Source of the DNA: Clostridiales bacterium | GTDB lineage: Bacteria; Bacillota; Clostridia; DUPQ01 | DNA: 64,000 nucleotides | Direction: 5' to 3' | Assembly: GCA_023145435.1 (NCBI GenBank) | Contig: JAGLDS010000002.1 | Location: 76,675-140,674, forward strand | Shown: piece by piece, positions 1-64,000 of the stretch | How the letters are laid out: each line of letters starts with the position of its first letter | Numbering within the stretch: the first letter of the stretch is position 1 | Notes under the pieces: generated by a model | What the model saw: only the letters and a program-made list of their open reading frames with translations | What the model was told of the DNA's origin: nothing | Database searches by the model: none | Translations under genes and position numbers: made by a program

Positions 1-68
1 CTGAACTTAAGCGGGATAATCGTTCTTCCTTTTTCATCCACTCGGTGGAGGTATTCTCCAAAAAACAT
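1..68 (-). CDS. mraZ: MraZ transcriptional regulator, 5' end only
   Basis: The minus strand encodes the first 22 residues of MraZ, beginning MFFGEYLHRVDEKGR; the rest lies outside the window. The FGEY, D-KGR and IPLKF positions match the AbrB-like N-terminal half of MraZ. MraZ is the DNA-binding first gene of the division and cell-wall (dcw) cluster and represses its own operon. The start is the ATG whose complement is at 66-68. The short AGTAGGG just upstream is a plausible but weak ribosome binding site. The promoter and MraZ-type boxes at 129-183 support the call. Confidence 0.88.
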   Translation of the reverse strand, partial: MFFGEYLHRVDEKGRTIIPLKF

Positions 69-128
69 ATGCCCTACTTTTCATTTGTGGGAATTGACCG
101 TAAATTTTGGGAATAACTTACTATTAAT

Positions 129-183
129 CCCCACTTAGTCACCACTTGATTATATTTTAGCACCACTTTTGAGTAGTTGTCAA
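129..183 (-). promoter_or_regulatory. mraZ promoter with three MraZ-box-like repeats
   Basis: On the minus strand, TTGACA (178-183) and TAAAAT (154-159) are 18 bp apart, a good vegetative promoter for mraZ. Three direct repeats of AAGTGG(T/G)G lie at 161-168, 140-147 and 129-136, so one falls between the -35 and -10 and two lie downstream. Known MraZ sites are tandem TGGGN or AAGTGG-type boxes in the mraZ promoter. Here the spacings are 21 and 11 bp, roughly two turns and one turn of helix. Autoregulation by MraZ is the natural inference. Confidence 0.72.
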
Positions 184-193
184 GGAAATTACA

Positions 194-220
194 TAAAAAA
201 ATAACCACTATTAGGTTATT
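194..220 (-). terminator. Rho-independent terminator after rodA
   Basis: On the minus strand a perfect 7-bp stem, AATAACC with GGTTATT (200-206 and 214-220) and a 7-nt loop, is followed directly by a run of T. It lies 33 bases after the rodA stop codon and separates that operon from the mraZ promoter. Confidence 0.85.
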
Positions 221-252
221 ATAAAAATATTTTTTAAGTTTTAAGTAAATAT

Positions 253-1365
253 CTATGTTATCGATTGTTTCTTTCGTATTGAAACAGATAATACAAGTCC
301 TATTAGTGCAAAGTTAATAATCATAGCTGTCCCTCCTCCACTAACAAAAGGTAATGGAATACCAGTTACTGGTAATAAACCAAGATTCATTCCCACATTT
401 TCAATAAAATGAAACATCATCATACCAGCAATCCCTATGGTCATATATCGTCCATATAGATCATCAGTATTAGCTGATATATATATAATCCTAGCAATAA
501 TTAGAAATAATATGATAATTACTAAACTAGCTCCAATAAATCCAAGTTCTTCTCCAACAACTGAAAAAATAAAGTCAGTATCTTTAATTGGTAAACCACT
601 TTGAGTTTGAGTTCCATTAAATAGACCCATTCCTTTTAATCTACCACTACCAATAGCCATTTTAGCTCTATCAATATGCGATGTGTCAACGTTTTCTGCA
701 TCTGGAGTAAGTATACTAAAAATTCTATCTCGTTGAAATTTCTCTAAGAATAACCAGATAACTGGTAACAAAGCTGCAACAGCACCTGTACCAATTGCAA
801 ACCACTTAAATTTTATTCCATATATAAATAACATAAAAATTAATGACACAGTAAAAACAACTGCAGATCCAAATTCAGGTTGTGATAAAATTAATCCAAT
901 AGGTGCTAGCGCAGTTAGAATAGTAAGTAGAAATATTTTAAGTGAAAATTCTTCTTTTAAATTTGCTAGCAAAGCTGGGATTACCATCACATATGCTACC
1001 TTTGCAACCTCTGTTGGTTGAAAAGTATATCCACCCAAAAGTATCCAACTATTTGAGCCAATACCGTCGACAAGTCGACCATACCCATAAAAAATAACAT
1101 AAATTAGTAAACCTATTGCAACAATAAATATAAAATATCCCCACGGTTTAAAATATGTATAATCAATTAATGATAGTATTAAACAAATAACTGCTCCTAT
1201 AATAATTGAAACTAATTGTGTTTTAACAATTGAACTACCAGTATTCATAGTAGCTGCGGCACTTTTTAGGACAAAAAATCCTATTACAGTTACTACAGCT
1301 ACTAAAAGTAAAAGTATATAGTCAAATCGTTTTATTATATTTATGGTTTTGACTTTATTAAACAA
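253..1365 (-). CDS. rodA: SEDS-family peptidoglycan polymerase RodA
   Basis: A 370-residue polytopic membrane protein with about ten hydrophobic segments and SEDS-family signatures: QPEFGSA in the middle (usually QPDLGT) and MNLGLLPVTGIPLPF with VSGGG near the C-terminus. The NVGM-GLLPVTGIP form is typical of RodA, the glycosyltransferase of the elongation machinery, rather than FtsW. It acts with a class B PBP, which is not in the window. Translation probably starts at TTG, seven bases after AAGGA and one base after the aminotransferase stop, so it is translationally attached to that metabolic operon. FtsW or SpoVE is the alternative name within the family. Confidence 0.88.
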   Translation of the reverse strand: MFNKVKTINIIKRFDYILLLLVAVVTVIGFFVLKSAAATMNTGSSIVKTQLVSIIIGAVICLILSLIDYTYFKPWGYFIFIVAIGLLIYVIFYGYGRLVDGIGSNSWILLGGYTFQPTEVAKVAYVMVIPALLANLKEEFSLKIFLLTILTALAPIGLILSQPEFGSAVVFTVSLIFMLFIYGIKFKWFAIGTGAVAALLPVIWLFLEKFQRDRIFSILTPDAENVDTSHIDRAKMAIGSGRLKGMGLFNGTQTQSGLPIKDTDFIFSVVGEELGFIGASLVIIILFLIIARIIYISANTDDLYGRYMTIGIAGMMMFHFIENVGMNLGLLPVTGIPLPFVSGGGTAMIINFALIGLVLSVSIRKKQSIT

Positions 1366-1366
1366 A

Positions 1367-2773
1367 TTATTTCCTTAATTCAATCGCTTCTTTTACTGCC
1401 TCTTCTAGCACTAATAAACCTTCTGTCAATGCATCTTCACTTATAACCAATGGTGGTGTTACTTTAATAGTTGAACCAGCTCCTACAGGTGCAAAGAATA
1501 ATAACCCTTTTTCAATTGATAATCTAACAATATCATGTGCTAAATCAGGATCTATTTCTTTACTATTCTTTTTAGTGAAAACCATAGCCCATACTAGTCC
1601 AGAACCTTTAACATTTCCAATATACTCAGAATATTTTTCTTTTAATACATTTAAGTTCGCTTCACATAGTTTTCCAAGAGTAGCTGATTTTTCTATAAGC
1701 TTATTATCCATCATAAAATCAATATTTGCCAGTGCAGCTGCACAGCACACAGGATTTCCTGTATGAGTACTAGTCATTTTATTAGGTCCATATAAATCCA
1801 TTATATCTGCTCGACCTATTACGGCTGATAATGGAAGTGAACTAGATATACCTTTACCTAAACATACAACATCAGCATTTACATCATAATGTTGAAATGA
1901 ATATAGTTTTCCAGAGCGGCCAAACCCTGCTTGTACTTCATCAAAGACTAATAAAATATCATTATCATCACAAAATTTACGTAATCGTTTAACAAATCCA
2001 ACAGGCATTAATTGTGCCCAACCACCTTGGAAGGTTTCTGGCATAAATGCTGCAATCTGATCAGGAGTAATTTCTTGTTCTTCTAGATAAGTCATCCAAG
2101 TATTAAAACAGTTTTCATCAGAATAATCATCTCTAGATTCATCTGCCCACTCATATTTATATGCATTTGGGAATGGAACTTGATTCATATCTTTATCTAT
2201 ATTAACAATCCATTCTTTAGCAGCTTCTGAGCCACCTGCCATTTGCGAACCCATGGTTCTACCATGAAAATCATCAATAAATGTAATAATCTTAATTTTT
2301 TTTCTTCCACCTACTTTTTGGCCATATGTTCTAGAAAGTTTAATCGCACATTCACAAGCCTCACTACCAGTAGTTAGTAAGAAAGCTTTTTCTAGTGGTT
2401 CTGGCGAAATATCTATTATTTTTTTTACCAAAGTAGAACGTATTTCTGTTGGAAAACAATAATTATGCATTAAGTCTTGATTGACCATATCAATAATAGC
2501 TTTCTTTATATTCTCATTACCATGTCCTGAATTGGTAACTAATACTCCTGAACTAAAATCAATCCATTTATTACCATATTTATCATAAACTTTATCACCT
2601 TTTGCATGATCCCAAACAACTAGTGGTTGTCCTGTCATTGATTTTGGTTCATATTGTCTTAATTGTTTAACCACTTCTAAACTTTCAGGTACAGGAATTT
2701 CAGTACAGATAGTTCTGTGTTTGGTTGATACTTTTGGAACCTTTCTCGGTTGTAATAAAAAACTTTTTGCCAT
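1367..2773 (-). CDS. Class III PLP-dependent aminotransferase
   Basis: A 468-residue fold-type I class III aminotransferase (GABA/ornithine/diaminobutyrate transaminase superfamily). The sequence shows the TTGSEA phosphate-binding segment near residue 135, DDFHGRT near 168, DEVQAGFGRSG near 278 and the expected PLP lysine K307 in CLGKGISSS. The length and the N-terminal extension fit the 4-aminobutyrate type better than ArgD, but the amino donor and acceptor cannot be read from the sequence. It sits 11 bases after an AEC transporter gene and shares its LacI-controlled operon, suggesting action on a product of the Gfo/Idh/MocA dehydrogenase or on an imported substrate. AAGGAG precedes the ATG. 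Confidence 0.85.
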   Translation of the reverse strand: MAKSFLLQPRKVPKVSTKHRTICTEIPVPESLEVVKQLRQYEPKSMTGQPLVVWDHAKGDKVYDKYGNKWIDFSSGVLVTNSGHGNENIKKAIIDMVNQDLMHNYCFPTEIRSTLVKKIIDISPEPLEKAFLLTTGSEACECAIKLSRTYGQKVGGRKKIKIITFIDDFHGRTMGSQMAGGSEAAKEWIVNIDKDMNQVPFPNAYKYEWADESRDDYSDENCFNTWMTYLEEQEITPDQIAAFMPETFQGGWAQLMPVGFVKRLRKFCDDNDILLVFDEVQAGFGRSGKLYSFQHYDVNADVVCLGKGISSSLPLSAVIGRADIMDLYGPNKMTSTHTGNPVCCAAALANIDFMMDNKLIEKSATLGKLCEANLNVLKEKYSEYIGNVKGSGLVWAMVFTKKNSKEIDPDLAHDIVRLSIEKGLLFFAPVGAGSTIKVTPPLVISEDALTEGLLVLEEAVKEAIELRK

Positions 2774-2784
2774 GATTTATCTCC

Positions 2785-3723
2785 TTATAAATTAAATAAT
2801 ATATTAATTAGTGGCATTGTCGCAATAGACAATATGGTTGATAACCCAATAAACGATGCCATTAATTTTTCATCTGCACCCATTTCGCGTGCAAATACAT
2901 AACTTGATATTGCAACTGGAGTAGATAATAATGTTACTCCAATACTTAAATCAAGTCCTTGTAACCCAAATACCCAAATACCTAAAAAATAGGCAATCAC
3001 AGGTACAACTAGTAACCTTATTAAACTTAAACCTGTAACCATAAACAAGTTTTCACGTAAATACTTAAAAGTAATTGAACCACCAATTAAAATCAGTGCC
3101 ATAGGTAGTGCAATTCGTCCTGACATTTCAAATACACTATCAACTGCAATTATATCCAGTATTCCAATGTCGAGTAACGAAACTAATATACCAGCTCCAA
3201 TTGCAATTAGGAAAGGATTTTTTAACACATTGATAATTGTTTTTTTTATTTTTTGGGTTATATCAATAGTATTATTGTCTTCTCTAAATATTTCTAAACC
3301 AATAATTGCAATAATATTTACAATTGGGATTTCAAATCCATTAACTAACGTAGCTTTTGCTAATGCTAACTCTCCAAAAACATTTTTTGATACATGTAAT
3401 CCAATATATGCTTGGTTATTTCTATAGCAAGCTTGATGAAATGATCCTCTCTTCTTTTTGTCTTTTATGGAATATGCAAAAAACAAACCGATAGCAAATG
3501 TAAGTAATAAAATACTTACATTGTGCATTACAAGAGATAATGAAAAAGCTTTAGAAAAATCATACGAAGCAATGCTACGAAAAGCCATAGCTGGTAAAGC
3601 TATATAAAATAGCAACTTGTTTAAAAAATTCTTTACAGATTCATTTATTAAACCAACTTTTCGTAGTACATAACCTAAGACAATAAAAAACGCCATAGGT
3701 AACATCGCATCAAAAATGCTCAT
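2785..3723 (-). CDS. AEC family transporter (auxin efflux carrier type)
   Basis: A 312-residue integral membrane protein with about ten hydrophobic segments arranged as two five-helix halves, typical of the AEC/BART group (MleP, MdcF and related carriers). Family features include the N-terminal PMAFFIVLGYVLRKVGLI region and the RLLVVPVIAYF segment in the second half. Bacterial members often carry dicarboxylates or other organic anions; the substrate here is unknown. It lies 12 bases after the dehydrogenase gene and just ahead of the aminotransferase, so it is likely the uptake or efflux step of that pathway. AGGAGA precedes the ATG. Confidence 0.82.
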   Translation of the reverse strand: MSIFDAMLPMAFFIVLGYVLRKVGLINESVKNFLNKLLFYIALPAMAFRSIASYDFSKAFSLSLVMHNVSILLLTFAIGLFFAYSIKDKKKRGSFHQACYRNNQAYIGLHVSKNVFGELALAKATLVNGFEIPIVNIIAIIGLEIFREDNNTIDITQKIKKTIINVLKNPFLIAIGAGILVSLLDIGILDIIAVDSVFEMSGRIALPMALILIGGSITFKYLRENLFMVTGLSLIRLLVVPVIAYFLGIWVFGLQGLDLSIGVTLLSTPVAISSYVFAREMGADEKLMASFIGLSTILSIATMPLINILFNL

Positions 3724-3735
3724 GATTACTTTCTC

Positions 3736-4923
3736 CTATTCAAATGAAATAGCCATTTCATCTGTAAATGTAACAAATTTTCCACCAGCGTCTGCACTCA
3801 TTCTAACAGCGTTATTAATTGCAACACCAATTAATGCTTGCTTTGGTAGCGCTCTAGTGTCTTCCATTGAGGCTATTAATGCTTTACGCTCTTCTAATGT
3901 GTTTGTGGTAGTAACTATAGTTCTAACATCGTTAATCCCCTGTACTATTGAATCATAACCATATCCAACACACTCTTCTTCTCCTGGAAAATCAAAACTA
4001 TCATACTTTTTAAAGAAATTAGGATTAAACTCATCAAATCCTTCCTCTTCAGTTGCAAAATGAGTATTTCTATCTTTATGGTCTGCCCAATACTCCCCCA
4101 TTGTTCCTAACATCATCATTCCTTGATTTGTCATAGCAGAGTTGTTTTCAGAATTAACCCATGATGTCTGTACAAATTGTACTGATCCATCTTCCCATTC
4201 AATTGTGGCTTGAACAGCATCATATGCGTTTTTACCTTGGGTTGGTAAGTATTTTTTTTGACCAAACGCTACTAATCTTTTTGGTTTTAAACCAGTTATG
4301 AAATAATATGCATCAGCATAATGTACACCTATATATTCAAATGGAGAACTTTTTTCGCACCAATCTTTAAATACATCAAGAGCCATATATTTAGGTTCTT
4401 CAATCCAAGCATGTCCATGGAGCATCTCTCCTAGTAAACCTTTTTTGAATTTGTGTCTACAAGCTCTTATTGATCTATCATGTCTTTTATGATAATCAGT
4501 TAATACATAAACACCTTTTTCATCTGCCATTTTTATTATTTCATTAGCTTCTTCTACTTTTAAGCATAATGGTTTTTCAACAATTACATGTTTTCCAGCT
4601 TCAATAGCAGCTTTAATTACTGGTGTGTGAAAATGATCAGGTGTAGCTACAATAACAACACCATTTTCAGGCAAATCAGCTATTGCTTGTTTATACATAT
4701 CAGGGTACATTTTAGTAGTCCCTTGCGTTTTAGGATTTGGATATCCTGTGAAGGATGGAAACATCCCCTGTAGTTTTTCAATAATATCTCCTGTTAACGA
4801 TGAAATAGAAATATTGCCTACACGACCATATTTTTGTTCTTGAAATACTGTTGGTAGAATAACTTCTTGTGAAATCATACCTCCGCCCACAACTAATACA
4901 TCAACTTTGTTCTTTGCATCCAT
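3736..4923 (-). CDS. Gfo/Idh/MocA family NAD(P)-dependent oxidoreductase
   Basis: A 395-residue protein with an N-terminal Rossmann fold (VLVVGGGMIS, then VVIVATPDHFH) and the family's VIVEKPLCL segment near residue 115, whose Glu-Lys-Pro is the hallmark with the catalytic lysine. The C-terminal alpha/beta domain carries HYADAYYFITG. Members oxidise or reduce sugars, inositols and related hydroxy compounds with NAD(P). The second gene of the operon, it follows the LacI-type regulator by 12 bases with a strong GAGGAG site. Next to an aminotransferase and a carrier, it may act on a sugar or cyclitol whose keto form is aminated; this is inference from context. Confidence 0.85.
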   Translation of the reverse strand: MDAKNKVDVLVVGGGMISQEVILPTVFQEQKYGRVGNISISSLTGDIIEKLQGMFPSFTGYPNPKTQGTTKMYPDMYKQAIADLPENGVVIVATPDHFHTPVIKAAIEAGKHVIVEKPLCLKVEEANEIIKMADEKGVYVLTDYHKRHDRSIRACRHKFKKGLLGEMLHGHAWIEEPKYMALDVFKDWCEKSSPFEYIGVHYADAYYFITGLKPKRLVAFGQKKYLPTQGKNAYDAVQATIEWEDGSVQFVQTSWVNSENNSAMTNQGMMMLGTMGEYWADHKDRNTHFATEEEGFDEFNPNFFKKYDSFDFPGEEECVGYGYDSIVQGINDVRTIVTTTNTLEERKALIASMEDTRALPKQALIGVAINNAVRMSADAGGKFVTFTDEMAISFE

Positions 4924-4935
4924 TTTAATCTCTCC

Positions 4936-5940
4936 TCATATTTTTTTAGTTGAAGCCCTTATTATTAATTCAGGCTCTAATAAAATCTTTTTTGATTCTT
5001 TTCCTTCTAATATATCAAATAGCATTGATACAGCAAGCTCCCCTGTTTTTTGTGATGGTTGGCTAATAGTAGTTAAAGCAGGATTCATCATTTTTGATAT
5101 TTTAATATCATCAAATCCCACAATTGAAATATCTTCTGGAATTTTAACTTTATTTTGAGTTAAATATTGCATAACACCATAAGCGACCATATCATTAACT
5201 GCAAGTATTGCTGTTGGTAAATCATCTTCTAACAAAAGTTTTGCTCCTAGAAGTGCACCATTTTCATATTCATTTTCTTCGTTAATTTCCACAACTTTAT
5301 TGTATGTAACATTATTATCCTTTAAACATTTTATATATCCTTTTAAAATGTCTTTTCTGCTTTTTCTTACTAAAGGGGAAGTTAAAAATGCAATTTTTTT
5401 ATGACCTAATTTAAGTAAATGTGAAATTGCCATATAAGCACCTTTTTCATAATTAAATAATACTTGTCCCACTTTATCTAAGCTTATTTCGTCTTCAAGA
5501 GATACTAATGCAATTCCTTTACTTACAATATCTGAATATAGCAAGAAATCATCTCCGATTGATGAAATTATTAATCCTTTTACTTGTTTCTGTATTAATG
5601 TATTTACATATTGCTTTTGTCGGTTTGCATCTCTTTGAGAATTACAAAGTAAAATATTATACCCTTTTTCATATGCCTTTTTTTCGATCCCGTAAATAAC
5701 AGCAGGATAATATGGATTTAAAATAGTAGGTATAATAACACCAATATCCATACTTTTATTAGTTTTTAACATTCGACCAACAATGTTTGGAGTATATGAA
5801 AGCTGTAAAATAGCATTTTTTATTGATTTTTTAGTTTGCTCTTTAATTGGATAACCATTATTTGAAAGATATCTAGATACAGTTGCAATTGAAACATTTG
5901 CAATTTTTGCTACATCATTAATTGTGGCTTTTTTCCCCAA
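4936..5940 (-). CDS. LacI family transcriptional regulator
   Basis: A 334-residue repressor. The N-terminal helix-turn-helix and hinge (TINDVAKIANVSIATVSRYL) are followed by a periplasmic-binding-protein-like sensor domain (DIGVIIPTILNPYYP, VNDMVAYGVM, DISIVGFDDI). This is the first gene of the operon, so it probably represses itself together with the dehydrogenase, carrier, aminotransferase and perhaps rodA. A perfect 16-bp palindrome at 5955-5970 between promoter and start codon fits a LacI operator. The stop codon is TGA, supporting the standard genetic code. The inducer is unknown, probably a sugar-like effector. Confidence 0.92.
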   Translation of the reverse strand: MGKKATINDVAKIANVSIATVSRYLSNNGYPIKEQTKKSIKNAILQLSYTPNIVGRMLKTNKSMDIGVIIPTILNPYYPAVIYGIEKKAYEKGYNILLCNSQRDANRQKQYVNTLIQKQVKGLIISSIGDDFLLYSDIVSKGIALVSLEDEISLDKVGQVLFNYEKGAYMAISHLLKLGHKKIAFLTSPLVRKSRKDILKGYIKCLKDNNVTYNKVVEINEENEYENGALLGAKLLLEDDLPTAILAVNDMVAYGVMQYLTQNKVKIPEDISIVGFDDIKISKMMNPALTTISQPSQKTGELAVSMLFDILEGKESKKILLEPELIIRASTKKI

Positions 5941-5954
5941 AATTATACTCCTTA

Positions 5955-6007
5955 TAGTAAACGTTTACTAATATTTATAATTATATATTTATTTTTAGAA
6001 AAAGCAA
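5955..6007 (-). promoter_or_regulatory. Promoter and LacI-type operator of the 5940-253 operon
   Basis: On the minus strand TTGCTT (6002-6007) and TATAAT (5980-5985) are separated by 16 bp. About ten bases downstream, over the expected transcription start, is the perfect 16-bp palindrome TAGTAAACGTTTACTA (5955-5970), with the central CG and AAACGTTT core typical of LacI/GalR operators. AAGGAG and the start codon follow. The arrangement predicts negative autoregulation. Confidence 0.83.
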
Positions 6008-6473
6008 CTACTTTATTTGTTTTTTAATAGGAAATTTTAGAATATAAAAGGAAAAAATTCTTTCCTGCTTTTTTTAGCTGCTAGTGTAATTGAAGTACTT
6101 AATACTCCATTATATATTTCGTTATTATAATTTTTTTACTACAAATAGTTTACAAAAGGATTTCGTCACCACCATGACCCTTTGAAGAAATATTAATAAT
6201 TAGTCCTATTCAATATTTTTAGTACCAAAGCATTATATCAGTTGTTTTCATATTTAGATAATTTTTTACAAAAAAAAATAACAAAACCTTGTGTTAAATT
6301 ATTTATTTTCTATGTATTATTGTTCTCCCACTCGCCACATAGACGAGTGGTGAACAACAGCTTAAGGGATATATTTGTATACTAATCAAAGTACATAATG
6401 GAATTATATGGTATATGTCTTTTCATTCATAGTGCCATAGGATACTAATTACTATGACCTTTGTATAATATCG
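6008..6473. other. Gene-free AT-rich stretch with one strong hairpin
   Basis: No ORF with a ribosome binding site or recognisable protein is visible here. The notable element is an imperfect inverted repeat at about 6320-6358, whose GC-rich core CCACTCG / CGAGTGG encloses a 9-base loop and whose outer arms TTGTTC / GAACAA also pair. It has no adjacent T-run on either strand, so it is not a standard terminator. It could be a structured 3' end of the sensor-kinase transcript or a small RNA element. Confidence 0.45.
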
Positions 6474-8198
6474 TTAGTTACTTTCGGACAGAATAGGAAT
6501 TGATACTTTGATATAAAACCCTTCATCTTCTATTGATTTAAAGGTTATTTTCCCATTTAATTCTTGAATTCGTTGTTCCATACCACTTAAGCCGTTTCCT
6601 TTAGTAATTGTTAGTGAACCATTTCCATCATCAAATATATTTAGCGATAATTTATCATCTTTATATTTTATAATTAGGTAAATATTTTCAGCTTCTGCAT
6701 GCTTTAAAGCATTTGTAATAGCCTCTTGACATACTCTATATATAGCATTGTACACATGAACTGGAATCATCTTATAAATCCCCTTCACAGTAATTTCTAC
6801 CTCTAACCCACTATTTTTAACATTATCACCTAATCTAATTAGTTCTTGTCTTAAACGAAGAAGTGACACACTTTCATAAACTTGTTCTTCATCAATAGAT
6901 TTGCTTAATTGACTCATACCTTTTCGTACAATTGTTTTAATATCTTGAATATTATTTAATGTTGTTTCATTATCTTGATTAAAAGTATCAATGCAGTACT
7001 GTAATTTAATATTAGTAACTGTTAAGGTATGACCTAATATATCATGTAGTTCTTTTGCTAATGCATTTCTCTTTTCTAATGAATCAATTGTTTTAATATC
7101 ATTTATATGGTTTTCTAATCGTACTCTAGTTTTTGTTAATTCAATATTTTTCTTTTTTAAATCTTCTTGCATTGTAATATATTCACTAATATCTCTAAAA
7201 ATTAGTATATATCCAGTTATATTACCTTGATAATCATAAGTTGTACTTTCAACTACATTTACATATACCTGATCTTCTTGTTCCTTTTCTAATTTATGAT
7301 TACTCTCAATATAGCTGCCAGGTAACAATTTCTTTAACTCAAGTAATCGCTGAAATGCCATATTACTATCATCTTTAATAGTTCCAGGATAAGCTTTTTT
7401 TAATAAATTGCGAAAGTTTTGATTAGAAGTAATTATTTTCTTTTCTTTATTTAAAATAACTACACCTTCTTGTAGATTGTTTATAGCTTTATCAATCCCA
7501 TATGATTCAATATTAAATAATTTATTTGTGAAAAGATAATATCCTACAAGTATCATACATATACTAGATATAGCTATAAAAAAATCAGCAATTAAATTAT
7601 CAATTAATAAATAGTTAATAGATTTCCCAACTAAAATAAGAAATAGAATTATTAATGAAGCAGTAGTATTATTAATAATAGTTTTTGTTTTACTTTGTCT
7701 TTTAAAAATAAAAATAATCATACCAATAAATATATAAATATCAGCAATAGATGAATTAATATAATAAAACAAATTACCAGTTATAATGCCAACAGATATT
7801 TCACTAAGGAATAACGAATGAATTGGATTACTTAAAATTATCAAAAATGTAAATAAAGGATAAATAGAAAGTAAGATAATTACAATTGGATTTAAAAGCC
7901 TATCAGTCATGTAATAATAGACAAAGCAAATAAATATTACACTGGTTATACTAATAGCTAGATATTTAATAATATTTAAAACATATGTAAAGCTAATAGA
8001 AGAGGCTAAAATCAATAGAATTGTTGCAAATAAGGATACCAGCAAAAGAGAACTTAAACCTACATAAAAATTCCGCATTGTGCTTTCCTTTGCATTCACT
8101 AAAATATAAATCATGAAGAATAATGAAATAAATAATATAATAGTATAAATAATCTCTAACGAGATAATATATGATAGTGACAAAGACGTTAGAATCAT
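6474..8198 (-). CDS. Membrane sensor histidine kinase (HisKA_3 type) with PAS domain
   Basis: A 574-residue NarX/DesK-type kinase. Residues 1-230 hold about eight hydrophobic segments, like the 7TM-type sensor region. A PAS-like domain follows (VVILNKEKKIITSN to ILIFRDISEY), then a short coiled coil, the dimerisation helix with phospho-acceptor H385 in AKELHDILGH, and a HATPase domain with N-box EAITNALKHA and G-box DDGNG / GNGLSGM. All catalytic elements look intact. It lies seven bases after the response regulator gene and shares its upstream architecture with the degenerate kinase at 8857-10182, suggesting duplication within one operon. AGGAGA precedes the ATG. The signal is unknown. Confidence 0.9.
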   Translation of the reverse strand: MILTSLSLSYIISLEIIYTIILFISLFFMIYILVNAKESTMRNFYVGLSSLLLVSLFATILLILASSISFTYVLNIIKYLAISITSVIFICFVYYYMTDRLLNPIVIILLSIYPLFTFLIILSNPIHSLFLSEISVGIITGNLFYYINSSIADIYIFIGMIIFIFKRQSKTKTIINNTTASLIILFLILVGKSINYLLIDNLIADFFIAISSICMILVGYYLFTNKLFNIESYGIDKAINNLQEGVVILNKEKKIITSNQNFRNLLKKAYPGTIKDDSNMAFQRLLELKKLLPGSYIESNHKLEKEQEDQVYVNVVESTTYDYQGNITGYILIFRDISEYITMQEDLKKKNIELTKTRVRLENHINDIKTIDSLEKRNALAKELHDILGHTLTVTNIKLQYCIDTFNQDNETTLNNIQDIKTIVRKGMSQLSKSIDEEQVYESVSLLRLRQELIRLGDNVKNSGLEVEITVKGIYKMIPVHVYNAIYRVCQEAITNALKHAEAENIYLIIKYKDDKLSLNIFDDGNGSLTITKGNGLSGMEQRIQELNGKITFKSIEDEGFYIKVSIPILSESN

Positions 8199-8205
8199 AA
8201 TTCTC

Positions 8206-8844
8206 CTAAATAATATCGTGTTTTAATGCGAATACAACTAGTTGAGTTCTATCTTTTACATCTAATAAATTTATCATCTTAGATACTCTGTTCTTAATTG
8301 TACCCTCAGAATAATTTAATGCTTTAGCAATTTCACGATTTGTTTTCCCCACACTAAGCATTTCTAATACTTTTATGTCTTCAACTGAAAGTTCAACATC
8401 AATTTTTTCGTAATCAGTAAAGCTTTTACCTCCTAATTGAGTCATGAAATGTTCCATTATATTTCGCTGAATTACACATAATCCATTTACAGTAAGCCTA
8501 ATGGCTTCCATCAAATCTTTTGGATTAGTGTTTTTAAGTAAATATCCATCAACTCCCATTGCAAAAGCTTCAAAAATACTTTCATTGTCTTCATATGAAG
8601 TTAAAATAATAATTTTAATACGAGGAAATTCTTTTTTTAATTCTTTAGAAGCTTTAATTCCATCTAATTCTGGCATCTTTACATCCATTAATACAACATC
8701 AGGATATGCAGTTTTACATACTTCAATGGCTTCAATCCCATTTTTGGCTTCACCCACTATTCTGTACTCTTCATTTTGCTCAATAAAAGTTTTTAAGCTT
8801 TCAAGCAATAAAACATGATCATCAACAATAACTATTTTAATCAT
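8206..8844 (-). CDS. NarL/FixJ-type response regulator
   Basis: A 212-residue regulator with an N-terminal receiver domain: acidic pair DD at 8-9, phospho-acceptor D54 in VLMDVKMP, and the T/S and K switch positions in ILTS and LLKN. A C-terminal LuxR-type helix-turn-helix follows (SVGKTNREIAKALNYSEGTIKNRV). It lies between two sensor proteins, seven bases before the complete kinase and 12 after the degenerate one. The complete HisKA_3 kinase is the likely phospho-donor. Targets are not evident; the operon's own promoter is a candidate. AGGAGG precedes the ATG. Confidence 0.93.
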   Translation of the reverse strand: MIKIVIVDDHVLLLESLKTFIEQNEEYRIVGEAKNGIEAIEVCKTAYPDVVLMDVKMPELDGIKASKELKKEFPRIKIIILTSYEDNESIFEAFAMGVDGYLLKNTNPKDLMEAIRLTVNGLCVIQRNIMEHFMTQLGGKSFTDYEKIDVELSVEDIKVLEMLSVGKTNREIAKALNYSEGTIKNRVSKMINLLDVKDRTQLVVFALKHDII

Positions 8845-8856
8845 TTATTCCTCCTA

Positions 8857-10182
8857 TCATTCTTTAAGACTAGACACCATTTTTCGTACTCTATCTAAAT
8901 AATCAGTAGCTAAATTCATAACATCTTGTAATGATGCTTTTGCCTTTTCTTTATCTAAAGTTATTAATATTTCACTAGCTTCTAAACTAGTTAGTATTTG
9001 GGTCATAGTGTTTGCCAATAAATCTCTTATATCTTGAGAAATTTTCTCCTTTTTTTTCATCATACTAATATTTCTAATAATTATTTCTTGGTTTTCTAAT
9101 TCTGTATTTGCTTTATCAAGATTTAAATTCTTTTCTGTAAGTTCTTCTATCAATAATTTATACTCTGTAATATCAGTAAATGAAACAATAACTCCTACTA
9201 CTGTATTCCTTTCACCAAGAAGTTGGTTAATTGAACACAAATAATACAAATAGTCTTTCGTTTGAAAATCAAATTGAAGATTTTTATCAATTAATGAGAA
9301 AGTTAATCTCTCAAGAAAAAGTGATGGTTCAAGTAGTTGTTTATGCAATTCAACTTTTAACTGATTTTCGCTTTCAATAGATGGTATTTTCCCTAACAAA
9401 CCATTCCCATTTGAATAAACTATTGTACCATAACTATTAATAATTATTACTCCACCTCTAATAATATTTAAAGTATTTTTTTGAATATTCCCAATCATCT
9501 TAAAAGCCCATTTTCTAGAAATTGTATATAATAGAATTAACTGTTTAGAAAATAGTAGAAAATATGAAATTTCTTCATATAAGCCATTATGAAAAAACCT
9601 TGAATAGATATCAAAACATATGGGTAATAAAATCAACAAAGATAACCATATATCTTTAGCTTCTAGTTTCCCCTTCATTCTATATATAAACACATATACA
9701 ACTATTAATGAAATAAGCGCTACTATGTATTGGTATATACCTTTAGCATAATATATTAGACCATAATTAAGTTGGTAATCTATTGTACTTGTCAAAAGTG
9801 ATGTGGGCTCGATTATAATAATATTCATAAGAACAAATGGTATTGCAATCATTGAAAGCATAAATGGTAAAGATGGTGTTTTTTCCAAAACAAGTGAAAA
9901 TATTAATATTAAGAATAGGCTTTCAAGGTAGACTGTCATTATAGCACTAATTCTTGTTAAAAATATGAATTGCTCGGGCATTGCCAATAATTTCATCAAT
10001 GTAAAAAATTGAACAACAAATGCAATTAATTGATATATCATATATGGAAATATTAATTTATTTTGGCGAAGATTAGTTAAGATAATAACAGTAACATATA
10101 CAGTTAAGAACATAGAAAACATGAGTAACGCAAAGATTAGCAATTTTCCATTATTATAAAATGTACCATAGATACTACTCAT
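8857..10182 (-). CDS. Degenerate sensor kinase homologue (no His, no ATPase domain)
   Basis: A 441-residue protein. It has about eight N-terminal membrane segments (residues 1-225), a PAS-like domain (GGVIIINSYGTIVYSN to IVSFTDITEYK), a coiled coil, and a HisKA_3-like helix that ends the protein. In that helix the phospho-acceptor position is arginine (R386 in SQDIRDLLANT, against ELHDILGHT in the sister kinase), and no HATPase domain follows. It is the first gene of the operon with the regulator and complete kinase. It could form heterodimers with the kinase and tune its activity. The ATG at 10180-10182, six bases after AGAGGTGG, is a better start than the GTG nine bases upstream. Nothing suggests frameshift decay. 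Confidence 0.8.
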   Translation of the reverse strand: MSSIYGTFYNNGKLLIFALLMFSMFLTVYVTVIILTNLRQNKLIFPYMIYQLIAFVVQFFTLMKLLAMPEQFIFLTRISAIMTVYLESLFLILIFSLVLEKTPSLPFMLSMIAIPFVLMNIIIIEPTSLLTSTIDYQLNYGLIYYAKGIYQYIVALISLIVVYVFIYRMKGKLEAKDIWLSLLILLPICFDIYSRFFHNGLYEEISYFLLFSKQLILLYTISRKWAFKMIGNIQKNTLNIIRGGVIIINSYGTIVYSNGNGLLGKIPSIESENQLKVELHKQLLEPSLFLERLTFSLIDKNLQFDFQTKDYLYYLCSINQLLGERNTVVGVIVSFTDITEYKLLIEELTEKNLNLDKANTELENQEIIIRNISMMKKKEKISQDIRDLLANTMTQILTSLEASEILITLDKEKAKASLQDVMNLATDYLDRVRKMVSSLKE

Positions 10183-10439
10183 TTTAACCACCTCTGTTAC
10201 TAAAAGAGTACCATATTATAATTTGATAGACAAACTATATATCCTGTGACTTTTTAGCCTAATAAAATTAATATTTCCTGATTAAATAAATTGGTTAAAC
10301 CATCCCTTTATAATATTTAATCAAAATTTGCCAAAAAATGAAGAGTATTAAAAGAGAATTAATGAAATCGTAAATAAATTATACATCCCTTTTGAGTCGT
10401 CAATGACTGGGTTCTTATGAATTAGTGTAAGCTATATTT

Positions 10440-10823
10440 TCATCCTTTAACATAAGCAGTCCCTAACATTTTTGCAATTAATTCCTCTTGTTGAAAAACT
10501 TCTACAGTAACTGTACAAGTTTTTCTTGTTAGTGAATCAACTTTAGCAATGGCTGTTAGTTTATGTCCTGCTGTGGTTGGTTTAAGAAATGAAATATTTG
10601 TATTTAATCCTACAGCTATTGGCCCATAGGAGTTTGATGCACAAGCAAAAGCTAAATCTGCTAAAGTATATACTAAGCCGCCTTGTGTAATATCAACACC
10701 ATTTAAGTGTTGCTCTTTTACCATTACTGATGTTTTTGCATATCCTAATTTGATGTCATCAATAATAATTCCACAAAGTTTAGAGAAACGATCTTTAGAA
10801 AACCTTTTATATATTTCTTCCAT
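10440..10823 (-). CDS. PaaI-family hotdog-fold thioesterase
   Basis: A 127-residue single hotdog domain of the PaaI/YbgC superfamily. It contains the GGLVYTLADLAFACASN helix region with its conserved Gly-Gly and acidic residue, then NISFLKPTTAGHKLTAIAKV. Such proteins hydrolyse acyl-CoA thioesters, often aryl or short-chain ones; the substrate is not predictable here. Its ATG overlaps the pheT stop codon by one base (TAATG), so it is translationally coupled and under the pheST T-box. The link to phenylalanine suggests phenylacetyl-CoA-type substrates, but that is only a guess. Confidence 0.8.
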   Translation of the reverse strand: MEEIYKRFSKDRFSKLCGIIIDDIKLGYAKTSVMVKEQHLNGVDITQGGLVYTLADLAFACASNSYGPIAVGLNTNISFLKPTTAGHKLTAIAKVDSLTRKTCTVTVEVFQQEELIAKMLGTAYVKG

Positions 10824-13207
10824 TATCTTAATATCGCTCCTATTTCACTATCCAATTTTGATAGAATCTCTTTAACAGCTTTATTAACTTCTTCATCAGT
10901 AAGTGTACGATCATTAGCTCTAAATGATAATGCATAAGCCATGCTTTTTTTGTTTTCTCCTACTTGTTCTCCTCTATAAACATCAAATAAAGTAACGTTT
11001 TGCAACAAATCTCCCCCATTACTCTTGATTACTTGTTCTATATCATATGCTAAAACTGATTCATCGACTACCATAGCTAAGTCTCTGTCTACTTCAGGAT
11101 ATTTAGGTAATCCTTTATAACTTTTTAAAACGCTTGTTAATTTATATAGTTTTTCAATGTCTAATTCGCCAATATAACTTCTCTTAGGTACTTCAAAATT
11201 ATCAGCCACATCAGGATGTATTTCACCAATTGTACCTATAACATCTTCATTAACTTTAATTTGAGCACATCGTCCTGGATGATAACTTGGATTATTACTA
11301 TCTGCTACAAACCTAACATCAGTAATACCTAATGTATCAGCTAACTTTTCAATAATTCCTTTTATTGAATAAAAATTATAATCTCCATACAATCCCATAG
11401 TTAAAATATTCTTTTCAAGAGGTAGTTTTTCATTTTTTATAGGATGATACGTATTTGAAGTTTCAAAAAAACTAGCTTTAGCAATACGACGATTGTAATT
11501 ATGTGAAATAACTTGTAGCATTTCAGGAATAGTAGTAGTTCTCATAATAGAGAAATCTTCTCCTAATGGATTAGTAATCACTACAGTCTCTCTTAATTTT
11601 GAATCATCTTTTAATAATAATTTATCAAATACTTTTCGTGAGGTAAATGAGTAAGTATAAATTTCCATTAATCCCATGGCTAGCATAGATTCTCTTATGG
11701 TATCTCTAATTCGCTGTTCATAGGTTTTTATACCTTGTGTTGCTCTATTTCCTGATTGCAATGATGCTTTAATATTATTATATCCATAAAAGCGAACTAC
11801 TTCTTCTGAAATATCCGCCCAAGCTTCTACATCTGATCTAAAAGTTGGAATAGCAATTTCCATTTTTCCCTTATCCACTTCAAAGTCAAGTGAAGTTAAA
11901 ATATCAATCATAGTCTGTTCTTTAATAGAGGTTCCTAAGAATTCATTCATTTTTTTAGGTCTAAATGGTACAATTTTTTTAGCTGGTAACTCCTTATAAC
12001 AATCAATAATGCCCGGAACAACTTTCCCTGCATCTAATTTTTCAACAAGTTCGCAAGCTCTTAATAAAGCTTTATTAGCATTATATGGGTCTAGTCCTTT
12101 TTCAAATCTTGCTGATGATTCCGTTCGTAAGCCTAACTGTTTAGCAGTTAATCTAACAGATACACCATCAAAGTTTGCTGATTCAAATAGTATTTTGGTG
12201 GTATCATTATTAACTTCCGAATTAGCTCCCCCCATAACGCCTGCTACTGCAATAGCTTTATCACCGTCTGCAATAACTAGATTTTGTGTATTAAGTATTC
12301 TTTTTTGATCATCAAGAGTATGAATAATCTCATTTTCTTTTGCACGCCTTATAACAATGTTTTTTTCCTTTAAATAGTTTAAATCAAAAGCATGCATTGG
12401 CTGTCCATATTCTAACATTACATAATTAGTTATATCAACAATGTTATTTATAGGTCTAACACCTGCATCACGCAAACGCTTTCTCATCCATAAAGGTGAT
12501 TGCTTTATGATAACATCTGTTATAACTTTCCCAGTATAACGCTTACATAATTCATAATCTTCAATGGTTACATTTATGTAATCTTTAGCTGTCCCTTTAC
12601 CTTTTTCGAGTAAAGAAATATTAGGTAATTCAAACTTCTTACCAATGGTAACAGCCGACTCTCTAGCTAAACCAATAATTGATAAACAATCAGGTCTATT
12701 AGATGTAATTTCAAATTCTACAACTGTATCATCTAATCCTAAAATTTCTTTAATATCAACTCCTAACTTGGTGTCTTTAGGTAAAATAAATATTCCATCT
12801 TCACTAGCCAATGGGAAATCATTTTTCGTTAGATTAAGTTCAGCTATTGAACACATCATCCCATTTGATTCCACCCCTCGTAATTTTCCTTTTGTAATAA
12901 CCACTCCATTTGGCAATGTGGAATTATGTAATGCAATTGGAATAATATCTCCTATAGAAATATTTTTAGCTCCAGTTACAACTTGTAATAAATCTGTTTT
13001 AACATCCACTTTAGTTATAACTAATTTATCTGCATCTGGATGAGATGTTATTTCAGTAATTTTACCTGTAACAACATTTGTAATTTCGTGAAATGGTTTT
13101 TCATAGCCTTCTACTTTAGAACCAGACATAGTCATCATGTCACTATAATCTTTTATGTTTCCTTCTATTTTCACATAATCTGCTAACCAACTAATAGGTA
13201 CTTTCAT
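10823..13207 (-). CDS. pheT: Phenylalanyl-tRNA synthetase beta subunit
   Basis: A 794-residue protein with the full bacterial PheT architecture: N-terminal tRNA-binding EMAP-like domain (ITSHPDADKLVITKVDV, near 50), B3/B4 editing domain (EITSNRPDCLSIIGLARE), B5 domain, the catalytic-like core and the C-terminal anticodon-binding FDX-ACB domain (LPKYPEVDRDLAMVVDE). With PheS it forms the heterotetramer that charges tRNA-Phe. The gene follows pheS by nine bases with an AGGAGG site and ends by overlapping the thioesterase gene. Expression is controlled by the T-box leader at about 14260-14498. Confidence 0.98.
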   Translation of the reverse strand: MKVPISWLADYVKIEGNIKDYSDMMTMSGSKVEGYEKPFHEITNVVTGKITEITSHPDADKLVITKVDVKTDLLQVVTGAKNISIGDIIPIALHNSTLPNGVVITKGKLRGVESNGMMCSIAELNLTKNDFPLASEDGIFILPKDTKLGVDIKEILGLDDTVVEFEITSNRPDCLSIIGLARESAVTIGKKFELPNISLLEKGKGTAKDYINVTIEDYELCKRYTGKVITDVIIKQSPLWMRKRLRDAGVRPINNIVDITNYVMLEYGQPMHAFDLNYLKEKNIVIRRAKENEIIHTLDDQKRILNTQNLVIADGDKAIAVAGVMGGANSEVNNDTTKILFESANFDGVSVRLTAKQLGLRTESSARFEKGLDPYNANKALLRACELVEKLDAGKVVPGIIDCYKELPAKKIVPFRPKKMNEFLGTSIKEQTMIDILTSLDFEVDKGKMEIAIPTFRSDVEAWADISEEVVRFYGYNNIKASLQSGNRATQGIKTYEQRIRDTIRESMLAMGLMEIYTYSFTSRKVFDKLLLKDDSKLRETVVITNPLGEDFSIMRTTTIPEMLQVISHNYNRRIAKASFFETSNTYHPIKNEKLPLEKNILTMGLYGDYNFYSIKGIIEKLADTLGITDVRFVADSNNPSYHPGRCAQIKVNEDVIGTIGEIHPDVADNFEVPKRSYIGELDIEKLYKLTSVLKSYKGLPKYPEVDRDLAMVVDESVLAYDIEQVIKSNGGDLLQNVTLFDVYRGEQVGENKKSMAYALSFRANDRTLTDEEVNKAVKEILSKLDSEIGAILR

Positions 13208-13216
13208 GTTATCCTC

Positions 13217-14236
13217 CTAAAACTGTTTTAAGAAACGAACGTCATTTTCATATAACAGTCGTAAATCATCAATGCCAAAACGCCCCATGGCTGTTCTCTC
13301 AACACCTAAACCAAATGCAAAACCACTGTATATTTCAGGATCAATACCACAGTTTTTCAAAACTTTTGGATGTACCATACCAGCACCTAAGATTTCAACC
13401 CAGCCTTCTCCCTTACATACTTTACAGCCTTCACCATTACAATTCCAACAAGAAACGTCTACTTCAGCACTTGGTTCAGTAAATGGGAAATGATGTGGTC
13501 TAAAGCGAATATTTGTGTCTTCGCCAAACATGCTTTTGGCAAATACCTCCAGCGTCCCACGTAAGTCTCCCATAGTAATTCCTTTATCAACTACTAATCC
13601 TTCAATTTGATGAAAAACAGGTGAATGCGTGGCATCTACAGCATCTGAACGGTACACTCTACCTGGACATATAATTTTAATTGGTGGTTTTTTATTTTCC
13701 ATTACCCTTATTTGAACAGGTGATGTTTGTGTTCTTAGTACAACGTCTGGTTTTATATAGAAAGTATCCTGTTCATCTCTAGCAGGATGACCTTCATGAA
13801 TATTTAATGCTTCAAAATTATATTTAACAAGTTCAACTTCTGGACCTTCTGCTATTTGATAACCTAAACCTAAAAAAACATTTTCAACTTCTTCAATTAC
13901 CAAAGTAAGAGGATGTTTTTTACCTATTTCATATGTTTGGCCAGGCATAGTCACATCTAGTTTTTCTTTTTTTAGTTTAATTCCTTTTTCAATTGAAACT
14001 AATTCGTCATTTGCATGCTTTATTAATCTCTCTATATCAGTCCGCACCTCATTGGCTAGTTTTCCAATAATAGGTCGCTCTTCTTTTGATAAAGCACCCA
14101 TGCCACGCAAAACGACTGTCAATTCCCCTTTTTTCCCTAAGAACTTGACACGTAATTGCTCAATATCCTGCAAACTTTTTACATCACTTGCTAGTAATTT
14201 TACTTGATGTAATATGTCTTTTAATTGTTGTTCCAT
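13217..14236 (-). CDS. pheS: Phenylalanyl-tRNA synthetase alpha subunit
   Basis: A 339-residue class II synthetase subunit. The N-terminal coiled-coil arm (residues 1-90) binds tRNA. The catalytic core shows motif 1 ([12 protein letters not shown]), motif 2 ([12 protein letters not shown]) and motif 3 ([19 protein letters not shown]). A cysteine-rich insert ([12 protein letters not shown]) near residue 260 follows [12 protein letters not shown] and is common in this family. It is the first gene of the pheS-pheT-thioesterase operon, directly after a T-box leader. AAGGAG precedes the ATG. Confidence 0.98.
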
Positions 14237-14259
14237 AATAGAAACTCCTTATAAAAAAA

Positions 14260-14498
14260 TATAAAAACCCTCCATCCAGCAAGGGACGAAGGGATTCTCC
14301 GCGGTACCACCCAATTTTCAATAAATTGACTTCTTAACAGACTATATCGTGTCTTACATCGATGTCACCTACTTGTTTTCAACGACATATGCTCCTAAGT
14401 GAATGTTCATAAATGAATCTATATAATACTCTCAGCAAATGTATTAATTCTCTTGTTAGTCCTTAGATATTACTTGTCTTATTCATCGCATTTTAATG
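14260..14498 (-). promoter_or_regulatory. T-box riboswitch leader of pheST (Phe-specific)
   Basis: The minus strand carries the T-box core GGGTGGTACCGCGG (14299-14312), which pairs with the uncharged tRNA acceptor end, upstream of an intrinsic terminator. A stem I region lies at about 14395-14490. Its candidate specifier is TTC (14401-14403), a phenylalanine codon, five bases before GGAGC; the valS leader in this window has GTA at the same distance from GGAGC. Uncharged tRNA-Phe should favour the antiterminator and pheST transcription. Confidence 0.93.
14268..14293 (-). terminator. Regulated terminator of the pheST T-box
   Basis: A 10-bp stem (14284-14293 with 14268-14277, two G-U pairs, 6-nt loop) is followed on the minus strand by a T-rich run. 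Its 5' side lies directly after the T-box core, as expected for mutually exclusive terminator and antiterminator. Confidence 0.88.
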
Positions 14499-14504
14499 TA
14501 AAAT

Positions 14505-14534
14505 AGTATAACACATATTGCCTCTAAACTTCAA
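14505..14534 (-). promoter_or_regulatory. Promoter of the pheST operon
   Basis: TTGAAG (14529-14534) and TATACT (14505-14510) on the minus strand are 18 bp apart. Transcription would start near 14498, just before stem I of the T-box. The promoter begins seven bases after the end of the UPF0145 gene. Confidence 0.72.
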
Positions 14535-14540
14535 CTTATA

Positions 14541-14861
14541 TTATTTTACAATTACAGCAGTTCCAGATGCTGTTACCATTAACATATTGTTGCTTTGTCC
14601 AAGTACTTCATAGTCAATATCTACTGATAATATTGCATTGGCTCCTAAATTAATGGCTCGCTGTTCCATTTCTTTTATTGCATTTTGTCTAGCATCTATT
14701 AGTTCACCTTCATAAGATCCACTTCGTCCACCTAAAAAATTAGTAATACCTGCAGCAAAATCCTTAATAAAGTCTACTCCATTTATTACTTCACCAAAGA
14801 CGATTCCCTTGTACTCTACTATGTTCTTCCCTTCAATGCTTGGCGTTGTTGTTACAATCAT
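14541..14861 (-). CDS. YbjQ/UPF0145 family protein
   Basis: A 106-residue protein matching the UPF0145 (YbjQ) family: [21 protein letters not shown] at the start, the central [16 protein letters not shown] segment and [14 protein letters not shown], with a C-terminal SGTAVIVK. The family forms small oligomers and is often labelled heavy-metal-binding, but its function is not established. It stands alone between the divergent ceramidase-like gene and the pheST promoter; no terminator is evident after it, so some read-through into pheST is possible. Confidence 0.88.
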
Positions 14862-14943
14862 TTTATACTCCTTTTAAATGTTTATATATATTATATAACA
14901 AATATTTGCTAAAATAAAAGTAATATGAAAGGAAATAAAAATA

Positions 14944-16197
14944 ATGAAATTTGCAATTGCTAGAGAGTTAATTACTCCATATAAAAAGGTATCTATGTCA
15001 GGCTATGCCTCAAGGGAGGAAGAATTTTTAACTATTCATGATGATTTTTATGTTAAATGTTTATTTATTGATAGTAATAATACTAACTTATTTATTGTCA
15101 CATTTGATCTTCTTCACTACAACTATCCATTTAATGAAAAAATATTTAATTATTTACAATCTAAATATCAAATTTCTAAAGAGCAAGTTATAATTTCTTA
15201 TTCCCACACTCATGCTGGTCCAAAAATTTCGTCACATACTGAGCGTTTTGATGAATCACCTTTAGAAAGTTATTACCTTGAAAGAACATTACTTTGTATT
15301 GATAGAACTTTTATTAATATACAAGTTGGCTCATTGCATTACGGTGTAACAAGTGGTAGATGGAATATTAATAGACGACGAGTTACCAAAGATGGAATTA
15401 AGCTTGCACCAAATTATGAAGGAATTACAGATGATGAGTTAAGTGTATTAATAGTTAAGGATACTCAACAAACTATTAAAGGCGTTTTATTTAATTATTC
15501 TTGTCACCCTGTAACTTTATCAGGCACACTTCATCTTTCATCTGAATTCCCAGGTAGAGTTAATCAGTTAATTGAAGCAAAATATTATGGAGCTACATGT
15601 TTCTTTTTACAAGGAGCTGCTGGAAATATGCGACCAAAAATTACTGCTAAACAAGAACGCTTTGTCCCTTGTACATTTAACGAAGTAGATGAATTAGCAA
15701 AATCAATAAAAAATTCAATTAATTTATTGATTGTTAATAATCAATATAAAGAAATAACTCCTAATTTTAAAGGAAGTGCTTTCCCAATTAATGTGGTTAT
15801 TCAACCACTTGATAGAGCATTTTTTGAAAAACGTTTAACTGAAGTTACAGGGTATATAGCTAATGTTATAAAAAATCTTTTAGAACATTTTGATGAACAA
15901 GATGATAACGTAATTATTCATTCAGGTTTAATCAAAATGACGGATAATTTATATATAGTATATATGGGTGGAGAAATATGTTACGAAATTAAATTAGCAA
16001 TTAAAGAAGTTTTTAAAGATAAAGATATTATTTTCTTAGGTTATCATGAAGCATTAACTTACATTCCATCAGATAAGATTATAGACGAAGGTGGTTATGA
16101 AGGTATAGATGCTCCCACTTATTCAGGATTTAGAGGACCTTTTAAAAAAGGTATTGATGAATCAATAAAAAATGCATTTAAAAAGAAGCTGTTCTAA
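14944..16197 (+). CDS. Neutral/alkaline ceramidase-like amidohydrolase
   Basis: A 417-residue protein resembling the N-terminal catalytic domain of the neutral/alkaline (non-lysosomal) ceramidase family. It contains the zinc-site-like SYSHTHAGP (about residues 84-92), FNYSCHPVTL and LQGAAGNMRP, the last corresponding to the family's GxxGDxxP region. It lacks a signal peptide and the C-terminal domain of secreted ceramidases, so it probably acts inside the cell on another N-acyl or amide substrate. It is one of only two plus-strand genes and stands alone. AAAGGA precedes the ATG. A weak extended -10 (TGCTAAAAT) lies at 14907-14915. True ceramide hydrolysis is unproven. Confidence 0.72.
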   Translation: MKFAIARELITPYKKVSMSGYASREEEFLTIHDDFYVKCLFIDSNNTNLFIVTFDLLHYNYPFNEKIFNYLQSKYQISKEQVIISYSHTHAGPKISSHTERFDESPLESYYLERTLLCIDRTFINIQVGSLHYGVTSGRWNINRRRVTKDGIKLAPNYEGITDDELSVLIVKDTQQTIKGVLFNYSCHPVTLSGTLHLSSEFPGRVNQLIEAKYYGATCFFLQGAAGNMRPKITAKQERFVPCTFNEVDELAKSIKNSINLLIVNNQYKEITPNFKGSAFPINVVIQPLDRAFFEKRLTEVTGYIANVIKNLLEHFDEQDDNVIIHSGLIKMTDNLYIVYMGGEICYEIKLAIKEVFKDKDIIFLGYHEALTYIPSDKIIDEGGYEGIDAPTYSGFRGPFKKGIDESIKNAFKKKLF

Positions 16198-16207
16198 GAC
16201 AGCTTCT
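16184..16207. terminator. Hairpin terminator shared by two convergent genes
   Basis: A perfect 9-bp stem AGAAGCTGT / ACAGCTTCT (16184-16192 and 16199-16207) with a 6-base loop contains both stop codons of the convergent genes. On the minus strand it runs into TTTTT, a clear terminator for the holin-like gene. On plus the following sequence is only T-rich (CTTCTATTCTTTTA), so termination there should be weaker. Confidence 0.8.
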
Positions 16208-16544
16208 CTTCTATTCTTTTATGCCTAATAAATCCATCAGATATCATAATCGATATAGCAATTAAAGTATAAATCCAAAATCCTGAAATCGAAATTTTAT
16301 CAAATATTCCATCTGTAATTAGCAAGGTCAAAATATTTACAAATATTACACCAATTCCTAATGTCAAAACATTAATAGGTAGTACCAATAAATTAAGTAG
16401 TGGTCTTAACATTGTGTTAAATAGTGCTAATACTACTGCTCCGCTAATCAAAATAACGGGTGTTGCTACAAATCTCTTTAATATTATGCTAAGGACAAAC
16501 AATACTGTAAAATATACTGCTGATCTTATAATTAATTTTTTCAT
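16194..16544 (-). CDS. YvlD-like small membrane protein (phage holin 4_2 superfamily)
   Basis: A 116-residue membrane protein with about four hydrophobic segments, similar to the YvlD/holin 4_2 family (central ALFNTMLRPLLNLLVLPINVLTLG, then VNILTLLITDGI). Despite the family name, chromosomal members are not usually phage lysis genes; they sit in envelope-stress operons such as Bacillus yvlABCD. Here it is the last gene after the YvlB-like SHOCT protein, consistent with that role. It ends within a convergent terminator and its stop codon overlaps the opposite gene's stop by two bases. Confidence 0.82.
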   Translation of the reverse strand: MKKLIIRSAVYFTVLFVLSIILKRFVATPVILISGAVVLALFNTMLRPLLNLLVLPINVLTLGIGVIFVNILTLLITDGIFDKISISGFWIYTLIAISIMISDGFIRHKRIEEKLS

Positions 16545-16545
16545 T

Positions 16546-16833
16546 TTATATCACCTTTATTTTAATTCGTACCTTTCCTTCTTTTTTACTACCTACTTCA
16601 ATATCCACTAAATCATACCTTCCTGTATTTCTTGATAATTGTAAGATTGTACAAAGTGTTAGTAATCCATTTTTTGTAATGTCTTCACTTTTTAATTTCT
16701 TCCAACCTATTAAGTCAAATAAATCTATAAGGCCATGAATTAAATCATTTAAAAAATATGTAGAAAATGGTAAGGCTATAATGAATTTCTTAACTTTAAT
16801 ATATACTAGTATTAGCCCAAAATTAATCGACAT
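16546..16833 (-). CDS. Small protein of the DUF2089/YvlB-like operon
   Basis: A 95-residue protein that I do not recognise as a named family. Residues 6-33 are hydrophobic with an amphipathic look (FGLILVYIKVKKFIIALPF). The tail DLVDIEVGSKKEGKVRIKIKVI resembles the tail of the upstream gene product (NLVDIEAGDGDDRVVVKVYVD), so the two share a C-terminal motif and may have arisen by duplication. It overlaps the upstream gene by 11 bases and precedes the YvlD-like gene by one base, making translational coupling likely. Confidence 0.7.
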   Translation of the reverse strand: MSINFGLILVYIKVKKFIIALPFSTYFLNDLIHGLIDLFDLIGWKKLKSEDITKNGLLTLCTILQLSRNTGRYDLVDIEVGSKKEGKVRIKIKVI

Positions 16834-17245
16834 AAACCTTCACCACAACACGATCATCGCCGTCTCCAGCTTCAATATCGACTAAATTTTCATCCATATC
16901 ACCATTTTCAAATGCTTCAATTAATTCTTGTAAATCAATGTCATCAATACTAAATCCTTCTTTTTCCATTTCTTTTTTAGCACTTTTAGGAATCAATCCC
17001 TTTAATGATGTAACTTTCTTAGCAACAGATAAAGGAATATTAACATTCACCTTAGCTCTATCTTTACCATCTTTTTCAGCAGCATCAATCCTGACACGCA
17101 AAAATTTCGCTTTTCCAGGTTTGTTCTTTGCTGGTTCAACAATTACTTCATCTTCTCCAATAGCATTTAATAGCTCTAGTGCTTCATCAGCTTTTATCTT
17201 ACCGTTTTCTAACATTTCTAGAATTTTTTTTCGCTCATCACTCAT
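16823..17245 (-). CDS. YvlB-like protein with N-terminal SHOCT-like domain
   Basis: A 140-residue soluble protein. The N-terminus (ERKKILEMLENGKIKADEALELLNAI) is the SHOCT-like helix-turn-helix segment found at the start of YvlB and related envelope-stress proteins. The rest (VNVNIPLSVAKKVTSL, DIDLQELIEAFENG) matches short YvlB-like proteins beside DUF2089 genes, without the DUF4097 beta-helix of Bacillus YvlB. The ATG at 17243-17245 is chosen because AGAGGTG lies just upstream; the in-frame GTG at 17254 is itself part of that ribosome binding site. It is co-transcribed with the DUF2089 gene. Confidence 0.8.
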   Translation of the reverse strand: MSDERKKILEMLENGKIKADEALELLNAIGEDEVIVEPAKNKPGKAKFLRVRIDAAEKDGKDRAKVNVNIPLSVAKKVTSLKGLIPKSAKKEMEKEGFSIDDIDLQELIEAFENGDMDENLVDIEAGDGDDRVVVKVYVD

Positions 17246-17256
17246 TTTTTTCACCT

Positions 17257-17382
17257 CTAAATAATAATAAAATTAACACAGGCACGATTTGGAATGCCAT
17301 TACTATAAACTTCCTTTATACAATTACTACCAAAACATTTTGTACTTAGATTTTTTTTACGTTGTTTTTTATTCATTTTCAT
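17257..17382 (-). CDS. Possible 41-residue cysteine-containing protein
   Basis: This small ORF fills the gap between the DUF2089 and YvlB-like genes. It overlaps neither in a way that suggests a shadow, and it starts at an ATG ten bases after AGAGGTG. The product begins with a basic stretch (KKQRKK), has three cysteines (C16, C21, C35) and ends in FIII. The spacing of C16 and C21 could bind metal or form a disulfide, but no family is recognised. Without it the operon would have an unusual 130-base internal gap. Coding status is uncertain. Confidence 0.42.
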   Translation of the reverse strand: MKMNKKQRKKNLSTKCFGSNCIKEVYSNGIPNRACVNFIII

Positions 17383-17384
17383 AA

Positions 17385-17774
17385 CTATACACCTCTTTTA
17401 ACTTTCTTTAGCATATCTACAGCTTTGGATGGTGATAATTCACCTTTTTCAACTTGATCTAAAATTAAAGCTACTTTTTTATCGTTTTCGTCTTGTTGAT
17501 TAGTTACTTGGTATCCTAGTTTTTTAATTACATTATCTAATTTACCTCTTACAGTTGGATAGGATACTCCTAATTCTTTTTCAACGTCTTTAATAGACCC
17601 TCTACATTTAACAAATACTTCTATAAAATACTGATCACTCTCTGTTAGCGATGAAAATCGCCCTTTATCAAAGAAACCAGTTAATTCACTACCACAGCTT
17701 TGACAAGTCAATTTAGTAATTGCAAATTCTTCATTACATACGGGACATTGTCCTGGTGCTTTATACTTTTTCAT
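17385..17774 (-). CDS. DUF2089 family zinc-ribbon/HTH regulator
   Basis: A 129-residue protein of the DUF2089 family. An N-terminal zinc ribbon has cysteine pairs CPVC (about residues 9-12) and CQSC (24-27). A helix-turn-helix follows (VFVKCRGSIKDVEKELGVSYPTVRGKLDNVI), and the C-terminal GELSPSKAVDMLKKVK is a SHOCT-like helix. This matches its neighbours' theme, as the next genes carry a SHOCT-like segment and YvlD homology. It is probably a DNA-binding regulator of its own operon. The gene follows a near-perfect promoter and an AT palindrome. Confidence 0.88.
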   Translation of the reverse strand: MKKYKAPGQCPVCNEEFAITKLTCQSCGSELTGFFDKGRFSSLTESDQYFIEVFVKCRGSIKDVEKELGVSYPTVRGKLDNVIKKLGYQVTNQQDENDKKVALILDQVEKGELSPSKAVDMLKKVKRGV

Positions 17775-17800
17775 AACCTTTTCTCCTTTTACATACTAGC

Positions 17801-17862
17801 ATTATATTAAATATATTTATCATTGTCAATACATTAATTAAGATTATTAATATATATATTAA
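17801..17862 (-). promoter_or_regulatory. Consensus promoter of the DUF2089 operon with upstream palindrome
   Basis: On the minus strand TTGACA (17824-17829) and TATAAT (17801-17806) are 17 bp apart, an exact consensus sigma-A type promoter. Just upstream, the 16-bp palindrome TTAATATATATATTAA (17847-17862) could be an UP element or the binding site of the DUF2089 regulator. Confidence 0.8.
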
Positions 17863-17902
17863 TATTATCAATTATTTCACTAAATTTCTTAATTTATGTA
17901 AA

Positions 17903-17927
17903 AAAACAGCCTTTTAAAGGCTGTTTT
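17903..17927 (-). terminator. Terminator after serA
   Basis: On the minus strand, AAAACAGCC pairs with GGCTGTTTT around an A/T loop (17903-17927) and runs into a T-run. It lies 27 bases after the 3-phosphoglycerate dehydrogenase stop codon and ends the 25843-17954 transcription unit. Confidence 0.88.
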
Positions 17928-17953
17928 ATAACATTATTTGGTTATTTTATTAC

Positions 17954-19120
17954 TTACTTTAGAAGTCTTGTTGATAGTACTCCAGATATTTTATTAATTT
18001 TCAATAAGATATCTTCATTAACTTGATTATTAGTATCAAAAATGGTGTATGCATACTCTCCCTTTATATGAGTAGAATGGTTTATTATATTTATCTTTTC
18101 ATCTGAAAAAACTATAGCTAGATTAGCAAGTATATCAGAGTTGTTTTGATGAACAATAGTGATACGATAATCTGATGTTCTATTTACAGAACAATTTGGC
18201 ATATTAACTGAATTTACAATGTTTCCATATAGTAAGAATTCAGATAGTTGTCTAGTTGCCATTATTGCACAATTAACTTCACTTTCATTTGTACTAGCTC
18301 CTAAATGTGGAATACAAGTAATTCCTTTGATATTTAACAATTCGTCTGATGGAAAATCAGTAATATATCGTTTAACTTGCCCTGAGTTAATTGCTTTTAG
18401 AATATCACTATTATTTACTAAGCCTCCACGAGAAAAGTTTAAAATTTTCATTCCTTTTTTCATTTTATTTAGTGCTTTTGCATTTATCATATCTTTAGTT
18501 ACATCAATTAAAGGTACATGAATTGTAAGATAATCACAATTAGCAAATAACTCGTCTATTTTGTCTGCTCGCTTTATTTTTCTTGATATCTCCCAAGCTG
18601 CCTTTACTGATAAATATGGATCATAACCTATAACATCCATATTAAGAGAACTAGCACTGTTAGCTACCATTATACCAATAGCTCCTAATCCAATAACTCC
18701 TAGTTTTTTTCCTGCCAATTCATTACCTTTAAACTTAGATTTATTCTTTTCTACTAACACAGGAACTTGCTCGTTTTCACCTTTTAAAGTTTTTGCATAT
18801 ATAATTGCTCCGCTTATATCCCTAGAAGCCATCAATAATCCAGCTATTACTAATTCTTTAACAGCATTAGCATTAGCTCCTGGAGTATTAAGAACAACAA
18901 TACCTTTTTGGCTACACTCATCAACTGGTATATTATTGACACCTGCTCCTGCTCTAGCAATAATTTTAACAGTATTTTCAATATCATCTGTTTTCAATTT
19001 TGCGCTTCTTAATAAAAGGGCATCCACATTTTCTTCATTTTCACTAACAGAAAATTGTTGTTGGTCAAATTGATTGATTCCTTCTTTAGCTATTTTGTTA
19101 TAAGTTCTTATTTTATACAT
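17954..19120 (-). CDS. serA: D-3-phosphoglycerate dehydrogenase (ACT-domain type)
   Basis: A 388-residue D-isomer-specific 2-hydroxyacid dehydrogenase. It has a substrate domain with RAGAGVNNIPV, a Rossmann domain with LGVIGLGAIG and DPYLS, a FSRGGLVNN segment carrying the catalytic arginine region, and IPHLGAST with the catalytic histidine. A C-terminal ACT domain (RITIVHQNNSDILANLA) probably gives serine feedback. The length and absence of an extra ASB domain match short bacterial SerA. It catalyses the first step of serine synthesis. It is the last gene of a run with unrelated neighbours, 12 bases after the thioesterase gene, and no serC or serB is nearby. Confidence 0.88.
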   Translation of the reverse strand: MYKIRTYNKIAKEGINQFDQQQFSVSENEENVDALLLRSAKLKTDDIENTVKIIARAGAGVNNIPVDECSQKGIVVLNTPGANANAVKELVIAGLLMASRDISGAIIYAKTLKGENEQVPVLVEKNKSKFKGNELAGKKLGVIGLGAIGIMVANSASSLNMDVIGYDPYLSVKAAWEISRKIKRADKIDELFANCDYLTIHVPLIDVTKDMINAKALNKMKKGMKILNFSRGGLVNNSDILKAINSGQVKRYITDFPSDELLNIKGITCIPHLGASTNESEVNCAIMATRQLSEFLLYGNIVNSVNMPNCSVNRTSDYRITIVHQNNSDILANLAIVFSDEKINIINHSTHIKGEYAYTIFDTNNQVNEDILLKINKISGVLSTRLLK

Positions 19121-19132
19121 ATATGTCTCCTG

Positions 19133-19852
19133 TTAATTTTTTCTAATCTGTACCATAAAACAGATTTTTTCATTTACCTTCCCACATAAGATGGTATTAT
19201 CACCTTTTTCCCCCATCTCAATTAAAATTTCATCCTTATAATATACTTCATTAACATAATTAATATCCATGGTGTAAGAACTATTAAACTCAATTATTTT
19301 CTTTGGTAAATAATCATAGACCCACTCAATATATCTTATGTTATTAATATGTCCATTAGGATCAGTCATTGAATAAGTAGCTAAAACCTGACCTACTTCA
19401 TTCATTTGTTCTGGTAGTTTAATTCTAGGTGGCATATAAGTTAATGCTTCATCTACGAGTTGCTCATTTGCTGAATGTACAGTAGCTGGCTGTCTCACGA
19501 TTTTTCTGCTTTTCAAATCTAATATTGCCCAAACAGATGAAGCTCTCATAGTTATTGTGTTTTGTTGTTTAAAGAAAAAATCTCTAATATAAAAAAGTTT
19601 AATTGTTTTTTTAGGCCAAGTAGTAATTTCGATATTTTCATAAAGTTTTGGTAATTTATCTATTTGCAAAGACATTCTAGACAACACAAAAGTCTGATGA
19701 TTTCCAATCATTGACTCACGGCTCATTCCCAATGCATTCGCTCCTTTTTCAGCCATTTCTTGCATAACTAAAAATATTTGCGAAACTTTCATTGATGAAC
19801 GATAGTCGCAATGTATTTCGCTTACTTGTACTTTTTCTATAATTTTTTTCAT
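19133..19852 (-). CDS. Acyl-ACP thioesterase
   Basis: A 239-residue protein of the FatA/FatB-like bacterial acyl-ACP thioesterase family with two hotdog repeats. The first has GMSRESMIGNHQTFVLSRM and a basic strand IEITTWPKK; the second has the active-site segment DPNGHINNIRYIEW with the conserved Asn-His. It releases free fatty acids from acyl-carrier protein, which sets chain length or feeds membrane lipid adjustment in anaerobes. Two bases separate it from the ZIP transporter gene and 12 from serA, so it shares their mRNA. It has no signal peptide, consistent with a cytosolic enzyme. Confidence 0.87.
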   Translation of the reverse strand: MKKIIEKVQVSEIHCDYRSSMKVSQIFLVMQEMAEKGANALGMSRESMIGNHQTFVLSRMSLQIDKLPKLYENIEITTWPKKTIKLFYIRDFFFKQQNTITMRASSVWAILDLKSRKIVRQPATVHSANEQLVDEALTYMPPRIKLPEQMNEVGQVLATYSMTDPNGHINNIRYIEWVYDYLPKKIIEFNSSYTMDINYVNEVYYKDEILIEMGEKGDNTILCGKVNEKICFMVQIRKN

Positions 19853-19854
19853 AT

Positions 19855-20670
19855 TTATCCTAACGCAACATCAAGTGTCATCATAATTGCAAATCCAATC
19901 ATAACACCTATTGTGGCTATATCACTAATCTTACCACCAATTTTCCCCTCTGGGATTAATTCTTCTGCAACAACATAAATCATTGCTCCAGCTGCAAACG
20001 CTAAGGCATATGGTAAAATAGATCTCATACTTATAACTGCATAAGCTCCTATAACTCCTGCAATTGGCTCAACTACACCTGATAGTTGGCCATACATAAA
20101 AGCTTTACTTCTTGACATTCCTTCTCTTCTCAAAGGAATTGAAACTGCTGCACCTTCTGGAAAATTTTGAATTCCAATACCTATTGCTAAAGCAATGGCA
20201 GCTGCTATTGATGCATTTGGAATTCCTGATGCTACAGCACCAAAAGCTACTCCTACTGCTAGCCCTTCTGGTATATTATGTAATGTAATTGATAATACTA
20301 ATAGTGTGCTTCTAGACCAAGAGGTCTTCAATCCTTCTGCTTGCTGATTATGTGCATTTGCATGAATGTGTGGTAACAATTTATCAGCTAAGAATAAAAA
20401 GAGACCACCTAATAAAAACCCTATAGCCGCAACAAGCCAAGGATTATTACTTGTTTCTTCAGCCAATTCAATGGCCGGGGCTAATAGGGACCAAAAAGAA
20501 GCTGCAATCATAACACCTGAAGCAATACCTAACATAAAGTTTAGAGTTGTTTTATTAATTGTTTTAAAAAAGAATACTAGTGATGCCCCAGCTGCTGTAA
20601 TAGACCATGTAAATAATGTTCCTATTAAAGCTTGTGTAATATGGGATAGCCCTATAAACCAACTATACAT
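19855..20670 (-). CDS. ZIP family metal transporter (GufA-like)
   Basis: A 271-residue membrane protein with about eight hydrophobic segments. The ZIP metal-binding motifs are intact: [15 protein letters not shown] and [18 protein letters not shown], with a histidine-containing loop HIHANAH before them. The second motif having Asn-Phe-Pro-Glu in place of His fits the GufA subfamily, which imports zinc and other divalent metals. It lies between the GH78 and thioesterase genes with gaps of two bases each. The link to metal-dependent glycan enzymes is speculative. The metal specificity cannot be read. Confidence 0.9.
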
Positions 20671-20672
20671 AA

Positions 20673-23465
20673 TTATATCCTTTCAATTGTTATATTCCAA
20701 TTATCATTTATTTGCGTAACGATTTCAATAGTTTTTGGAACTTTAGCATGGAAAACTTGTTGATTGTTTTCCCTACTCCATCTAACATCTATTCTACCAT
20801 GAGGTGTAGGTATACTTCCTTCACACCATTTTATATCAACATCTGGGATTTTTAGCAGTATTTTATTAAACCCTTCTTCTATAGGTGAAAATCCTAATAA
20901 GTATTTAATAAACACATAACCAGGTGAAGATGACCATGAATGACAATAACTCCTTGTTCTAGAATTCTCATAAAACCCTGGGAATACTTCCCAGCAAGTT
21001 GAAGAATCATAACGTAACATCATTCCCCATATGTTTCTTATCTCATTTAATATTCTTTGATTTTCCCCTTGTTTATTATATATATCAAATAGATAAAAAA
21101 GCATAAAAGGAGAACCTACATCTAACCAATGTTTTGGTTTATCAAGTATTTTCTTTAAAACTATTTCTTTTTTTACATTATCTTTTATTAAATCATATTT
21201 AAAAAGCATTACATGAGTCTGCATCCCAACGGTTTTAGATAATCCATGTTCAACTGTATAACCATCAGCAAATTCTTTATCGTCTTCTAACCATAACTTA
21301 GTATCAAGATATGTTAACAAGCGTTCCTTATACTCTGTAAATAGATTTTCTTCTTTATTTAGCCTTTTTGCCATTTTTAAAAAGATATCAAAGCAATGGG
21401 TTAATAGTCCTTGTTGTGCCGTCATAACTCCTTGATTGTAAATATCCATGGGTGCCCAATCGACCATATTCCACGCAGATATATTGAATGCACCATCTTT
21501 TTCAATGAATTTTGTATAATACTTTAGTGTTTCTTTAACCGGTTCATATAGTTCTTCTATTACACTGTCATCACCTGTATTAAATATATATTCATCAATT
21601 GTAATTATCCAATTCATTGTCCAGAGTGGAATTGCTGTTTCCCAATCAGTAGGCATTAATGCTGCTAATAATTTAGTATTTTTTCTAGATAATGGTACTT
21701 GCATAATACAATTTTTAACCAAGTATTTTTCGCCAAAATAATATGCACTGACCATCGAAGAGACTTGTGCATCTCCTGACCAAAAAGCTTGTTCATAGGT
21801 AGGACTGTCAGTAAATGTATCTTCTGAACAAAGTTGATTAGTTCGTCTAGATATATCATATATTTTATTTAATAAATAATCATCACATCTAAAATGCCCA
21901 CTCCTCCCCACAGGATGGCTTCTTTGATTAACGGTCAATGAGTATATTTCAATTGGACTAGTAAGATTTCTAAAAGTTAGCATTAAGTACCTAAATCCTA
22001 AACGAGTAGATGCAGAATATTGCTGATAACCATCTTTTGTAATATATCTAATCCCATTATTAAGTCCAAAAGTATAGTCAATCTTATCTTCAAAAAGATT
22101 CTCAAATCCATAAATATCTAATACTGTATTAGCTTCACTTTTTATGGAAAACCCAATATTCCCAACAAACATATCATAAAAATCAACTAAAACTTCTAAA
22201 TCAGCTCCATTTGTTGTAGGTTGTAAAATAGTTGGTAAGGTATTCCCGTGTAATAAACCATTATCCTCTGATAATACTACACGCTCTTTTATTACACGTT
22301 TATTTTCAACCAGTGATAAAATATATTCGTCAAAAAAAACATATTCATTACTAATAGGTTTAATTAATTCCATTACTGATGATAAATCAGGTGAACATTC
22401 ATATATTTCTTTATGTTTATCAGTAATATTTAATATTTGATTATAATTTTCTAATCCACCATAAATTTTATTAAATCCATCTGTTTTATTCTCAATGTAT
22501 GAAGTAGGTCCAATTGTAAAAAAATCAGAATAAATTAATTCTTCATCAAAAGAAAATTCCATATGAGAATATAAGTCATCATGTTTAGCTGCTATATTCA
22601 TTAGTAGCAGTTGTTTCCCTTTTTTTAAATTTATAGCTGTTTTTCGATTAATGTTATCAATATTATAATATGTTTCATCTATTTTTAAATCACCAAATAC
22701 ACCATTCCATTTGTTATTAGGGAAATTAATATATCCTTTCTGATTTTTTGTACTAGTAATATAAAATCCTAGAAATCCTGAAAAGATCGAAGCATTAGCA
22801 TCTTTTCTATTTGGAAACATAGTTGGTCGCAAATTAACTGAGATGTTTTTTATTGTTGGAATCACTTCTTTAATTGAGTAAATGTTTTGTGGACGTACTA
22901 TCTGGTGGTCCATAAACTTTACTTCTCTACTATGTAATTTCCCCCAATTATCTTTTATATTTGCACTGTTATTCCAGCTACTATCATCAAAACTTTTCTT
23001 CATCCACATAGAATCAAATTTATTTGCATTAAAATATTCCATAAATCCTAAATTTACATTTCTCTTAACAGTTTTAGATTTGATACCTGTATTAATAGAA
23101 CTTTTTACGCTATCATCTGATTGACAAATTAATAATTCGCCCTGTTTAATAGAAAATATAGTTCCCCCTTGATTGGTAATACTTTGATAAGTAGACATGC
23201 CATAATCCCATACACTGATTGCAATAATATTATAATCTCCATCTAAATATGGGGTTATATCATATTCATCATAAAACCATCTCTCCTTTGTGGAACGAAT
23301 AGGTCCTTGTCCTACTTCATGGCCATTTATATATAGAATATATCGTGTATCAGCACTAATTGAGACCATTGTTTTTACATTGGTTTCACAAATAAATTGC
23401 TTTCTAAAACAGGCGACTGCATTTTCACTTGGTGAACCATCTTTCACCCAAATCCAATTTCTCAT
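20673..23465 (-). CDS. GH78-type alpha-L-rhamnosidase family protein
   Basis: A 930-residue protein. The N-terminal jelly-roll ([23 protein letters not shown]) and the (alpha/alpha)6 catalytic domain with [20 protein letters not shown] match bacterial alpha-L-rhamnosidases, whose equivalent acidic residues are catalytic. A C-terminal beta-sandwich follows ([13 protein letters not shown]). No signal peptide is seen, so it should act on imported oligosaccharides. It is next to a polysaccharide lyase, which suggests degradation of an acidic plant- or host-derived glycan. AAGGGG precedes the ATG. Rhamnose specificity is a family inference and unsaturated uronate or other sugars are possible. Confidence 0.82.
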
Positions 23466-23483
23466 TAATATCCCCTTAAATTA

Positions 23484-25325
23484 TTATGTAAGTTCGCAAG
23501 TATAAGTACATTCGTATAATGTGCTTTCCCCATGTCTTCTAGCTATTACTCCATACCTTGTTTCTTGGAAAGTTTTGGTATAACTATTGACTATATAAAT
23601 TTCGCTATCTTTTATACCTTTCATATCTAAGTGAATTATTTTATCGGGTAAAACAAATGAAATCCTTTGATCACTACTACCATCAATCATTTTTATATCA
23701 AATAAATGTTGGTATCCTTCTTTATCCCCTAAACTGTCTACTTCTTTATATGGACTATTTATTTTTACATCACCTTTACAATAAAAACACCAGTCAATAG
23801 TATAGTCTTCAACGCCTTTAACTAAAAACTTTTCGTTAACTACATTTTCATTTATACTAAACTCTCGTGTATAATCACAGCATTCATATACATTTTTTGA
23901 CTTAGCTTTTATTGATAAATCATCAAAATGTTCTACTATACCTTCTGGCCAAATACCTTCTCCTACTGGTTCGTATCTTTGGTCCATTTGATTTATAACA
24001 ACTGTGTTATGACTAATACTTTTTATCTGCCATTCACTAAATAATTTACTACCATATCCATTACTAGAAAGGTCAGTAGATACTAAATCATCATAAAAAC
24101 ATAGTTCCATAGTCATAACATCAGGATGTGCATGGCAAATAGTTTTTATTCCTGTTTTTAGATAAACTTCTGTTACATCATTTTTTATCATTACACTAAA
24201 TGAATCTTCAAAGTTTTGTGAACCAAATCTAGGTAACCCATCTGATTCATATCCTGGATTAAACAGTAACCGTTCTATAGTTGGTAAATCGCTTCCTTTA
24301 TAAAAAGTTCCAACCGTTTGTTTAAAATATGGATTGTCAAATAACATAGCAGCATATTCATATTGAGCACGATATTTTTCAATATATGTTCCAGGCCACC
24401 CATCACTTGGATTTGGTGTAAAACCATTTCTAAAAGAATTTTTAAGTGGAAATATATAAAGTTGTTCGACATAATCAACTAATTCTTTTTGTGTGCTAAT
24501 TTCTCTATCATATTTTTTCGCAAAATATAATAAATATGTTATTGGTTGCACACAATAAAAATGATAGTGAGGTGAAGCTTCAAACCACATACCATCTTTA
24601 GTAACTCCTCTTCTTAGTTGATCCATTATTCCAAAGCGAGAATTAAAAGCATTATCAATTGTCTCTTGTTTATTAAAGAAAATTCCAATCATACCTTCAG
24701 CACATTTCATCCACACAGGAATATTATATATTTTATTGGAATATTGCTCATACATTGCAGCCTGTCTTACAAATAATTTTTCATACCATTTATCTAATTC
24801 TTTATTTGAATACTGATCACGAGTCATATCTAACGCAAATAAAATTCGAATCATATGTCCAGCATCTGTGAGATTAATTCCTGTTAACTGCCCTTCAAAA
24901 CGCTTAGCAGGTGACCATGCTTTAAATTCATCATAATGATCCGCAAAGAAATTAACTACTTTTTTTATATAGTCTATATAATGTTGTCCCCCATTAATGT
25001 TATAAATAATTGCAGCTTGATATACAGTCGTACAGCTTTTCCCACGATATGTCGCAGTCCAAGCATCATCTTGTCCTTGATTACCAGAGTTAACTTTACC
25101 GCAAACACTACACACGTGGTTATTTCTATTATTAATATCAAATTTTAATCGTCCTGAACACTCTTTGCAATGGAAATTATGTCCCCACCCAGCTACATCA
25201 CTAGCATTATCATGATAAGTACTGATATAGTCATCAACATCATCTTTCATTGTTTGATACATGGTACTTGCCCATGATTCTTTACTTATTTTTTCTGCAA
25301 CACTTTTCCAATTAATTGTTTTCAT
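23484..25325 (-). CDS. Heparinase II/III-family polysaccharide lyase
   Basis: A 613-residue protein with an (alpha/alpha) toroid plus beta-sandwich layout of heparinase II/III-like lyases. A four-cysteine zinc-ribbon-like segment at residues 53-75 (CKEC, CSVC) is followed by WFEASPHYHFY near 250, a conserved Tyr/His region, and HAHPDVMTMELCFYDD, the heparinase II/III domain signature. Such enzymes cleave uronate-containing polysaccharides by beta-elimination. There is no signal peptide, so the substrate is probably an imported oligosaccharide. It precedes the GH78 gene by 18 bases. The exact lyase family (PL12/15/21-like) cannot be fixed by eye. Confidence 0.82.
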   Translation of the reverse strand: MKTINWKSVAEKISKESWASTMYQTMKDDVDDYISTYHDNASDVAGWGHNFHCKECSGRLKFDINNRNNHVCSVCGKVNSGNQGQDDAWTATYRGKSCTTVYQAAIIYNINGGQHYIDYIKKVVNFFADHYDEFKAWSPAKRFEGQLTGINLTDAGHMIRILFALDMTRDQYSNKELDKWYEKLFVRQAAMYEQYSNKIYNIPVWMKCAEGMIGIFFNKQETIDNAFNSRFGIMDQLRRGVTKDGMWFEASPHYHFYCVQPITYLLYFAKKYDREISTQKELVDYVEQLYIFPLKNSFRNGFTPNPSDGWPGTYIEKYRAQYEYAAMLFDNPYFKQTVGTFYKGSDLPTIERLLFNPGYESDGLPRFGSQNFEDSFSVMIKNDVTEVYLKTGIKTICHAHPDVMTMELCFYDDLVSTDLSSNGYGSKLFSEWQIKSISHNTVVINQMDQRYEPVGEGIWPEGIVEHFDDLSIKAKSKNVYECCDYTREFSINENVVNEKFLVKGVEDYTIDWCFYCKGDVKINSPYKEVDSLGDKEGYQHLFDIKMIDGSSDQRISFVLPDKIIHLDMKGIKDSEIYIVNSYTKTFQETRYGVIARRHGESTLYECTYTCELT

Positions 25326-25346
25326 AAAACCCTCTCATATTCATAC

Positions 25347-25688
25347 TTATTTCATAGCATATATAACAATCCAAATAACCATTATTAAAAATATACTTGT
25401 TGTTAAAACTGCAAAAAACAGTTGTTTTCTTGTAAATAAACGCGTCTCTTCTTTTTTTTCTTCTTTTTCGAGACGCTCATTAGCAATAACATCCATTAAT
25501 TTAACCGCTTGTTCATAGTCGCCTTTATTAACAAATATATTGACTTTTTCTGACTCTTGATTAAATTTTCGTTTATCTTCTTTTGGAATAATCTGAATAT
25601 TTGAATCAATTTTATTTTTTTTCAATATTGATTCAATTAGAAATGCTTCTAATTTATCATTCGCAATAATAAGAAAAACTTTCTCCAT
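25347..25688 (-). CDS. DUF2007-like small membrane protein
   Basis: A 113-residue protein. The N-terminal half (FLIIANDKLEAFLIESILKKNKI) resembles the DUF2007 signal-transducing fold seen in many bacteria, and the C-terminus (residues 86-110) is one hydrophobic helix following a charged stretch (EKEEKKEETR). The cytosolic domain would therefore be membrane-anchored. Its ATG overlaps the preceding small gene's stop (TAATG). It lies 21 bases ahead of the polysaccharide lyase gene and may be the second gene of the same operon. The ligand or partner is unknown. Confidence 0.75.
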   Translation of the reverse strand: MEKVFLIIANDKLEAFLIESILKKNKIDSNIQIIPKEDKRKFNQESEKVNIFVNKGDYEQAVKLMDVIANERLEKEEKKEETRLFTRKQLFFAVLTTSIFLIMVIWIVIYAMK

Positions 25689-25843
25689 TAAAAAGTCACT
25701 TCCTTTAATCCTTTTACAAAGTAATGCATACTATTATCAGTACAAACAAATTTCCATCCTTCAATACCATATTTATTTAATTTTTCAGTGTATTTTACAG
25801 GATTAAATTTCAAAATACTTATAACTTTATATTCATACTTCAT
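25688..25843 (-). CDS. Small DUF4177-like protein
   Basis: A 51-residue ORF. The pattern MKYEYKVISI at the start, then LNKYGIEGWKFVCTD and a C-terminal FVKGLKEVTF, matches the short DUF4177 family (EYKxxx, then EGW), whose function is unknown. It follows AAAGGAGA at good spacing and a strong extended -10 promoter. Its stop overlaps the next ATG, which supports it as a real translated first gene of the operon. Confidence 0.72.
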   Translation of the reverse strand: MKYEYKVISILKFNPVKYTEKLNKYGIEGWKFVCTDNSMHYFVKGLKEVTF

Positions 25844-25874
25844 TTACATTTCTCCTTTGTCAAAACATGTCTCA

Positions 25875-25883
25875 ATTATACCA
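25875..25883 (-). promoter_or_regulatory. Extended -10 promoter of the 25843-17954 unit
   Basis: On the minus strand TGGTATAAT (TG at 25882-25883, TATAAT at 25875-25880) forms an extended -10. The -35 candidate GTTAAT, 17 bp upstream, is weak. It is the only good promoter seen ahead of the DUF4177, DUF2007, lyase, GH78, ZIP, thioesterase and serA series. Confidence 0.55.
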
Positions 25884-25932
25884 CACAAGTTTTCACAATT
25901 AACCTATTAAATCAGTAAATTATTTTCTTTTA

Positions 25933-25941
25933 TGATATAAT
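25933..25941 (+). promoter_or_regulatory. Extended -10 promoter for the plus-strand gene
   Basis: TGATATAAT (TATAAT at 25936-25941, TG at 25933-25934) is an extended -10 element, followed by AGGAGG and the ATG of the small membrane protein. No good -35 is visible. It is divergent from the minus-strand promoter about 50 bases away. Confidence 0.5.
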
Positions 25942-25963
25942 TATATGAAATTAGGAGGGTGCT

Positions 25964-26206
25964 ATGAAAGGTAAATCAATCACAATGACCATTGGTGGAA
26001 TCATAATTGGTATATTTGCATACAGTTTACTTAAACAAGGAGATATCTTTTATGGAGTTGCAGCTATTCCATGTGCATTAGCATTATTATATTTTGGTTT
26101 AATTAGAAATAAATATAAAAACAAAGGCTATCAAAATGTTGAACATAGTGTTAATAGTAGTTTTAACCTTTCTGGTTCAAAAGATCCAAATAATAAAAAC
26201 GATTAA
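25964..26206 (+). CDS. Small two-helix membrane protein
   Basis: An 80-residue protein with two hydrophobic segments (about residues 7-24 and 30-47) and a polar, asparagine-rich tail (SSFNLSGSKDPNNKND). No family is recognised. It follows a strong AGGAGG site and an extended -10 promoter, so it is probably expressed as a single gene. It ends seven bases before the convergent pxpC stop, with no clear terminator between them. Confidence 0.68.
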   Translation: MKGKSITMTIGGIIIGIFAYSLLKQGDIFYGVAAIPCALALLYFGLIRNKYKNKGYQNVEHSVNSSFNLSGSKDPNNKND

Positions 26207-26213
26207 TAAATTA

Positions 26214-27065
26214 TCACTTACTTCTTGAAAACGTCATTATATCACCTGCTTTTGTTTGCCCTAATTTATACAAATCATCTCCACATATATTACCAATAAC
26301 TGCATAACCACCTGTTGTCTGCCCATCAGCTAATAGAATTATTGGCTGTCCATTTGCAGGAATTTGAATGGATCCAAACATTACTGGATGACTAAGCACA
26401 TCTGCTCCATTAATATGTGAAATTTTTTCACCCAATAAATTAATTCCCATTCTACTTAACTTATTAGTCACTTCATATGAGTTATTAAATAATTTTTTAA
26501 TTTCCTTTGATGAAAATTTATGATTATCAGGTCCTAAAATAACCTTATAATGATTATCATAAACTGGTTTTTTAATTGTTTTAATTAAAACATCAGTAAA
26601 AGGCTTACATGTGGATAATACTTCATCTCTTTTTAGACGACTTCCAATTAAAATTTGCTCATTTATGGAAACTGAACCCATTATCACATCAGACACAAAT
26701 CCTCCATGTACTCCCAAATATGTTCTTAATCCACTTTTTAGTGTTTTTATAATAATGGTTTGTCCTTTTTTTATTAATAAAGTTTCATAAGTCTTAACAA
26801 CTTTTTTATCAACTAGTATAGTAGCTAAAGCCCCAGTAAATGCAACATAACAATCAGCTAATGCTAATAGTTCCATACCAGTTGACAATATTTCAAGACC
26901 TGGATAGCCTTTTGGATTATTAACTAAGTAATTTGCTTGATTTAACGCTTTTTCATCCAAAGCTCCAGAAATAGGTACTCCAAAAGATCGATACCCTACT
27001 CGCCCACCATCTTGAATTAATGTATATATTCCTGGATTTTTTATTAAAAATACTTGTCTTATCAT
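26214..27065 (-). CDS. pxpC: 5-oxoprolinase subunit C (biotin-carboxylase-like KipA family)
   Basis: A 283-residue protein of the PxpC/KipA family, with the N-terminal IQDGGRVGYRSFGVPISGALD signature, PGLEILSTG, and near the C-terminus LADGQTTGGYAVIGNI. PxpABC together hydrolyse 5-oxoproline (pyroglutamate) to glutamate in an ATP-dependent reaction. The length is slightly shorter than many PxpC (about 310-330) but the core is complete. It overlaps pxpB by four bases and is the last gene of an eight-gene operon with peptidases, consistent with pyroglutamate arising from peptides. Confidence 0.93.
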   Translation of the reverse strand: MIRQVFLIKNPGIYTLIQDGGRVGYRSFGVPISGALDEKALNQANYLVNNPKGYPGLEILSTGMELLALADCYVAFTGALATILVDKKVVKTYETLLIKKGQTIIIKTLKSGLRTYLGVHGGFVSDVIMGSVSINEQILIGSRLKRDEVLSTCKPFTDVLIKTIKKPVYDNHYKVILGPDNHKFSSKEIKKLFNNSYEVTNKLSRMGINLLGEKISHINGADVLSHPVMFGSIQIPANGQPIILLADGQTTGGYAVIGNICGDDLYKLGQTKAGDIMTFSRSK

Positions 27066-27715
27066 TTTTTTACAAACCTCACTGTATCTCCTGGTAGTAA
27101 TAAAAATGGTTGTTCTGAATATGGATTATATAACAAAAGATTTGTTCTCCCAATAATCTGCCAACCTCCTGGGCTATCCAAAGGATATACACCTGTTTGT
27201 GAAGATGCTATACCCACACTTCCTTTTGGTATTAATAATCTTGGTGTTTTTTTTCTTGGTAAATAAATCCTTTTATCTAATCCACCTAAATAGCAAAAAC
27301 CAGGCAAAAAGCCAATCATATATACTGTATATTTGCCACTACTATGAATATCAATAATTTCATCTTGTGATAATTTTAAATAATCACTAGCCAAAGCTAA
27401 ATCAAGTCCAAATTCTGTATTATATGTAACTGGAATAATAACTTCATTACCCTTTGTAACTTTAGTTATAGTTGTATCACTAATAATAAGAGAAATAGCT
27501 TTTTTCATAGCTTTATAATTAGTAATTGTTAAATCAAATTGAACAGTTAAACTGCCATATGCATAATATGCTTCAATAAACCCTTTGGGTTGTTTTGTAT
27601 TTAATGTTTGATATACTTTTTTAATATATTGATTAACTAATTTGTCTATTACATAAGAAAAGCGTACAAATACATGATTGCTCCCCATTTTTGCGTACTC
27701 ACATGTAACTTTCAA
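27062..27715 (-). CDS. pxpB: 5-oxoprolinase subunit B (KipI family)
   Basis: A 217-residue PxpB/KipI-type protein. The core includes the IDIHSSGKYTVYMIGFLPGFCYLGGLD segment and the downstream PRLLIPKGSVGIASSQTGVYP and PGGWQIIGRT, all conserved in the family's cyclophilin-like domain. In some bacilli the KipI homologue inhibits the sporulation kinase KinA. Here, sandwiched between pxpA and pxpC with short overlaps (17 and four bases), the 5-oxoprolinase role is far more likely. Confidence 0.92.
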   Translation of the reverse strand: MKVTCEYAKMGSNHVFVRFSYVIDKLVNQYIKKVYQTLNTKQPKGFIEAYYAYGSLTVQFDLTITNYKAMKKAISLIISDTTITKVTKGNEVIIPVTYNTEFGLDLALASDYLKLSQDEIIDIHSSGKYTVYMIGFLPGFCYLGGLDKRIYLPRKKTPRLLIPKGSVGIASSQTGVYPLDSPGGWQIIGRTNLLLYNPYSEQPFLLLPGDTVRFVKK

Positions 27716-28442
27716 TGATTACTCCTTTTGAAGATAAGTGTTCATAAATACCCTTACACAAAGATAACGCTTGTAAAGAATCACCATGGACACATATCGA
27801 TTGACAATTAATTGGAATAGTTTTTTGATTAATACTATTAACCCTTTGCTTAGATACCATCTTAAACACTCTCTTTTTAACAATATCTAAATCTGTAATA
27901 ACTGCACCTTTTTTCTTTCTAGAAACCAAAGTACCATCATTTTCATATGCTCTATCTGCAAATACTTCATGATAACAAGGAATTCCCATTTCATTTGCTA
28001 CACGTTGCATTGGAGATAAGGCTAATGATAAAAAAGAAATACCAGGATATTCAAGATTAACATAATAAAGAAGTTTTTCAGCCAACACACTGTCGGCTGC
28101 TACTCGATTATATAAGGCTCCATGTAATTTTACATAAGCCATATTAGCACCTTCTTCACATGCGATTTTATAAAATGTGTGTAATTGTTGAAGTACAATG
28201 GCAATTACCAAATCATAATCATAATTTAATTCTTTACGGCCAAAATTTTCTAAATCATTATACCCAGGATGGGCACCTATAATAATATTTTTTTCTCTTG
28301 CCATATAAATTGTTTTTTTCATTATTTCTTCATTACCTGCATGATATCCACAAGCAATATTTGCACTTTTTATGTATTTCATTATGGGTTCATCAAATAT
28401 TCCACCTTCACCCATATCACAATTTATATCAACTTTTTTCAT
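27699..28442 (-). CDS. pxpA: 5-oxoprolinase subunit A (LamB/YcsF family)
   Basis: A 247-residue LamB/YcsF-family protein with the typical start KVDINCDMGEG, then SANIACGYHAGNEEIM, IIGAHPGYND and, near the C-terminus, SICVHGDS. These acidic and histidine residues line the deacetylase-like barrel active site. It works with PxpB and PxpC to open the lactam ring of 5-oxoproline with ATP. It overlaps mtnA upstream by 14 bases and pxpB downstream, so the set is tightly coupled. Confidence 0.94.
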   Translation of the reverse strand: MKKVDINCDMGEGGIFDEPIMKYIKSANIACGYHAGNEEIMKKTIYMAREKNIIIGAHPGYNDLENFGRKELNYDYDLVIAIVLQQLHTFYKIACEEGANMAYVKLHGALYNRVAADSVLAEKLLYYVNLEYPGISFLSLALSPMQRVANEMGIPCYHEVFADRAYENDGTLVSRKKKGAVITDLDIVKKRVFKMVSKQRVNSINQKTIPINCQSICVHGDSLQALSLCKGIYEHLSSKGVIIESYM

Positions 28443-29418
28443 ATTTCTCCTTTAGATTTTTAATATAAGGTGGATAAACTATTCCTTTTTCAGTGACAAT
28501 AGCGGTTATATTGTTGGAAGGTGTTATATCAAATGCTGGATTTAAAACTTTTACATCATCAGGTGTCATTTGTTTCCCAAAGCGACTAGTAACTTCCCAG
28601 GGCTCTCGTTCTTCAATGGGTATCAATTCACCACATTCAATAGACATATCTATAGTTGATGAAGGTGCGGCAACATACATTGGTATATTATAAAATTTTG
28701 CAATAATAGATACATTTAATGTACCAATCTTATTTGCCACATCACCATTTGCAGCTACTCTATCACAACCTGTAATAACAGCTTCAATCATACCTTTACT
28801 CATAATGTGAGCTGCCATATTATCAGTAATAACAGTAACATCAATATTAGATTCCATTAACTCAAAAGCTGTTAAGCTTGCACCTTGTAATCGTGGCCTA
28901 GTTTCATCTGCATAAACTTTATAATTTATACCCAAATCTTTTCCAATATAAAAGGGTGAAGTAGCTGTCCCATATTTAGTTGTAGCCAATATACCAGCAT
29001 TACAATGGGTTAAAATATTGCGTTTTTTACCTAGTAATGTTATTAAATGATTACCAATAGCATAATTGGTATCCACATCTTCTTGATGTATAGCTTTTGC
29101 TTGTTCTAAAAGGTCTCTTTCTTCATAATAAGCTTTCATCATTTTTTCAATTGCCCATGTTAGATTAACAGCAGTTGGTCTAGCTTTAGCTAGATAATCT
29201 GCTGTCTTTTCTATATTATCACCATTAAGATATGAAATATACATTCCATAAGCTGCTGTTACACCAATTAGTGGTGCACCTCTAACAACCATTTCCTTAA
29301 TAGCATAAAAAACTTCTTCTTTGTTTTTTGCAATGTAGTATGAAATTTCTAAAGGTAATTTTCTTTGATCTAACATAACTAATTTATTATCACTTAGTCT
29401 AATAGTTATTATGTCCAT
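28429..29418 (-). CDS. mtnA: S-methyl-5-thioribose-1-phosphate isomerase
   Basis: A 329-residue member of the MtnA/eIF2B-like family. It has the catalytic cysteine region HCNAGILATT and the catalytic aspartate region GCDRVAANGDVANKIGT, with MVVRGAPLIGVTAAYG near residue 43. It isomerises 5-methylthioribose-1-phosphate to the ribulose form in methionine salvage or the anaerobic DHAP-type shunt. No mtnK, mtnP or aldolase is in the window. The close paralogue ribose-1,5-bisphosphate isomerase is a less likely alternative. It is four bases from nadE and overlaps pxpA. Confidence 0.88.
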   Translation of the reverse strand: MDIITIRLSDNKLVMLDQRKLPLEISYYIAKNKEEVFYAIKEMVVRGAPLIGVTAAYGMYISYLNGDNIEKTADYLAKARPTAVNLTWAIEKMMKAYYEERDLLEQAKAIHQEDVDTNYAIGNHLITLLGKKRNILTHCNAGILATTKYGTATSPFYIGKDLGINYKVYADETRPRLQGASLTAFELMESNIDVTVITDNMAAHIMSKGMIEAVITGCDRVAANGDVANKIGTLNVSIIAKFYNIPMYVAAPSSTIDMSIECGELIPIEEREPWEVTSRFGKQMTPDDVKVLNPAFDITPSNNITAIVTEKGIVYPPYIKNLKEKYEKS

Positions 29419-29422
29419 TTAA

Positions 29423-31342
29423 TTACTCCAATTCATCAAGCCAAGATTGTGCACTGACATCAGATGGCATTCTCCAATCTCCTCTTGGAGATAAATTAAT
29501 AGAACCAACTTTTGGGCCATCAGGAATACAAGAACGTTTAAATTGATGTGTGAAGAATCGCTTCAAGAAAATTATTAACCATTTTTTCAAATCATCCTCA
29601 TGATAGATTTCTTTAAAAGCTTGATTTCCCAAGAATAATAATTTTTTTGGGCTGAATCCTTTTCTAATCATATTATATAAGTAAAAATCGTGAACCACAT
29701 AAGGGCCTAGAATATCTTCTGTTTTTTGTGTTATATTCCCATTTTCATCTGGTGGTAATAATTCAGGTGATATAGGAGTATCCATTATACTAGATAGAAT
29801 ATGACTTGCATGTTTATCAACTTCAAAATTCTTAACATACTCAATTAAATATTTCACAAGTGTTTTAGGAATTGAACAGTTAACATTGTACATGGACATA
29901 TGATCCCCATTATATGTACACCACCCAAGTGCTAATTCACTTAAGTCACCAGTACCTACCACAATACCATTTTCTTTATTAGCAATATCCATGGCAATTT
30001 GATAACGTTCTCTTGCTTGTACATTTTCATATGTGGTATCGTGAATTAATGGGTCATGACCAATATCTTCAAAATGAGATAAACACGCTTTTTTAATATC
30101 AATTTCTCTAAAAGTAGCTCCCACTTCTTTTATTAATGCAACAGCATTATCATATGTTCTATTGGTAGTACCAAACCCTGGCATAGTAATTGCAATAATA
30201 CCTTTTTTATCCAATCCAAGTTTTTCAAATGCTTTATTTGTTACTAAAAGAGCTAAGGTGGAATCTAAACCACCTGAAATAGCAAGCACCACTTTTTTAC
30301 AACCAATATGGCTAATTCTTCTTGCTAAACCAGTTGCTTGTATTGCAAATATTTCTTCACATCGTTGATGCAGTTTTCTTTTTTCAAATGGTACAAAAGG
30401 TGTCATATTTATTTGTCTTGTTAATTGTGTAATAGTTAATTCTTCTAAATTATATGAAGCATATTGATAAGATAATTCTATATCATCTTCCATATACACT
30501 GTATTTTTCATACGGTCATGGGCTAATAGTGATAAATCAATTTCTCCAATAGTTATTGTTGATTCAAAGGAAAATCGTTTTCCCTCACCAATTAATCTAC
30601 CATTTTCAGCTATTAATGTATGTCCTCCATATACTAAGTCAGTAGATGATTCATTTGAACCTGCTGAACAATAAATATAGCCACATATCCCACTAGCTGA
30701 TTGTCCAGTAACTAATTGTTTTCTATAGTCAATTTTACCTACTAATTCATTGCTAGCAGATAAATTAAAAATCATGTGTGCACCTTTTTTTACATGATAT
30801 GAGCTAGGTGGAATACCTGCCCATAAATCTTCACATATTTCAATGGCAAAAGACGCCTTTTCATTACCAACTGCTTGAAAAATAGTATTAGGTGAAAAAG
30901 GAACATCATATCCTAGCAATGAAATTGTTTCGTTAAGCCCTTTTCCTGATGAAAACCATCGTTTCTCATAAAATTCTGCATAATTTGGTATATATGATTT
31001 TGGAACAACACCTAGTATTTTCCCTGATTGCATAACAATCGCTACATTAAACAATTGATTTTTATGACGTACTGGCATTCCAAATATAATAACCATATTG
31101 CTATATTTAGTACTTTTTGAAATATTTTCTAATTGTAATTGCGCTTGATCTAATAAATGTTGTGAAAAAAACAAATCTCCACAAGAATACCCAGTTATAC
31201 TAAGTTCTGGAAAAAGCAAATATGATAGTTGTCCCTCGTATTGTTTTACAGCTTTTACTATAACAGCACTATTGTACTTGCAATTAGCAATTCTCATTTC
31301 TGGTGAGTAAGCTCCTACTTTGATATATCCGTAATTCATCAT
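29423..31342 (-). CDS. nadE: Glutamine-dependent NAD+ synthetase
   Basis: A 639-residue two-domain enzyme. The N-terminal nitrilase domain carries the Glu-Lys-Cys triad: FPELSITGYSCGDL, the lysine in PKSYIPNYAEFYE, and the cysteine in FAIEICEDLW. The C-terminal NAD synthase domain has the PP-loop SGGLDSTLAL near residue 357 and VGTGDLSELALGWCTYNGDHM. It converts nicotinic acid adenine dinucleotide to NAD+ with glutamine-derived ammonia and ATP. Its place among peptidase and 5-oxoproline genes fits a glutamine/glutamate-rich context. Confidence 0.96.
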   Translation of the reverse strand: MMNYGYIKVGAYSPEMRIANCKYNSAVIVKAVKQYEGQLSYLLFPELSITGYSCGDLFFSQHLLDQAQLQLENISKSTKYSNMVIIFGMPVRHKNQLFNVAIVMQSGKILGVVPKSYIPNYAEFYEKRWFSSGKGLNETISLLGYDVPFSPNTIFQAVGNEKASFAIEICEDLWAGIPPSSYHVKKGAHMIFNLSASNELVGKIDYRKQLVTGQSASGICGYIYCSAGSNESSTDLVYGGHTLIAENGRLIGEGKRFSFESTITIGEIDLSLLAHDRMKNTVYMEDDIELSYQYASYNLEELTITQLTRQINMTPFVPFEKRKLHQRCEEIFAIQATGLARRISHIGCKKVVLAISGGLDSTLALLVTNKAFEKLGLDKKGIIAITMPGFGTTNRTYDNAVALIKEVGATFREIDIKKACLSHFEDIGHDPLIHDTTYENVQARERYQIAMDIANKENGIVVGTGDLSELALGWCTYNGDHMSMYNVNCSIPKTLVKYLIEYVKNFEVDKHASHILSSIMDTPISPELLPPDENGNITQKTEDILGPYVVHDFYLYNMIRKGFSPKKLLFLGNQAFKEIYHEDDLKKWLIIFLKRFFTHQFKRSCIPDGPKVGSINLSPRGDWRMPSDVSAQSWLDELE

Positions 31343-31372
31343 TCACCTCACGGGTATTGTACCATAATTTTA

Positions 31373-32293
31373 TTATTTAAGCACACTTGTTAGTACACGT
31401 AAAAAGTTGCCTCCGGCTATTTTATTAATTTGTTCTTGAGTATAATTTAGTATTGCTAATTGTTCTAAAACATCTATTAATTCATATGGGCTATCAATTG
31501 CAGAGTGTTCTCTTGGTATTCCATCAAAATCTGTTCCAAAGCCCACTGTATCCACAGACGCAACCATACAAATATGTTCAATGTGTCTAATTATATCAAC
31601 AATTGAAGTCTCGCCTTGTTCTTTTAAAAAACGTCCATACATATTAATTCCAGTTACACCTTTATGTTTTTTTAGTGTAACTAACATTTCATCAGTTAAG
31701 TTCCTACTATTTTTACATATTGCTCTGGCATTTGAATGAGTGGCTACAAAAGGCTTAGTAGCCATATCACTTAAATCATAAAAACTTTCATCATCTAAGT
31801 GAGATACATCAAGAACAATTCCAAGTTTTTCAGCTTTTCTAACTAATTCTTTCCCTTTTTTAGTTATCCCCCGATGCATGTTTCCTAACACTCCTCTTGC
31901 ATAAATATTACTACCATTCCATGTCATAGATAAACACCTAACACCATCAGCATATAAGTCATCTAATGTAATTTGTTTACCGTCTAGGAAATATAAACCT
32001 TCTACAGATAATAAAGCTCCATGTCCTTTAAAATCTAAATCATTTTTCGTTAATATTCTAGGTATATTATTTTCTTTACATTCATTTTGTAAAATATTAA
32101 CCATATTTTTATATTGGCTTATTGCTTCTAATCCTTTAATACTAGGAGACACAAAAACTGCATAGAATTGTAAATATTCACTATTAGTTTGTTTGATTCT
32201 CTCAAGACTAATTTGTAATGAGTTTTTTCTAAGTGTCTCGCTTTTTTTTTGTAATGCTAATAAAGTATCACAATGTCCATCTACGATATACAT
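31373..32293 (-). CDS. Membrane dipeptidase family protein (peptidase M19)
   Basis: A 306-residue M19 (renal dipeptidase-like) metallopeptidase with the binuclear zinc motifs: DGHCDTL at the start, the bridging glutamate in LSVEGLYFL, VLDVSHLDD, THSNAR and GFGTDFDG. The family hydrolyses dipeptides, including D-Ala or pyroglutamyl-type ones. No signal peptide is visible, so it is cytosolic here. It overlaps the M14 carboxypeptidase gene by 13 bases and precedes nadE by 30, supporting a shared peptide-degradation role. Confidence 0.92.
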   Translation of the reverse strand: MYIVDGHCDTLLALQKKSETLRKNSLQISLERIKQTNSEYLQFYAVFVSPSIKGLEAISQYKNMVNILQNECKENNIPRILTKNDLDFKGHGALLSVEGLYFLDGKQITLDDLYADGVRCLSMTWNGSNIYARGVLGNMHRGITKKGKELVRKAEKLGIVLDVSHLDDESFYDLSDMATKPFVATHSNARAICKNSRNLTDEMLVTLKKHKGVTGINMYGRFLKEQGETSIVDIIRHIEHICMVASVDTVGFGTDFDGIPREHSAIDSPYELIDVLEQLAILNYTQEQINKIAGGNFLRVLTSVLK

Positions 32294-33498
32294 GATTTAA
32301 TTACCTCTCTTATTCCTTGATAATGTTTTTTTTGATAATATTCCATTAATTGACTAGTTACTTGATCATGAATAACCATATGTTTTGTTTTATCATCAAC
32401 CTCTCCTAATTCCATATCAAAAGCTGGAATACCATACTTAGTATATAGATAATGAGGTAATGAACCATAACTAGTTCCAAAATATATGGAAGGTTTCTTT
32501 TTAACCCCAAACCCTTTTGTATAAGGTTCTAGGTACTTCATACACTTACTAATATATAAAGTATCATCTTTTGAATATTTAGACAATAAAAAACTATCTG
32601 TACATATGCTTGATAAACTGTGAAAAGAAAACACAACTTTTGGCATAGTATATTCAATAAAATCAACTAAAGCTTTAGTTTCAGGTTCTGATTCAGGTTT
32701 ATCTCCTCTATATGTAGGAGATGTTTTAACATCTGTTCTATAGCCATATCCAAATTCAACTATATCAAATTGTGCATTGAAATTTCTATTTAAATCCACA
32801 CCATTTGCATTCTTTCTTAAGTACCATGGAGTACCTAAAACTTGTTTTTCCCGTTGGTCAGGATTTGCATTTATTAAAAATGATAGGCCAATCTTTTTAA
32901 GCAACGTATGTTGTTCTTTTAATAATTTTTTTATAATATAAAGCATTAATTCAGGTCCTGATTCACCTGCATGAATAAGTCCTACAAACCCAAGCTTTAT
33001 ATGGTTAAGATTTCCAATTGTAATACTATTTATTTCTCTTCCTAGAACAGAATGTCCATGATTTTTTATGTTAACTAATTCAGGATAACTAGCTTTTAAT
33101 TGCTTAATATCATTTGTCATTTCTTCGAAAGGTAACCATAATTGTTGATTCCTTGGTTTTATTAATAAAGGACCATATACAGTTTCATTTAATGTGGAAC
33201 CAATATAATATGCATAAGTAGTTCCCTTTATAACATCCTTATCTTCATATGTATAAAAATTTATATCACAATTTTTTTGTAAAACACCTTCATAAACCTT
33301 TGTTGCATCTTTAAATTCCAGCGAATATATAAATTCTTCATAATCACGCCCGAAAAGAAAATCCAAACATTCTTGACGATAAATTTTAATTACAAGAGGT
33401 TTACTTGATTCTTTTGCTCGTTGTGAACGATAAAATTGTAATATGACCTTTTCGCCATCAAAAGTTCCTGATAATTTTCTAAAAACACTATATTCCAT
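32281..33498 (-). CDS. Zinc carboxypeptidase, M14 family
   Basis: A 405-residue protein. The first ~120 residues look like a beta-rich domain. The peptidase domain has zinc ligands in HAGESGPE (His and Glu) and SFHSLSS (third His), substrate-binding GVDLNRNFN (Asn-Arg) and the catalytic glutamate in DMELGEV. This resembles gamma-D-glutamyl- or general M14 carboxypeptidases. There is no secretion signal. The ATG at 33496-33498 overlaps the preceding gene's stop region and is preferred over a TTG nine bases upstream. It probably trims peptides that feed the dipeptidase and 5-oxoprolinase. Confidence 0.86.
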   Translation of the reverse strand: MEYSVFRKLSGTFDGEKVILQFYRSQRAKESSKPLVIKIYRQECLDFLFGRDYEEFIYSLEFKDATKVYEGVLQKNCDINFYTYEDKDVIKGTTYAYYIGSTLNETVYGPLLIKPRNQQLWLPFEEMTNDIKQLKASYPELVNIKNHGHSVLGREINSITIGNLNHIKLGFVGLIHAGESGPELMLYIIKKLLKEQHTLLKKIGLSFLINANPDQREKQVLGTPWYLRKNANGVDLNRNFNAQFDIVEFGYGYRTDVKTSPTYRGDKPESEPETKALVDFIEYTMPKVVFSFHSLSSICTDSFLLSKYSKDDTLYISKCMKYLEPYTKGFGVKKKPSIYFGTSYGSLPHYLYTKYGIPAFDMELGEVDDKTKHMVIHDQVTSQLMEYYQKKHYQGIREVIKSCIS

Positions 33499-34366
33499 CT
33501 TTCTCAACTTTCACTTTCTCTAGAATACTTAGTTTTACCAAAAGTACTTTTTTCTCGTTAAAGGGCCACCAATGCCATGAGTGATTAATTGATTTTGTTT
33601 TTTCAGTTAAGTTAGTTTGCCCATACGAACCAAGGCCTTGTCCGTACTTAACCAAGTATTTTTGATAATATTTTTCAATTTCCAACTTATTGTTTTTTAT
33701 TTCTAGATATTTTGGATCATCTAATATAAATTCTAAGTAATCACTCATAATAATTATTTTCCCATAATCATTAATACAATTGATTAATTGCTCATTGATT
33801 TTGTTAATAAGTTTACTAATTAAATTTAATAATGGTTCTAGATACTCATTATGCTTAGGCTTTATAATAAATTCATTAAGATACATTAGATATTGTGGTA
33901 ATAATAACTGTGTATAGAATGGAGAAATAATAAGCAAATCATATTTTGAATTAATTGATAAATCAAGATTCATATGGCTTATTATCCTAAAGAATCTCTT
34001 TATACCTTCTAAATCTTTAGCTTGTAATAACAAGACAACTTGCTCAAAGAAATTCACATTATCTAAACTTGTAATATCTCCAGTTAAAAAAGTTATTTCA
34101 TCTTCATTTATATTTTGTGCTTTTAAACCTAAAGACATAGCATCTTTATCAATATCATATATGGTAATGTTAGACACTTGATTAAGTAATTTACTCATTG
34201 GAAAATCAGTTAAGTGACCTGCTCCAATTAATAAAACTTTTTTATTTAATAGATATGGTTTATATAGAGTATACATATCATCACTATATGATTGCCACAA
34301 GTCCAATGCTTTTTTTATATCAATGGTTTTATTCAATGTATGTTGATAGTCTTTTATAGAATACAT
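33488..34366 (-). CDS. Rossmann-fold protein, probable class I SAM methyltransferase
   Basis: A 292-residue protein. VLLIGAGHLTDFPMSKLL near residue 50 is a motif-I-like glycine loop, and ITIYDIDKDAM has the acidic end of strand 2 expected for SAM-binding methyltransferases. The middle (DLLIISPFYTQLLLPQYL) resembles motif IV. The C-terminal half is helical with a tryptophan-rich NHSWHWWPF segment. The substrate is unknown. It is the first gene of the peptidase/pxp operon. The ATG at 34364-34366 follows AGAGAG; the upstream in-frame ATG lacks a site. It could instead be a dehydrogenase-like fold without methyltransferase activity. Confidence 0.68.
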   Translation of the reverse strand: MYSIKDYQHTLNKTIDIKKALDLWQSYSDDMYTLYKPYLLNKKVLLIGAGHLTDFPMSKLLNQVSNITIYDIDKDAMSLGLKAQNINEDEITFLTGDITSLDNVNFFEQVVLLLQAKDLEGIKRFFRIISHMNLDLSINSKYDLLIISPFYTQLLLPQYLMYLNEFIIKPKHNEYLEPLLNLISKLINKINEQLINCINDYGKIIIMSDYLEFILDDPKYLEIKNNKLEIEKYYQKYLVKYGQGLGSYGQTNLTEKTKSINHSWHWWPFNEKKVLLVKLSILEKVKVEKDGI

Positions 34367-34389
34367 ATTGCTCTCTTTCATATAATTTG

Positions 34390-34418
34390 ATTATATTAGT
34401 TTTCAATATATATGTAAA
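34390..34418 (-). promoter_or_regulatory. Promoter of the peptidase-pxp operon
   Basis: On the minus strand TTTACA (34413-34418) and TATAAT (34390-34395) are 17 bp apart, a strong vegetative promoter. Its -35 starts immediately after the terminator of the respiratory operon, which argues that the two operons are transcribed separately. Confidence 0.78.
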
Positions 34419-34425
34419 CAAAAAC

Positions 34426-34451
34426 AAAACCCCGATAATTTTCGAGGTTTT
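34426..34451 (-). terminator. Terminator of the respiratory complex operon
   Basis: On the minus strand AAAACCTCG pairs with CGGGGTTTT (9 bp with one G-U) around an 8-base A/T loop (34443-34451 and 34426-34434), followed by GTTTTTGTTT. It lies eight bases after the last gene of the Mbx-type operon. Confidence 0.86.
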
Positions 34452-34458
34452 GTAATGT

Positions 34459-36282
34459 TTATTTATTTTTTGATTGTAAATACAAATCAATTCCATATGC
34501 CGAATCATGACCGTTTGCTACTCCATTAATAATATCTGGTCCTCTTACAATGTCACCACCTGCAAATAACCATGGTAAATTCTCAACTTGTCCATATTCT
34601 CCGGTTATGATTTTCCCTCTAACAATTTCCATTTTTTCTTTCATATCGTCAGTAATCATATCATACTCTGGCATCTGTCCAGTTGAAATATATACTTGTG
34701 TTGCTTCTATAACATAGCTATCAGTTTTATCATACTTTGGATTAAATCTTTTATCTTCATCAAAAATTGATATTACTTTGTTAACTTTAAGTCCAACAAT
34801 TTTATTGTTTTCTACAACAATCTCTTCAGGTCCATAACCAAAACTACCAATAATGCCTTCTTCTTCCCCTTCTTCTAGTTCTTCTAAATCAGCTGGTAAG
34901 ATATCGCGATTTTCTAGTGAAGCCATAGCTACATTTACTTTACCATATTTTTCAATTTGTAATCTTAACAAAGTTCTAGCAACATCAAATGCTACATTAC
35001 CACCGCCAATAACTACAACTTTTTCATGAACATCAGGCATTTTAGAAGAACCACGTAAATAATCTCTAGTTTCAGCTAATAGAGGAATAGCATATTCCAC
35101 ATTTTTATGGTCACTACCAGGAATATTTAATGGTCTAGATAATGAAAATCCAATACCTAAAAATACTGCATCATATTTCTCTTTTAATTGTTCAAGAGTA
35201 ATATCAGTTCCAACTTTAGTGTTTGTAATAAAGTTAACACCAGTTTTTTTAATCATTCCAATATCTTTTTGAACACTAGCTTCTGGTAATCTATATTCAG
35301 GTCCACCATAACTAATAACGCCACCTGGTATTGCACGTTTTTCATAGACATCTACTTCATATCCTAATGTACGCAAGTAATAGGCTGCTGATAAACCAGA
35401 TGGTCCAGAACCTACTATTCCTACTTTACCATTAACGGGTTCAGTAACAAAGGATAATACAGCCTCTTCATAATCTTCAATTGGTGTGTTATCAACAATG
35501 TAACGTTTTAACCATCTAATAGAAATTGCTTCTCCTCTAACTGCTAATGAACAAGCGCCTTCACATAAGTGAGTACAAATTCGTCCACAAACATTTGATA
35601 AAGGATTAGTTTTATATAGATGAGTAACAGCACCTTTTAAATCATTTTCATAAATACTTCTAATATATTCAGGTATATTCATGTGAGCTGGACATGTAGC
35701 TGTACAAATACCACATTCTACACATCTAGCACTTTCAGCCAATGCCATTTCCATTGAATAACCTTTTACAATTTCAATAAAAGAATTTTTTCTACTAACA
35801 TCTTCATGAGCCATTTTCACTCGCTCTAAATCAAGCAATTCTGATGTTTCATCACGAACATAACCTTGTTTTTCTTGAGTGTTATGTATACCATTAATAT
35901 CTGGTATAAAGTAAAAACTATCTATATCTTTTGATAAATGTACATATTCTTTAGTCATTTTTAATGAATCAGATACACATATGTCAACACAAAGAGCACA
36001 AAATGAACATCGGCCATAATCCAAAGCAGGTCGCTCATTTTTTTTGCCATCTTCTATTTTTAGTGATGCAATTTCCACCATGCTAATTGCATTAGTTGGG
36101 CATATAGATGCACAAGTACCACAACCTATACATTTATCCCAGTCATTTTGATGAAATCCTCTATATTGATCCGAAGCTTCTCTAGGATTATCAAAAACAT
36201 CTTCTTTCTTTATTGTTACTGGTTTTTTTAGTAGATATTTCCATGCTTTTACTGGTGCAAAAAAACTTTTTCTTTCATTCAT
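34459..36282 (-). CDS. NuoI-like ferredoxin fused to GltD-type NAD(P)/FAD oxidoreductase
   Basis: A 607-residue fusion. Residues 1-130 resemble the MbxN/NuoI ferredoxin subunit with two 4Fe-4S motifs: C51, C54, C57, C61 and C92, C95, C98, C102. Residues 150-600 match the glutamate-synthase small subunit/NfnB type: a GltD-like Fe-S domain (C187, C190, C193, C197 and C232, C236, C240, C244), FAD site GSGPSG (291-296) and NAD(P) site GGGNVA (426-431). As the last gene of the Mrp/complex-I-like operon, it should dock NAD(P)H oxidation or reduction directly onto the membrane complex. No GltB glutamate synthase large subunit is nearby. Fusion boundaries are judged by eye. Confidence 0.83.
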   Translation of the reverse strand: MNERKSFFAPVKAWKYLLKKPVTIKKEDVFDNPREASDQYRGFHQNDWDKCIGCGTCASICPTNAISMVEIASLKIEDGKKNERPALDYGRCSFCALCVDICVSDSLKMTKEYVHLSKDIDSFYFIPDINGIHNTQEKQGYVRDETSELLDLERVKMAHEDVSRKNSFIEIVKGYSMEMALAESARCVECGICTATCPAHMNIPEYIRSIYENDLKGAVTHLYKTNPLSNVCGRICTHLCEGACSLAVRGEAISIRWLKRYIVDNTPIEDYEEAVLSFVTEPVNGKVGIVGSGPSGLSAAYYLRTLGYEVDVYEKRAIPGGVISYGGPEYRLPEASVQKDIGMIKKTGVNFITNTKVGTDITLEQLKEKYDAVFLGIGFSLSRPLNIPGSDHKNVEYAIPLLAETRDYLRGSSKMPDVHEKVVVIGGGNVAFDVARTLLRLQIEKYGKVNVAMASLENRDILPADLEELEEGEEEGIIGSFGYGPEEIVVENNKIVGLKVNKVISIFDEDKRFNPKYDKTDSYVIEATQVYISTGQMPEYDMITDDMKEKMEIVRGKIITGEYGQVENLPWLFAGGDIVRGPDIINGVANGHDSAYGIDLYLQSKNK

Positions 36283-36290
36283 ATAATCAC

Positions 36291-37400
36291 CTACCTATCT
36301 ATTTCTGGTGAACAAACACCCATTGTATCCATCCATAGAGATGCATCATCAATTCTACAATCTACTAAATATTTCTCTATACCTAGTAATCCCTGTGGGT
36401 AAGATGCACCTCTAACAGCTATTCTATAAGGCATTTCTTTGCCATCTGAAACGATGAAATATCCATATTCTCCTCTACTTGATTCAATAGCAGAATAAAC
36501 CATACCAGCAGGTACTTTCCATCGTAGTGCACTACCTGTAGATATTTTAGTTCTAACTTCACCTTCTTTTGGCATTTTTTCAATTACTTGCCTTAAAATA
36601 CGAATACTTTGGAATATTTCCTTATATTTAATATTTACTCTAGTCAATGCATCAGAATAATTTGCAACTGGAACATCAAACTCAACTTGATCATATCTTG
36701 CATATGGTTGAACTTTTCTAAGATCATATTCTTTATTTGTGGCTGATCTCATTCCAATACCTGTTATTCCTACTTCCCAAACAACATCTTCTGGTAGCAT
36801 AATATTATCTTTAAGACGTTTGTGAATAATAGGATGCTTAAGTCCTAATTCTCTATACTCAGGAATTTTAACTTCTAACTCGTCTAATAATTCACTAAGT
36901 TTTTCTAAAATTCCATCTGGTAATTGTTTTCTTACTCCACCTGGAACAATATACATATGATAAACTCTAGCTCCAGTTATTTCTTCAAATAAGTCTAAAA
37001 TCAAATCACGTTGTGCAATGGCCCAATATGTAAGGGTATATAACCCTGTAGGTCCACCAATTCCACCTAATCCCATAATATGAATTGCTAAACGAGCCAT
37101 TTCTAAAATCATCATTCTAATCCAATGTGCTTTTTCAGGAATTTCTACCTTAGCTAGCATTTCAATTCCTTGTGCATAAACCATTTCATTAATATCTGGT
37201 TCTACAACACAAATTCTAGGAATTAAGGCTAAATTACCCATCCATAATCTTCTCTCCATGAGTTTTTCAAAACCACGATGTAAAAAACCAGGTGTAGGAC
37301 GTGCTTTTTTAACTATATCGCCGTCAACATACATCTGAACACTATAGTTTCCATGCATTCCAGGATGCTGAGGACCTAAAAACAGTTTTACTTCTTTCAT
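36291..37400 (-). CDS. nuoD: NuoD/MbxL-like catalytic large subunit
   Basis: A 369-residue homologue of complex I 49-kDa and [NiFe] group 4 hydrogenase large subunits (start LFLGPQHPGMHGN, then RARPTPGFLHRGFEKLME). Hydrogenases need two CxxC motifs. Here the N-terminal site is C64-V-V-E67 (PRICVVEPDIN) and the C-terminal site is C363-S-P-E366 (GVCSPEIDR), so one cysteine of each pair is glutamate. A NiFe cluster is therefore unlikely. This matches the Mbx-type large subunit more than complex I, where neither cysteine is kept. It overlaps nuoC by four bases. Confidence 0.88.
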   Translation of the reverse strand: MKEVKLFLGPQHPGMHGNYSVQMYVDGDIVKKARPTPGFLHRGFEKLMERRLWMGNLALIPRICVVEPDINEMVYAQGIEMLAKVEIPEKAHWIRMMILEMARLAIHIMGLGGIGGPTGLYTLTYWAIAQRDLILDLFEEITGARVYHMYIVPGGVRKQLPDGILEKLSELLDELEVKIPEYRELGLKHPIIHKRLKDNIMLPEDVVWEVGITGIGMRSATNKEYDLRKVQPYARYDQVEFDVPVANYSDALTRVNIKYKEIFQSIRILRQVIEKMPKEGEVRTKISTGSALRWKVPAGMVYSAIESSRGEYGYFIVSDGKEMPYRIAVRGASYPQGLLGIEKYLVDCRIDDASLWMDTMGVCSPEIDR

Positions 37401-37918
37401 AGTTTTACACCTCCTATTTTAGAACGATAAATTTTATCTGAATCTCGCTTTTCAAATTTACGGTCTGAATAAACTTGTGGATCAAAATCTTTTCTAAGAG
37501 GCGGTATGTCATCCCAAATTTCTAATAATAGAGGTTTAAAAGATGAATCATTTCCTTCAAAGGTTACTCCAAAGAATTCATGTACTTCTCGCTCATAATA
37601 CTTTGCTCCTGGAAAAATATTTACAACAGTTACATATGATGGATTATCTCTATCAATATCCGTTCTAACTATAACAAATAATCCTAATTCCCAGTTATTT
37701 AGAATATATATTAATTGGAACTTATTATCAGCGATTAAATCAACACAAGTAATAATACTTAATTGAGTAAATCCAATTGATTTTAAATAAGTTAGCGCTT
37801 GATGAACATCGCCCTTATTAATGTCAATGGCAAATTGTCTATTTGAAATAACCTCTTTGTTTAAAACATTTAAGACATCATCTACTTGCTTCATGATATT
37901 ATTCATGGAATTCATCAT
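37397..37918 (-). CDS. nuoC: NuoC/MbxK-like subunit
   Basis: A 173-residue NuoC (30-kDa subunit) homologue. The middle segment LFVIVRTDIDRDNPSYVTVVNIFP and the conserved YEREVHEFFGVTFEGN are the family signature, followed by PPLRKDFDPQ. NuoC forms the hydrophilic connector with NuoB and NuoD and holds no cofactors. Separate nuoC and nuoD genes are as in archaeal Mbx and many bacteria. GAGGAGG precedes the ATG, and the gene overlaps nuoB by 20 bases. Confidence 0.9.
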   Translation of the reverse strand: MMNSMNNIMKQVDDVLNVLNKEVISNRQFAIDINKGDVHQALTYLKSIGFTQLSIITCVDLIADNKFQLIYILNNWELGLFVIVRTDIDRDNPSYVTVVNIFPGAKYYEREVHEFFGVTFEGNDSSFKPLLLEIWDDIPPLRKDFDPQVYSDRKFEKRDSDKIYRSKIGGVKL

Positions 37919-38450
37919 GGATAATTACCTCCTCTAATGAGTCTAGTTGATTTTTTTTATACCATTCATAATTTTCTTGGTAATGGCGCCATCCATTGGC
38001 TTGCCCTTTTTTAATCATACTAATTAAATCGGCAAAAGCATTCATAACAGCCTCTGGACGTGGCATACAACCTGCTATATATAAATCAACTGGAATATAC
38101 TTGTCTAACTGATTAATTGTAGCATATGAATCATAATAAACTCCGCCATTAATAGTACAGGAGCCAAAAGCTACTATATACTTAGGGTCTTGCATTTGCT
38201 CATATGAATAAATAACCCGTCTTAATGTCTTAGTGCTTAAGTAACCAGTAATTAGCATTACATCAGCTTGTCTAGGTGTAGCCATAGGCCCCATACCTAA
38301 ACGTTCCATATCAAATCGTGATGTCATTGTAGGAGGCAATTCAATCGCTCCACAACCAGTACAATACCATTTCATCCAAATTGAATTAGCACTGAAATAA
38401 TCACCAATTTTTTCCCATAAGTTTCTGTTATCTTGATTTTCTAAAACCAT
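37899..38450 (-). CDS. nuoB: NuoB/MbxJ-like iron-sulfur subunit
   Basis: A 183-residue homologue of NuoB and of [NiFe]-hydrogenase small subunits. The cluster ligands are YCTGCGAIE, FGSCTINGG and AGCMPRPEA. The first site is a C-x-x-C, as in membrane hydrogenases and Mbx, instead of the adjacent Cys-Cys of complex I. The cluster should be the terminal acceptor/donor next to the NuoD site. The ATG at 38448-38450, seven bases after GGGGGG, is preferred over the ATG 15 bases upstream; it overlaps the nuoH stop by ten bases. Confidence 0.88.
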   Translation of the reverse strand: MVLENQDNRNLWEKIGDYFSANSIWMKWYCTGCGAIELPPTMTSRFDMERLGMGPMATPRQADVMLITGYLSTKTLRRVIYSYEQMQDPKYIVAFGSCTINGGVYYDSYATINQLDKYIPVDLYIAGCMPRPEAVMNAFADLISMIKKGQANGWRHYQENYEWYKKNQLDSLEEVIIHDEFHE

Positions 38451-39361
38451 ACAGATACCCCCCATCCTAAGAAGATGACTACTAAGCCCTGAATAATCGC
38501 GAAAACTAACGGAACTCTGTAGAAAAATTTAACAGCTTGATCAATCTTATATCTTGGCATAACCTGAGATATTATATTAACCAGTGTATATAATATTGCA
38601 TATTTGATGGCATAAACTAAAATTGAACTTCCACCACCAAAGAATAGATTTAAGATTAATGATACTTCAATAAAAGTCATTAGTTCATGTAAAATAAACA
38701 TAAATCCTAAATGTTTTCCACCATATTCAACCATTGGTCCTGAAGCTATCTCCGCAGGAGCAATAAAAGAGTCAAAAGGTTTTTTGCCTAGCATACCAAA
38801 CAATGCTATAAAGGCTACAATGCCTCCTAAAGGCATCCTAATGGCATTCCAACCAAGAATACCCATCCCTTGTTGCATAGCAGCTATTTCTGATACAGAA
38901 GCTGTATCAAAGGCAAATATTAATGTAAAGATTACAATCATTAATGGAATATCATAAGCAAGCATGTTAGTTAGTGCTCTAGATACTCCTATACTTGCCC
39001 ATGGATTACCAGACCCTGCTGCACTCATGGCCATCCCTAGCATCCCAATAGCTAATAGATAGGAAATAATATAAACATTATCCATATTTGGAAATGCTTC
39101 AAATCCAGCAACAGGAATAAAAATAACCGTTGCCATAATTCCCCCAAGTGCCATTATAACACCAAAGTCAAATATCCAGCCATGAGTAATTGAACTTTTA
39201 CGTAGTGCTTTGAATATATCCAAAAATTGCTGATACCATCTAGGTCCATATCGCTTTTGTATACGAGCAGTAACCTTTCTATTAAAACCAGTTATAGTAG
39301 TTTGAAAAATAAATGCTGCCAATAAGATAATAAAGCCATAAACAAAATTCATAACAGTCAT
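38441..39361 (-). CDS. nuoH: NuoH/MbxM-like membrane anchor subunit
   Basis: A 306-residue membrane protein with about eight helices. It shows the NuoH/HyfC signatures: RYGPRWYQQFLDIFKALRK near residue 38, a central ANMLAYDIPL-like loop, and PFDSFIAPAEIASGPMVEYGG, whose acidic loop lines the quinone or substrate funnel in complex I. It links the peripheral Fe-S arm to the antiporter-like arm. Its ATG overlaps the preceding gene's stop by one base. Confidence 0.9.
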   Translation of the reverse strand: MTVMNFVYGFIILLAAFIFQTTITGFNRKVTARIQKRYGPRWYQQFLDIFKALRKSSITHGWIFDFGVIMALGGIMATVIFIPVAGFEAFPNMDNVYIISYLLAIGMLGMAMSAAGSGNPWASIGVSRALTNMLAYDIPLMIVIFTLIFAFDTASVSEIAAMQQGMGILGWNAIRMPLGGIVAFIALFGMLGKKPFDSFIAPAEIASGPMVEYGGKHLGFMFILHELMTFIEVSLILNLFFGGGSSILVYAIKYAILYTLVNIISQVMPRYKIDQAVKFFYRVPLVFAIIQGLVVIFLGWGVSVWF

Positions 39362-41184
39362 TATAGAACACCTCCTAAGAAAAATATTGCAAATACAATG
39401 ATAATCCAGAATATGGTAACTGCTGGTTTAGGACTTGAGAATAAACTCTCTGCCATATGTCCAATCTCTTTTATCTTAATTGATACTTTTTCATATAAAT
39501 TAAGCACTGGATAAGGTTTTTTTGTTAACCTCTCAAAAGGTGCATAAAAATTACTTGAATAATGCAACAATTCTGGCGTGTGAACAAATTCAGCTGAAGT
39601 ATAGGTGTCCATTAATGTTACTCTTCTGCTCTTTCGTCTTAAGATAAATATAACTAGAGCAATTAAGAAACCATAACCAAATACGACAAATACTCTAAAA
39701 GTATCTAACACACCATTTGCAACTACAATTGTATTTCCTACCATTACAATTTCTTGTATTCCAGCTTCAGCTTGAATACCTGCAATAACTTTTAAAATAA
39801 TTTTTGGAAATACTCCAATTAAAAGGGTTGCTATTGTTAATAAGTACATTGGAATTTGCATCATAATACTAGCTTCTTTTACATTTTCATGTTTTGGAGC
39901 TAATTGACCTAAGAACACAGCACTAAGTGGTCTAAATACATACATAAATGAACCAATTGATCCAAAGAATGCAGCTGCTGCTATAAATAGCAATCCATGA
40001 TCTGCAAGCCCTTGTAATATTAACCATTTAGAAACAAATCCACCCATTGGAGGTATTCCTGCCATGGATATAATAGCAATTAAATAAACAGTATAGGTAA
40101 TTGGCATTTTATGAATCATACCACCTAATTTAGACATTTTTGTTGTCCCTGTACGATGTGCAACTATTGCAATGGTTATAAACGCTGTAGCTGACGCTAT
40201 TGCATGGGAAACCAAATGAAGCATACCACCTGCAAAAGCTAATTGATCAAATAATAAAATTCCGATTAATATATACCCTCCATTTGCTACAGAGGAATAA
40301 GCAAGTAATTTTTTAGCATCATCTTGCCTAATAGCCATAACTGTTCCCACAACAATGGAAATTGCGCCAAGTACCATAATTATATAAATTGGTGCAGGGA
40401 TTCCCATAATAGTAAATGAACTGCTAAAAGCTTCATAAGCTGCAAATGCTGAAACACTTATATAAGCAATAAATGCTCCCATTTTAACTAATCCACCTGA
40501 TAAAACTGGTGAAAAAGTATGTGGTGCACTCCCATGCGCCATTGGTAGCCATACATGAAATGGGAATATACCAATTTTGCTAAGTCCAGCTAGTAAAAAT
40601 GTAAAGAATACAATTAAAGCTAATACTGGTTGACCTGTAAGTGCATTAAATGCTACAGAAATTTCTAATGTCCCAGAAACTTGATAAACTAACATCATTG
40701 CAAAAAGTGTTACCATTGAACCAATTGCACTAACTACATAATATACATAAGATGATTTTCTAGATTTACCCATTTGAATAATAAATGTAGATGTCCATAC
40801 CACTGTTTCCCAGAAAATAAATAATGTAATAAAATCTCTGGCAAAAAACATACCAATTGTTCCAATTAACGATACCAAATAAAACAAGTTATAAGCAGCA
40901 GGATAAATCATTTTTTTCATCCAAAATGGATTTAAAAAGGCTGATGTAAAATATACAACTACCATAACCATGGAAAAATACCATCCTACAGTTGTTAATT
41001 TAAAAGTAAATAATGATATGCTAGCTAATTGCCCAATACTATTTTTTAATAAAAACAGTAGCAAAAGAGTAACTAGCGAAGTAACAATAGTAAAGTAAGC
41101 TCCTAGTTTGTTATTAATCAGTGATACTAAATATGTAACAACTGATAGTGCAAGTAGTGTGATTAACACAGTAATAAAAGTCAT
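39361..41184 (-). CDS. Second antiporter-like subunit (MbxH'/NuoL-N type)
   Basis: A 607-residue membrane protein with about 14 helices. It contains the proton-antiporter domain with WETVVWTSTFI (charged Glu on TM5), GLSKIGIFPFHVWLPMAHGSAPHTFSPVLSG (Lys and His of the channel), and further lysine-bearing helices. The C-terminal tail after TM14 includes a charged stretch and a final helix, like the lateral arm of MbxH'/NuoL. Possession of both this and the MrpD-type subunit is the Mbx pattern, as opposed to Mbh, which has one. It probably pumps H+ or Na+. Confidence 0.87.
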   Translation of the reverse strand: MTFITVLITLLALSVVTYLVSLINNKLGAYFTIVTSLVTLLLLFLLKNSIGQLASISLFTFKLTTVGWYFSMVMVVVYFTSAFLNPFWMKKMIYPAAYNLFYLVSLIGTIGMFFARDFITLFIFWETVVWTSTFIIQMGKSRKSSYVYYVVSAIGSMVTLFAMMLVYQVSGTLEISVAFNALTGQPVLALIVFFTFLLAGLSKIGIFPFHVWLPMAHGSAPHTFSPVLSGGLVKMGAFIAYISVSAFAAYEAFSSSFTIMGIPAPIYIIMVLGAISIVVGTVMAIRQDDAKKLLAYSSVANGGYILIGILLFDQLAFAGGMLHLVSHAIASATAFITIAIVAHRTGTTKMSKLGGMIHKMPITYTVYLIAIISMAGIPPMGGFVSKWLILQGLADHGLLFIAAAAFFGSIGSFMYVFRPLSAVFLGQLAPKHENVKEASIMMQIPMYLLTIATLLIGVFPKIILKVIAGIQAEAGIQEIVMVGNTIVVANGVLDTFRVFVVFGYGFLIALVIFILRRKSRRVTLMDTYTSAEFVHTPELLHYSSNFYAPFERLTKKPYPVLNLYEKVSIKIKEIGHMAESLFSSPKPAVTIFWIIIVFAIFFLGGVL

Positions 41185-42620
41185 TATTCCCCTCCTTTAC
41201 TTTGAGATATAATAAAATATGGTGATTCATCACCCAATAATGGTTGTCCATTTGTTACTATTTTTGATGTTGTATCTATTAATGTTCCACCTACAATTAA
41301 AACTAAAGCAACAATTAAACAAATTGCAGTATTTTTAACTGATAGTAATTGTTTTTTCTCTACTGCAAATGATTCTAAAGATACTTGTCCTTCTTTCCCA
41401 GGTGCCCAAAGTGCAAGTAACAATTTAATAATATAAGCACCTTCAACAATTGTCATAAGTAAAACAATTACTGGTAATACATAATTTCCAGCATGAAAGA
41501 ATCCAATTAAAATATTTAACTTGGCATAAAAGCCAATTAATAGTGGAATACCTGTCATAGATAATGCAGCTATAGTAAAGGCTATACCTGTTATCTTGTT
41601 ATGAACAAAAACTCCACTTAATGAATGATAGTTATCAGTTTGATATTTTTCAGTAAAAGCACCTGCGATAGTAAACATAATTAATTTGGAAACAACATTG
41701 CTAATAATTAAAATAACTGCAGCATATACTAAACCTGAAATAAATAAAGCTGTAATTAATCCAGCTTGTCCAATACTTGAGAAAAGTAAAATCTCTTTCA
41801 CTTGTTTTTGTTTAAAAGCTGCAAACTCACCAAATACAAATGTCATAACAGACATTACTAGAATCAACATTGTTAAAGTATCACTTAAAGGTAAAACACT
41901 TACAAATAGTTTCCCGAAAACAAACAATGCAGTTCCTGCAATAATTGATGCAAATAATGGAGCAATAAGTCTATTGGCATGTGCATATACCCCTTTTACC
42001 CATCCACTTACTGGTAATAGTTTCACTTCAACTCCAATACCAATAAAAATCAATAATATGGGAACTAAAAGTTCTTTAGTTGTTAATAATGGTAATTTTG
42101 CTGCCACGTCAGCCATATTTAGGCTTCCTGTTAAATGATACAAGAGTATAATACCTAATAAATAAAAGGTAGAACCTACTGAACCAATTATTAAATAAGT
42201 AATTGTATGGTGATACTTTTTAGCTTGTGCACTTAAAATATAAGCTGCAATAACTGTAATTTCCATGAATATAAACAGATTAAACAAGTCACCTGTCAAA
42301 AGCATACCATTGATACCTGCTAAAGCCGTTAACAAAATAACAGAATACTTACCTACCAAATCAATAGACATTATAATCGTAAGTAACATTAAGCTATTTA
42401 TTAAAATAACTCCTACTAAAGTAAACTGAGTTACAACAAGATTAATTCCTGCAGGAGGTAAAAATCCACCAATAATGGTTTCTCCTGTTGTTATAAAGAA
42501 TGCTAATACTGTGTTTATAAGTACTCCAAGTAACAATATCCATTTGCCTGCTTTTTTAATAATCACAGAAACAAATGCCAATAATAACGGTATGATAATT
42601 AACAATACAGGATTATTCAT
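41184..42620 (-). CDS. mrpD: MrpD/MbxH-type antiporter subunit
   Basis: A 478-residue MrpD/NuoN-like membrane protein with about 14 helices. It shows FNLFIFMEITVIAAYILSA (TM5 glutamate), VEVKLLPVSGWVKGVYAHANRLIAPLFA (conserved lysine and ANRLIAP segment of MrpD/MbhH) and LLFSSIGQAGLI. MrpD is one of the ion-translocating subunits of Mrp antiporters and of Mbh/Mbx complexes. It overlaps mrpC by eight bases. Confidence 0.9.
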   Translation of the reverse strand: MNNPVLLIIIPLLLAFVSVIIKKAGKWILLLGVLINTVLAFFITTGETIIGGFLPPAGINLVVTQFTLVGVILINSLMLLTIIMSIDLVGKYSVILLTALAGINGMLLTGDLFNLFIFMEITVIAAYILSAQAKKYHHTITYLIIGSVGSTFYLLGIILLYHLTGSLNMADVAAKLPLLTTKELLVPILLIFIGIGVEVKLLPVSGWVKGVYAHANRLIAPLFASIIAGTALFVFGKLFVSVLPLSDTLTMLILVMSVMTFVFGEFAAFKQKQVKEILLFSSIGQAGLITALFISGLVYAAVILIISNVVSKLIMFTIAGAFTEKYQTDNYHSLSGVFVHNKITGIAFTIAALSMTGIPLLIGFYAKLNILIGFFHAGNYVLPVIVLLMTIVEGAYIIKLLLALWAPGKEGQVSLESFAVEKKQLLSVKNTAICLIVALVLIVGGTLIDTTSKIVTNGQPLLGDESPYFIISQSKGGE

Positions 42621-42957
42621 CTTTCATACCTCCAATCATAGTTAAATCATAGGTACCATACTTTTTATTCATTTTTCTTGCAAAAGCTAAGCCTAATGAA
42701 GTAATACCTAAACCAATAACAATAGATGTTAATACTAATGCTTGTGGTAGAGGATCAACAAAATTACTAAGAGATGAATCAATATGTTCAGTTAAATTTG
42801 GTGCAACTCCATTTGTAATAAACCCAACTGAAATAATGAAAATATTCACACCTAATTCCATAATGTTAATGGATATAATCATTTTAATAACATTTTTAGT
42901 AGTTAAAACTCCATATAATCCAATTAGTAATAACAATAACGAGGCTAATCTAATCAT
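42613..42957 (-). CDS. mrpC: MrpC/NuoK-like subunit
   Basis: A 114-residue membrane protein with three helices, homologous to MrpC, MbhG and NuoK. The signature is LYGVLTTKNVIKMIISINIMELGVNIFII, with the conserved glutamate in the second helix, then PLPQALVLTSIVIGLGITSLGL. It forms part of the ion path between the E/F/G/B module and the large antiporter subunit. It overlaps both neighbours (four and eight bases). Confidence 0.92.
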   Translation of the reverse strand: MIRLASLLLLLIGLYGVLTTKNVIKMIISINIMELGVNIFIISVGFITNGVAPNLTEHIDSSLSNFVDPLPQALVLTSIVIGLGITSLGLAFARKMNKKYGTYDLTMIGGMKDE

Positions 42958-43697
42958 GAAGTTACCTCCTCTTTAAGAAAGCTACTAATTATTAATGTAA
43001 CTTCAGATCCCACTTTTAGTCCAATTGATATATATACCACAGGAATAATTCCACTACTTAATAAATTACCTACTGTTCCAGTTGGTAAGAAGTTTTGTAA
43101 GAAATATCCGCCCACTAAAAGCCCTGTTAAACCTATTAAAATATATAATGTACCAGCGGAACCTAACAAAGTTTTGAATTGCTCAATTTTAGCAACAAAT
43201 TTTTCATCAGCTAGATAAAGCAATAAGAAAGATGAAGCTATCATGGTACCACCTGGAAATCCACCTCCTGAGCCTAAATGTCCGTGAGTGAAAATATAGG
43301 TACCTACAACTAATAAAACAGGAAACAGTATTTTCGCTGCTGTTCTTAGTATAAAGCCACTTTTTTTACGTTTCATAAACAAATCAGATGAGCCAATTAA
43401 TAACATAACACCCATAGCTGATAAAAATAGTACAGTTACTTCACCTAATGTATCAAAAGATCTGTAATTAACAACAATACTTGTCACAATATTAGCAGAT
43501 CCTGTTTCTGCATCTTTTGTTTCATTAAAGATTATTTCTTCGCTGTCTTTAGTTACGCTTTTGTGAATATAATCATTTGATACATTTGTTTCTGGTAATG
43601 ATTCATTATATGTAAATAATGAAATACTATTTGACATAGCTATTAAAAACATTAAAGTAAAAGCAATTATGAAAATTCCAATAAATACTTTTTTCAT
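42954..43697 (-). CDS. mrpB: MrpB/MbxF-type subunit (fused MbhE+MbhF-like)
   Basis: A 247-residue membrane protein. The N-terminal third, with one helix and an extracytoplasmic loop followed by NYRSFDTLGEVTVLFLSAMGVM, resembles MbhE (the C-terminal region of MrpA). The rest is the MnhB domain: ILFPVLLVVGTYIFTHGHLGSGGGFPGGTMIASSF. Fusion of the E and F parts is as described for archaeal MbxF. The GHLGSGGGFPGG loop is the typical MrpB signature. It overlaps its neighbours by four bases on either side. Confidence 0.87.
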   Translation of the reverse strand: MKKVFIGIFIIAFTLMFLIAMSNSISLFTYNESLPETNVSNDYIHKSVTKDSEEIIFNETKDAETGSANIVTSIVVNYRSFDTLGEVTVLFLSAMGVMLLIGSSDLFMKRKKSGFILRTAAKILFPVLLVVGTYIFTHGHLGSGGGFPGGTMIASSFLLLYLADEKFVAKIEQFKTLLGSAGTLYILIGLTGLLVGGYFLQNFLPTGTVGNLLSSGIIPVVYISIGLKVGSEVTLIISSFLKEEVTS

Positions 43698-43948
43698 TTC
43701 TTTCCACCTGCTTTCTTTGCAGTTCTTATAGTTATTACAAAAATGAAGGTTATTAAACCAGAACCAACAACAGCCTCTGTAATAGCAACATCAGGTGCTC
43801 TAAATAACGTAAAAGCGACAACAGCCAACATACTCATAATTGATAAGAAAATAATACTACTAATCAAGTTCTTAGAAAATACAGCTATTAATGCAAATGC
43901 TACTAGAAAAACGCTAACAACAATTTCAACAATATTTACTATTTGCAT
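43694..43948 (-). CDS. DUF4040/MbhD-like membrane subunit
   Basis: An 84-residue membrane protein with three helices. It ends its core with LFRAPDVAITEAVVGSGLITFIFVITI, the DUF4040/MbhD signature that corresponds to part of the C-terminal region of MrpA. A separate small gene for this region is characteristic of Mbh/Mbx-type operons, as opposed to Mrp antiporters with a large MrpA. The ATG at 43946-43948, seven bases after GGAGG, is preferred over the GTG directly before it. Confidence 0.87.
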   Translation of the reverse strand: MQIVNIVEIVVSVFLVAFALIAVFSKNLISSIIFLSIMSMLAVVAFTLFRAPDVAITEAVVGSGLITFIFVITIRTAKKAGGKK

Positions 43949-44277
43949 CACTTTTCCTCCTTTTCATAATACTCTTTTAATTCATCAACACTTGTCTTTT
44001 CAGTTGGCTTAACTCCATTTTTGTAAGCCGATCTTATTAAAGTTGAACTACTTACAGGATTAGTAAGTAGAATAAATAAGATTATGGCAATAAGTTTTAG
44101 AAACCAAGATGGCTGATAAAACCCAACTCCTATTAGTGTGAAAATAGTTCCTAAAGTCGTAGCTTTAGTTGCAGCTTGTGCTCTGTTATAGATATCAGGC
44201 ATTCTGACTAAACCAAGACCACCAACAGCATAGAAAAAGCCTCCTGCTATTAATAAAATAATTCCTGCTATATTCAT
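43948..44277 (-). CDS. mrpG: MrpG-type antiporter subunit
   Basis: A 109-residue membrane protein with three helices. It has the family signature GGLGLVRMPDIYNRAQAATKATTLGTIFTLIG in the middle and LTNPVSSSTLIRSAY near the C-terminus. MrpG is a small, structural subunit of Mrp, Mbh and Mbx complexes. It overlaps mrpF by four bases and its stop codon overlaps the next start. Confidence 0.92.
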   Translation of the reverse strand: MNIAGIILLIAGGFFYAVGGLGLVRMPDIYNRAQAATKATTLGTIFTLIGVGFYQPSWFLKLIAIILFILLTNPVSSSTLIRSAYKNGVKPTEKTSVDELKEYYEKEEK

Positions 44278-44525
44278 GATTTATCCCCCAAAAACTTGGC
44301 AAATACCACAGTTTCTAAAAATGCTAAAATGGCATAAATAATTGCAATATCGAGATATAATTCTCTATTAAGTATTAAAGCAATAACTACTAGTAAACCA
44401 GTTATTAAAATATTTATAGCATCAAGACTTACTATTCTATCAAAAGAAGTAGGTCCGACAATTAAACGGAAAATAGAAAAAGCTACCCCTAGTCCTGCTA
44501 AAGATAAGAAAATAATAATACTCAT
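44274..44525 (-). CDS. mrpF: MrpF-type antiporter subunit
   Basis: An 83-residue membrane protein with three helices. The signature is FRLIVGPTSFDRIVSLDAINILITGLLVV, then IAIIYAILAFLETVVFAKFL. MrpF is a small subunit of Mrp-type complexes. It overlaps mrpE and mrpG by four bases each, indicating translational coupling. Confidence 0.92.
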   Translation of the reverse strand: MSIIIFLSLAGLGVAFSIFRLIVGPTSFDRIVSLDAINILITGLLVVIALILNRELYLDIAIIYAILAFLETVVFAKFLGDKS

Positions 44526-45007
44526 TGAAATATCCTCCCTAACACTTTTTCAAATTTTCCAGAAATATTATAAGAAATCTCTTCACGATTTTTACCTTTA
44601 ATATCAATCCAATGCACATATAACCCATCATCATCATCATCAATTGTAATGGTTCCTGGTGTCAATGTAATTGAGTTTGCCAATGTTAATTTACCAAGTT
44701 TTGAAGTTATTTTTGAATCTACTTTTACAAACCCTGGATTAATTGGCATTTTAGGATTTAATACTCTTAAGGCAACATCTATATTCGCTTTAATTAGTTC
44801 TACTAAAAAAATTGGTACATACCAAACAATATATAATAATAAATTGATTGGAAATTTCCAATTCAATTCATAGGTAAATATATTTCTAGCAATTAAAGCA
44901 ATTATTGCTGATATGATTACTCCTGTAATGAGTTCTACTGGTTGTACTCCTGCTAATAGAATCCAAACCCCATAACAGAGTATAAATGTTGAAAAATATC
45001 TTTTCAC
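44522..45007 (-). CDS. mrpE: MrpE-type antiporter subunit
   Basis: A 161-residue membrane protein, the first gene of the 13-gene operon. It has two N-terminal helices (FSTFILCYGVWILLAGVQPVELITG) and the MrpE tail: VYALRVLNPKMPINPGF-like NPKMPINPGFVKVDSK, then NSITLTPGTITID. Translation most likely starts at the GTG at 45005-45007, six bases after GGGGGG; an in-frame ATG 33 bases upstream lacks a site. The leader upstream carries a consensus promoter. Confidence 0.87.
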   Translation of the reverse strand: MKRYFSTFILCYGVWILLAGVQPVELITGVIISAIIALIARNIFTYELNWKFPINLLLYIVWYVPIFLVELIKANIDVALRVLNPKMPINPGFVKVDSKITSKLGKLTLANSITLTPGTITIDDDDDGLYVHWIDIKGKNREEISYNISGKFEKVLGRIFQ

Positions 45008-45076
45008 ATTATCCCCCCTTTTATGAAAAATCTTATACATATCATCATATTATAATATGAAAATATGTACTTATAT

Positions 45077-45105
45077 AATTTAACATCAAAATATTATTGT
45101 GTCAA
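45077..45105 (-). promoter_or_regulatory. Promoter of the Mbx-type operon
   Basis: On the minus strand TTGACA (45100-45105) and TAAATT (45077-45082) are 17 bp apart. The transcription start would be near 45070, giving a leader of about 60 bases before mrpE. No operator-like palindrome stands out apart from the AT-rich CATATTATAATATG near 45045-45060. Confidence 0.7.
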
Positions 45106-45178
45106 TTTTTTAACAATAAAATATCGAAATATTTCTAATAATTATTACCAGATGCTATTATTGTGGGTATATAACAAT

Positions 45179-45202
45179 AAACCCCTTAAACAAAAGGGGT
45201 TT
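45179..45202 (-). terminator. Terminator after valS
   Basis: A perfect 9-bp stem AAACCCCTT / AAGGGGTTT (45179-45187 and 45194-45202) with a 6-base loop lies 28 bases after the valS stop. The minus-strand run after it is only moderately T-rich (ATTGTTATAT), so termination may be incomplete. Confidence 0.72.
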
Positions 45203-45229
45203 AGAATATTTATAAATGTTTATTTTTAG

Positions 45230-47878
45230 TTACTGATTTTCTAAAGTGTTGATTTGTAAGATAACTTGCTTAAGCATTTTATCATACTTCATTAATTTTT
45301 CTTTTTCTTCTAAAACTACATCTTTAGGAGCCTTGCTAATAAATCGCTCATTATTTAATTTTAAAGAAGCTCTCTTTACTTCATTCTCTAGTTTACTCTT
45401 CTCATTTTTTAATCTAATAATTTCTGCTTCAAAATCAATTAAATCAGACAAAGGTATATACAATATTGCTTTATCAAGAACAAGAGAAACTGCTTTTTCT
45501 GGAATTGGTTGTGTGGAATCAATAATTGATACATCACTTGCAAAAGCTAGTTTTTCAAAATAACTTGATGATTTAGTTATTAAATTAGCTAATTCATTAT
45601 TATCAGTCATAAATATTAGTGAAGCTTTCCTAGATGGTTTAACATCCATATTGCTTCTAGTATTTCTTATTTCCTTAATTGTCGACATTATATAGTTTAA
45701 TTGTTGCTCTTCTGTTTCATATACAAACTCTTCGTTAAATAGTGGCCAAGATGAAATCATAATACTTTCATCACTGTGAATTAAGTTAGAATAAATTTCT
45801 TCTGTAACAAAAGGCATAAATGGATGTAATAATTTCATAGAAGTCATTAAAACGTGGTTTAGAACATATTGAGCTTCAATTCTACTATCATTTTCTTTGT
45901 CATAAAGTCTTGGTTTAATTAATTCTATATACCAGTCACAAAAGTCTTCCCAAATAAATTCATAAATCTTATGTAAGGTAATACCAAATTCAAATTTACT
46001 CATATTATCTTTAATTTCTGCAACTAACTTATTCATTTTAGATAAAATCCATTGATCTGCTTTTGTAAACTTTTTATAATCTACATTTCTAAAGTCAACA
46101 TCTTCATCAAAATTCATTAATACAAATCGTGTTGCGTTCCAAATCTTATTTGTAAAATTTCTTGCTGATAAAAGTTTTTGTTCAGAAAAGCGTAAATCAT
46201 TTCCAGGTGAATTACCAATAATTAAAGCAAATCGTAAGGAATCTGTCCCATAATCTTTAATCACAATTAATGGATCAATTCCATTACCTAATGATTTTGA
46301 CATTTTACGTCCTTGGTCATCCCTCACTAGTCCATGTATAACAACATGTTCAAATGGTATTTCTTTCATATGTTCTAGTCCTGAGAATATCATTCTAGCT
46401 ACCCAGAAAAATATAATATCATAACCAGTTACTAATACATTTGTTGGATAAAAGTACTCAAGTTCAGGAGTTTTCTCTGGCCACCCTAATGTTGAAAATG
46501 GCCATAATGCACTTGAAAACCAAGTGTCTAATGTATCTTCATCTTGAGTAATATTACTACTTCCACATTTTTCACAAGTTTTTGGTTTATCTTTTGAAAC
46601 CATAATATGATTACAATCATCACAATAAAATGCAGGTATACGATGTCCCCACCATAATTGTCTAGAAATACACCAATCTTGAATATTATCCATCCAATTA
46701 AAATATGTTTTTGAAAAACGTTTTGGAACGAATTTTACTTCGTCATTTCTAACACTTTCATTAGCTGGTTCAGCTAGTGGTTGCATTTTAACAAACCACT
46801 GCAATGATGCCATAGGCTCGATTGTTGTATTACAACGATAACACTCACCTACATTATGAGTATGTTCATCTATTTTTTCTAAAAGACCTAACTCATCTAA
46901 ATCAGAAATAATTAATTTCCGCGCTTCGTATCTATCCATTCCCTCATACTTACCAGTTAAATTGTTCATGGTAGCATCTTCATTCATAATATTAATTTCT
47001 TCTAATTGATGGCGCTTACCCATTTGAAAGTCATTAGGATCATGGGCTGGAGTAATTTTTACAGCTCCTGTACCTAATTCGTTATCAACATAATCATCTG
47101 CAATAATAGGAATTTCACGATTCATTAATGGTAAAACACAAGTTTTACCAATTAAGTCGATATATCTTTCATCATTTGGATTAACAGCCACAGCTGTATC
47201 TCCTAACATAGTTTCAGGCCGTGTGGTTGCTACTACTACGAATTTTCCACTATCTTTAATTGGATACTTTATATACCAAAAATTCCCACCACGTTCAGAG
47301 TAATCAACTTCAGCATTTGAAATAGATGTTTTACAACTTGGACACCAATTAATAATTCTATTACTTCTATAAATTAGTCCATCATTATATAATTTAATAA
47401 AAACTTCTGTAACTGCTTTTGATAAACCTTCATCCAATGTAAAACGTTCTCGCTCCCAATCACATGAACTACCTAGTTTTTTAAGTTGATTAACAATTCT
47501 AGTACCATATTTTTCTTTCCATTCCCAAGCTATTTCTAAAAACTTTTCTCGCCCTAAGTCTTTTTTAGTAATTCCTTCTTCTTTCATGGAAGCAACAATT
47601 TTCGCCTCTGTTGCAATTGATGCATGGTCAGTACCTGGAAGCCAAAGGGTTTCATACCCTTCCATTCTCTTCATGCGAATTAAAATGTCTTGCCAAGTAT
47701 TATCCATGGCATGACCCATATGTAATTGCCCTGTAATATTTGGTGGTGGAATCACAATAGTATATGGTTTTTTATTTGGATTGACAGTAGCATGAAAGTA
47801 CCCTTTATCCATCCACATTTTATATAATCTATCTTCAATCTCATTTGGATCGTAGTTTTTTGATAACAACTTTGCCAT
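45230..47878 (-). CDS. valS: Valyl-tRNA synthetase
   Basis: An 882-residue class I synthetase. It has the HIGH motif as PPPNITGQLHMGHAMD near residue 48, CP1 editing domain (TTRPETMLGDTAVAV), KMSKS as GRKMSKSLGNG, the anticodon-binding helical domain, and a C-terminal coiled-coil arm (LKNEKSKLENEVKRASLKL). It charges tRNA-Val and edits threonine. A T-box leader lies upstream, with a small membrane protein gene in between (gap 11 bases), so both should respond to uncharged tRNA-Val. AAGGAG precedes the ATG. Confidence 0.98.
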   Translation of the reverse strand: MAKLLSKNYDPNEIEDRLYKMWMDKGYFHATVNPNKKPYTIVIPPPNITGQLHMGHAMDNTWQDILIRMKRMEGYETLWLPGTDHASIATEAKIVASMKEEGITKKDLGREKFLEIAWEWKEKYGTRIVNQLKKLGSSCDWERERFTLDEGLSKAVTEVFIKLYNDGLIYRSNRIINWCPSCKTSISNAEVDYSERGGNFWYIKYPIKDSGKFVVVATTRPETMLGDTAVAVNPNDERYIDLIGKTCVLPLMNREIPIIADDYVDNELGTGAVKITPAHDPNDFQMGKRHQLEEINIMNEDATMNNLTGKYEGMDRYEARKLIISDLDELGLLEKIDEHTHNVGECYRCNTTIEPMASLQWFVKMQPLAEPANESVRNDEVKFVPKRFSKTYFNWMDNIQDWCISRQLWWGHRIPAFYCDDCNHIMVSKDKPKTCEKCGSSNITQDEDTLDTWFSSALWPFSTLGWPEKTPELEYFYPTNVLVTGYDIIFFWVARMIFSGLEHMKEIPFEHVVIHGLVRDDQGRKMSKSLGNGIDPLIVIKDYGTDSLRFALIIGNSPGNDLRFSEQKLLSARNFTNKIWNATRFVLMNFDEDVDFRNVDYKKFTKADQWILSKMNKLVAEIKDNMSKFEFGITLHKIYEFIWEDFCDWYIELIKPRLYDKENDSRIEAQYVLNHVLMTSMKLLHPFMPFVTEEIYSNLIHSDESIMISSWPLFNEEFVYETEEQQLNYIMSTIKEIRNTRSNMDVKPSRKASLIFMTDNNELANLITKSSSYFEKLAFASDVSIIDSTQPIPEKAVSLVLDKAILYIPLSDLIDFEAEIIRLKNEKSKLENEVKRASLKLNNERFISKAPKDVVLEEKEKLMKYDKMLKQVILQINTLENQ

Positions 47879-47889
47879 TTTAATCTCCT

Positions 47890-48132
47890 TTATCTAAACA
47901 CTATTAGTATTAAAATCATTCCTGGGAAAAATATAAATGCACCAATACTTTTTACTAATGCAATTGCTTTATACTGTTGTAGTTCCTTGTATTTTTCTTC
48001 ATCAATTTGTTCAATTTTAATTTTCTGTTTATCGGCTAAATTTGTTTTTTTAACAATAACTTTTGCAAAAAATACAATTAATGCACCAACCACAATTAAA
48101 GCAAATCCAAATATTTTTATTAATAAGTCCAT
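47890..48132 (-). CDS. Small two-helix membrane protein upstream of valS
   Basis: An 80-residue protein with two hydrophobic segments (about residues 5-25 and 59-78) separated by a charged loop (KKTNLADKQKIKIEQIDEEKYKEL). No family is recognised. Translation starts at the ATG at 48130-48132, which follows GGAGGAAAAT. The longer in-frame ORF upstream runs through the T-box terminator and should not count as coding. It is the first gene under the valS T-box leader, which is unusual for a protein with no evident link to valine. Confidence 0.72.
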   Translation of the reverse strand: MDLLIKIFGFALIVVGALIVFFAKVIVKKTNLADKQKIKIEQIDEEKYKELQQYKAIALVKSIGAFIFFPGMILILIVFR

Positions 48133-48137
48133 ATTTT

Positions 48138-48373
48138 CCTCCAATAAAAAAACTTCTCTCATCAAAGGACGAAAAAAGTTCGCGGTACCACCTTTATTGT
48201 ATTACGATTTTCATAATACCTCTCAACACCTTAACGCGGTCAACGTCAACATCTACTACTATTTCAATATTGCTGCTCCAGAGCTACTTTCACAAATAGT
48301 ACTTAGGAATATTTCACCTTTTATTCCTTCTCTAAAAAGAACTTAACTTGCTACTTCTCTCCTTCATTGCTGT
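48138..48373 (-). promoter_or_regulatory. T-box riboswitch leader of valS (Val-specific)
   Basis: The minus strand has the T-box core AAAGGTGGTACCGCG (48181-48195) followed by a terminator, and a stem I region at about 48275-48365 with AGAGAAG-type bulge sequences. The specifier candidate GTA (48285-48287), a valine codon, lies five bases before GGAGC, exactly as TTC does in the pheST leader. Uncharged tRNA-Val should allow transcription of the small membrane protein and valS. Confidence 0.92.
48151..48180 (-). terminator. Regulated terminator of the valS T-box
   Basis: AACTTTTTTC pairs with GAGAGAAGTT (48171-48180 and 48151-48160, two G-U pairs, 10-base loop), followed on the minus strand by TTTTTT. 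It starts directly after the T-box core. Confidence 0.85.
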
Positions 48374-48379
48374 AGGGAG

Positions 48380-48408
48380 ATTCTATATTATATGATTACT
48401 AATGTCAA
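48380..48408 (-). promoter_or_regulatory. Promoter of the valS operon
   Basis: On the minus strand TTGACA (48403-48408) and TAGAAT (48380-48385) are 17 bp apart, so transcription would begin near 48373 at the T-box stem I. The promoter starts immediately after the UroD-family gene's stop codon. Confidence 0.75.
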
Positions 48409-48410
48409 TG

Positions 48411-49373
48411 TTACTTTTTCGCTGCATTCATAAAAGCAATAATATTTTCATCACTAGTTTTTATTGGTAAATCACAACCAGAACTCATAATAAAGTTCTT
48501 ATGATTTTTCATATCACCTTTTAGATTTAATGTAGCTTTTGTGACTTGATCACTATCCATATCTAAAAATACTGCTACTGGATCTAAGTTCCCTATAAGA
48601 TATACATCCTCAGGTATTTTCTTTATAGCTTCTTTAAAATTAACTTGCCAGTCTAAACTTAATGCAACTGCACCTGAAGTTCCCATTCTTTCAATTAAAT
48701 GTGTAGTATCACCACAGATATGTAAAATAAGTGGTTTATTATTTACATTACTTAATATTTTTTTAAATGGAGCTAGCGAAAATTCTTCATATTGAGTAGG
48801 TGAAATCATCATAGCTGTAGGCTCTAATACACTTACAACATCAGCACCTGCTTCAAATAACTCATTGATGTAATCTGTTATTACTTCAACAGTAAAATTT
48901 AAGCACTCATGAACAATGCTAGGATCTAAAATAGTGTTCATTGTTAATTCACTTACTCCTAAAAGTTCTCCTGCAAGAGTAAATGGTCCTATTACATGTG
49001 CACCTTTTATAATTGATAAGCTATCACTCATTTTTTTCATAACATCAATGAAAACTTTCATTCTTTTAGTTGTACCTTTATATTCACTTTTTAATTTATC
49101 TAAATCGTCTAAGTTTTTAATTGAGTGTTCAATAACAGATGGATTTTCATTATCTTCATATTTTATTTTCATACCTAGTGCTTCTGCTTCTACTGTTAAA
49201 TCCATAAACGCAAACATACCATCTGGTTTAAAGGTATCAACCATCTTTTCAATTGTTTCAAATTGAATATCAGCATTCAATAAATGCTCTTTTAAACTAG
49301 AATCACTAAAATGTATTCCATTAACACCCATTAAAGGTATTGCTGTATTTTCTGCTACTTGAAAAGTTTTCAT
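48411..49373 (-). CDS. Uroporphyrinogen decarboxylase family protein (MtaA/MtbA-like)
   Basis: A 320-residue TIM-barrel protein of the UroD superfamily. The zinc site LHICGDTT (His and Cys near residue 220) with a later SSGCDLP cysteine is the signature of the MtaA/MtbA corrinoid-protein:coenzyme M-type methyltransferases and their bacterial relatives. Haem-synthesis UroD lacks this pattern. It probably transfers a methyl group from a corrinoid protein, but no corrinoid protein or partner is in this window. AAAGGAG precedes the ATG. The methyl acceptor is unknown. Confidence 0.82.
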   Translation of the reverse strand: MKTFQVAENTAIPLMGVNGIHFSDSSLKEHLLNADIQFETIEKMVDTFKPDGMFAFMDLTVEAEALGMKIKYEDNENPSVIEHSIKNLDDLDKLKSEYKGTTKRMKVFIDVMKKMSDSLSIIKGAHVIGPFTLAGELLGVSELTMNTILDPSIVHECLNFTVEVITDYINELFEAGADVVSVLEPTAMMISPTQYEEFSLAPFKKILSNVNNKPLILHICGDTTHLIERMGTSGAVALSLDWQVNFKEAIKKIPEDVYLIGNLDPVAVFLDMDSDQVTKATLNLKGDMKNHKNFIMSSGCDLPIKTSDENIIAFMNAAKK

Positions 49374-49465
49374 CTAAATATACTCCTTTTACCCGCTTAT
49401 ATGAGCATACGCCCACAACATAAATAAATATATAAAAATTATGCTATATTTATAAATATTATGTT

Positions 49466-50010
49466 CTATCTATAGGAGATGAATTGCCCGCCCCATTCTT
49501 TGATATATTTATGTTCTTCCATTATTTCCTCTTTAATATTCCATGGTAAAATAAAGATACAATCAGGTTTATCTTTTTTTATAATATCTACTGAATAAAT
49601 AGGTATATTAGTACCAGGAATCAATAGATTTTGTTTATTACTATTTTTATCAACTGTGTACTCAATATCATTTTTTGAATAATCTAGATAATTTAATAAA
49701 ATTGTACCTTTTGCAGGTGCTCCATAACAAATTACTTTCTTTCCTGATATTTTTATATCATTAATATGTTTTTTAATATTATCTTTTATTGCTTTGCATA
49801 TATATTTAAATCATTATAAGTTTTAAATTGATCAAGCTTAAAATCTAATTCTTTTTTTGTTATTTTTTCCACATTATTAGATCTAGGATAAAATCTATTA
49901 CTACTTTTTTTAATATATAGTCTTAATGATCCTCCTTGGCTTTGTAATTCTTCAACATCAAATATTTCTAAATTATGGCTATTTAAAATACTTTCTTTAT
50001 CAAGATTAAT
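49466..50010 (-). pseudogene. C-methyltransferase remnant (Methyltransf_14 type)
   Basis: The C-terminal part of a sugar C-methyltransferase is readable in two frames. One (about 49786-50010) has LEIFDVEELQSQGGSLRLYI; the other, after a frameshift near 49795, has SGKKVICYGAPAKGTILLNY, VDKNSNKQNLLIPGTNIPIYS and FILPWNIKEEIM, ending KEWGGQFISYR. Together they follow the family order closely, but the zinc and SAM-binding N-terminal half is missing. Its 5' side is joined to a glycosyltransferase piece. Such enzymes make branched deoxysugars in surface polysaccharides. Confidence 0.8.
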
Positions 50011-50373
50011 ATGATATTTCTTATTACTATGTCTATTTAATTTATGATAGATAATTTTTGTTAATATAATTTGATAAAATAGAGTAAAATCTCTTATATT
50101 TAATTTAATAAGAATATTATCAATATTTTTTATTTTACTAATAAAATTCAATATTGAAAAATATCCTTTAGCTTTTACGCGATGATTGTTATAAATCAAG
50201 TCTTTCCTTGGAGCTATAACATCAACATCTCTATTTGTTTCAATTACTTTTGTTATTTTTTCTAAAAAATCATCATATAATAAATCATCAGTATGAAACA
50301 TAATTACATCTTCATTTCCACTTATATGATTTGATGGAACATATTTATATTGTAAAAAGTTGTTTTGAACTTT
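50010..50373 (-). pseudogene. Glycosyltransferase family 2 remnant
   Basis: The frame from about 50373 reads NNFLQYKYVPSNHISGNED, then VIMFHTDDLLYDDFLEKI with the DxD-like Asp pair of GT-A glycosyltransferases, and NRDVDVIAPRKDLI. The N-terminal nucleotide-binding part and a plausible start are missing, and an in-frame TGA precedes it. Near 50010 the frame runs straight into methyltransferase sequence, so the two gene pieces were joined by a deletion. The exact junction is judged by eye. Confidence 0.65.
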
Positions 50374-50403
50374 AAAAAATCACATTTTTAAAATTCATTA
50401 TGT

Positions 50404-50840
50404 TCAAGCATTGTTATCCCCAATACTTATTAAATTGTTATTTTTACTTTCTTCAATTGTAATTTTTAATGTGTATGCTTTCTTGTTCATTAAATTTGAA
50501 ATATCAATAATATCTTTTTTTCCATCACTAAAACCCCATATATTTAGTACTTCAAAAGCTTTTTCTTTATTAGCAAGTTTCCCTGCAGTTTTAGGATAAA
50601 GATCTAATTTATCTAATTTTGGCTCACACATAGTATGCTTTGGAGTAATCACATCATTTATTTCAATGTTTTTAATTACCTCAATAACAATTTTTGATAC
50701 TTCGCCAATTTTTTCTACATCAATAAATTCTATATTATCAAGTGATGTATGATATTCATCATAATTTTCAGGACCTGAACGCATGACGCAACCAATTGGT
50801 AAATCAATACCATGACAATTAAAATGTCGCTCATCACATC
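50404..50840 (-). pseudogene. DUF4910/DUF2172-type aminopeptidase remnant, C-terminal part
   Basis: The frame reads GCDERHFNCHGIDLPIGCVMRSGP, then YDEYHTSLDNIEFI and, near the end, FSDGKKDIIDISN. These follow the C-terminal half of DUF4910/DUF2172 zinc peptidase-like proteins, which lie in polysaccharide gene clusters (typical DERQYCSPG, LPVGSLMR, EYHTSADNL). The catalytic N-terminal half is gone. Its 5' end is fused to the truncated nucleotidyltransferase remnant at about 50838. It has no ribosome binding site of its own. Confidence 0.72.
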
Positions 50841-51225
50841 CAATTACCTAAATGTTTATATGAAGCTATTTGATTATTTGTTGCAAGTGTTTTTAAAATA
50901 TCGCTTTCAAAATCGCATTGTTCATCTTTTTTAAGATAACTAAGTAATTTTTTATCAAAAACCATAAATCCACCAATAATTAATCTATCTAGGTTTTTAC
51001 TGTAATCAATAGTACAGTCACTATTAAGTAATTGATAATTAGCAAAATAGTTTCTTATAATATCACCTTTAAATCCAAGACAAACAATAAATTCATTTAT
51101 ACCAAAGAAAGTATAATATGCCAAATGATTGGTTGTGTTCCAATTTTAATCATGGGTTTTGGTACATCGACTGTTCTCCTACTAAGTCGTTGTCCCATAC
51201 CACCTGCTAAAATAACAAGTTTCAT
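50834..51225 (-). pseudogene. Sugar nucleotidyltransferase remnant (glucose-1-phosphate cytidylyltransferase-like)
   Basis: The gene starts well (GGGGA site, ATG at 51223-51225, [14 protein letters not shown] and [18 protein letters not shown]), the signature of RfbF-like nucleotidyltransferases. It is then frameshifted near 51115 into [22 protein letters not shown]. After LLNSDCTIDYSKNL the frame jumps to RLIIGGFMVFDKKLL, skipping about 100 residues of the usual middle, and stops after KHLGNWM, where the family continues. It lies eight bases after pepF. The product cannot be functional. Confidence 0.85.
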
Positions 51226-51232
51226 TTTTCCC

Positions 51233-52978
51233 CTATTTTGCGTTGACGAAATAATCAACATCTTTTTTAATTAACTCTAGTGAGTTTCTCCAGAATGTTT
51301 TATCCGAAGAGTCAATTCCCACACTAGCTAAAACACCTCTTACATCATTTTTCCCTGTTTCAACTAATAATTTATCATATTTAGGAATAAATGAATTTCC
51401 TTCAATTAAGTATTGTGCATATAACCCTTTAGCAAATAATAAACCAAATGCATAAGGGAAGTTATAGAAGTTATTACCAGCACTATAATAATGAGGTTTA
51501 CAAGCCCACATATATGGATGAAGGGTATTACTATCTAATCCATCACCATATGTTAAAAGTTGTGCATCTATCATAAGTTCTTTAAGTTTTTCAACTGGAA
51601 CTGAAGATGTTTTTCTTAATTCAAATAATTTTGTTTCAAATTCATAGCGACTTAAAATATCAACAATTACCTGGGTTGCTTCTACTAAATTATGTTCTAC
51701 AATTGCAAATTTTTCATCATCTGTGGCTTCTTCTAATGTGGCATTAACCACATAACTTTCACAAAAGATTGAAGCTGTTTCAGCCATTGGCATAGAATAA
51801 TTAGAATTTAAGTAAGTAACATCTTTTAAACATTCCCCATGATATCCATGGCCAAGTTCATGAGCTAAAGTTGTAACATCAGAAAAACTACCAGAAAAGT
51901 TGGCTAATATCCTACTTTCTTTAATACCGTGGACAGAAGCACAAAAAGCTCCTCCTACTTTTCCATCTCTCATTTTGGCATCAATCCAATTGTTATCAAA
52001 TGCCTTTTTAGAATATGCTCCTAGTTTTGAAGAAAATTTAGAAAAGTTTTTATTTATTATTTGGCTTGCTTCATCAAAAGTATATGTTTTATGTGTTTTA
52101 CCCATTGGAGCAAATAAATCATAAAATGGCAAACCACCTTCATGACCTAATAAAGATGCTTTTTTACGAAGATAACGTCTAAAATGAGGTAGATACTCTC
52201 TCATGGAACTAATCATGGCATCTAAAGTTTCTTTATCCATTCTAGAATCTATTAATGTCATTTCAAGAGGTGTTTTATATCCTCTTAGTTTTGAAGTATA
52301 AATTACCTCTCCTTTAATAGCATTTAAACTAGCAGCAGAAGATTTTTCAATTTTTTTATAAGTAGTTAATTCAGCTTCATATGCTTTTTTTCGAACTTCT
52401 TGTGAAGCATCATAAGCTAGATTTCTAAGAGCTGGTAGGGGTAAGTCTTTATCATCTAATTTAGTTGATAGAGTTGACACCATCATATCTTGTAATTTAG
52501 ACCATGCACCTGATCCGGTATTTCGAAGGTTAGCTAAAATTTCTTCAATCGCATCTGATAACATATATTTAGCATTCTTTTTTGCTTCACTAATTAAAAA
52601 TAAATGGTCATTAATATATTTGTCAGTAGTTGTTACTTTTATATCTTTTACCCACTTAGAAAATTTCACTTCCAAAACAGATACTATTGGAAAATATTTC
52701 TCTAATTTTTCAATTAATTGCAAAGCTTCTTGATTACTAGTATCTACTGAAAAACTTAATTTACCATATGCAAAAACAGTAATAAAATCGTCACTTAATT
52801 GATTGGATTTTTCTAGATAATATTTAATTTTCTTTGTTGCATCATCTGTACTTTTAAAGTTTTCATCACACCAAGTAATTAACTTAGTAAATTCATTGCC
52901 AATCGTTTCAACATCAGTTAAAAGTTTTTCACTTTTAAAACTTTTGTAAAGATTATCAAGGTTCCAATACATTTCCAT
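51233..52978 (-). CDS. pepF: Oligoendopeptidase F
   Basis: A 581-residue M3-family zinc metallopeptidase of the PepF type. The active site is [11 protein letters not shown] (HExGH, near residue 380), with the third ligand glutamate in [10 protein letters not shown] 25-30 residues later, and a helical N-terminal half. It cleaves oligopeptides of about 7-17 residues in the cytosol. The ATG at 52976-52978 follows GGAGG, so the longer upstream in-frame ORF overlapping the UroD gene is not used; even so the two genes overlap by 23 bases. The C-terminus ends eight bases before the decayed polysaccharide genes. Confidence 0.94.
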
Positions 52979-54212
52979 AATATTCCTCCAGTACTTTTTT
53001 CGATATTTTAACAAAATCCACTAGCCGATTAAACTCCCCTTGTACTGTGTGTACATCTTTTAAACATATATCATAAGGGCAGTTGTATTCTCTATATGCA
53101 ACATCTGCATCTCTTAGCATATTTTCTATTCTTTCTTCATTAAAGTCAAGGCAGACTGTTTTAGCAGGATCAGGCCTCCACGATGCAATATAATTATTTG
53201 ATAATTGTTTTGCACATTTTTCTACATCCGAATATGGACTAATTGCAATACGTCTAACATTTTTAAGCTGTGTTACCAAATCAATTTTTTCAGTTAAGTC
53301 TTCACAACATCCATAAGATACATAACCGAATTTTTCCATAATTGGTACTTGAAAATCAAACATGAACTCTTCGTGCATTGCAGGAGAAATTTGTGCAAAT
53401 TCTTGTGCAGCTGTAAATCCCCATAATTGATCTCTTGTTACTGATTCACTATTTGCTTTTGGCCATTTTAAATCATCAACATAACACATGGATTGATTGA
53501 TATGACTTCCTAAGGTTAGATGACCAGCTTTTTCCGCTTGATCTTGTGCATGTAAAATACCATCTCTCATAAAAGCTAATAATTCTTTTAATCCTTGTGG
53601 GTCATCATACATATCCCACATAATTTGTTCTAGGCCTCTAATATATCCAAGCCTTGTCGATATGTCTGCTTCAAAACCCCACCACAAAGGTGTTCTATCT
53701 ATATTTACATCAATATTATAGCTCATAGCTTCTTGCAAAATCGAAAATTGTTCACTTGTTTTTTTTTCATCAATTTCATGGTTTGGTTTTTTTAAAATTG
53801 ATAAATCACTTAAATTTTTTACAATTATATCGTATTTTTTAGCACCTTTTAAAAAACCACTATCTTGGCCTGTATATTCAACACCCCAAGCACCAATGCC
53901 TGGTAATATTTTGGAAGCAGAAAGATTAATCCATGGTTCAATAACAAAATCATCATCAATTATATCTTGTGCTATCATTTTACGTAAGAAAAATTCATGC
54001 CCTCTTAAAAATTCATCTTCACACCGCAACTCTTTTTGAACTGTTTCTCTAGACCAATGTCCATCTCTAATGTAAATTGGCGGTCTCCCACCTTTTAAAG
54101 AGTTGTGAGTAGACCAAAGTTTTCTTCTAACATCCATCTTTTCATGGCTTGCTATTGATGCTACACGTTTAGCTAAATCAGTCATTATTATTTTGTCGTT
54201 TTTAGAAATCAT
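52956..54212 (-). CDS. UroD-family methyltransferase-like protein
   Basis: A 418-residue protein of the uroporphyrinogen decarboxylase superfamily, in the larger subgroup often found in gut and anaerobic bacteria. Recognisable parts are FVIEPWINLSASKILPGIGAWGVEY, LGYIRGLEQIMWDMYDDPQGL and FGYVSYGCCEDLTEKIDL, the cysteine-containing segment that replaces the HxC site. Its role is unknown; methyl transfer to or from a corrinoid protein is a family-based guess. It overlaps RNase G upstream by four bases and pepF downstream by 23, so it is translationally coupled. Confidence 0.75.
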   Translation of the reverse strand: MISKNDKIIMTDLAKRVASIASHEKMDVRRKLWSTHNSLKGGRPPIYIRDGHWSRETVQKELRCEDEFLRGHEFFLRKMIAQDIIDDDFVIEPWINLSASKILPGIGAWGVEYTGQDSGFLKGAKKYDIIVKNLSDLSILKKPNHEIDEKKTSEQFSILQEAMSYNIDVNIDRTPLWWGFEADISTRLGYIRGLEQIMWDMYDDPQGLKELLAFMRDGILHAQDQAEKAGHLTLGSHINQSMCYVDDLKWPKANSESVTRDQLWGFTAAQEFAQISPAMHEEFMFDFQVPIMEKFGYVSYGCCEDLTEKIDLVTQLKNVRRIAISPYSDVEKCAKQLSNNYIASWRPDPAKTVCLDFNEERIENMLRDADVAYREYNCPYDICLKDVHTVQGEFNRLVDFVKISKKVLEEYYGNVLEP

Positions 54213-55315
54213 TGTGCACTCCTGCTTTTTTGTCTAATAACTTCAAATAGTCCTAATTTAGTAAATCCTCCAATTGTTAATTGCATCTTATCATTAACCA
54301 TAATTTCTTTAAAATTTTTCATACAAGCTTTTTGTATTGCTTTGTTTTCAGATTTAATAAAATCAATAATAATGATTCCACCAATATTTCTAAGTCTTAT
54401 TTGTCTAGCACTTTCAATAGCTGCTTCTATATTAGTTTGTAAAAATGTATCATATGCTTCTTTCTTATTAGTAGCTTTTCCAGAATTTACATCAATAACC
54501 GTCATAGCTTCTGTGTAATTAATAAGTAAATAGCCTCCTGATTTTAGCCATATTTTTTTAAATAATATAGTATTTAGTTGAGATGTTATATTATAATAAT
54601 CAAACAAGTTATATTCTTTTGTATATAATTTGATATTTGCTTTATCTTTTATTAATTCATAATAATGATTATATAAATCAATATCATCAGTAATTAGTAT
54701 ATCTTTTTCAAGGTCATAATATTTTTTTAACATTTTCAATATATAATTATCAGCTTGATGCAAAGTATATCCTTGGCTTACATTATGAAATTGGTCCATT
54801 ATATGATCAAATTGAGCAAAAAGTTGCTCTATATCTTTTTTAATACTTTCTTTTAAAGCATGTAAAGCATTTGTTCTAATTACTATAAAATATTCATCCC
54901 TATTATATTCATCCGCTAATTGTTTAAGTTGATTTCTTATATCTTTATCTGTGATTTTACTAGACACACCACATTTTCCTTTTCCTTTTCCCGCCACAGC
55001 ATATTGCCCTGCTAAATATATAACATCAGATAAGCTTGCTCCTTTTTCGCCAACTCTTTCTTTTTTTATCTGCACAATTAATTCATCACCAATACGGTAT
55101 TTTTTTTCTTTAACAGGTAAATATCCTGTTTTTTCATCACCAATATCCACAAAAACAGCATTTAGAGATGGAGCTAACGATTGTATTTTGCCCTTAATTA
55201 TTGTATCTACAGAAAAACTATTTTTTTGATTTATGAAATACTCTGTAACCAATTTATTAGTTTCGATTACCATTTCTTGTTTATCTTTCATGGTAACATA
55301 GCAAGTTTTGCTCAT
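54209..55315 (-). CDS. rng: Ribonuclease G/E family endonuclease
   Basis: A 368-residue RNase E/G catalytic domain. Residues 38-100 form the S1 RNA-binding domain (IIKGKIQSLAPSLNAVFVDIGDEKTGYLP). The DNase-like part has the metal-binding aspartates in TVIDVNSGK and IIIIDFIKSE. The Zn-link cysteines of E. coli RNase E and the long C-terminal scaffold are absent, as in many Firmicutes-type RNase G. It takes part in rRNA/mRNA processing. It follows the DUF2344 gene by two bases, a conserved order in Clostridia-type genomes. Confidence 0.9.
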   Translation of the reverse strand: MSKTCYVTMKDKQEMVIETNKLVTEYFINQKNSFSVDTIIKGKIQSLAPSLNAVFVDIGDEKTGYLPVKEKKYRIGDELIVQIKKERVGEKGASLSDVIYLAGQYAVAGKGKGKCGVSSKITDKDIRNQLKQLADEYNRDEYFIVIRTNALHALKESIKKDIEQLFAQFDHIMDQFHNVSQGYTLHQADNYILKMLKKYYDLEKDILITDDIDLYNHYYELIKDKANIKLYTKEYNLFDYYNITSQLNTILFKKIWLKSGGYLLINYTEAMTVIDVNSGKATNKKEAYDTFLQTNIEAAIESARQIRLRNIGGIIIIDFIKSENKAIQKACMKNFKEIMVNDKMQLTIGGFTKLGLFEVIRQKSRSAQ

Positions 55316-55317
55316 GA

Positions 55318-55992
55318 TTACTCTCCTAAAACTATTTTTTCAAGTGGTGTTACTAATTTTTCATCTCTATTAGTAAAAAGTGCAATTCTCTTGATTGAAA
55401 TTTCTCTAATTGTTTCATCTATATATTGTGATATAGCTTGTAAAAATAGTCTTGGATGTAAATTCCCAAAACTACCTGCTTGACATGTTAACGTCATAAC
55501 ATTTTCATTTGCAACAAGTTGTTTTATCATAGGTTTAATATCAATTATTTTTATTTTCTTTTTTCTGGTTTTTTCAATTTCAATTACTGTTAACTCATGG
55601 ACTTGCTCTATAATTTGTTGACAAGTAAGTGAACTATTAACAGTTATTTCATATATAGCTAAAGTTATGTCACTCATTATATTTTTCTTATTAAATAAGT
55701 ATCCTCCATCAATTACATTAAATCCAGGTGGTATTTCTTTTTGTAATAATTTAATTACTTCTTTTACATCATACTCTTCATCAAAATATATGTCAGCATA
55801 TTCTGCAAGCGATGTAACTCCCACTGGTAATGGTAATCCAAATACTAAATGCATTTGAGGATTAAAACCCATTGAGTAATGGCATTTTAGGCGTGTCCGT
55901 CTAAGTGCTCTTATGAAAACTTTCATGGTTTCAAGATGAGACACAAATTTAACTAGCTCTTCCTTTTGGTATTTAATTCTGATTATGTTCAA
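55318..55992 (-). CDS. DUF2344 (TIGR03936) radical-SAM-associated protein
   Basis: A 224-residue protein of the DUF2344/TIGR03936 family, with start LNIIRIKYQKEELVKFVSHLETMKVFIRALRR and MGFNPQMHLVFGLPLPVGVTSLAEY as the family signature. Its function is unknown, but it nearly always follows the radical SAM protein gene (as here) or is fused to it, so they probably work together. The TTG at 55990-55992 preceded by AGAGGGG is the likely start; it lies inside the end of the upstream gene, giving a 20-base overlap. Confidence 0.85.
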   Translation of the reverse strand: MNIIRIKYQKEELVKFVSHLETMKVFIRALRRTRLKCHYSMGFNPQMHLVFGLPLPVGVTSLAEYADIYFDEEYDVKEVIKLLQKEIPPGFNVIDGGYLFNKKNIMSDITLAIYEITVNSSLTCQQIIEQVHELTVIEIEKTRKKKIKIIDIKPMIKQLVANENVMTLTCQAGSFGNLHPRLFLQAISQYIDETIREISIKRIALFTNRDEKLVTPLEKIVLGE

Positions 55993-57802
55993 GACAAATC
56001 CCCTCTTGATATTTCTGTATACCACAATAGGTACACGCTTCCATACAATTTTCTGTTGTTTTTACCTCATATGCTTTATATTTTTCTTTTAACAGATGTT
56101 TTTTATTTACACCAATGTCAATAAAATCCCATGGTAGTATTTCATCATCTTCTCTTTTCCTTAAATTATAGAGATCAGGATTTATTCCACATGTTTTAAA
56201 AGCTTCTATCCATTTATCATAATTAAAGAATTGCCCCCAGCTATCAAACTTACATCCATTTTTATATGCTTCATAAATAACTTGACTTAGTTTTCTATCT
56301 CCTCTTGCAATTACTCCTTCTATGGAAGATACATCAGGATCATGCCAATTATATTTTACTTTTCTAGATTGACCAATAACATTATTTAGATATGTAAACT
56401 TTTCTTTCATTAATTCAATATTATCCTGTGGTTCCCATTGAAATGGTGTGAAAGCTTTTGGAACAAAAAAGGCGGTACTAACTGTTAATGTTAATCCTTT
56501 TTTACTTTTATAAGTACTTTCCTTATAAATCCTTAGAATTTCAAAAACTAAATCAGCAATTCCTTTAACATCATCCATATTTTCTGTTGGAAGTCCTAAC
56601 ATAAAATACAATTTAATATTAGTCCAGCCATTTTTTATAGCTAGTTCACTTGATGTGAAAATATCATTTTCTGTAATATTCTTATTAATTACATCACGTA
56701 ATCGTTGTGTACCAGCTTCTGGTGCAAATGTTAATCCTGACTTTCTAATAGCACTTGCTTTTTTAAGCAACTCAATAGTAAAGTTATCAATTCTTAATGA
56801 TGGTAAACTTAAACTTACTTGTTGGCCATCTGTTAATTCAAGTAAACCATTAATTAATTCTTCAAATTGTGAGTAATCACTTGTACTTAATGAAGATAAA
56901 GATAGTTCTTCATAACCTGAAGAATCTAATAAAGATTTACTTTGTTTAATAAGAGTTTTAGGTGTCTTTTCTCTAACTGGACGATAAATATATCCTGCCT
57001 GACAAAAACGACAACCTCTACTACAACCTCTAAATAGTTCTACCATGACACGATCATGGACAATATTCATATATGGAACAATAAATTTATCAGGATAAAC
57101 AACCTGATCAAAATTCTTTATTATTCTTTTTTCAATGGAATCGGTTACTCCCTCTTTAATAGTTCCATCTTCATTATATGTAATATTATAAAGTGACGGA
57201 ACATAGACCCCAATAAGTTTAGATAAAGATAATAGAGTTTGTTTTCTAGAATTGTTTTTTTCTTTTGCTAATATTATTACATCCATTACTTCATTTATAA
57301 CTTCTTCACCTTCGCCTATCATAAAAAAGTCAATAAAGTCAGCCATTGGTTCTGGATTCATAGCACATGGTCCACCTGCACAAATCAAGGGATCCTTTTC
57401 TTTACGTTCACTAGAAAAAATTTGAATATCTGATAAATCCAACATATTTAAAACATTGGTAAAACTCATTTCATATTGTAATGTAAAGCCTATAACATCA
57501 AATTCTTTTACTGGTTTTTTTGTTTCAAGTGAAGTTAATAATAAATTGTGTTCACGCATTTTTTCTTCTAAATCTACCCACGGTGTAAATACTCTTTCGC
57601 AAACAGTATCATCGCGAAGATTAAGTATATGATATAAAATCTTCATACCTAGATGTGACATTCCTATTTCATATACATCTGGAAAACAAAAAGCAAAACT
57701 TGCTTTCATATCATCATGATTTTTAATAATTGAATTGAGTTCTCCCCCTGTATATCTGACGGGTTTTTCTACATCTCTTAAGAGTTGGTCATATGTAATC
57801 AT
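55973..57802 (-). CDS. B12-binding-domain/radical SAM protein (TIGR03960 family)
   Basis: A 609-residue protein of the TIGR03960 family. An N-terminal B12-binding-like Rossmann segment (FCFPDVYEIGMSHLGMKILYHI) is followed by the radical SAM domain with the cluster motif CSRGCRFCQAGYIYRP and by a C-terminal cysteine motif (CMEACTYCG). It presumably modifies RNA or protein, but its substrate is not established. The ATG at 57800-57802, after GAAAGGA, is preferred over an upstream in-frame start. It heads the TIGR03960-DUF2344-rng-UroD-pepF operon behind an extended -10 promoter. Confidence 0.88.
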   Translation of the reverse strand: MITYDQLLRDVEKPVRYTGGELNSIIKNHDDMKASFAFCFPDVYEIGMSHLGMKILYHILNLRDDTVCERVFTPWVDLEEKMREHNLLLTSLETKKPVKEFDVIGFTLQYEMSFTNVLNMLDLSDIQIFSSERKEKDPLICAGGPCAMNPEPMADFIDFFMIGEGEEVINEVMDVIILAKEKNNSRKQTLLSLSKLIGVYVPSLYNITYNEDGTIKEGVTDSIEKRIIKNFDQVVYPDKFIVPYMNIVHDRVMVELFRGCSRGCRFCQAGYIYRPVREKTPKTLIKQSKSLLDSSGYEELSLSSLSTSDYSQFEELINGLLELTDGQQVSLSLPSLRIDNFTIELLKKASAIRKSGLTFAPEAGTQRLRDVINKNITENDIFTSSELAIKNGWTNIKLYFMLGLPTENMDDVKGIADLVFEILRIYKESTYKSKKGLTLTVSTAFFVPKAFTPFQWEPQDNIELMKEKFTYLNNVIGQSRKVKYNWHDPDVSSIEGVIARGDRKLSQVIYEAYKNGCKFDSWGQFFNYDKWIEAFKTCGINPDLYNLRKREDDEILPWDFIDIGVNKKHLLKEKYKAYEVKTTENCMEACTYCGIQKYQEGICLEHNQN

Positions 57803-57836
57803 GTATGTCCTTTCAGTACTGTTATGTTGTACTGAT

Positions 57837-57865
57837 ATAGTAACATTTGCATATAAAATACGCAA
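57837..57865 (-). promoter_or_regulatory. Promoter of the radical SAM/rng operon
   Basis: On the minus strand TTGCGT (57860-57865) and TGTTACTAT (TACTAT at 57837-57842, with TG as extended -10) are 17 bp apart. It lies about 35 bases upstream of the first gene and downstream of the DUF3048 terminator. Confidence 0.65.
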
Positions 57866-57936
57866 TTTAAAATTATTTTTAATGAATCATTAAGATAGAA
57901 ATTTTTTCGAAAATATTTAATATCATATAAAAAAAA

Positions 57937-57954
57937 GAGCCTCTATTGAGGCTC
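57937..57954 (-). terminator. Terminator after the DUF3048 gene
   Basis: A perfect 7-bp stem GAGCCTC / GAGGCTC (57948-57954 and 57937-57943) with a 4-base loop, followed on the minus strand by eight T residues. It lies seven bases after the DUF3048 stop codon and ends the ireB-ruvX operon. Confidence 0.92.
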
Positions 57955-57960
57955 GAAATT

Positions 57961-58998
57961 TTATAGAATTAATAGTTCCACATAAGTCGGAATAATTTGT
58001 ATCCAAGTTTTACCTTCATTTAGTACAATTTCGTGACCATCTGAGTCTTTATAAATTGTAGGAGAATTCTCATCAGCTTTTTCCCATGTTACTTCAATAC
58101 ATTTACCTAAAGTACAGTAATAACCTTCACCACTACCTATTGTCTCTAGTGCTTGTCTACCTGAATCATCTCCTTCGATGGTTGCATTATTAACTTTTTG
58201 AATGATTATATTAGTTACTGATAGTGAATCTCCTGTATTTCTATCAGTATGTGTTTCTCCATTACGATTTCTAAAATATAACTGTTTTTCTTCATCAAAC
58301 ATATATGTTGAGAAACTAATAGCTGAATAAGCAATGTTAATAATTTTTGCATCAATTCCTTTTTCTAATATAATAGGGCTTTCGCTATATTCAGGATGTC
58401 CTATTAAATCAGTTTCTAAAGAAATACCTTTTTTTGCAATATACGCATATATATCTTCACTATTAGTATATGTATCCTGCCAATTATTAGGATTATCTGT
58501 AATATCTTCAAAAATCTTATTAGCATCTTTAGTACCATCAAGTGAATCAATCCACTCTTCATAATCTATTTGAGCTAAAGCTGAAGGACTCCCACCGTTA
58601 TGAACAAATATTCCATCATACGGAAGAATAAAATCTAGCATATAGTCTCTTGCACTTCTAACTGGACCTATTAACGCTAAATCCTGTTCCCAAAACATAG
58701 CAATATATCTTGTTATACCACCTTCTACAACAAATTCATAAACTATTTGAGCTTGTGATAATCCAGCCTGTGGGAATGGATATTCCCCCTGATTATCAAT
58801 TACCACAGCAATTGGTCGTACTCCATCATGTGCAACGCCATCTGGGTAAATTACAACAGGTGTTGGTGTACTAGTTGGTGTGGCTACTTCAGAAGCTGTT
58901 GGCGTAGGTGATTCACTTTCAACTACATCAGCTTTTTTACAAGATACTATTGGTAAAATTAACATCACTATTAAAATAATGGCGATTACTTTTTTCAT
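57961..58998 (-). CDS. DUF3048 family lipoprotein (YerB-like)
   Basis: A 345-residue protein. The N-terminal signal peptide ends in the lipobox LPIVSC (Cys20), so it is membrane-anchored outside the cell. A Thr/Pro-rich linker (residues 28-50) precedes the DUF3048 domain (RPIAVVIDNQGEYPFPQAGLSQA, and FWEQDLALIGPVRSARDY), as in Bacillus YerB. Its function is unknown. The gene is the last in the ireB-AKR-ruvX-DUF1292 operon and follows DUF1292 by nine bases. Confidence 0.88.
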   Translation of the reverse strand: MKKVIAIILIVMLILPIVSCKKADVVESESPTPTASEVATPTSTPTPVVIYPDGVAHDGVRPIAVVIDNQGEYPFPQAGLSQAQIVYEFVVEGGITRYIAMFWEQDLALIGPVRSARDYMLDFILPYDGIFVHNGGSPSALAQIDYEEWIDSLDGTKDANKIFEDITDNPNNWQDTYTNSEDIYAYIAKKGISLETDLIGHPEYSESPIILEKGIDAKIINIAYSAISFSTYMFDEEKQLYFRNRNGETHTDRNTGDSLSVTNIIIQKVNNATIEGDDSGRQALETIGSGEGYYCTLGKCIEVTWEKADENSPTIYKDSDGHEIVLNEGKTWIQIIPTYVELLIL

Positions 58999-59007
58999 AA
59001 ATTCCTC

Positions 59008-59274
59008 CTAGTTTGCTAAACCATTTCCTTCAATTTTTTCTTCAAATAATTTAAAAATCATTTCACGTTCTTCTTCATCTTCTACAGTTTCTAATCTGTC
59101 AAAATTTTCATCTTCCATAAATTTAAAAACATAAGACAACTCATCTGTTTCATCATCACTTTGAAGCAGCACATATTTGCTATCCATATATTCTACCATT
59201 TCAATTACTTTCATGTCTATTAACTGACCATTATCATCTTCTAATGTGACAATGCCATCTTTATTTTGATCCAT
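59008..59274 (-). CDS. DUF1292 family protein (YrzB-like)
   Basis: An 88-residue acidic protein of the DUF1292 family (DGIVTLEDDNGQ, FKFMEDE, then REMIFKLFEEKIE). These small proteins follow ireB and ruvX in many Firmicutes; their role is not known. It sits 11 bases after ruvX with a GGAG-type site and nine bases before the DUF3048 gene, in the expected place. Confidence 0.87.
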   Translation of the reverse strand: MDQNKDGIVTLEDDNGQLIDMKVIEMVEYMDSKYVLLQSDDETDELSYVFKFMEDENFDRLETVEDEEEREMIFKLFEEKIEGNGLAN

Positions 59275-59285
59275 TTTGTTCTCCT

Positions 59286-59699
59286 TTATATACTATCAAG
59301 GTATGACTGCAATATATAGCATGCAGCAATTTTATCAACCTTGCCTTTATTATGTCCAGTTTTTATGCCTCTTTCGTGCATATTTCTATGGGCGGCCTTT
59401 GACGTTAAACGCTCGTCCCAAAAGATTATATCAACATTTGTATATTTTGCAAGTTTGTCAGCAAATAAAATAGTTTTATTTGCCCTCTCGCCTAGTGTAC
59501 CATCCATATTTTTAGGCATACCTAAAACTATTTTTTCCACATTATACTTAGTTATAATACTAGCAATTATTTCAGCTAATTGCTTCATACTGTCATTTTT
59601 TCTAACAATAGTATCAAGACCAGTAGCTAACATCATAAGAGCATCACACTTTGCTATTCCAACTCGCTTATCACCATAATCAATTCCTAAAACTATCAT
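59286..59699 (-). CDS. ruvX: Holliday junction resolvase-like RuvX (YqgF family)
   Basis: A 137-residue RuvX/YqgF homologue with the RNase H-like fold: GIDYGDKRVGIA at the start, VLGMPKNMDGTLG in the middle and FWDERLTSKAAH near the end, which supply the acidic active-site residues. It is needed for 16S rRNA 5' end maturation and resolves branched DNA. The ATG at 59697-59699 follows AGGTG; the GTG six bases upstream is part of that ribosome binding site. It is downstream of an aldo/keto reductase gene. Confidence 0.92.
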   Translation of the reverse strand: MIVLGIDYGDKRVGIAKCDALMMLATGLDTIVRKNDSMKQLAEIIASIITKYNVEKIVLGMPKNMDGTLGERANKTILFADKLAKYTNVDIIFWDERLTSKAAHRNMHERGIKTGHNKGKVDKIAACYILQSYLDSI

Positions 59700-59708
59700 T
59701 TTCACCTG

Positions 59709-60656
59709 CTAATATATTTTAATTGCAAATGCATCACATACTGATGCACAATAACCACAAAGTGCGCAATTTTCATGGTCAACTACTATTTTTCCATCTT
59801 TAAAGCTTAGCGCATTAGACGGACATCTTTCAATGCATTTCTTGCACTTTTCACACCAAAATTCTATATGTAATTGACGATTTTGTAAAGAAACTTTTTC
59901 TCTAAGGTTTTCACTGATTTTTTTATTTGAAAATATAGCTATATTCATATCTACTTCTGATATACTTTTCATACCAACAGCTATACTATCAATATTATTA
60001 TTTTGAAATAAATAAGAAAAACATTCATCATAATTTAAAATGCAATTTCCTCCACCTAGAGGTTTCATTGTAACTATACCTTTTCCATGTTCTTTAGCTT
60101 TGCTTATGGCAGCTTCCATCTCAATTAGTGTGCCATCTATTATTCCAAGGCCTCTAATGTTTAGCATAGGAGCTATTATATCTATTTCTTTTTTTAAGCT
60201 GGCAACGTTAACAACTTCAATTGCATGAGTTGACACACCTACTGCCTTAATTTTTCCAAGTTCTTTTTGATTTAAGTAGTAATCAAGAGCATCTTGGTGC
60301 CCTTTTAAAGTTAATTCACTTTCTTGTTCGTGTAGCATAAATATATCTATTGTATCCATATCAAGAGACTTTCTTGCTTGTTCAAGACTAGCTTTTGCTT
60401 GTTCTTTACTATATGCATATGATTTTGTAGAAATAACAGGTGTAATATTAGCTTTTTTAATAGCCTCTTTGATGTATGGATAAGTTCCATATAATTGAGC
60501 TGTGTCAATAAAATTTATACCTTGTGTTAATGCATGTGCAATAATAGAAGAACCCTCATCAATTGGCATATTTGCCTGTAAGGGTCCAATGGTTAGGGCT
60601 CCAAAACATAACTTACTTACTAATATGCCTGTTTTCCCTAGAAGTATTTTATTCAT
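59709..60656 (-). CDS. Aldo/keto reductase with C-terminal 4Fe-4S domain
   Basis: A 315-residue protein. Residues 1-245 are an aldo/keto reductase barrel with the tetrad segment [11 protein letters not shown] (Asp, Tyr) and the lysine in VISTKSY. Residues 260-310 form a ferredoxin-like domain with two 4Fe-4S motifs ([12 protein letters not shown] and [11 protein letters not shown]). This pairing is common in anaerobes and suggests ferredoxin-linked carbonyl reduction. The gene overlaps ireB by eight bases and separates it from ruvX. The substrate is unknown. Confidence 0.88.
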
Positions 60657-60903
60657 TAATAGCTAATATATAACTTTTTACTAGTTCTTCTATGATTTCG
60701 TCTCTCTCTAATTGTCTTATGGCTTTTCTTGCCCCATTAAAACTAGTAATATATGTTGGATCACCTGACATCAAATAACCGGCAATTTGATTTACAGGGT
60801 TATAGCCTTTTTCTTTTAATGCAGTTGCTACAATATTTAAAATCTCTCTAGCTTTATCTGCTTTTTCAGATGAAATATTAAGTTCAAGTGTTTCACCGTT
60901 CAT
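60649..60903 (-). CDS. ireB: IreB family regulatory phosphoprotein
   Basis: An 84-residue protein with the conserved IreB (UPF0297) core: [29 protein letters not shown] and [21 protein letters not shown]. In Enterococcus, IreB is phosphorylated by the PASTA kinase IreK and affects antimicrobial tolerance. It is usually the gene before ruvX; here an aldo/keto reductase gene comes between and overlaps its stop. GGAGGA precedes the ATG, and a promoter lies at 60932-60960. Confidence 0.93.
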
Positions 60904-60931
60904 TTATGTCTCCTCCATTTTGTATATTCTA

Positions 60932-60960
60932 ATAGTATTATATTTTAACCATAACTTCAA
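60932..60960 (-). promoter_or_regulatory. Promoter of the ireB-ruvX operon
   Basis: On the minus strand TTGAAG (60955-60960) and TACTAT (60932-60937) are 17 bp apart, starting just six bases after the end of the TVP38 gene. This gives ireB and its followers their own promoter. Confidence 0.62.
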
Positions 60961-60966
60961 CTGATG

Positions 60967-61683
60967 TTATAAACTTTTATATATCTTTTTAAAGTAAATT
61001 TCCACCTTTTCTCCAAATTTAATAGATAATGCAATTAGTAATATTGAAATTATACCAATAATCACCCACTGCCAGAGAAGTAATTTGATAACACCTGCTC
61101 CGATATAACTTGATAATAATATTCCAGGAGTTCTTCCAACAACAACCAATATCGCAAATAATCCAAATTTAATTTTTGAAACTCCAGCAATTAAACAAAG
61201 TGCATCATCTGGGAAAAAAGGAAATAAAAATACTGTTAATACTACAATAAAACTTCTCCCAAAGAATGTATCTGAATATTTATTATATGTATCATAACCA
61301 ACCAATTTAATAACTAAAGGTTTCCCAAAAAATCTAGCTAGCCAGTAACCAATTATTGAACCTACAAAAATACCAATAGCACCATACAAAAAACCTTCCC
61401 ACACCCCAAAAATTGCGCCACCTGCTAATGTAGTTACATTTCCTGGAATAGGAGCAATAATAACTTGAATTATCTGAATTAATAAAAATATTAATGGAGC
61501 CAATATCCCATATCCTTCAACATACTCTTGTAATTGATCTTGTGATGAAAATACATTAGTTATTTGTGTAATTGTTTGTCTACCAAAAGGAGTTAAAAAA
61601 AATACAACTACAATTATAACTACAATCCCAAGTATAATATAGCGACGTTTTTTTATTTTTTCTAATTGAACTTGTTTATCCAT
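60967..61683 (-). CDS. TVP38/TMEM64 family membrane protein
   Basis: A 238-residue polytopic membrane protein of the TVP38/TMEM64 (DedA-related) family. It carries APIPGNVTTLAGGAIFGVWEGFLYGAIGIFVGSIIGYWLARFFG near residue 78, with the conserved glycine-rich re-entrant motif, and later FLFPFFPDDALCLIAGVSKI. Such proteins are thought to be lipid scramblases or transporters. The ATG at 61681-61683 lies inside the last bases of mtaB, which overlaps by eight bases. Confidence 0.87.
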   Translation of the reverse strand: MDKQVQLEKIKKRRYIILGIVVIIVVVFFLTPFGRQTITQITNVFSSQDQLQEYVEGYGILAPLIFLLIQIIQVIIAPIPGNVTTLAGGAIFGVWEGFLYGAIGIFVGSIIGYWLARFFGKPLVIKLVGYDTYNKYSDTFFGRSFIVVLTVFLFPFFPDDALCLIAGVSKIKFGLFAILVVVGRTPGILLSSYIGAGVIKLLLWQWVIIGIISILLIALSIKFGEKVEIYFKKIYKSL

Positions 61684-62950
61684 TAACAACACCTTTTAAA
61701 TGTGTACCATGATTTTCTTTAATTAATACTTGTATTTCAACATTCTCATTAATATCTACATTATCAATAAGTACTGTTATATAGTTTCTTGTATGACCTT
61801 TCATATACTTACCTTCTATTTCCTCTGTTAATACATTTACTTTTTTCCCAATATAATTATCAAGGAAATCATATGTCATCTTCTTTGCTACATTTGATAA
61901 TCGTTTAGCTCTATCACTTTTTACTTGTTTGGGTATTTGATCAATCATATCATATGCTTTTGTTCCTTTACGTTTTGAAAAAGGAAAAACATGTACTTTT
62001 AAAAACTTCATCTTTTTTACAAACGTCATGCTTTTTAAAAAATCGTCTTCTGTTTCACCTGGAAATCCAACAATTATATCTGTAGTTATTGAACAATCAG
62101 GTAATTGCTCATAAATGAGTAAAGCTGCTCTATTAAAATCACTAATACTATATTTTCTATTCATTCTTTTTAACGTCTTATCATGACCTGCCTGTAATGA
62201 CAGGTGAAAGTGATGACAGAATTTATCCATTTTTTTCACTTGATTAATAAAATCAGGTGTTATAACTGTAGGTTCTAGAGAACTAAGTCGTATTCTATGT
62301 AATCCCTTTATTTTTTGTAGTTTTTGCAATACATCTAGCAATGTAACTTCATGTAAGTCACTTCCATATGAATCAAGGTGTATACCTGTCAATACAATTT
62401 CTTTAATCCCACGATTTGTTAAATCAACAACTTCATTAACAATATCCGTTAATTTTCGACTTCTAACTGGTCCTCTCACAAAAGGAATAATACAATAAGT
62501 ACAAAAGTTTGCACAACCATCTTGTATCTTCACATATGCTCGAGTACGAGAATCAGTTATTGCATCTTCAAATTCATTATACGTCTTAATTGACATAATA
62601 TCTTTTACACAACTAACATGCTTATTAATGTATTCAACTATCTTGCCTTTTTCTTGATTTCCTAAAACAATATCTGCATTTGTTAGTAGCTTTACTTCAT
62701 TTGGTGTATTTTGTGCTAAACAGCCTGTGACAACCACAACTGCTAATTCGTTAATTCTTTTAGCTTTTCTTGCCATTTGTCTGGATTTTTTTGCAGCCAT
62801 TTCAGTAACCGTACATGTATTAATAACATATAAGTCAGCTTTACTTTTAAAATCAACTAACTCATATCCATTTGCTAATAATGCATTACTCATGGCATCA
62901 CTTTCGTATTGATTAACTTTGCACCCTAAAGTAGTAATTGCAAATTTCAA
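61676..62950 (-). CDS. mtaB: tRNA t6A37 methylthiotransferase
   Basis: A 424-residue MiaB-family radical SAM enzyme. The N-terminal UPF0004 domain has three cysteines (TTLGCKVNQYESD, VINTCTVT, VVTGCLAQ). The radical SAM motif is CANFCTYCIIPFVRG. A C-terminal TRAM domain follows. The LGCKVNQYES start and the RSRKLTDIVNEV segment fit the MtaB group, which makes ms2t6A37 in tRNA, and argue against MiaB or RimO. The start is probably TTG after GGAGAAATTA. It is downstream of ygiQ. Confidence 0.93.
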   Translation of the reverse strand: MKFAITTLGCKVNQYESDAMSNALLANGYELVDFKSKADLYVINTCTVTEMAAKKSRQMARKAKRINELAVVVVTGCLAQNTPNEVKLLTNADIVLGNQEKGKIVEYINKHVSCVKDIMSIKTYNEFEDAITDSRTRAYVKIQDGCANFCTYCIIPFVRGPVRSRKLTDIVNEVVDLTNRGIKEIVLTGIHLDSYGSDLHEVTLLDVLQKLQKIKGLHRIRLSSLEPTVITPDFINQVKKMDKFCHHFHLSLQAGHDKTLKRMNRKYSISDFNRAALLIYEQLPDCSITTDIIVGFPGETEDDFLKSMTFVKKMKFLKVHVFPFSKRKGTKAYDMIDQIPKQVKSDRAKRLSNVAKKMTYDFLDNYIGKKVNVLTEEIEGKYMKGHTRNYITVLIDNVDINENVEIQVLIKENHGTHLKGVVNG

Positions 62951-62985
62951 ATAATTTCTCCAATCATTATTTACTTACTGTTATT

Positions 62986-64000
62986 CTACTTTCTATTAAT
63001 TCTTTTAACAAGGTCATCTCGATGTTCTTTTATTAAAACACTTCGTGCTAATCTTCTATTAGCAGGATGATTAAATTGAATTAATGCTCGTCTTATTTTT
63101 CTTTCCTCTTCCCCTTTAGGAACAACAACCTTTTTCAAAGTTAATGGATGAATACCTGTATAATACATACAAGTAGAAACTGTTCCAGGAGTGGGATAAA
63201 AATCTTGAATTTGATCAGGAATAAATCGCTGGTTTATTAAAAATTCTGTAACTTCAATACATTCTTTAATACCCTCACCAGGGTGTCCTGAAATTAAATA
63301 TGGAACTAAATATTGTTTTTTTTGTATTCGTCTATTTATTTTTTCATACTTTTCTTTAAAAATCAGATACTCTTTAATTGATGGTTTACCCATTATATTT
63401 AGGACATGTGTACTTGCATGCTCAGGAGCCACTTTTAATTGTCCACTAATATGGTGTTTACACAACTCTTCTAAAAATCTATCATTATCCTTTAATAAGT
63501 AATCATAACGAATTCCTGATTTAACAAATACTTTTTTAACACCTTCTAGATTTCTTAACTCGGTTAATACTGATAGATATTCGCTATGGTCAATTTTTAA
63601 ATATTTACAAACTGTAGGATATAGGCATTGTTTATTTCTACACATACCCTTTTGTTTGCTATTTGTACAATATGCATTTCTAAAATTAGCTGTAGGACCT
63701 CCTACATCATTTATATATCCTTTAAAATCATTTGCTTTAATTATTTTTTTACCTTCAGCTATAATAGACTTCTTGCTTCGTTTTTGTATAATACGTCCTT
63801 GATGAAAAACTATGGAACAAAAATTACAACCTCCAAAACACCCTCTATGACTGGTAATTGAAGTTTTCACTTCATCAATAGCCTTTATTCCTCCTAATGA
63901 TTCATACATTGGATGATATTTTCTTTCATATGGTAAGTCATAGATTTGATCCATCTCCTCTTCCTTTAATGGGATGGCGGGAGGGTAATTTAATAAAAAC
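62986..64000 (-). CDS. YgiQ family radical SAM protein, 3' part
   Basis: The C-terminal part of a UPF0313 (YgiQ) radical SAM protein; the reading frame stays open to the window end, so the start lies outside. The 338 visible residues begin with FLLNYPPAIPLKEEEMDQIYDLPYER, which is the family's standard lead-in, and include the cluster motif CFGGCNFCSI plus LRNLEGVKKVFVKSGIRYDYLL, KVAPEHASTHVL and PSVSTCMYYTG-like PGTVSTCMYY. The substrate is unknown. An internal ATG at 63952-63954 is not the true start. Confidence 0.9.
   Translation of the reverse strand, partial: FLLNYPPAIPLKEEEMDQIYDLPYERKYHPMYESLGGIKAIDEVKTSITSHRGCFGGCNFCSIVFHQGRIIQKRSKKSIIAEGKKIIKANDFKGYINDVGGPTANFRNAYCTNSKQKGMCRNKQCLYPTVCKYLKIDHSEYLSVLTELRNLEGVKKVFVKSGIRYDYLLKDNDRFLEELCKHHISGQLKVAPEHASTHVLNIMGKPSIKEYLIFKEKYEKINRRIQKKQYLVPYLISGHPGEGIKECIEVTEFLINQRFIPDQIQDFYPTPGTVSTCMYYTGIHPLTLKKVVVPKGEEERKIRRALIQFNHPANRRLARSVLIKEHRDDLVKRINRK

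Follow-up and report, generated by a model that had tools for sequence, protein, structure and literature searches.

The 64,000-nucleotide stretch of DNA analysed here (the window) contains a three-gene signalling locus whose genes all lie on the minus strand in the order X, RR, HK, with intergenic gaps of 12 bases (X/RR) and 7 bases (RR/HK). X (8857..10182) encodes a sensor-kinase-like membrane protein without a phospho-accepting His or an ATPase domain; it comprises 441 aa when read from the ATG at 10182, and an alternative GTG start at 10191 yields a 444-aa form. RR (8206..8844, 212 aa) is a NarL/LuxR-type response regulator that matches the Pfam domains Response_reg and GerE and in which the phospho-acceptor Asp54 is present. 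HK (6474..8198, 574 aa) is an intact 7TM-PAS-HisKA_3-HATPase histidine kinase that scored above the Pfam cut-off for HisKA_7TM, HisKA_3 (40.1 bits), and HATPase_c (35.9 bits); its phospho-accepting His is H385, in the motif HDILGH (codon 7044..7046). HK is without the helix-2 Arg of ordinary HisKA_3 kinases and carries S432 (codon 6903..6905) at the DesK Arg235 column. Profile-profile comparison showed the X and HK families to be homologous (99.7% probability, E 9.5e-27). The first-pass annotation, made from sequence alone, had described paired sensors flanking a NarL-type regulator, the downstream one being an intact kinase with H385 and a full ATPase domain. Both statements held, the former on gene calls, Pfam matches, and X/HK profile homology, and the latter on Pfam and alignment; the "about eight helices" assigned to each sensor were approximate only, as a hydropathy scan found six clear membrane helices in X and seven in HK.

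The membrane region of X (residues 1-225; 9508..10182) contains these six helices and shows kinship to HisKA_7TM via family members. It is followed by a PAS-like domain with a weak Pfam match (approximately residues 236-345; 9148..9477) and by a coiled coil with a degenerate HisKA_3, or DHp, domain (residues 346-441; 8860..9147). HisKA_3 was recognized in X (residues 382-443, numbered on the 444-aa form) at 27.4 bits against a Pfam cut-off of 24 and was also above cut-off in the X orthologues of genomes G003 and G001; distant X proteins scored below it. No HATPase domain was matched by Pfam in X, HATPase_c was absent from all X proteins scanned, and every aligned X stops directly after the DHp. 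R386 of X (codon 9025..9027) occupies the phospho-accepting position and aligns with H385 of HK. The closest solved DHp is that of Bacillus subtilis DesK (PMC5231405, from which the DesK numbering 188 and 235 is taken). Residues 355-440 of X match it without gaps, with R386 opposite His188 and with the helix-2 Arg, R433 of X (codon 8884..8886), included in the match; the C-terminus of X coincides with the end of the DesK DHp domain. Unlike X, DesK has both His188 and a CA domain and is complete as a homodimeric kinase. A frameshift hiding an ATPase domain in another frame behind the X stop was excluded because RR begins 12 bases further downstream. The earlier description of an upstream sensor bearing R386 and ending right after the dimerisation helix was thus upheld by Pfam and by the alignments to HK and DesK. 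PADLOC, used to look for a link to defence, matched neither X nor HK and RR only weakly, and a structure prediction from three sequences (window X, L013, and L014) reached a mean pLDDT of 38, too poor for fold searches.

Within the genus, X is present in four of four genomes; it is 441-448 aa long, has Arg in place of the His, lacks an ATPase domain, and ends at the same point in each. The X-RR-HK arrangement is kept in all four, being contiguous in G000 and G001 and interrupted in G002 and G003 by contig ends only. X is under purifying selection, with dN/dS values of about 0.1 (0.12 and 0.08, compared with 0.14 and 0.13 for HK and 0.16 and 0.10 for PheT), and its best-conserved portion is the DHp (75% identity to G001 vs 60% overall). 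The first-pass annotation had proposed a conserved pseudokinase, to be refuted if close relatives carried a full ATPase domain in X; none of the four genus genomes does, and genus conservation together with purifying selection supports the proposal.

In a wider survey, 20 genomes from 11 families were found in which X has neither His nor ATPase and immediately precedes RR, and in which an intact HK lies next to them in colinear or convergent placement; an X paired with an active kinase is a recurrent arrangement. Hits were counted only after the gene context had been inspected, and some of the 20 rest on partial contigs. In G241, X is cut by a contig end and HK lies on another contig; in G131, X is divided into two ORFs; and in G357, HK is partly masked and X is identical to that of G081. 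Several candidates were rejected on locus inspection: G277, G329, G094, G321, G196, and G154 carry complete HK-RR pairs without X, G184 turned out to contain split kinase ORFs, and G531, G566, G584, and G480:C17:1141312 were ordinary or unrelated. Neighbouring genes vary between families, and no common regulon is claimed. Phylogenetically, the RRs of X systems form one side of a branch with support of 98/95 (17 vs 17 other RRs; 98/93 in a 12-row version). The RR and HK trees are largely concordant with the X tree, and many subclades are common to all three. A 34-row tree supported the X group at 95/87 and the HK group at 97/95; in an enlarged quick tree, the X group was weakly supported (45) and HK required two changes. 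N_G029 and N_G004 contributed to the RR trees and to the Arg column described below but not to the HK and X trees.

The principal finding is a reciprocal loss. The helix-2 Arg at the DesK Arg235 column is present in 19/19 X proteins, in 0/20 partner HKs, and in 29/31 other kinases. Conversely, none of the 19 X proteins has the phospho-accepting His of the HisKA_3 motif HDxxxH/Q, its position being occupied by N (7), R (4), K (4), Q (2), S (1), or E (1). The partial X of G241 is missing its C-terminus and falls outside the 19; the 20 partner HKs comprise 18 so labelled plus L067 and L142 (the partners in G241 and G357), which were moved from the "other" group. These are not independent events, since losses are shared by descent, and Fisher's p of 3e-12 disregards kinship. 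N352 and R433 are the sole invariant residues across 12 divergent X proteins, whereas H385, D386, G389, and H390 are invariant in 13 partner HKs. Helix 1 is far better conserved in HK than in X, and no such contrast exists in helix 2 (interaction 0.32 over 18 matched loci; p = 0.0001 by column permutation, and p = 0.0004 in a 10-locus subset); conservation of the coil is similar (X 0.30, HK 0.29). In DesK, the regulator touches both protomers, one through helix 1 and the other through helix 2', with Arg235 bridging to regulator Asp103, although the helix-2' contacts are termed "minor" (PMC5231405). The regulator residue expected opposite the helix-2 Arg is Asp in 11/17 RRs of X systems and Asn in the window genus. 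An obligate mixed dimer would be expected to show just this pattern, X being without the His and HK without the helix-2 Arg; the dimerisation itself is inferred, with no interaction data. Because the loss is reciprocal and the DesK regulator docks across both protomers, a mixed X-HK dimer with a single docking site is probable.

On this basis, X and HK are read as unequal subunits of one sensor, a reading given a probability of roughly 0.6. Conservation of the trio, absence of His and ATPase from X, loss of the helix-2 Arg from HK, purifying selection, and largely agreeing trees are shown; the mixed dimer, its single docking site, the second input, and the direction of effect are inferred. X and HK would pair via their coiled coils and DHp helices, HK contributing the ATPase domain and the helix 1 that bears the phospho-His, and X contributing a helix 2 whose conserved Arg would touch the regulator. 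As HisKA_3 regulators dock across two protomers, using helix 1 from one and helix 2 from its partner, only the site made of HK helix 1 and X helix 2 would be complete in such a dimer, and the other would be dead. The membrane and PAS parts of X would supply an input of their own and so gate how the NarL-type regulator is phosphorylated or dephosphorylated. Heterodimerisation and a second signal input had both been suggested in the first pass; the former, still an inference, gains support from the reciprocal loss, which lay beyond its sight, and the latter remains plausible given the well-conserved membrane and PAS parts of X. A possible objection is that autophosphorylation in trans cannot occur in a dimer with one ATPase domain and one His unless HK homodimers form, and such homodimers may exist, as they are not excluded. 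A bolder inference, judged slightly less likely than not, is that the module constitutes a natural, obligately asymmetric kinase with complementary loss, in which neither X nor HK alone would make a full docking site and each dimer would hold one composite site (HK helix 1 His and X helix 2 Arg).

Several known systems resemble the module in part. In FasB/FasC/FasA of group A Streptococcus, an operon likewise joins a pair of sensor-kinase-like membrane proteins with a single regulator; in two-hybrid data, FasB and FasC interact but form no homodimers, and FasC, a proposed pseudokinase, is functional without its kinase domain (PMC12675982). FasC nevertheless retains a predicted HATPase domain and a needed His (H246; PMC12675982), both absent from X, and the Fas regulator is of the ComE type rather than the NarL type. 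The likeness shown here extends to gene pairing, X/HK homology, and reciprocal loss only, heterodimerisation of X with HK being inferred. RocA, the accessory pseudokinase of CovS, is also a membrane protein built like a kinase; it has no kinase activity of its own and tunes an active kinase by binding to it (PMC7028121); it keeps a degenerate CA domain and a His, whereas X keeps neither, and the action of X on HK is inferred. The sections of PMC7028121 bearing on RocA/CovS mention no reciprocal loss in CovS. The rocA gene is located apart from covRS. In CheA3/CheA4 of Rhodobacter sphaeroides, the functions of a single kinase are divided over two proteins whose complex is obligatory, the phospho-His domain lying on CheA3 and the ATPase on CheA4 (PMC3591291). 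Both reside on HK in the X module, so this type of split is absent; instead, X would provide the other half of a docking site. HisKA proteins without a HATPase domain are on record, numbering 1556 of 42417 in SMART (PMC3591291). DivL (Caulobacter), RetS (Pseudomonas), and an evolved ChrS pseudokinase (Corynebacterium, PMC9491836) also resemble kinases and influence another kinase without using catalysis of their own. No partner with complementary loss of a helix-2 residue was reported for these three in the relevant literature sections searched, and ChrS_CA-fs is a laboratory mutant, unlike the natural X (PMC9491836).

Of the rival explanations, the one that survives best, although unlikely, is that X forms homodimers and serves as an accessory protein, its DHp helices binding the regulator so as either to hold or to dephosphorylate it, with HK an ordinary homodimer. 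In its favour, X of the window genus carries RDLLAN at the site of the lost His in 4/4 genomes, retaining an Asp and an amide residue; this DxxxN is near DxxxQ, the phosphatase motif of HisKA_3 (PMC8199190), and the His itself is dispensable for dephosphorylation in this family (PMC5231405). However, the Asp is limited to the four genus proteins among the 19 X, the others having E, S, L, R, K, A, or Q, and phosphatase activity via DxxxN was rejected on this ground as the function of the X family. Helix 1 of X is also poorly conserved, unlike a helix that still docks a regulator, and loss of the helix-2 Arg from HK is left unexplained. A second alternative, likewise judged improbable, is that X is a RocA/CovS-like allosteric membrane modulator that contacts HK chiefly through membrane, PAS, and coiled coil, its DHp remnant being a mere dimerisation peg without regulator contact. 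RocA is functional without its His and, upon overexpression, without its CA domain (PMC7028121), and the coils of X and HK are conserved to a like degree. Yet a mere peg does not predict the invariance of the helix-2 Arg across divergent X proteins, which it shares with just one other residue, and it is precisely this Arg that partner HKs have lost. Finally, a decaying pseudogene or recent truncation, suggested by the missing His and ATPase and by isolated decayed copies (the split X of G131 and the truncated X of G546), is all but excluded by the low dN/dS, the common end point in the genus, and recurrence in 20 genomes; for the window genus, it is refuted by conservation.

What appears to be new is a variant in which X lacks both His and ATPase and the partner HK shows a complementary loss of the helix-2 Arg; function as a mixed dimer is inferred. 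The X-RR-HK module was not found in the open-licence literature searched, which does not show that it is unpublished; with only open-access literature covered, the X family appears to be undescribed. Histidine kinases are usually viewed as symmetric dimers that become asymmetric momentarily during catalysis. If the mixed-dimer reading is true, the pair would be fixed in an asymmetric state with a single ATPase and a single potential docking site, making the role of each half directly addressable and opening questions of cis versus trans phosphorylation, docking stoichiometry, and the combination of two inputs. Were the bolder inference correct, the whole family of three-gene sensor modules, spanning at least 11 bacterial families, would work likewise. 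For annotation, a "truncated kinase" beside a regulator calls for inspection of the neighbouring kinase for loss of the helix-2 Arg.

The large genome searches scored only the best four or five candidates per genome, and their counts are lower bounds: at least 13/391 genomes carried X modules in one search and at least five new ones among 289 in another. Modules were found in 2/6 genomes of genus g90 in a genus-wide search and in 1/6 and 3/7 genomes of families f23 and f77 in family-wide searches, and the distribution is therefore patchy. A truncated X without RR or HK was also observed in G546.

The three minus-strand genes encoding the sensor-kinase-like membrane protein X (8857-10182), the NarL/LuxR-type response regulator RR (8206-8844) and the kinase HK (6474-8198) are separated by 12 bases (X/RR) and 7 bases (RR/HK). 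HK exceeds the Pfam cut-offs for HisKA_7TM, HisKA_3 and HATPase_c, and RR matches Response_reg and GerE. For X, HisKA_3 is the sole domain scoring over its cut-off (27.4 bits vs. 24); the PAS match is weak, and no HATPase domain is found. Arg386 occupies the phospho-His column, and the protein ends together with its dimerisation domain (DHp): X aligns with DesK of Bacillus subtilis without gaps across coil, helix 1 (which bears the His in kinases) and helix 2, and stops at the end of the DesK DHp. Comparison with hhalign shows X and HK to be homologous throughout their membrane, PAS and DHp regions (99.7 probability, E-value 9.5e-27), at a sequence identity of only ~22%.

Reciprocal losses emerged when the DHp domains from all retrieved loci were aligned (19 from X, 20 from partner HKs, 31 from other kinases). 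In X, the His column holds N (7), R (4), K (4), Q (2), S (1) or E (1), while its occupation by His in every kinase follows from their selection by the HD/HE motif. Conversely, a helix-2 Arg is present in 19/19 X and in 29 of the 31 other kinases (Lys in the remaining two), whereas the 20 partner HKs carry S (4), N (4), A (4), K (3), Q (2), P (1), M (1) or H (1) there. The two columns lie 47 residues apart in DesK (188 and 235), the window X (386 and 433) and the window HK (385 and 432); thus, no gap is needed between them. Independently of this alignment, the Pfam HisKA_3 match ends at model position 56 of 68 in the window HK and reaches 64 in X. Across 12 divergent X proteins, N352 and R433 are the only invariant residues. 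Mean pairwise identity in helix 1 is 0.51 for HK vs. 0.31 for X, whereas in helix 2 X (0.26) lies slightly above HK (0.20); this interaction between helix and protein gave p = 0.0001 by column shuffling, with columns treated as independent.

In the DesK system, the regulator DesR binds against helix 1 of one DesK protomer, with minor contacts to helix 2' of the other, and DesK Arg235 forms a salt bridge with DesR Asp103 (PMC5231405). As Arg235 sits in helix 2, we infer that the second protomer contributes it. A mixed X-HK dimer would then have one docking site with both His and Arg and another with neither. We favor this reading at a probability of roughly 0.6. The complementary losses fit an obligate mixed dimer and would be unexpected if each protein formed its own dimer; the dimerisation, which the first-pass annotation had also suggested, remains an inference without interaction, structural or biochemical data. 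The single His might be phosphorylated in cis, or in trans within transient HK pairs; the route is undecided. The active-site Asp, Thr and Lys are kept in 17/17 X-system RRs. The residue following the Lys varies (Asp 11/17, Asn 4/17, Ser 2/17), and the Arg-Asp salt bridge is therefore not universal in these systems.

The module extends well beyond the genus. Profile searches with HK and RR recovered the first outside loci, at which a membrane protein of 320-470 aa without an ATPase domain immediately precedes RR, and these were then added to the search profile. The module was found in 13 of 391 class genomes (the genus genomes G000-G003, plus G327, G241, G054, G081, G357, G131, G140, G183 and G268), in two more by follow-up searches (G394, G391) and in five among 289 genomes of the phylum (G568, G480, G625, G581, G668), giving at least 20 genomes from 11 families. 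These are minimum counts, and sequences that are related do not represent independent cases; several of the genomes are MAGs, and contig ends cut some loci. X and RR overlap or lie within 29 bases of each other in 18/18 measured loci. Where no contig end intervenes, HK follows RR colinearly in 6/16 loci and is convergent, ending against RR, in 10/16. The distant X of G327 scores 42.2 bits for HisKA_7TM (cut-off 28.6), and a Pfam scan of it found neither HisKA_3 nor HATPase.

Three irregular loci were also encountered. The phylum search also turned up a lone truncated X in G546 (243 aa, L169:2733-3464); RR and HK are both absent next to it on the contig, and it looks like a decaying remnant. 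The X of G131 is divided into ORFs of 133 and 297 aa (L109:6025-7316), with intervening sequence missing relative to G054, through either true decay or assembly error. The third is in G184, where an RR of this type has next to it a kinase split into ORFs of 341 and 222 aa (L053:4412-6192).

Concerning descent, X, the partner HKs and the ordinary HK-RR kinases each occupied one side of a branch in a 34-row tree (95/87, 97/95 and 99/99, respectively). In a 45-row tree, made by quick search, the ordinary kinases stayed together (99), support for X was weak (45), and the partner HKs required two changes because the long branch of the genus-level group g46 was placed elsewhere. Each of the two RR trees placed the X-system RRs on one side of a branch, supported at 98/93 (12 rows) and 98/95 (17 rows). 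Trees of X, HK and RR share the subclades G140 + G568 + G480, then G668, then G625, and (G183, G581) with (G391, (G268, G394)), and the convergent loci group together in each. A single origin of the three genes with joint inheritance is the simplest reading.

Within the genus, full-length X occurs in all four genomes and in no other among 41 related genomes (own genome counted); even profile searches failed to detect it in 7/7 other genomes of the family. The X orthologues (441-448 aa) share 90, 84 and 60% identity, and those of HK 86, 82 and 55%; in the membrane part, identity to G001 is 62% for X vs. 40% for HK. The motif IRDLLANTMTQ is invariant among the X orthologues. The dN/dS values of X (0.12 and 0.08, limited to two comparisons with measurable dS) are as low as those of HK and the comparison gene PheT. 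The first-pass annotation had regarded X as a likely functional and conserved pseudokinase, which a full ATPase domain at this position in close relatives would have refuted; this outcome was looked for and not found, since the genus orthologues are conserved, similar in length and low in dN/dS.

The X-RR-HK module was not found in the open-access literature searched. Several known systems are related in principle: FasBCA is the closest described three-component arrangement with heterodimerisation, RocA the closest accessory pseudokinase, CheA3/CheA4 the closest split kinase and ChrS an evolved example. To judge from the reported passages, none of them shares the X-HK combination, in which one subunit lacks His and ATPase and its partner the helix-2 Arg.

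The gene neighborhood differs among the genus genomes. In G003 (L015:9295-10215) and G001 (L019:8862-9770), a gene of 302-306 aa, by eye possibly glycoside-hydrolase-like, lies between a thioesterase-like gene and X, where the window (10192-10439) and G002 have only a short gap. After HK, G003 (L016:2600-3736) and G002 (L018:6039-7193) carry what by eye is a Gfo/Idh/MocA-like oxidoreductase gene; no such gene occurs there in G001, and the window has no ORF of at least 60 aa at 5941-6473. Near its module, G001 also encodes a protein of many near-identical repeats, KGLGYGADIIAGAMKAAYNLGADVVAGIL and similar (L019:14330-16000).
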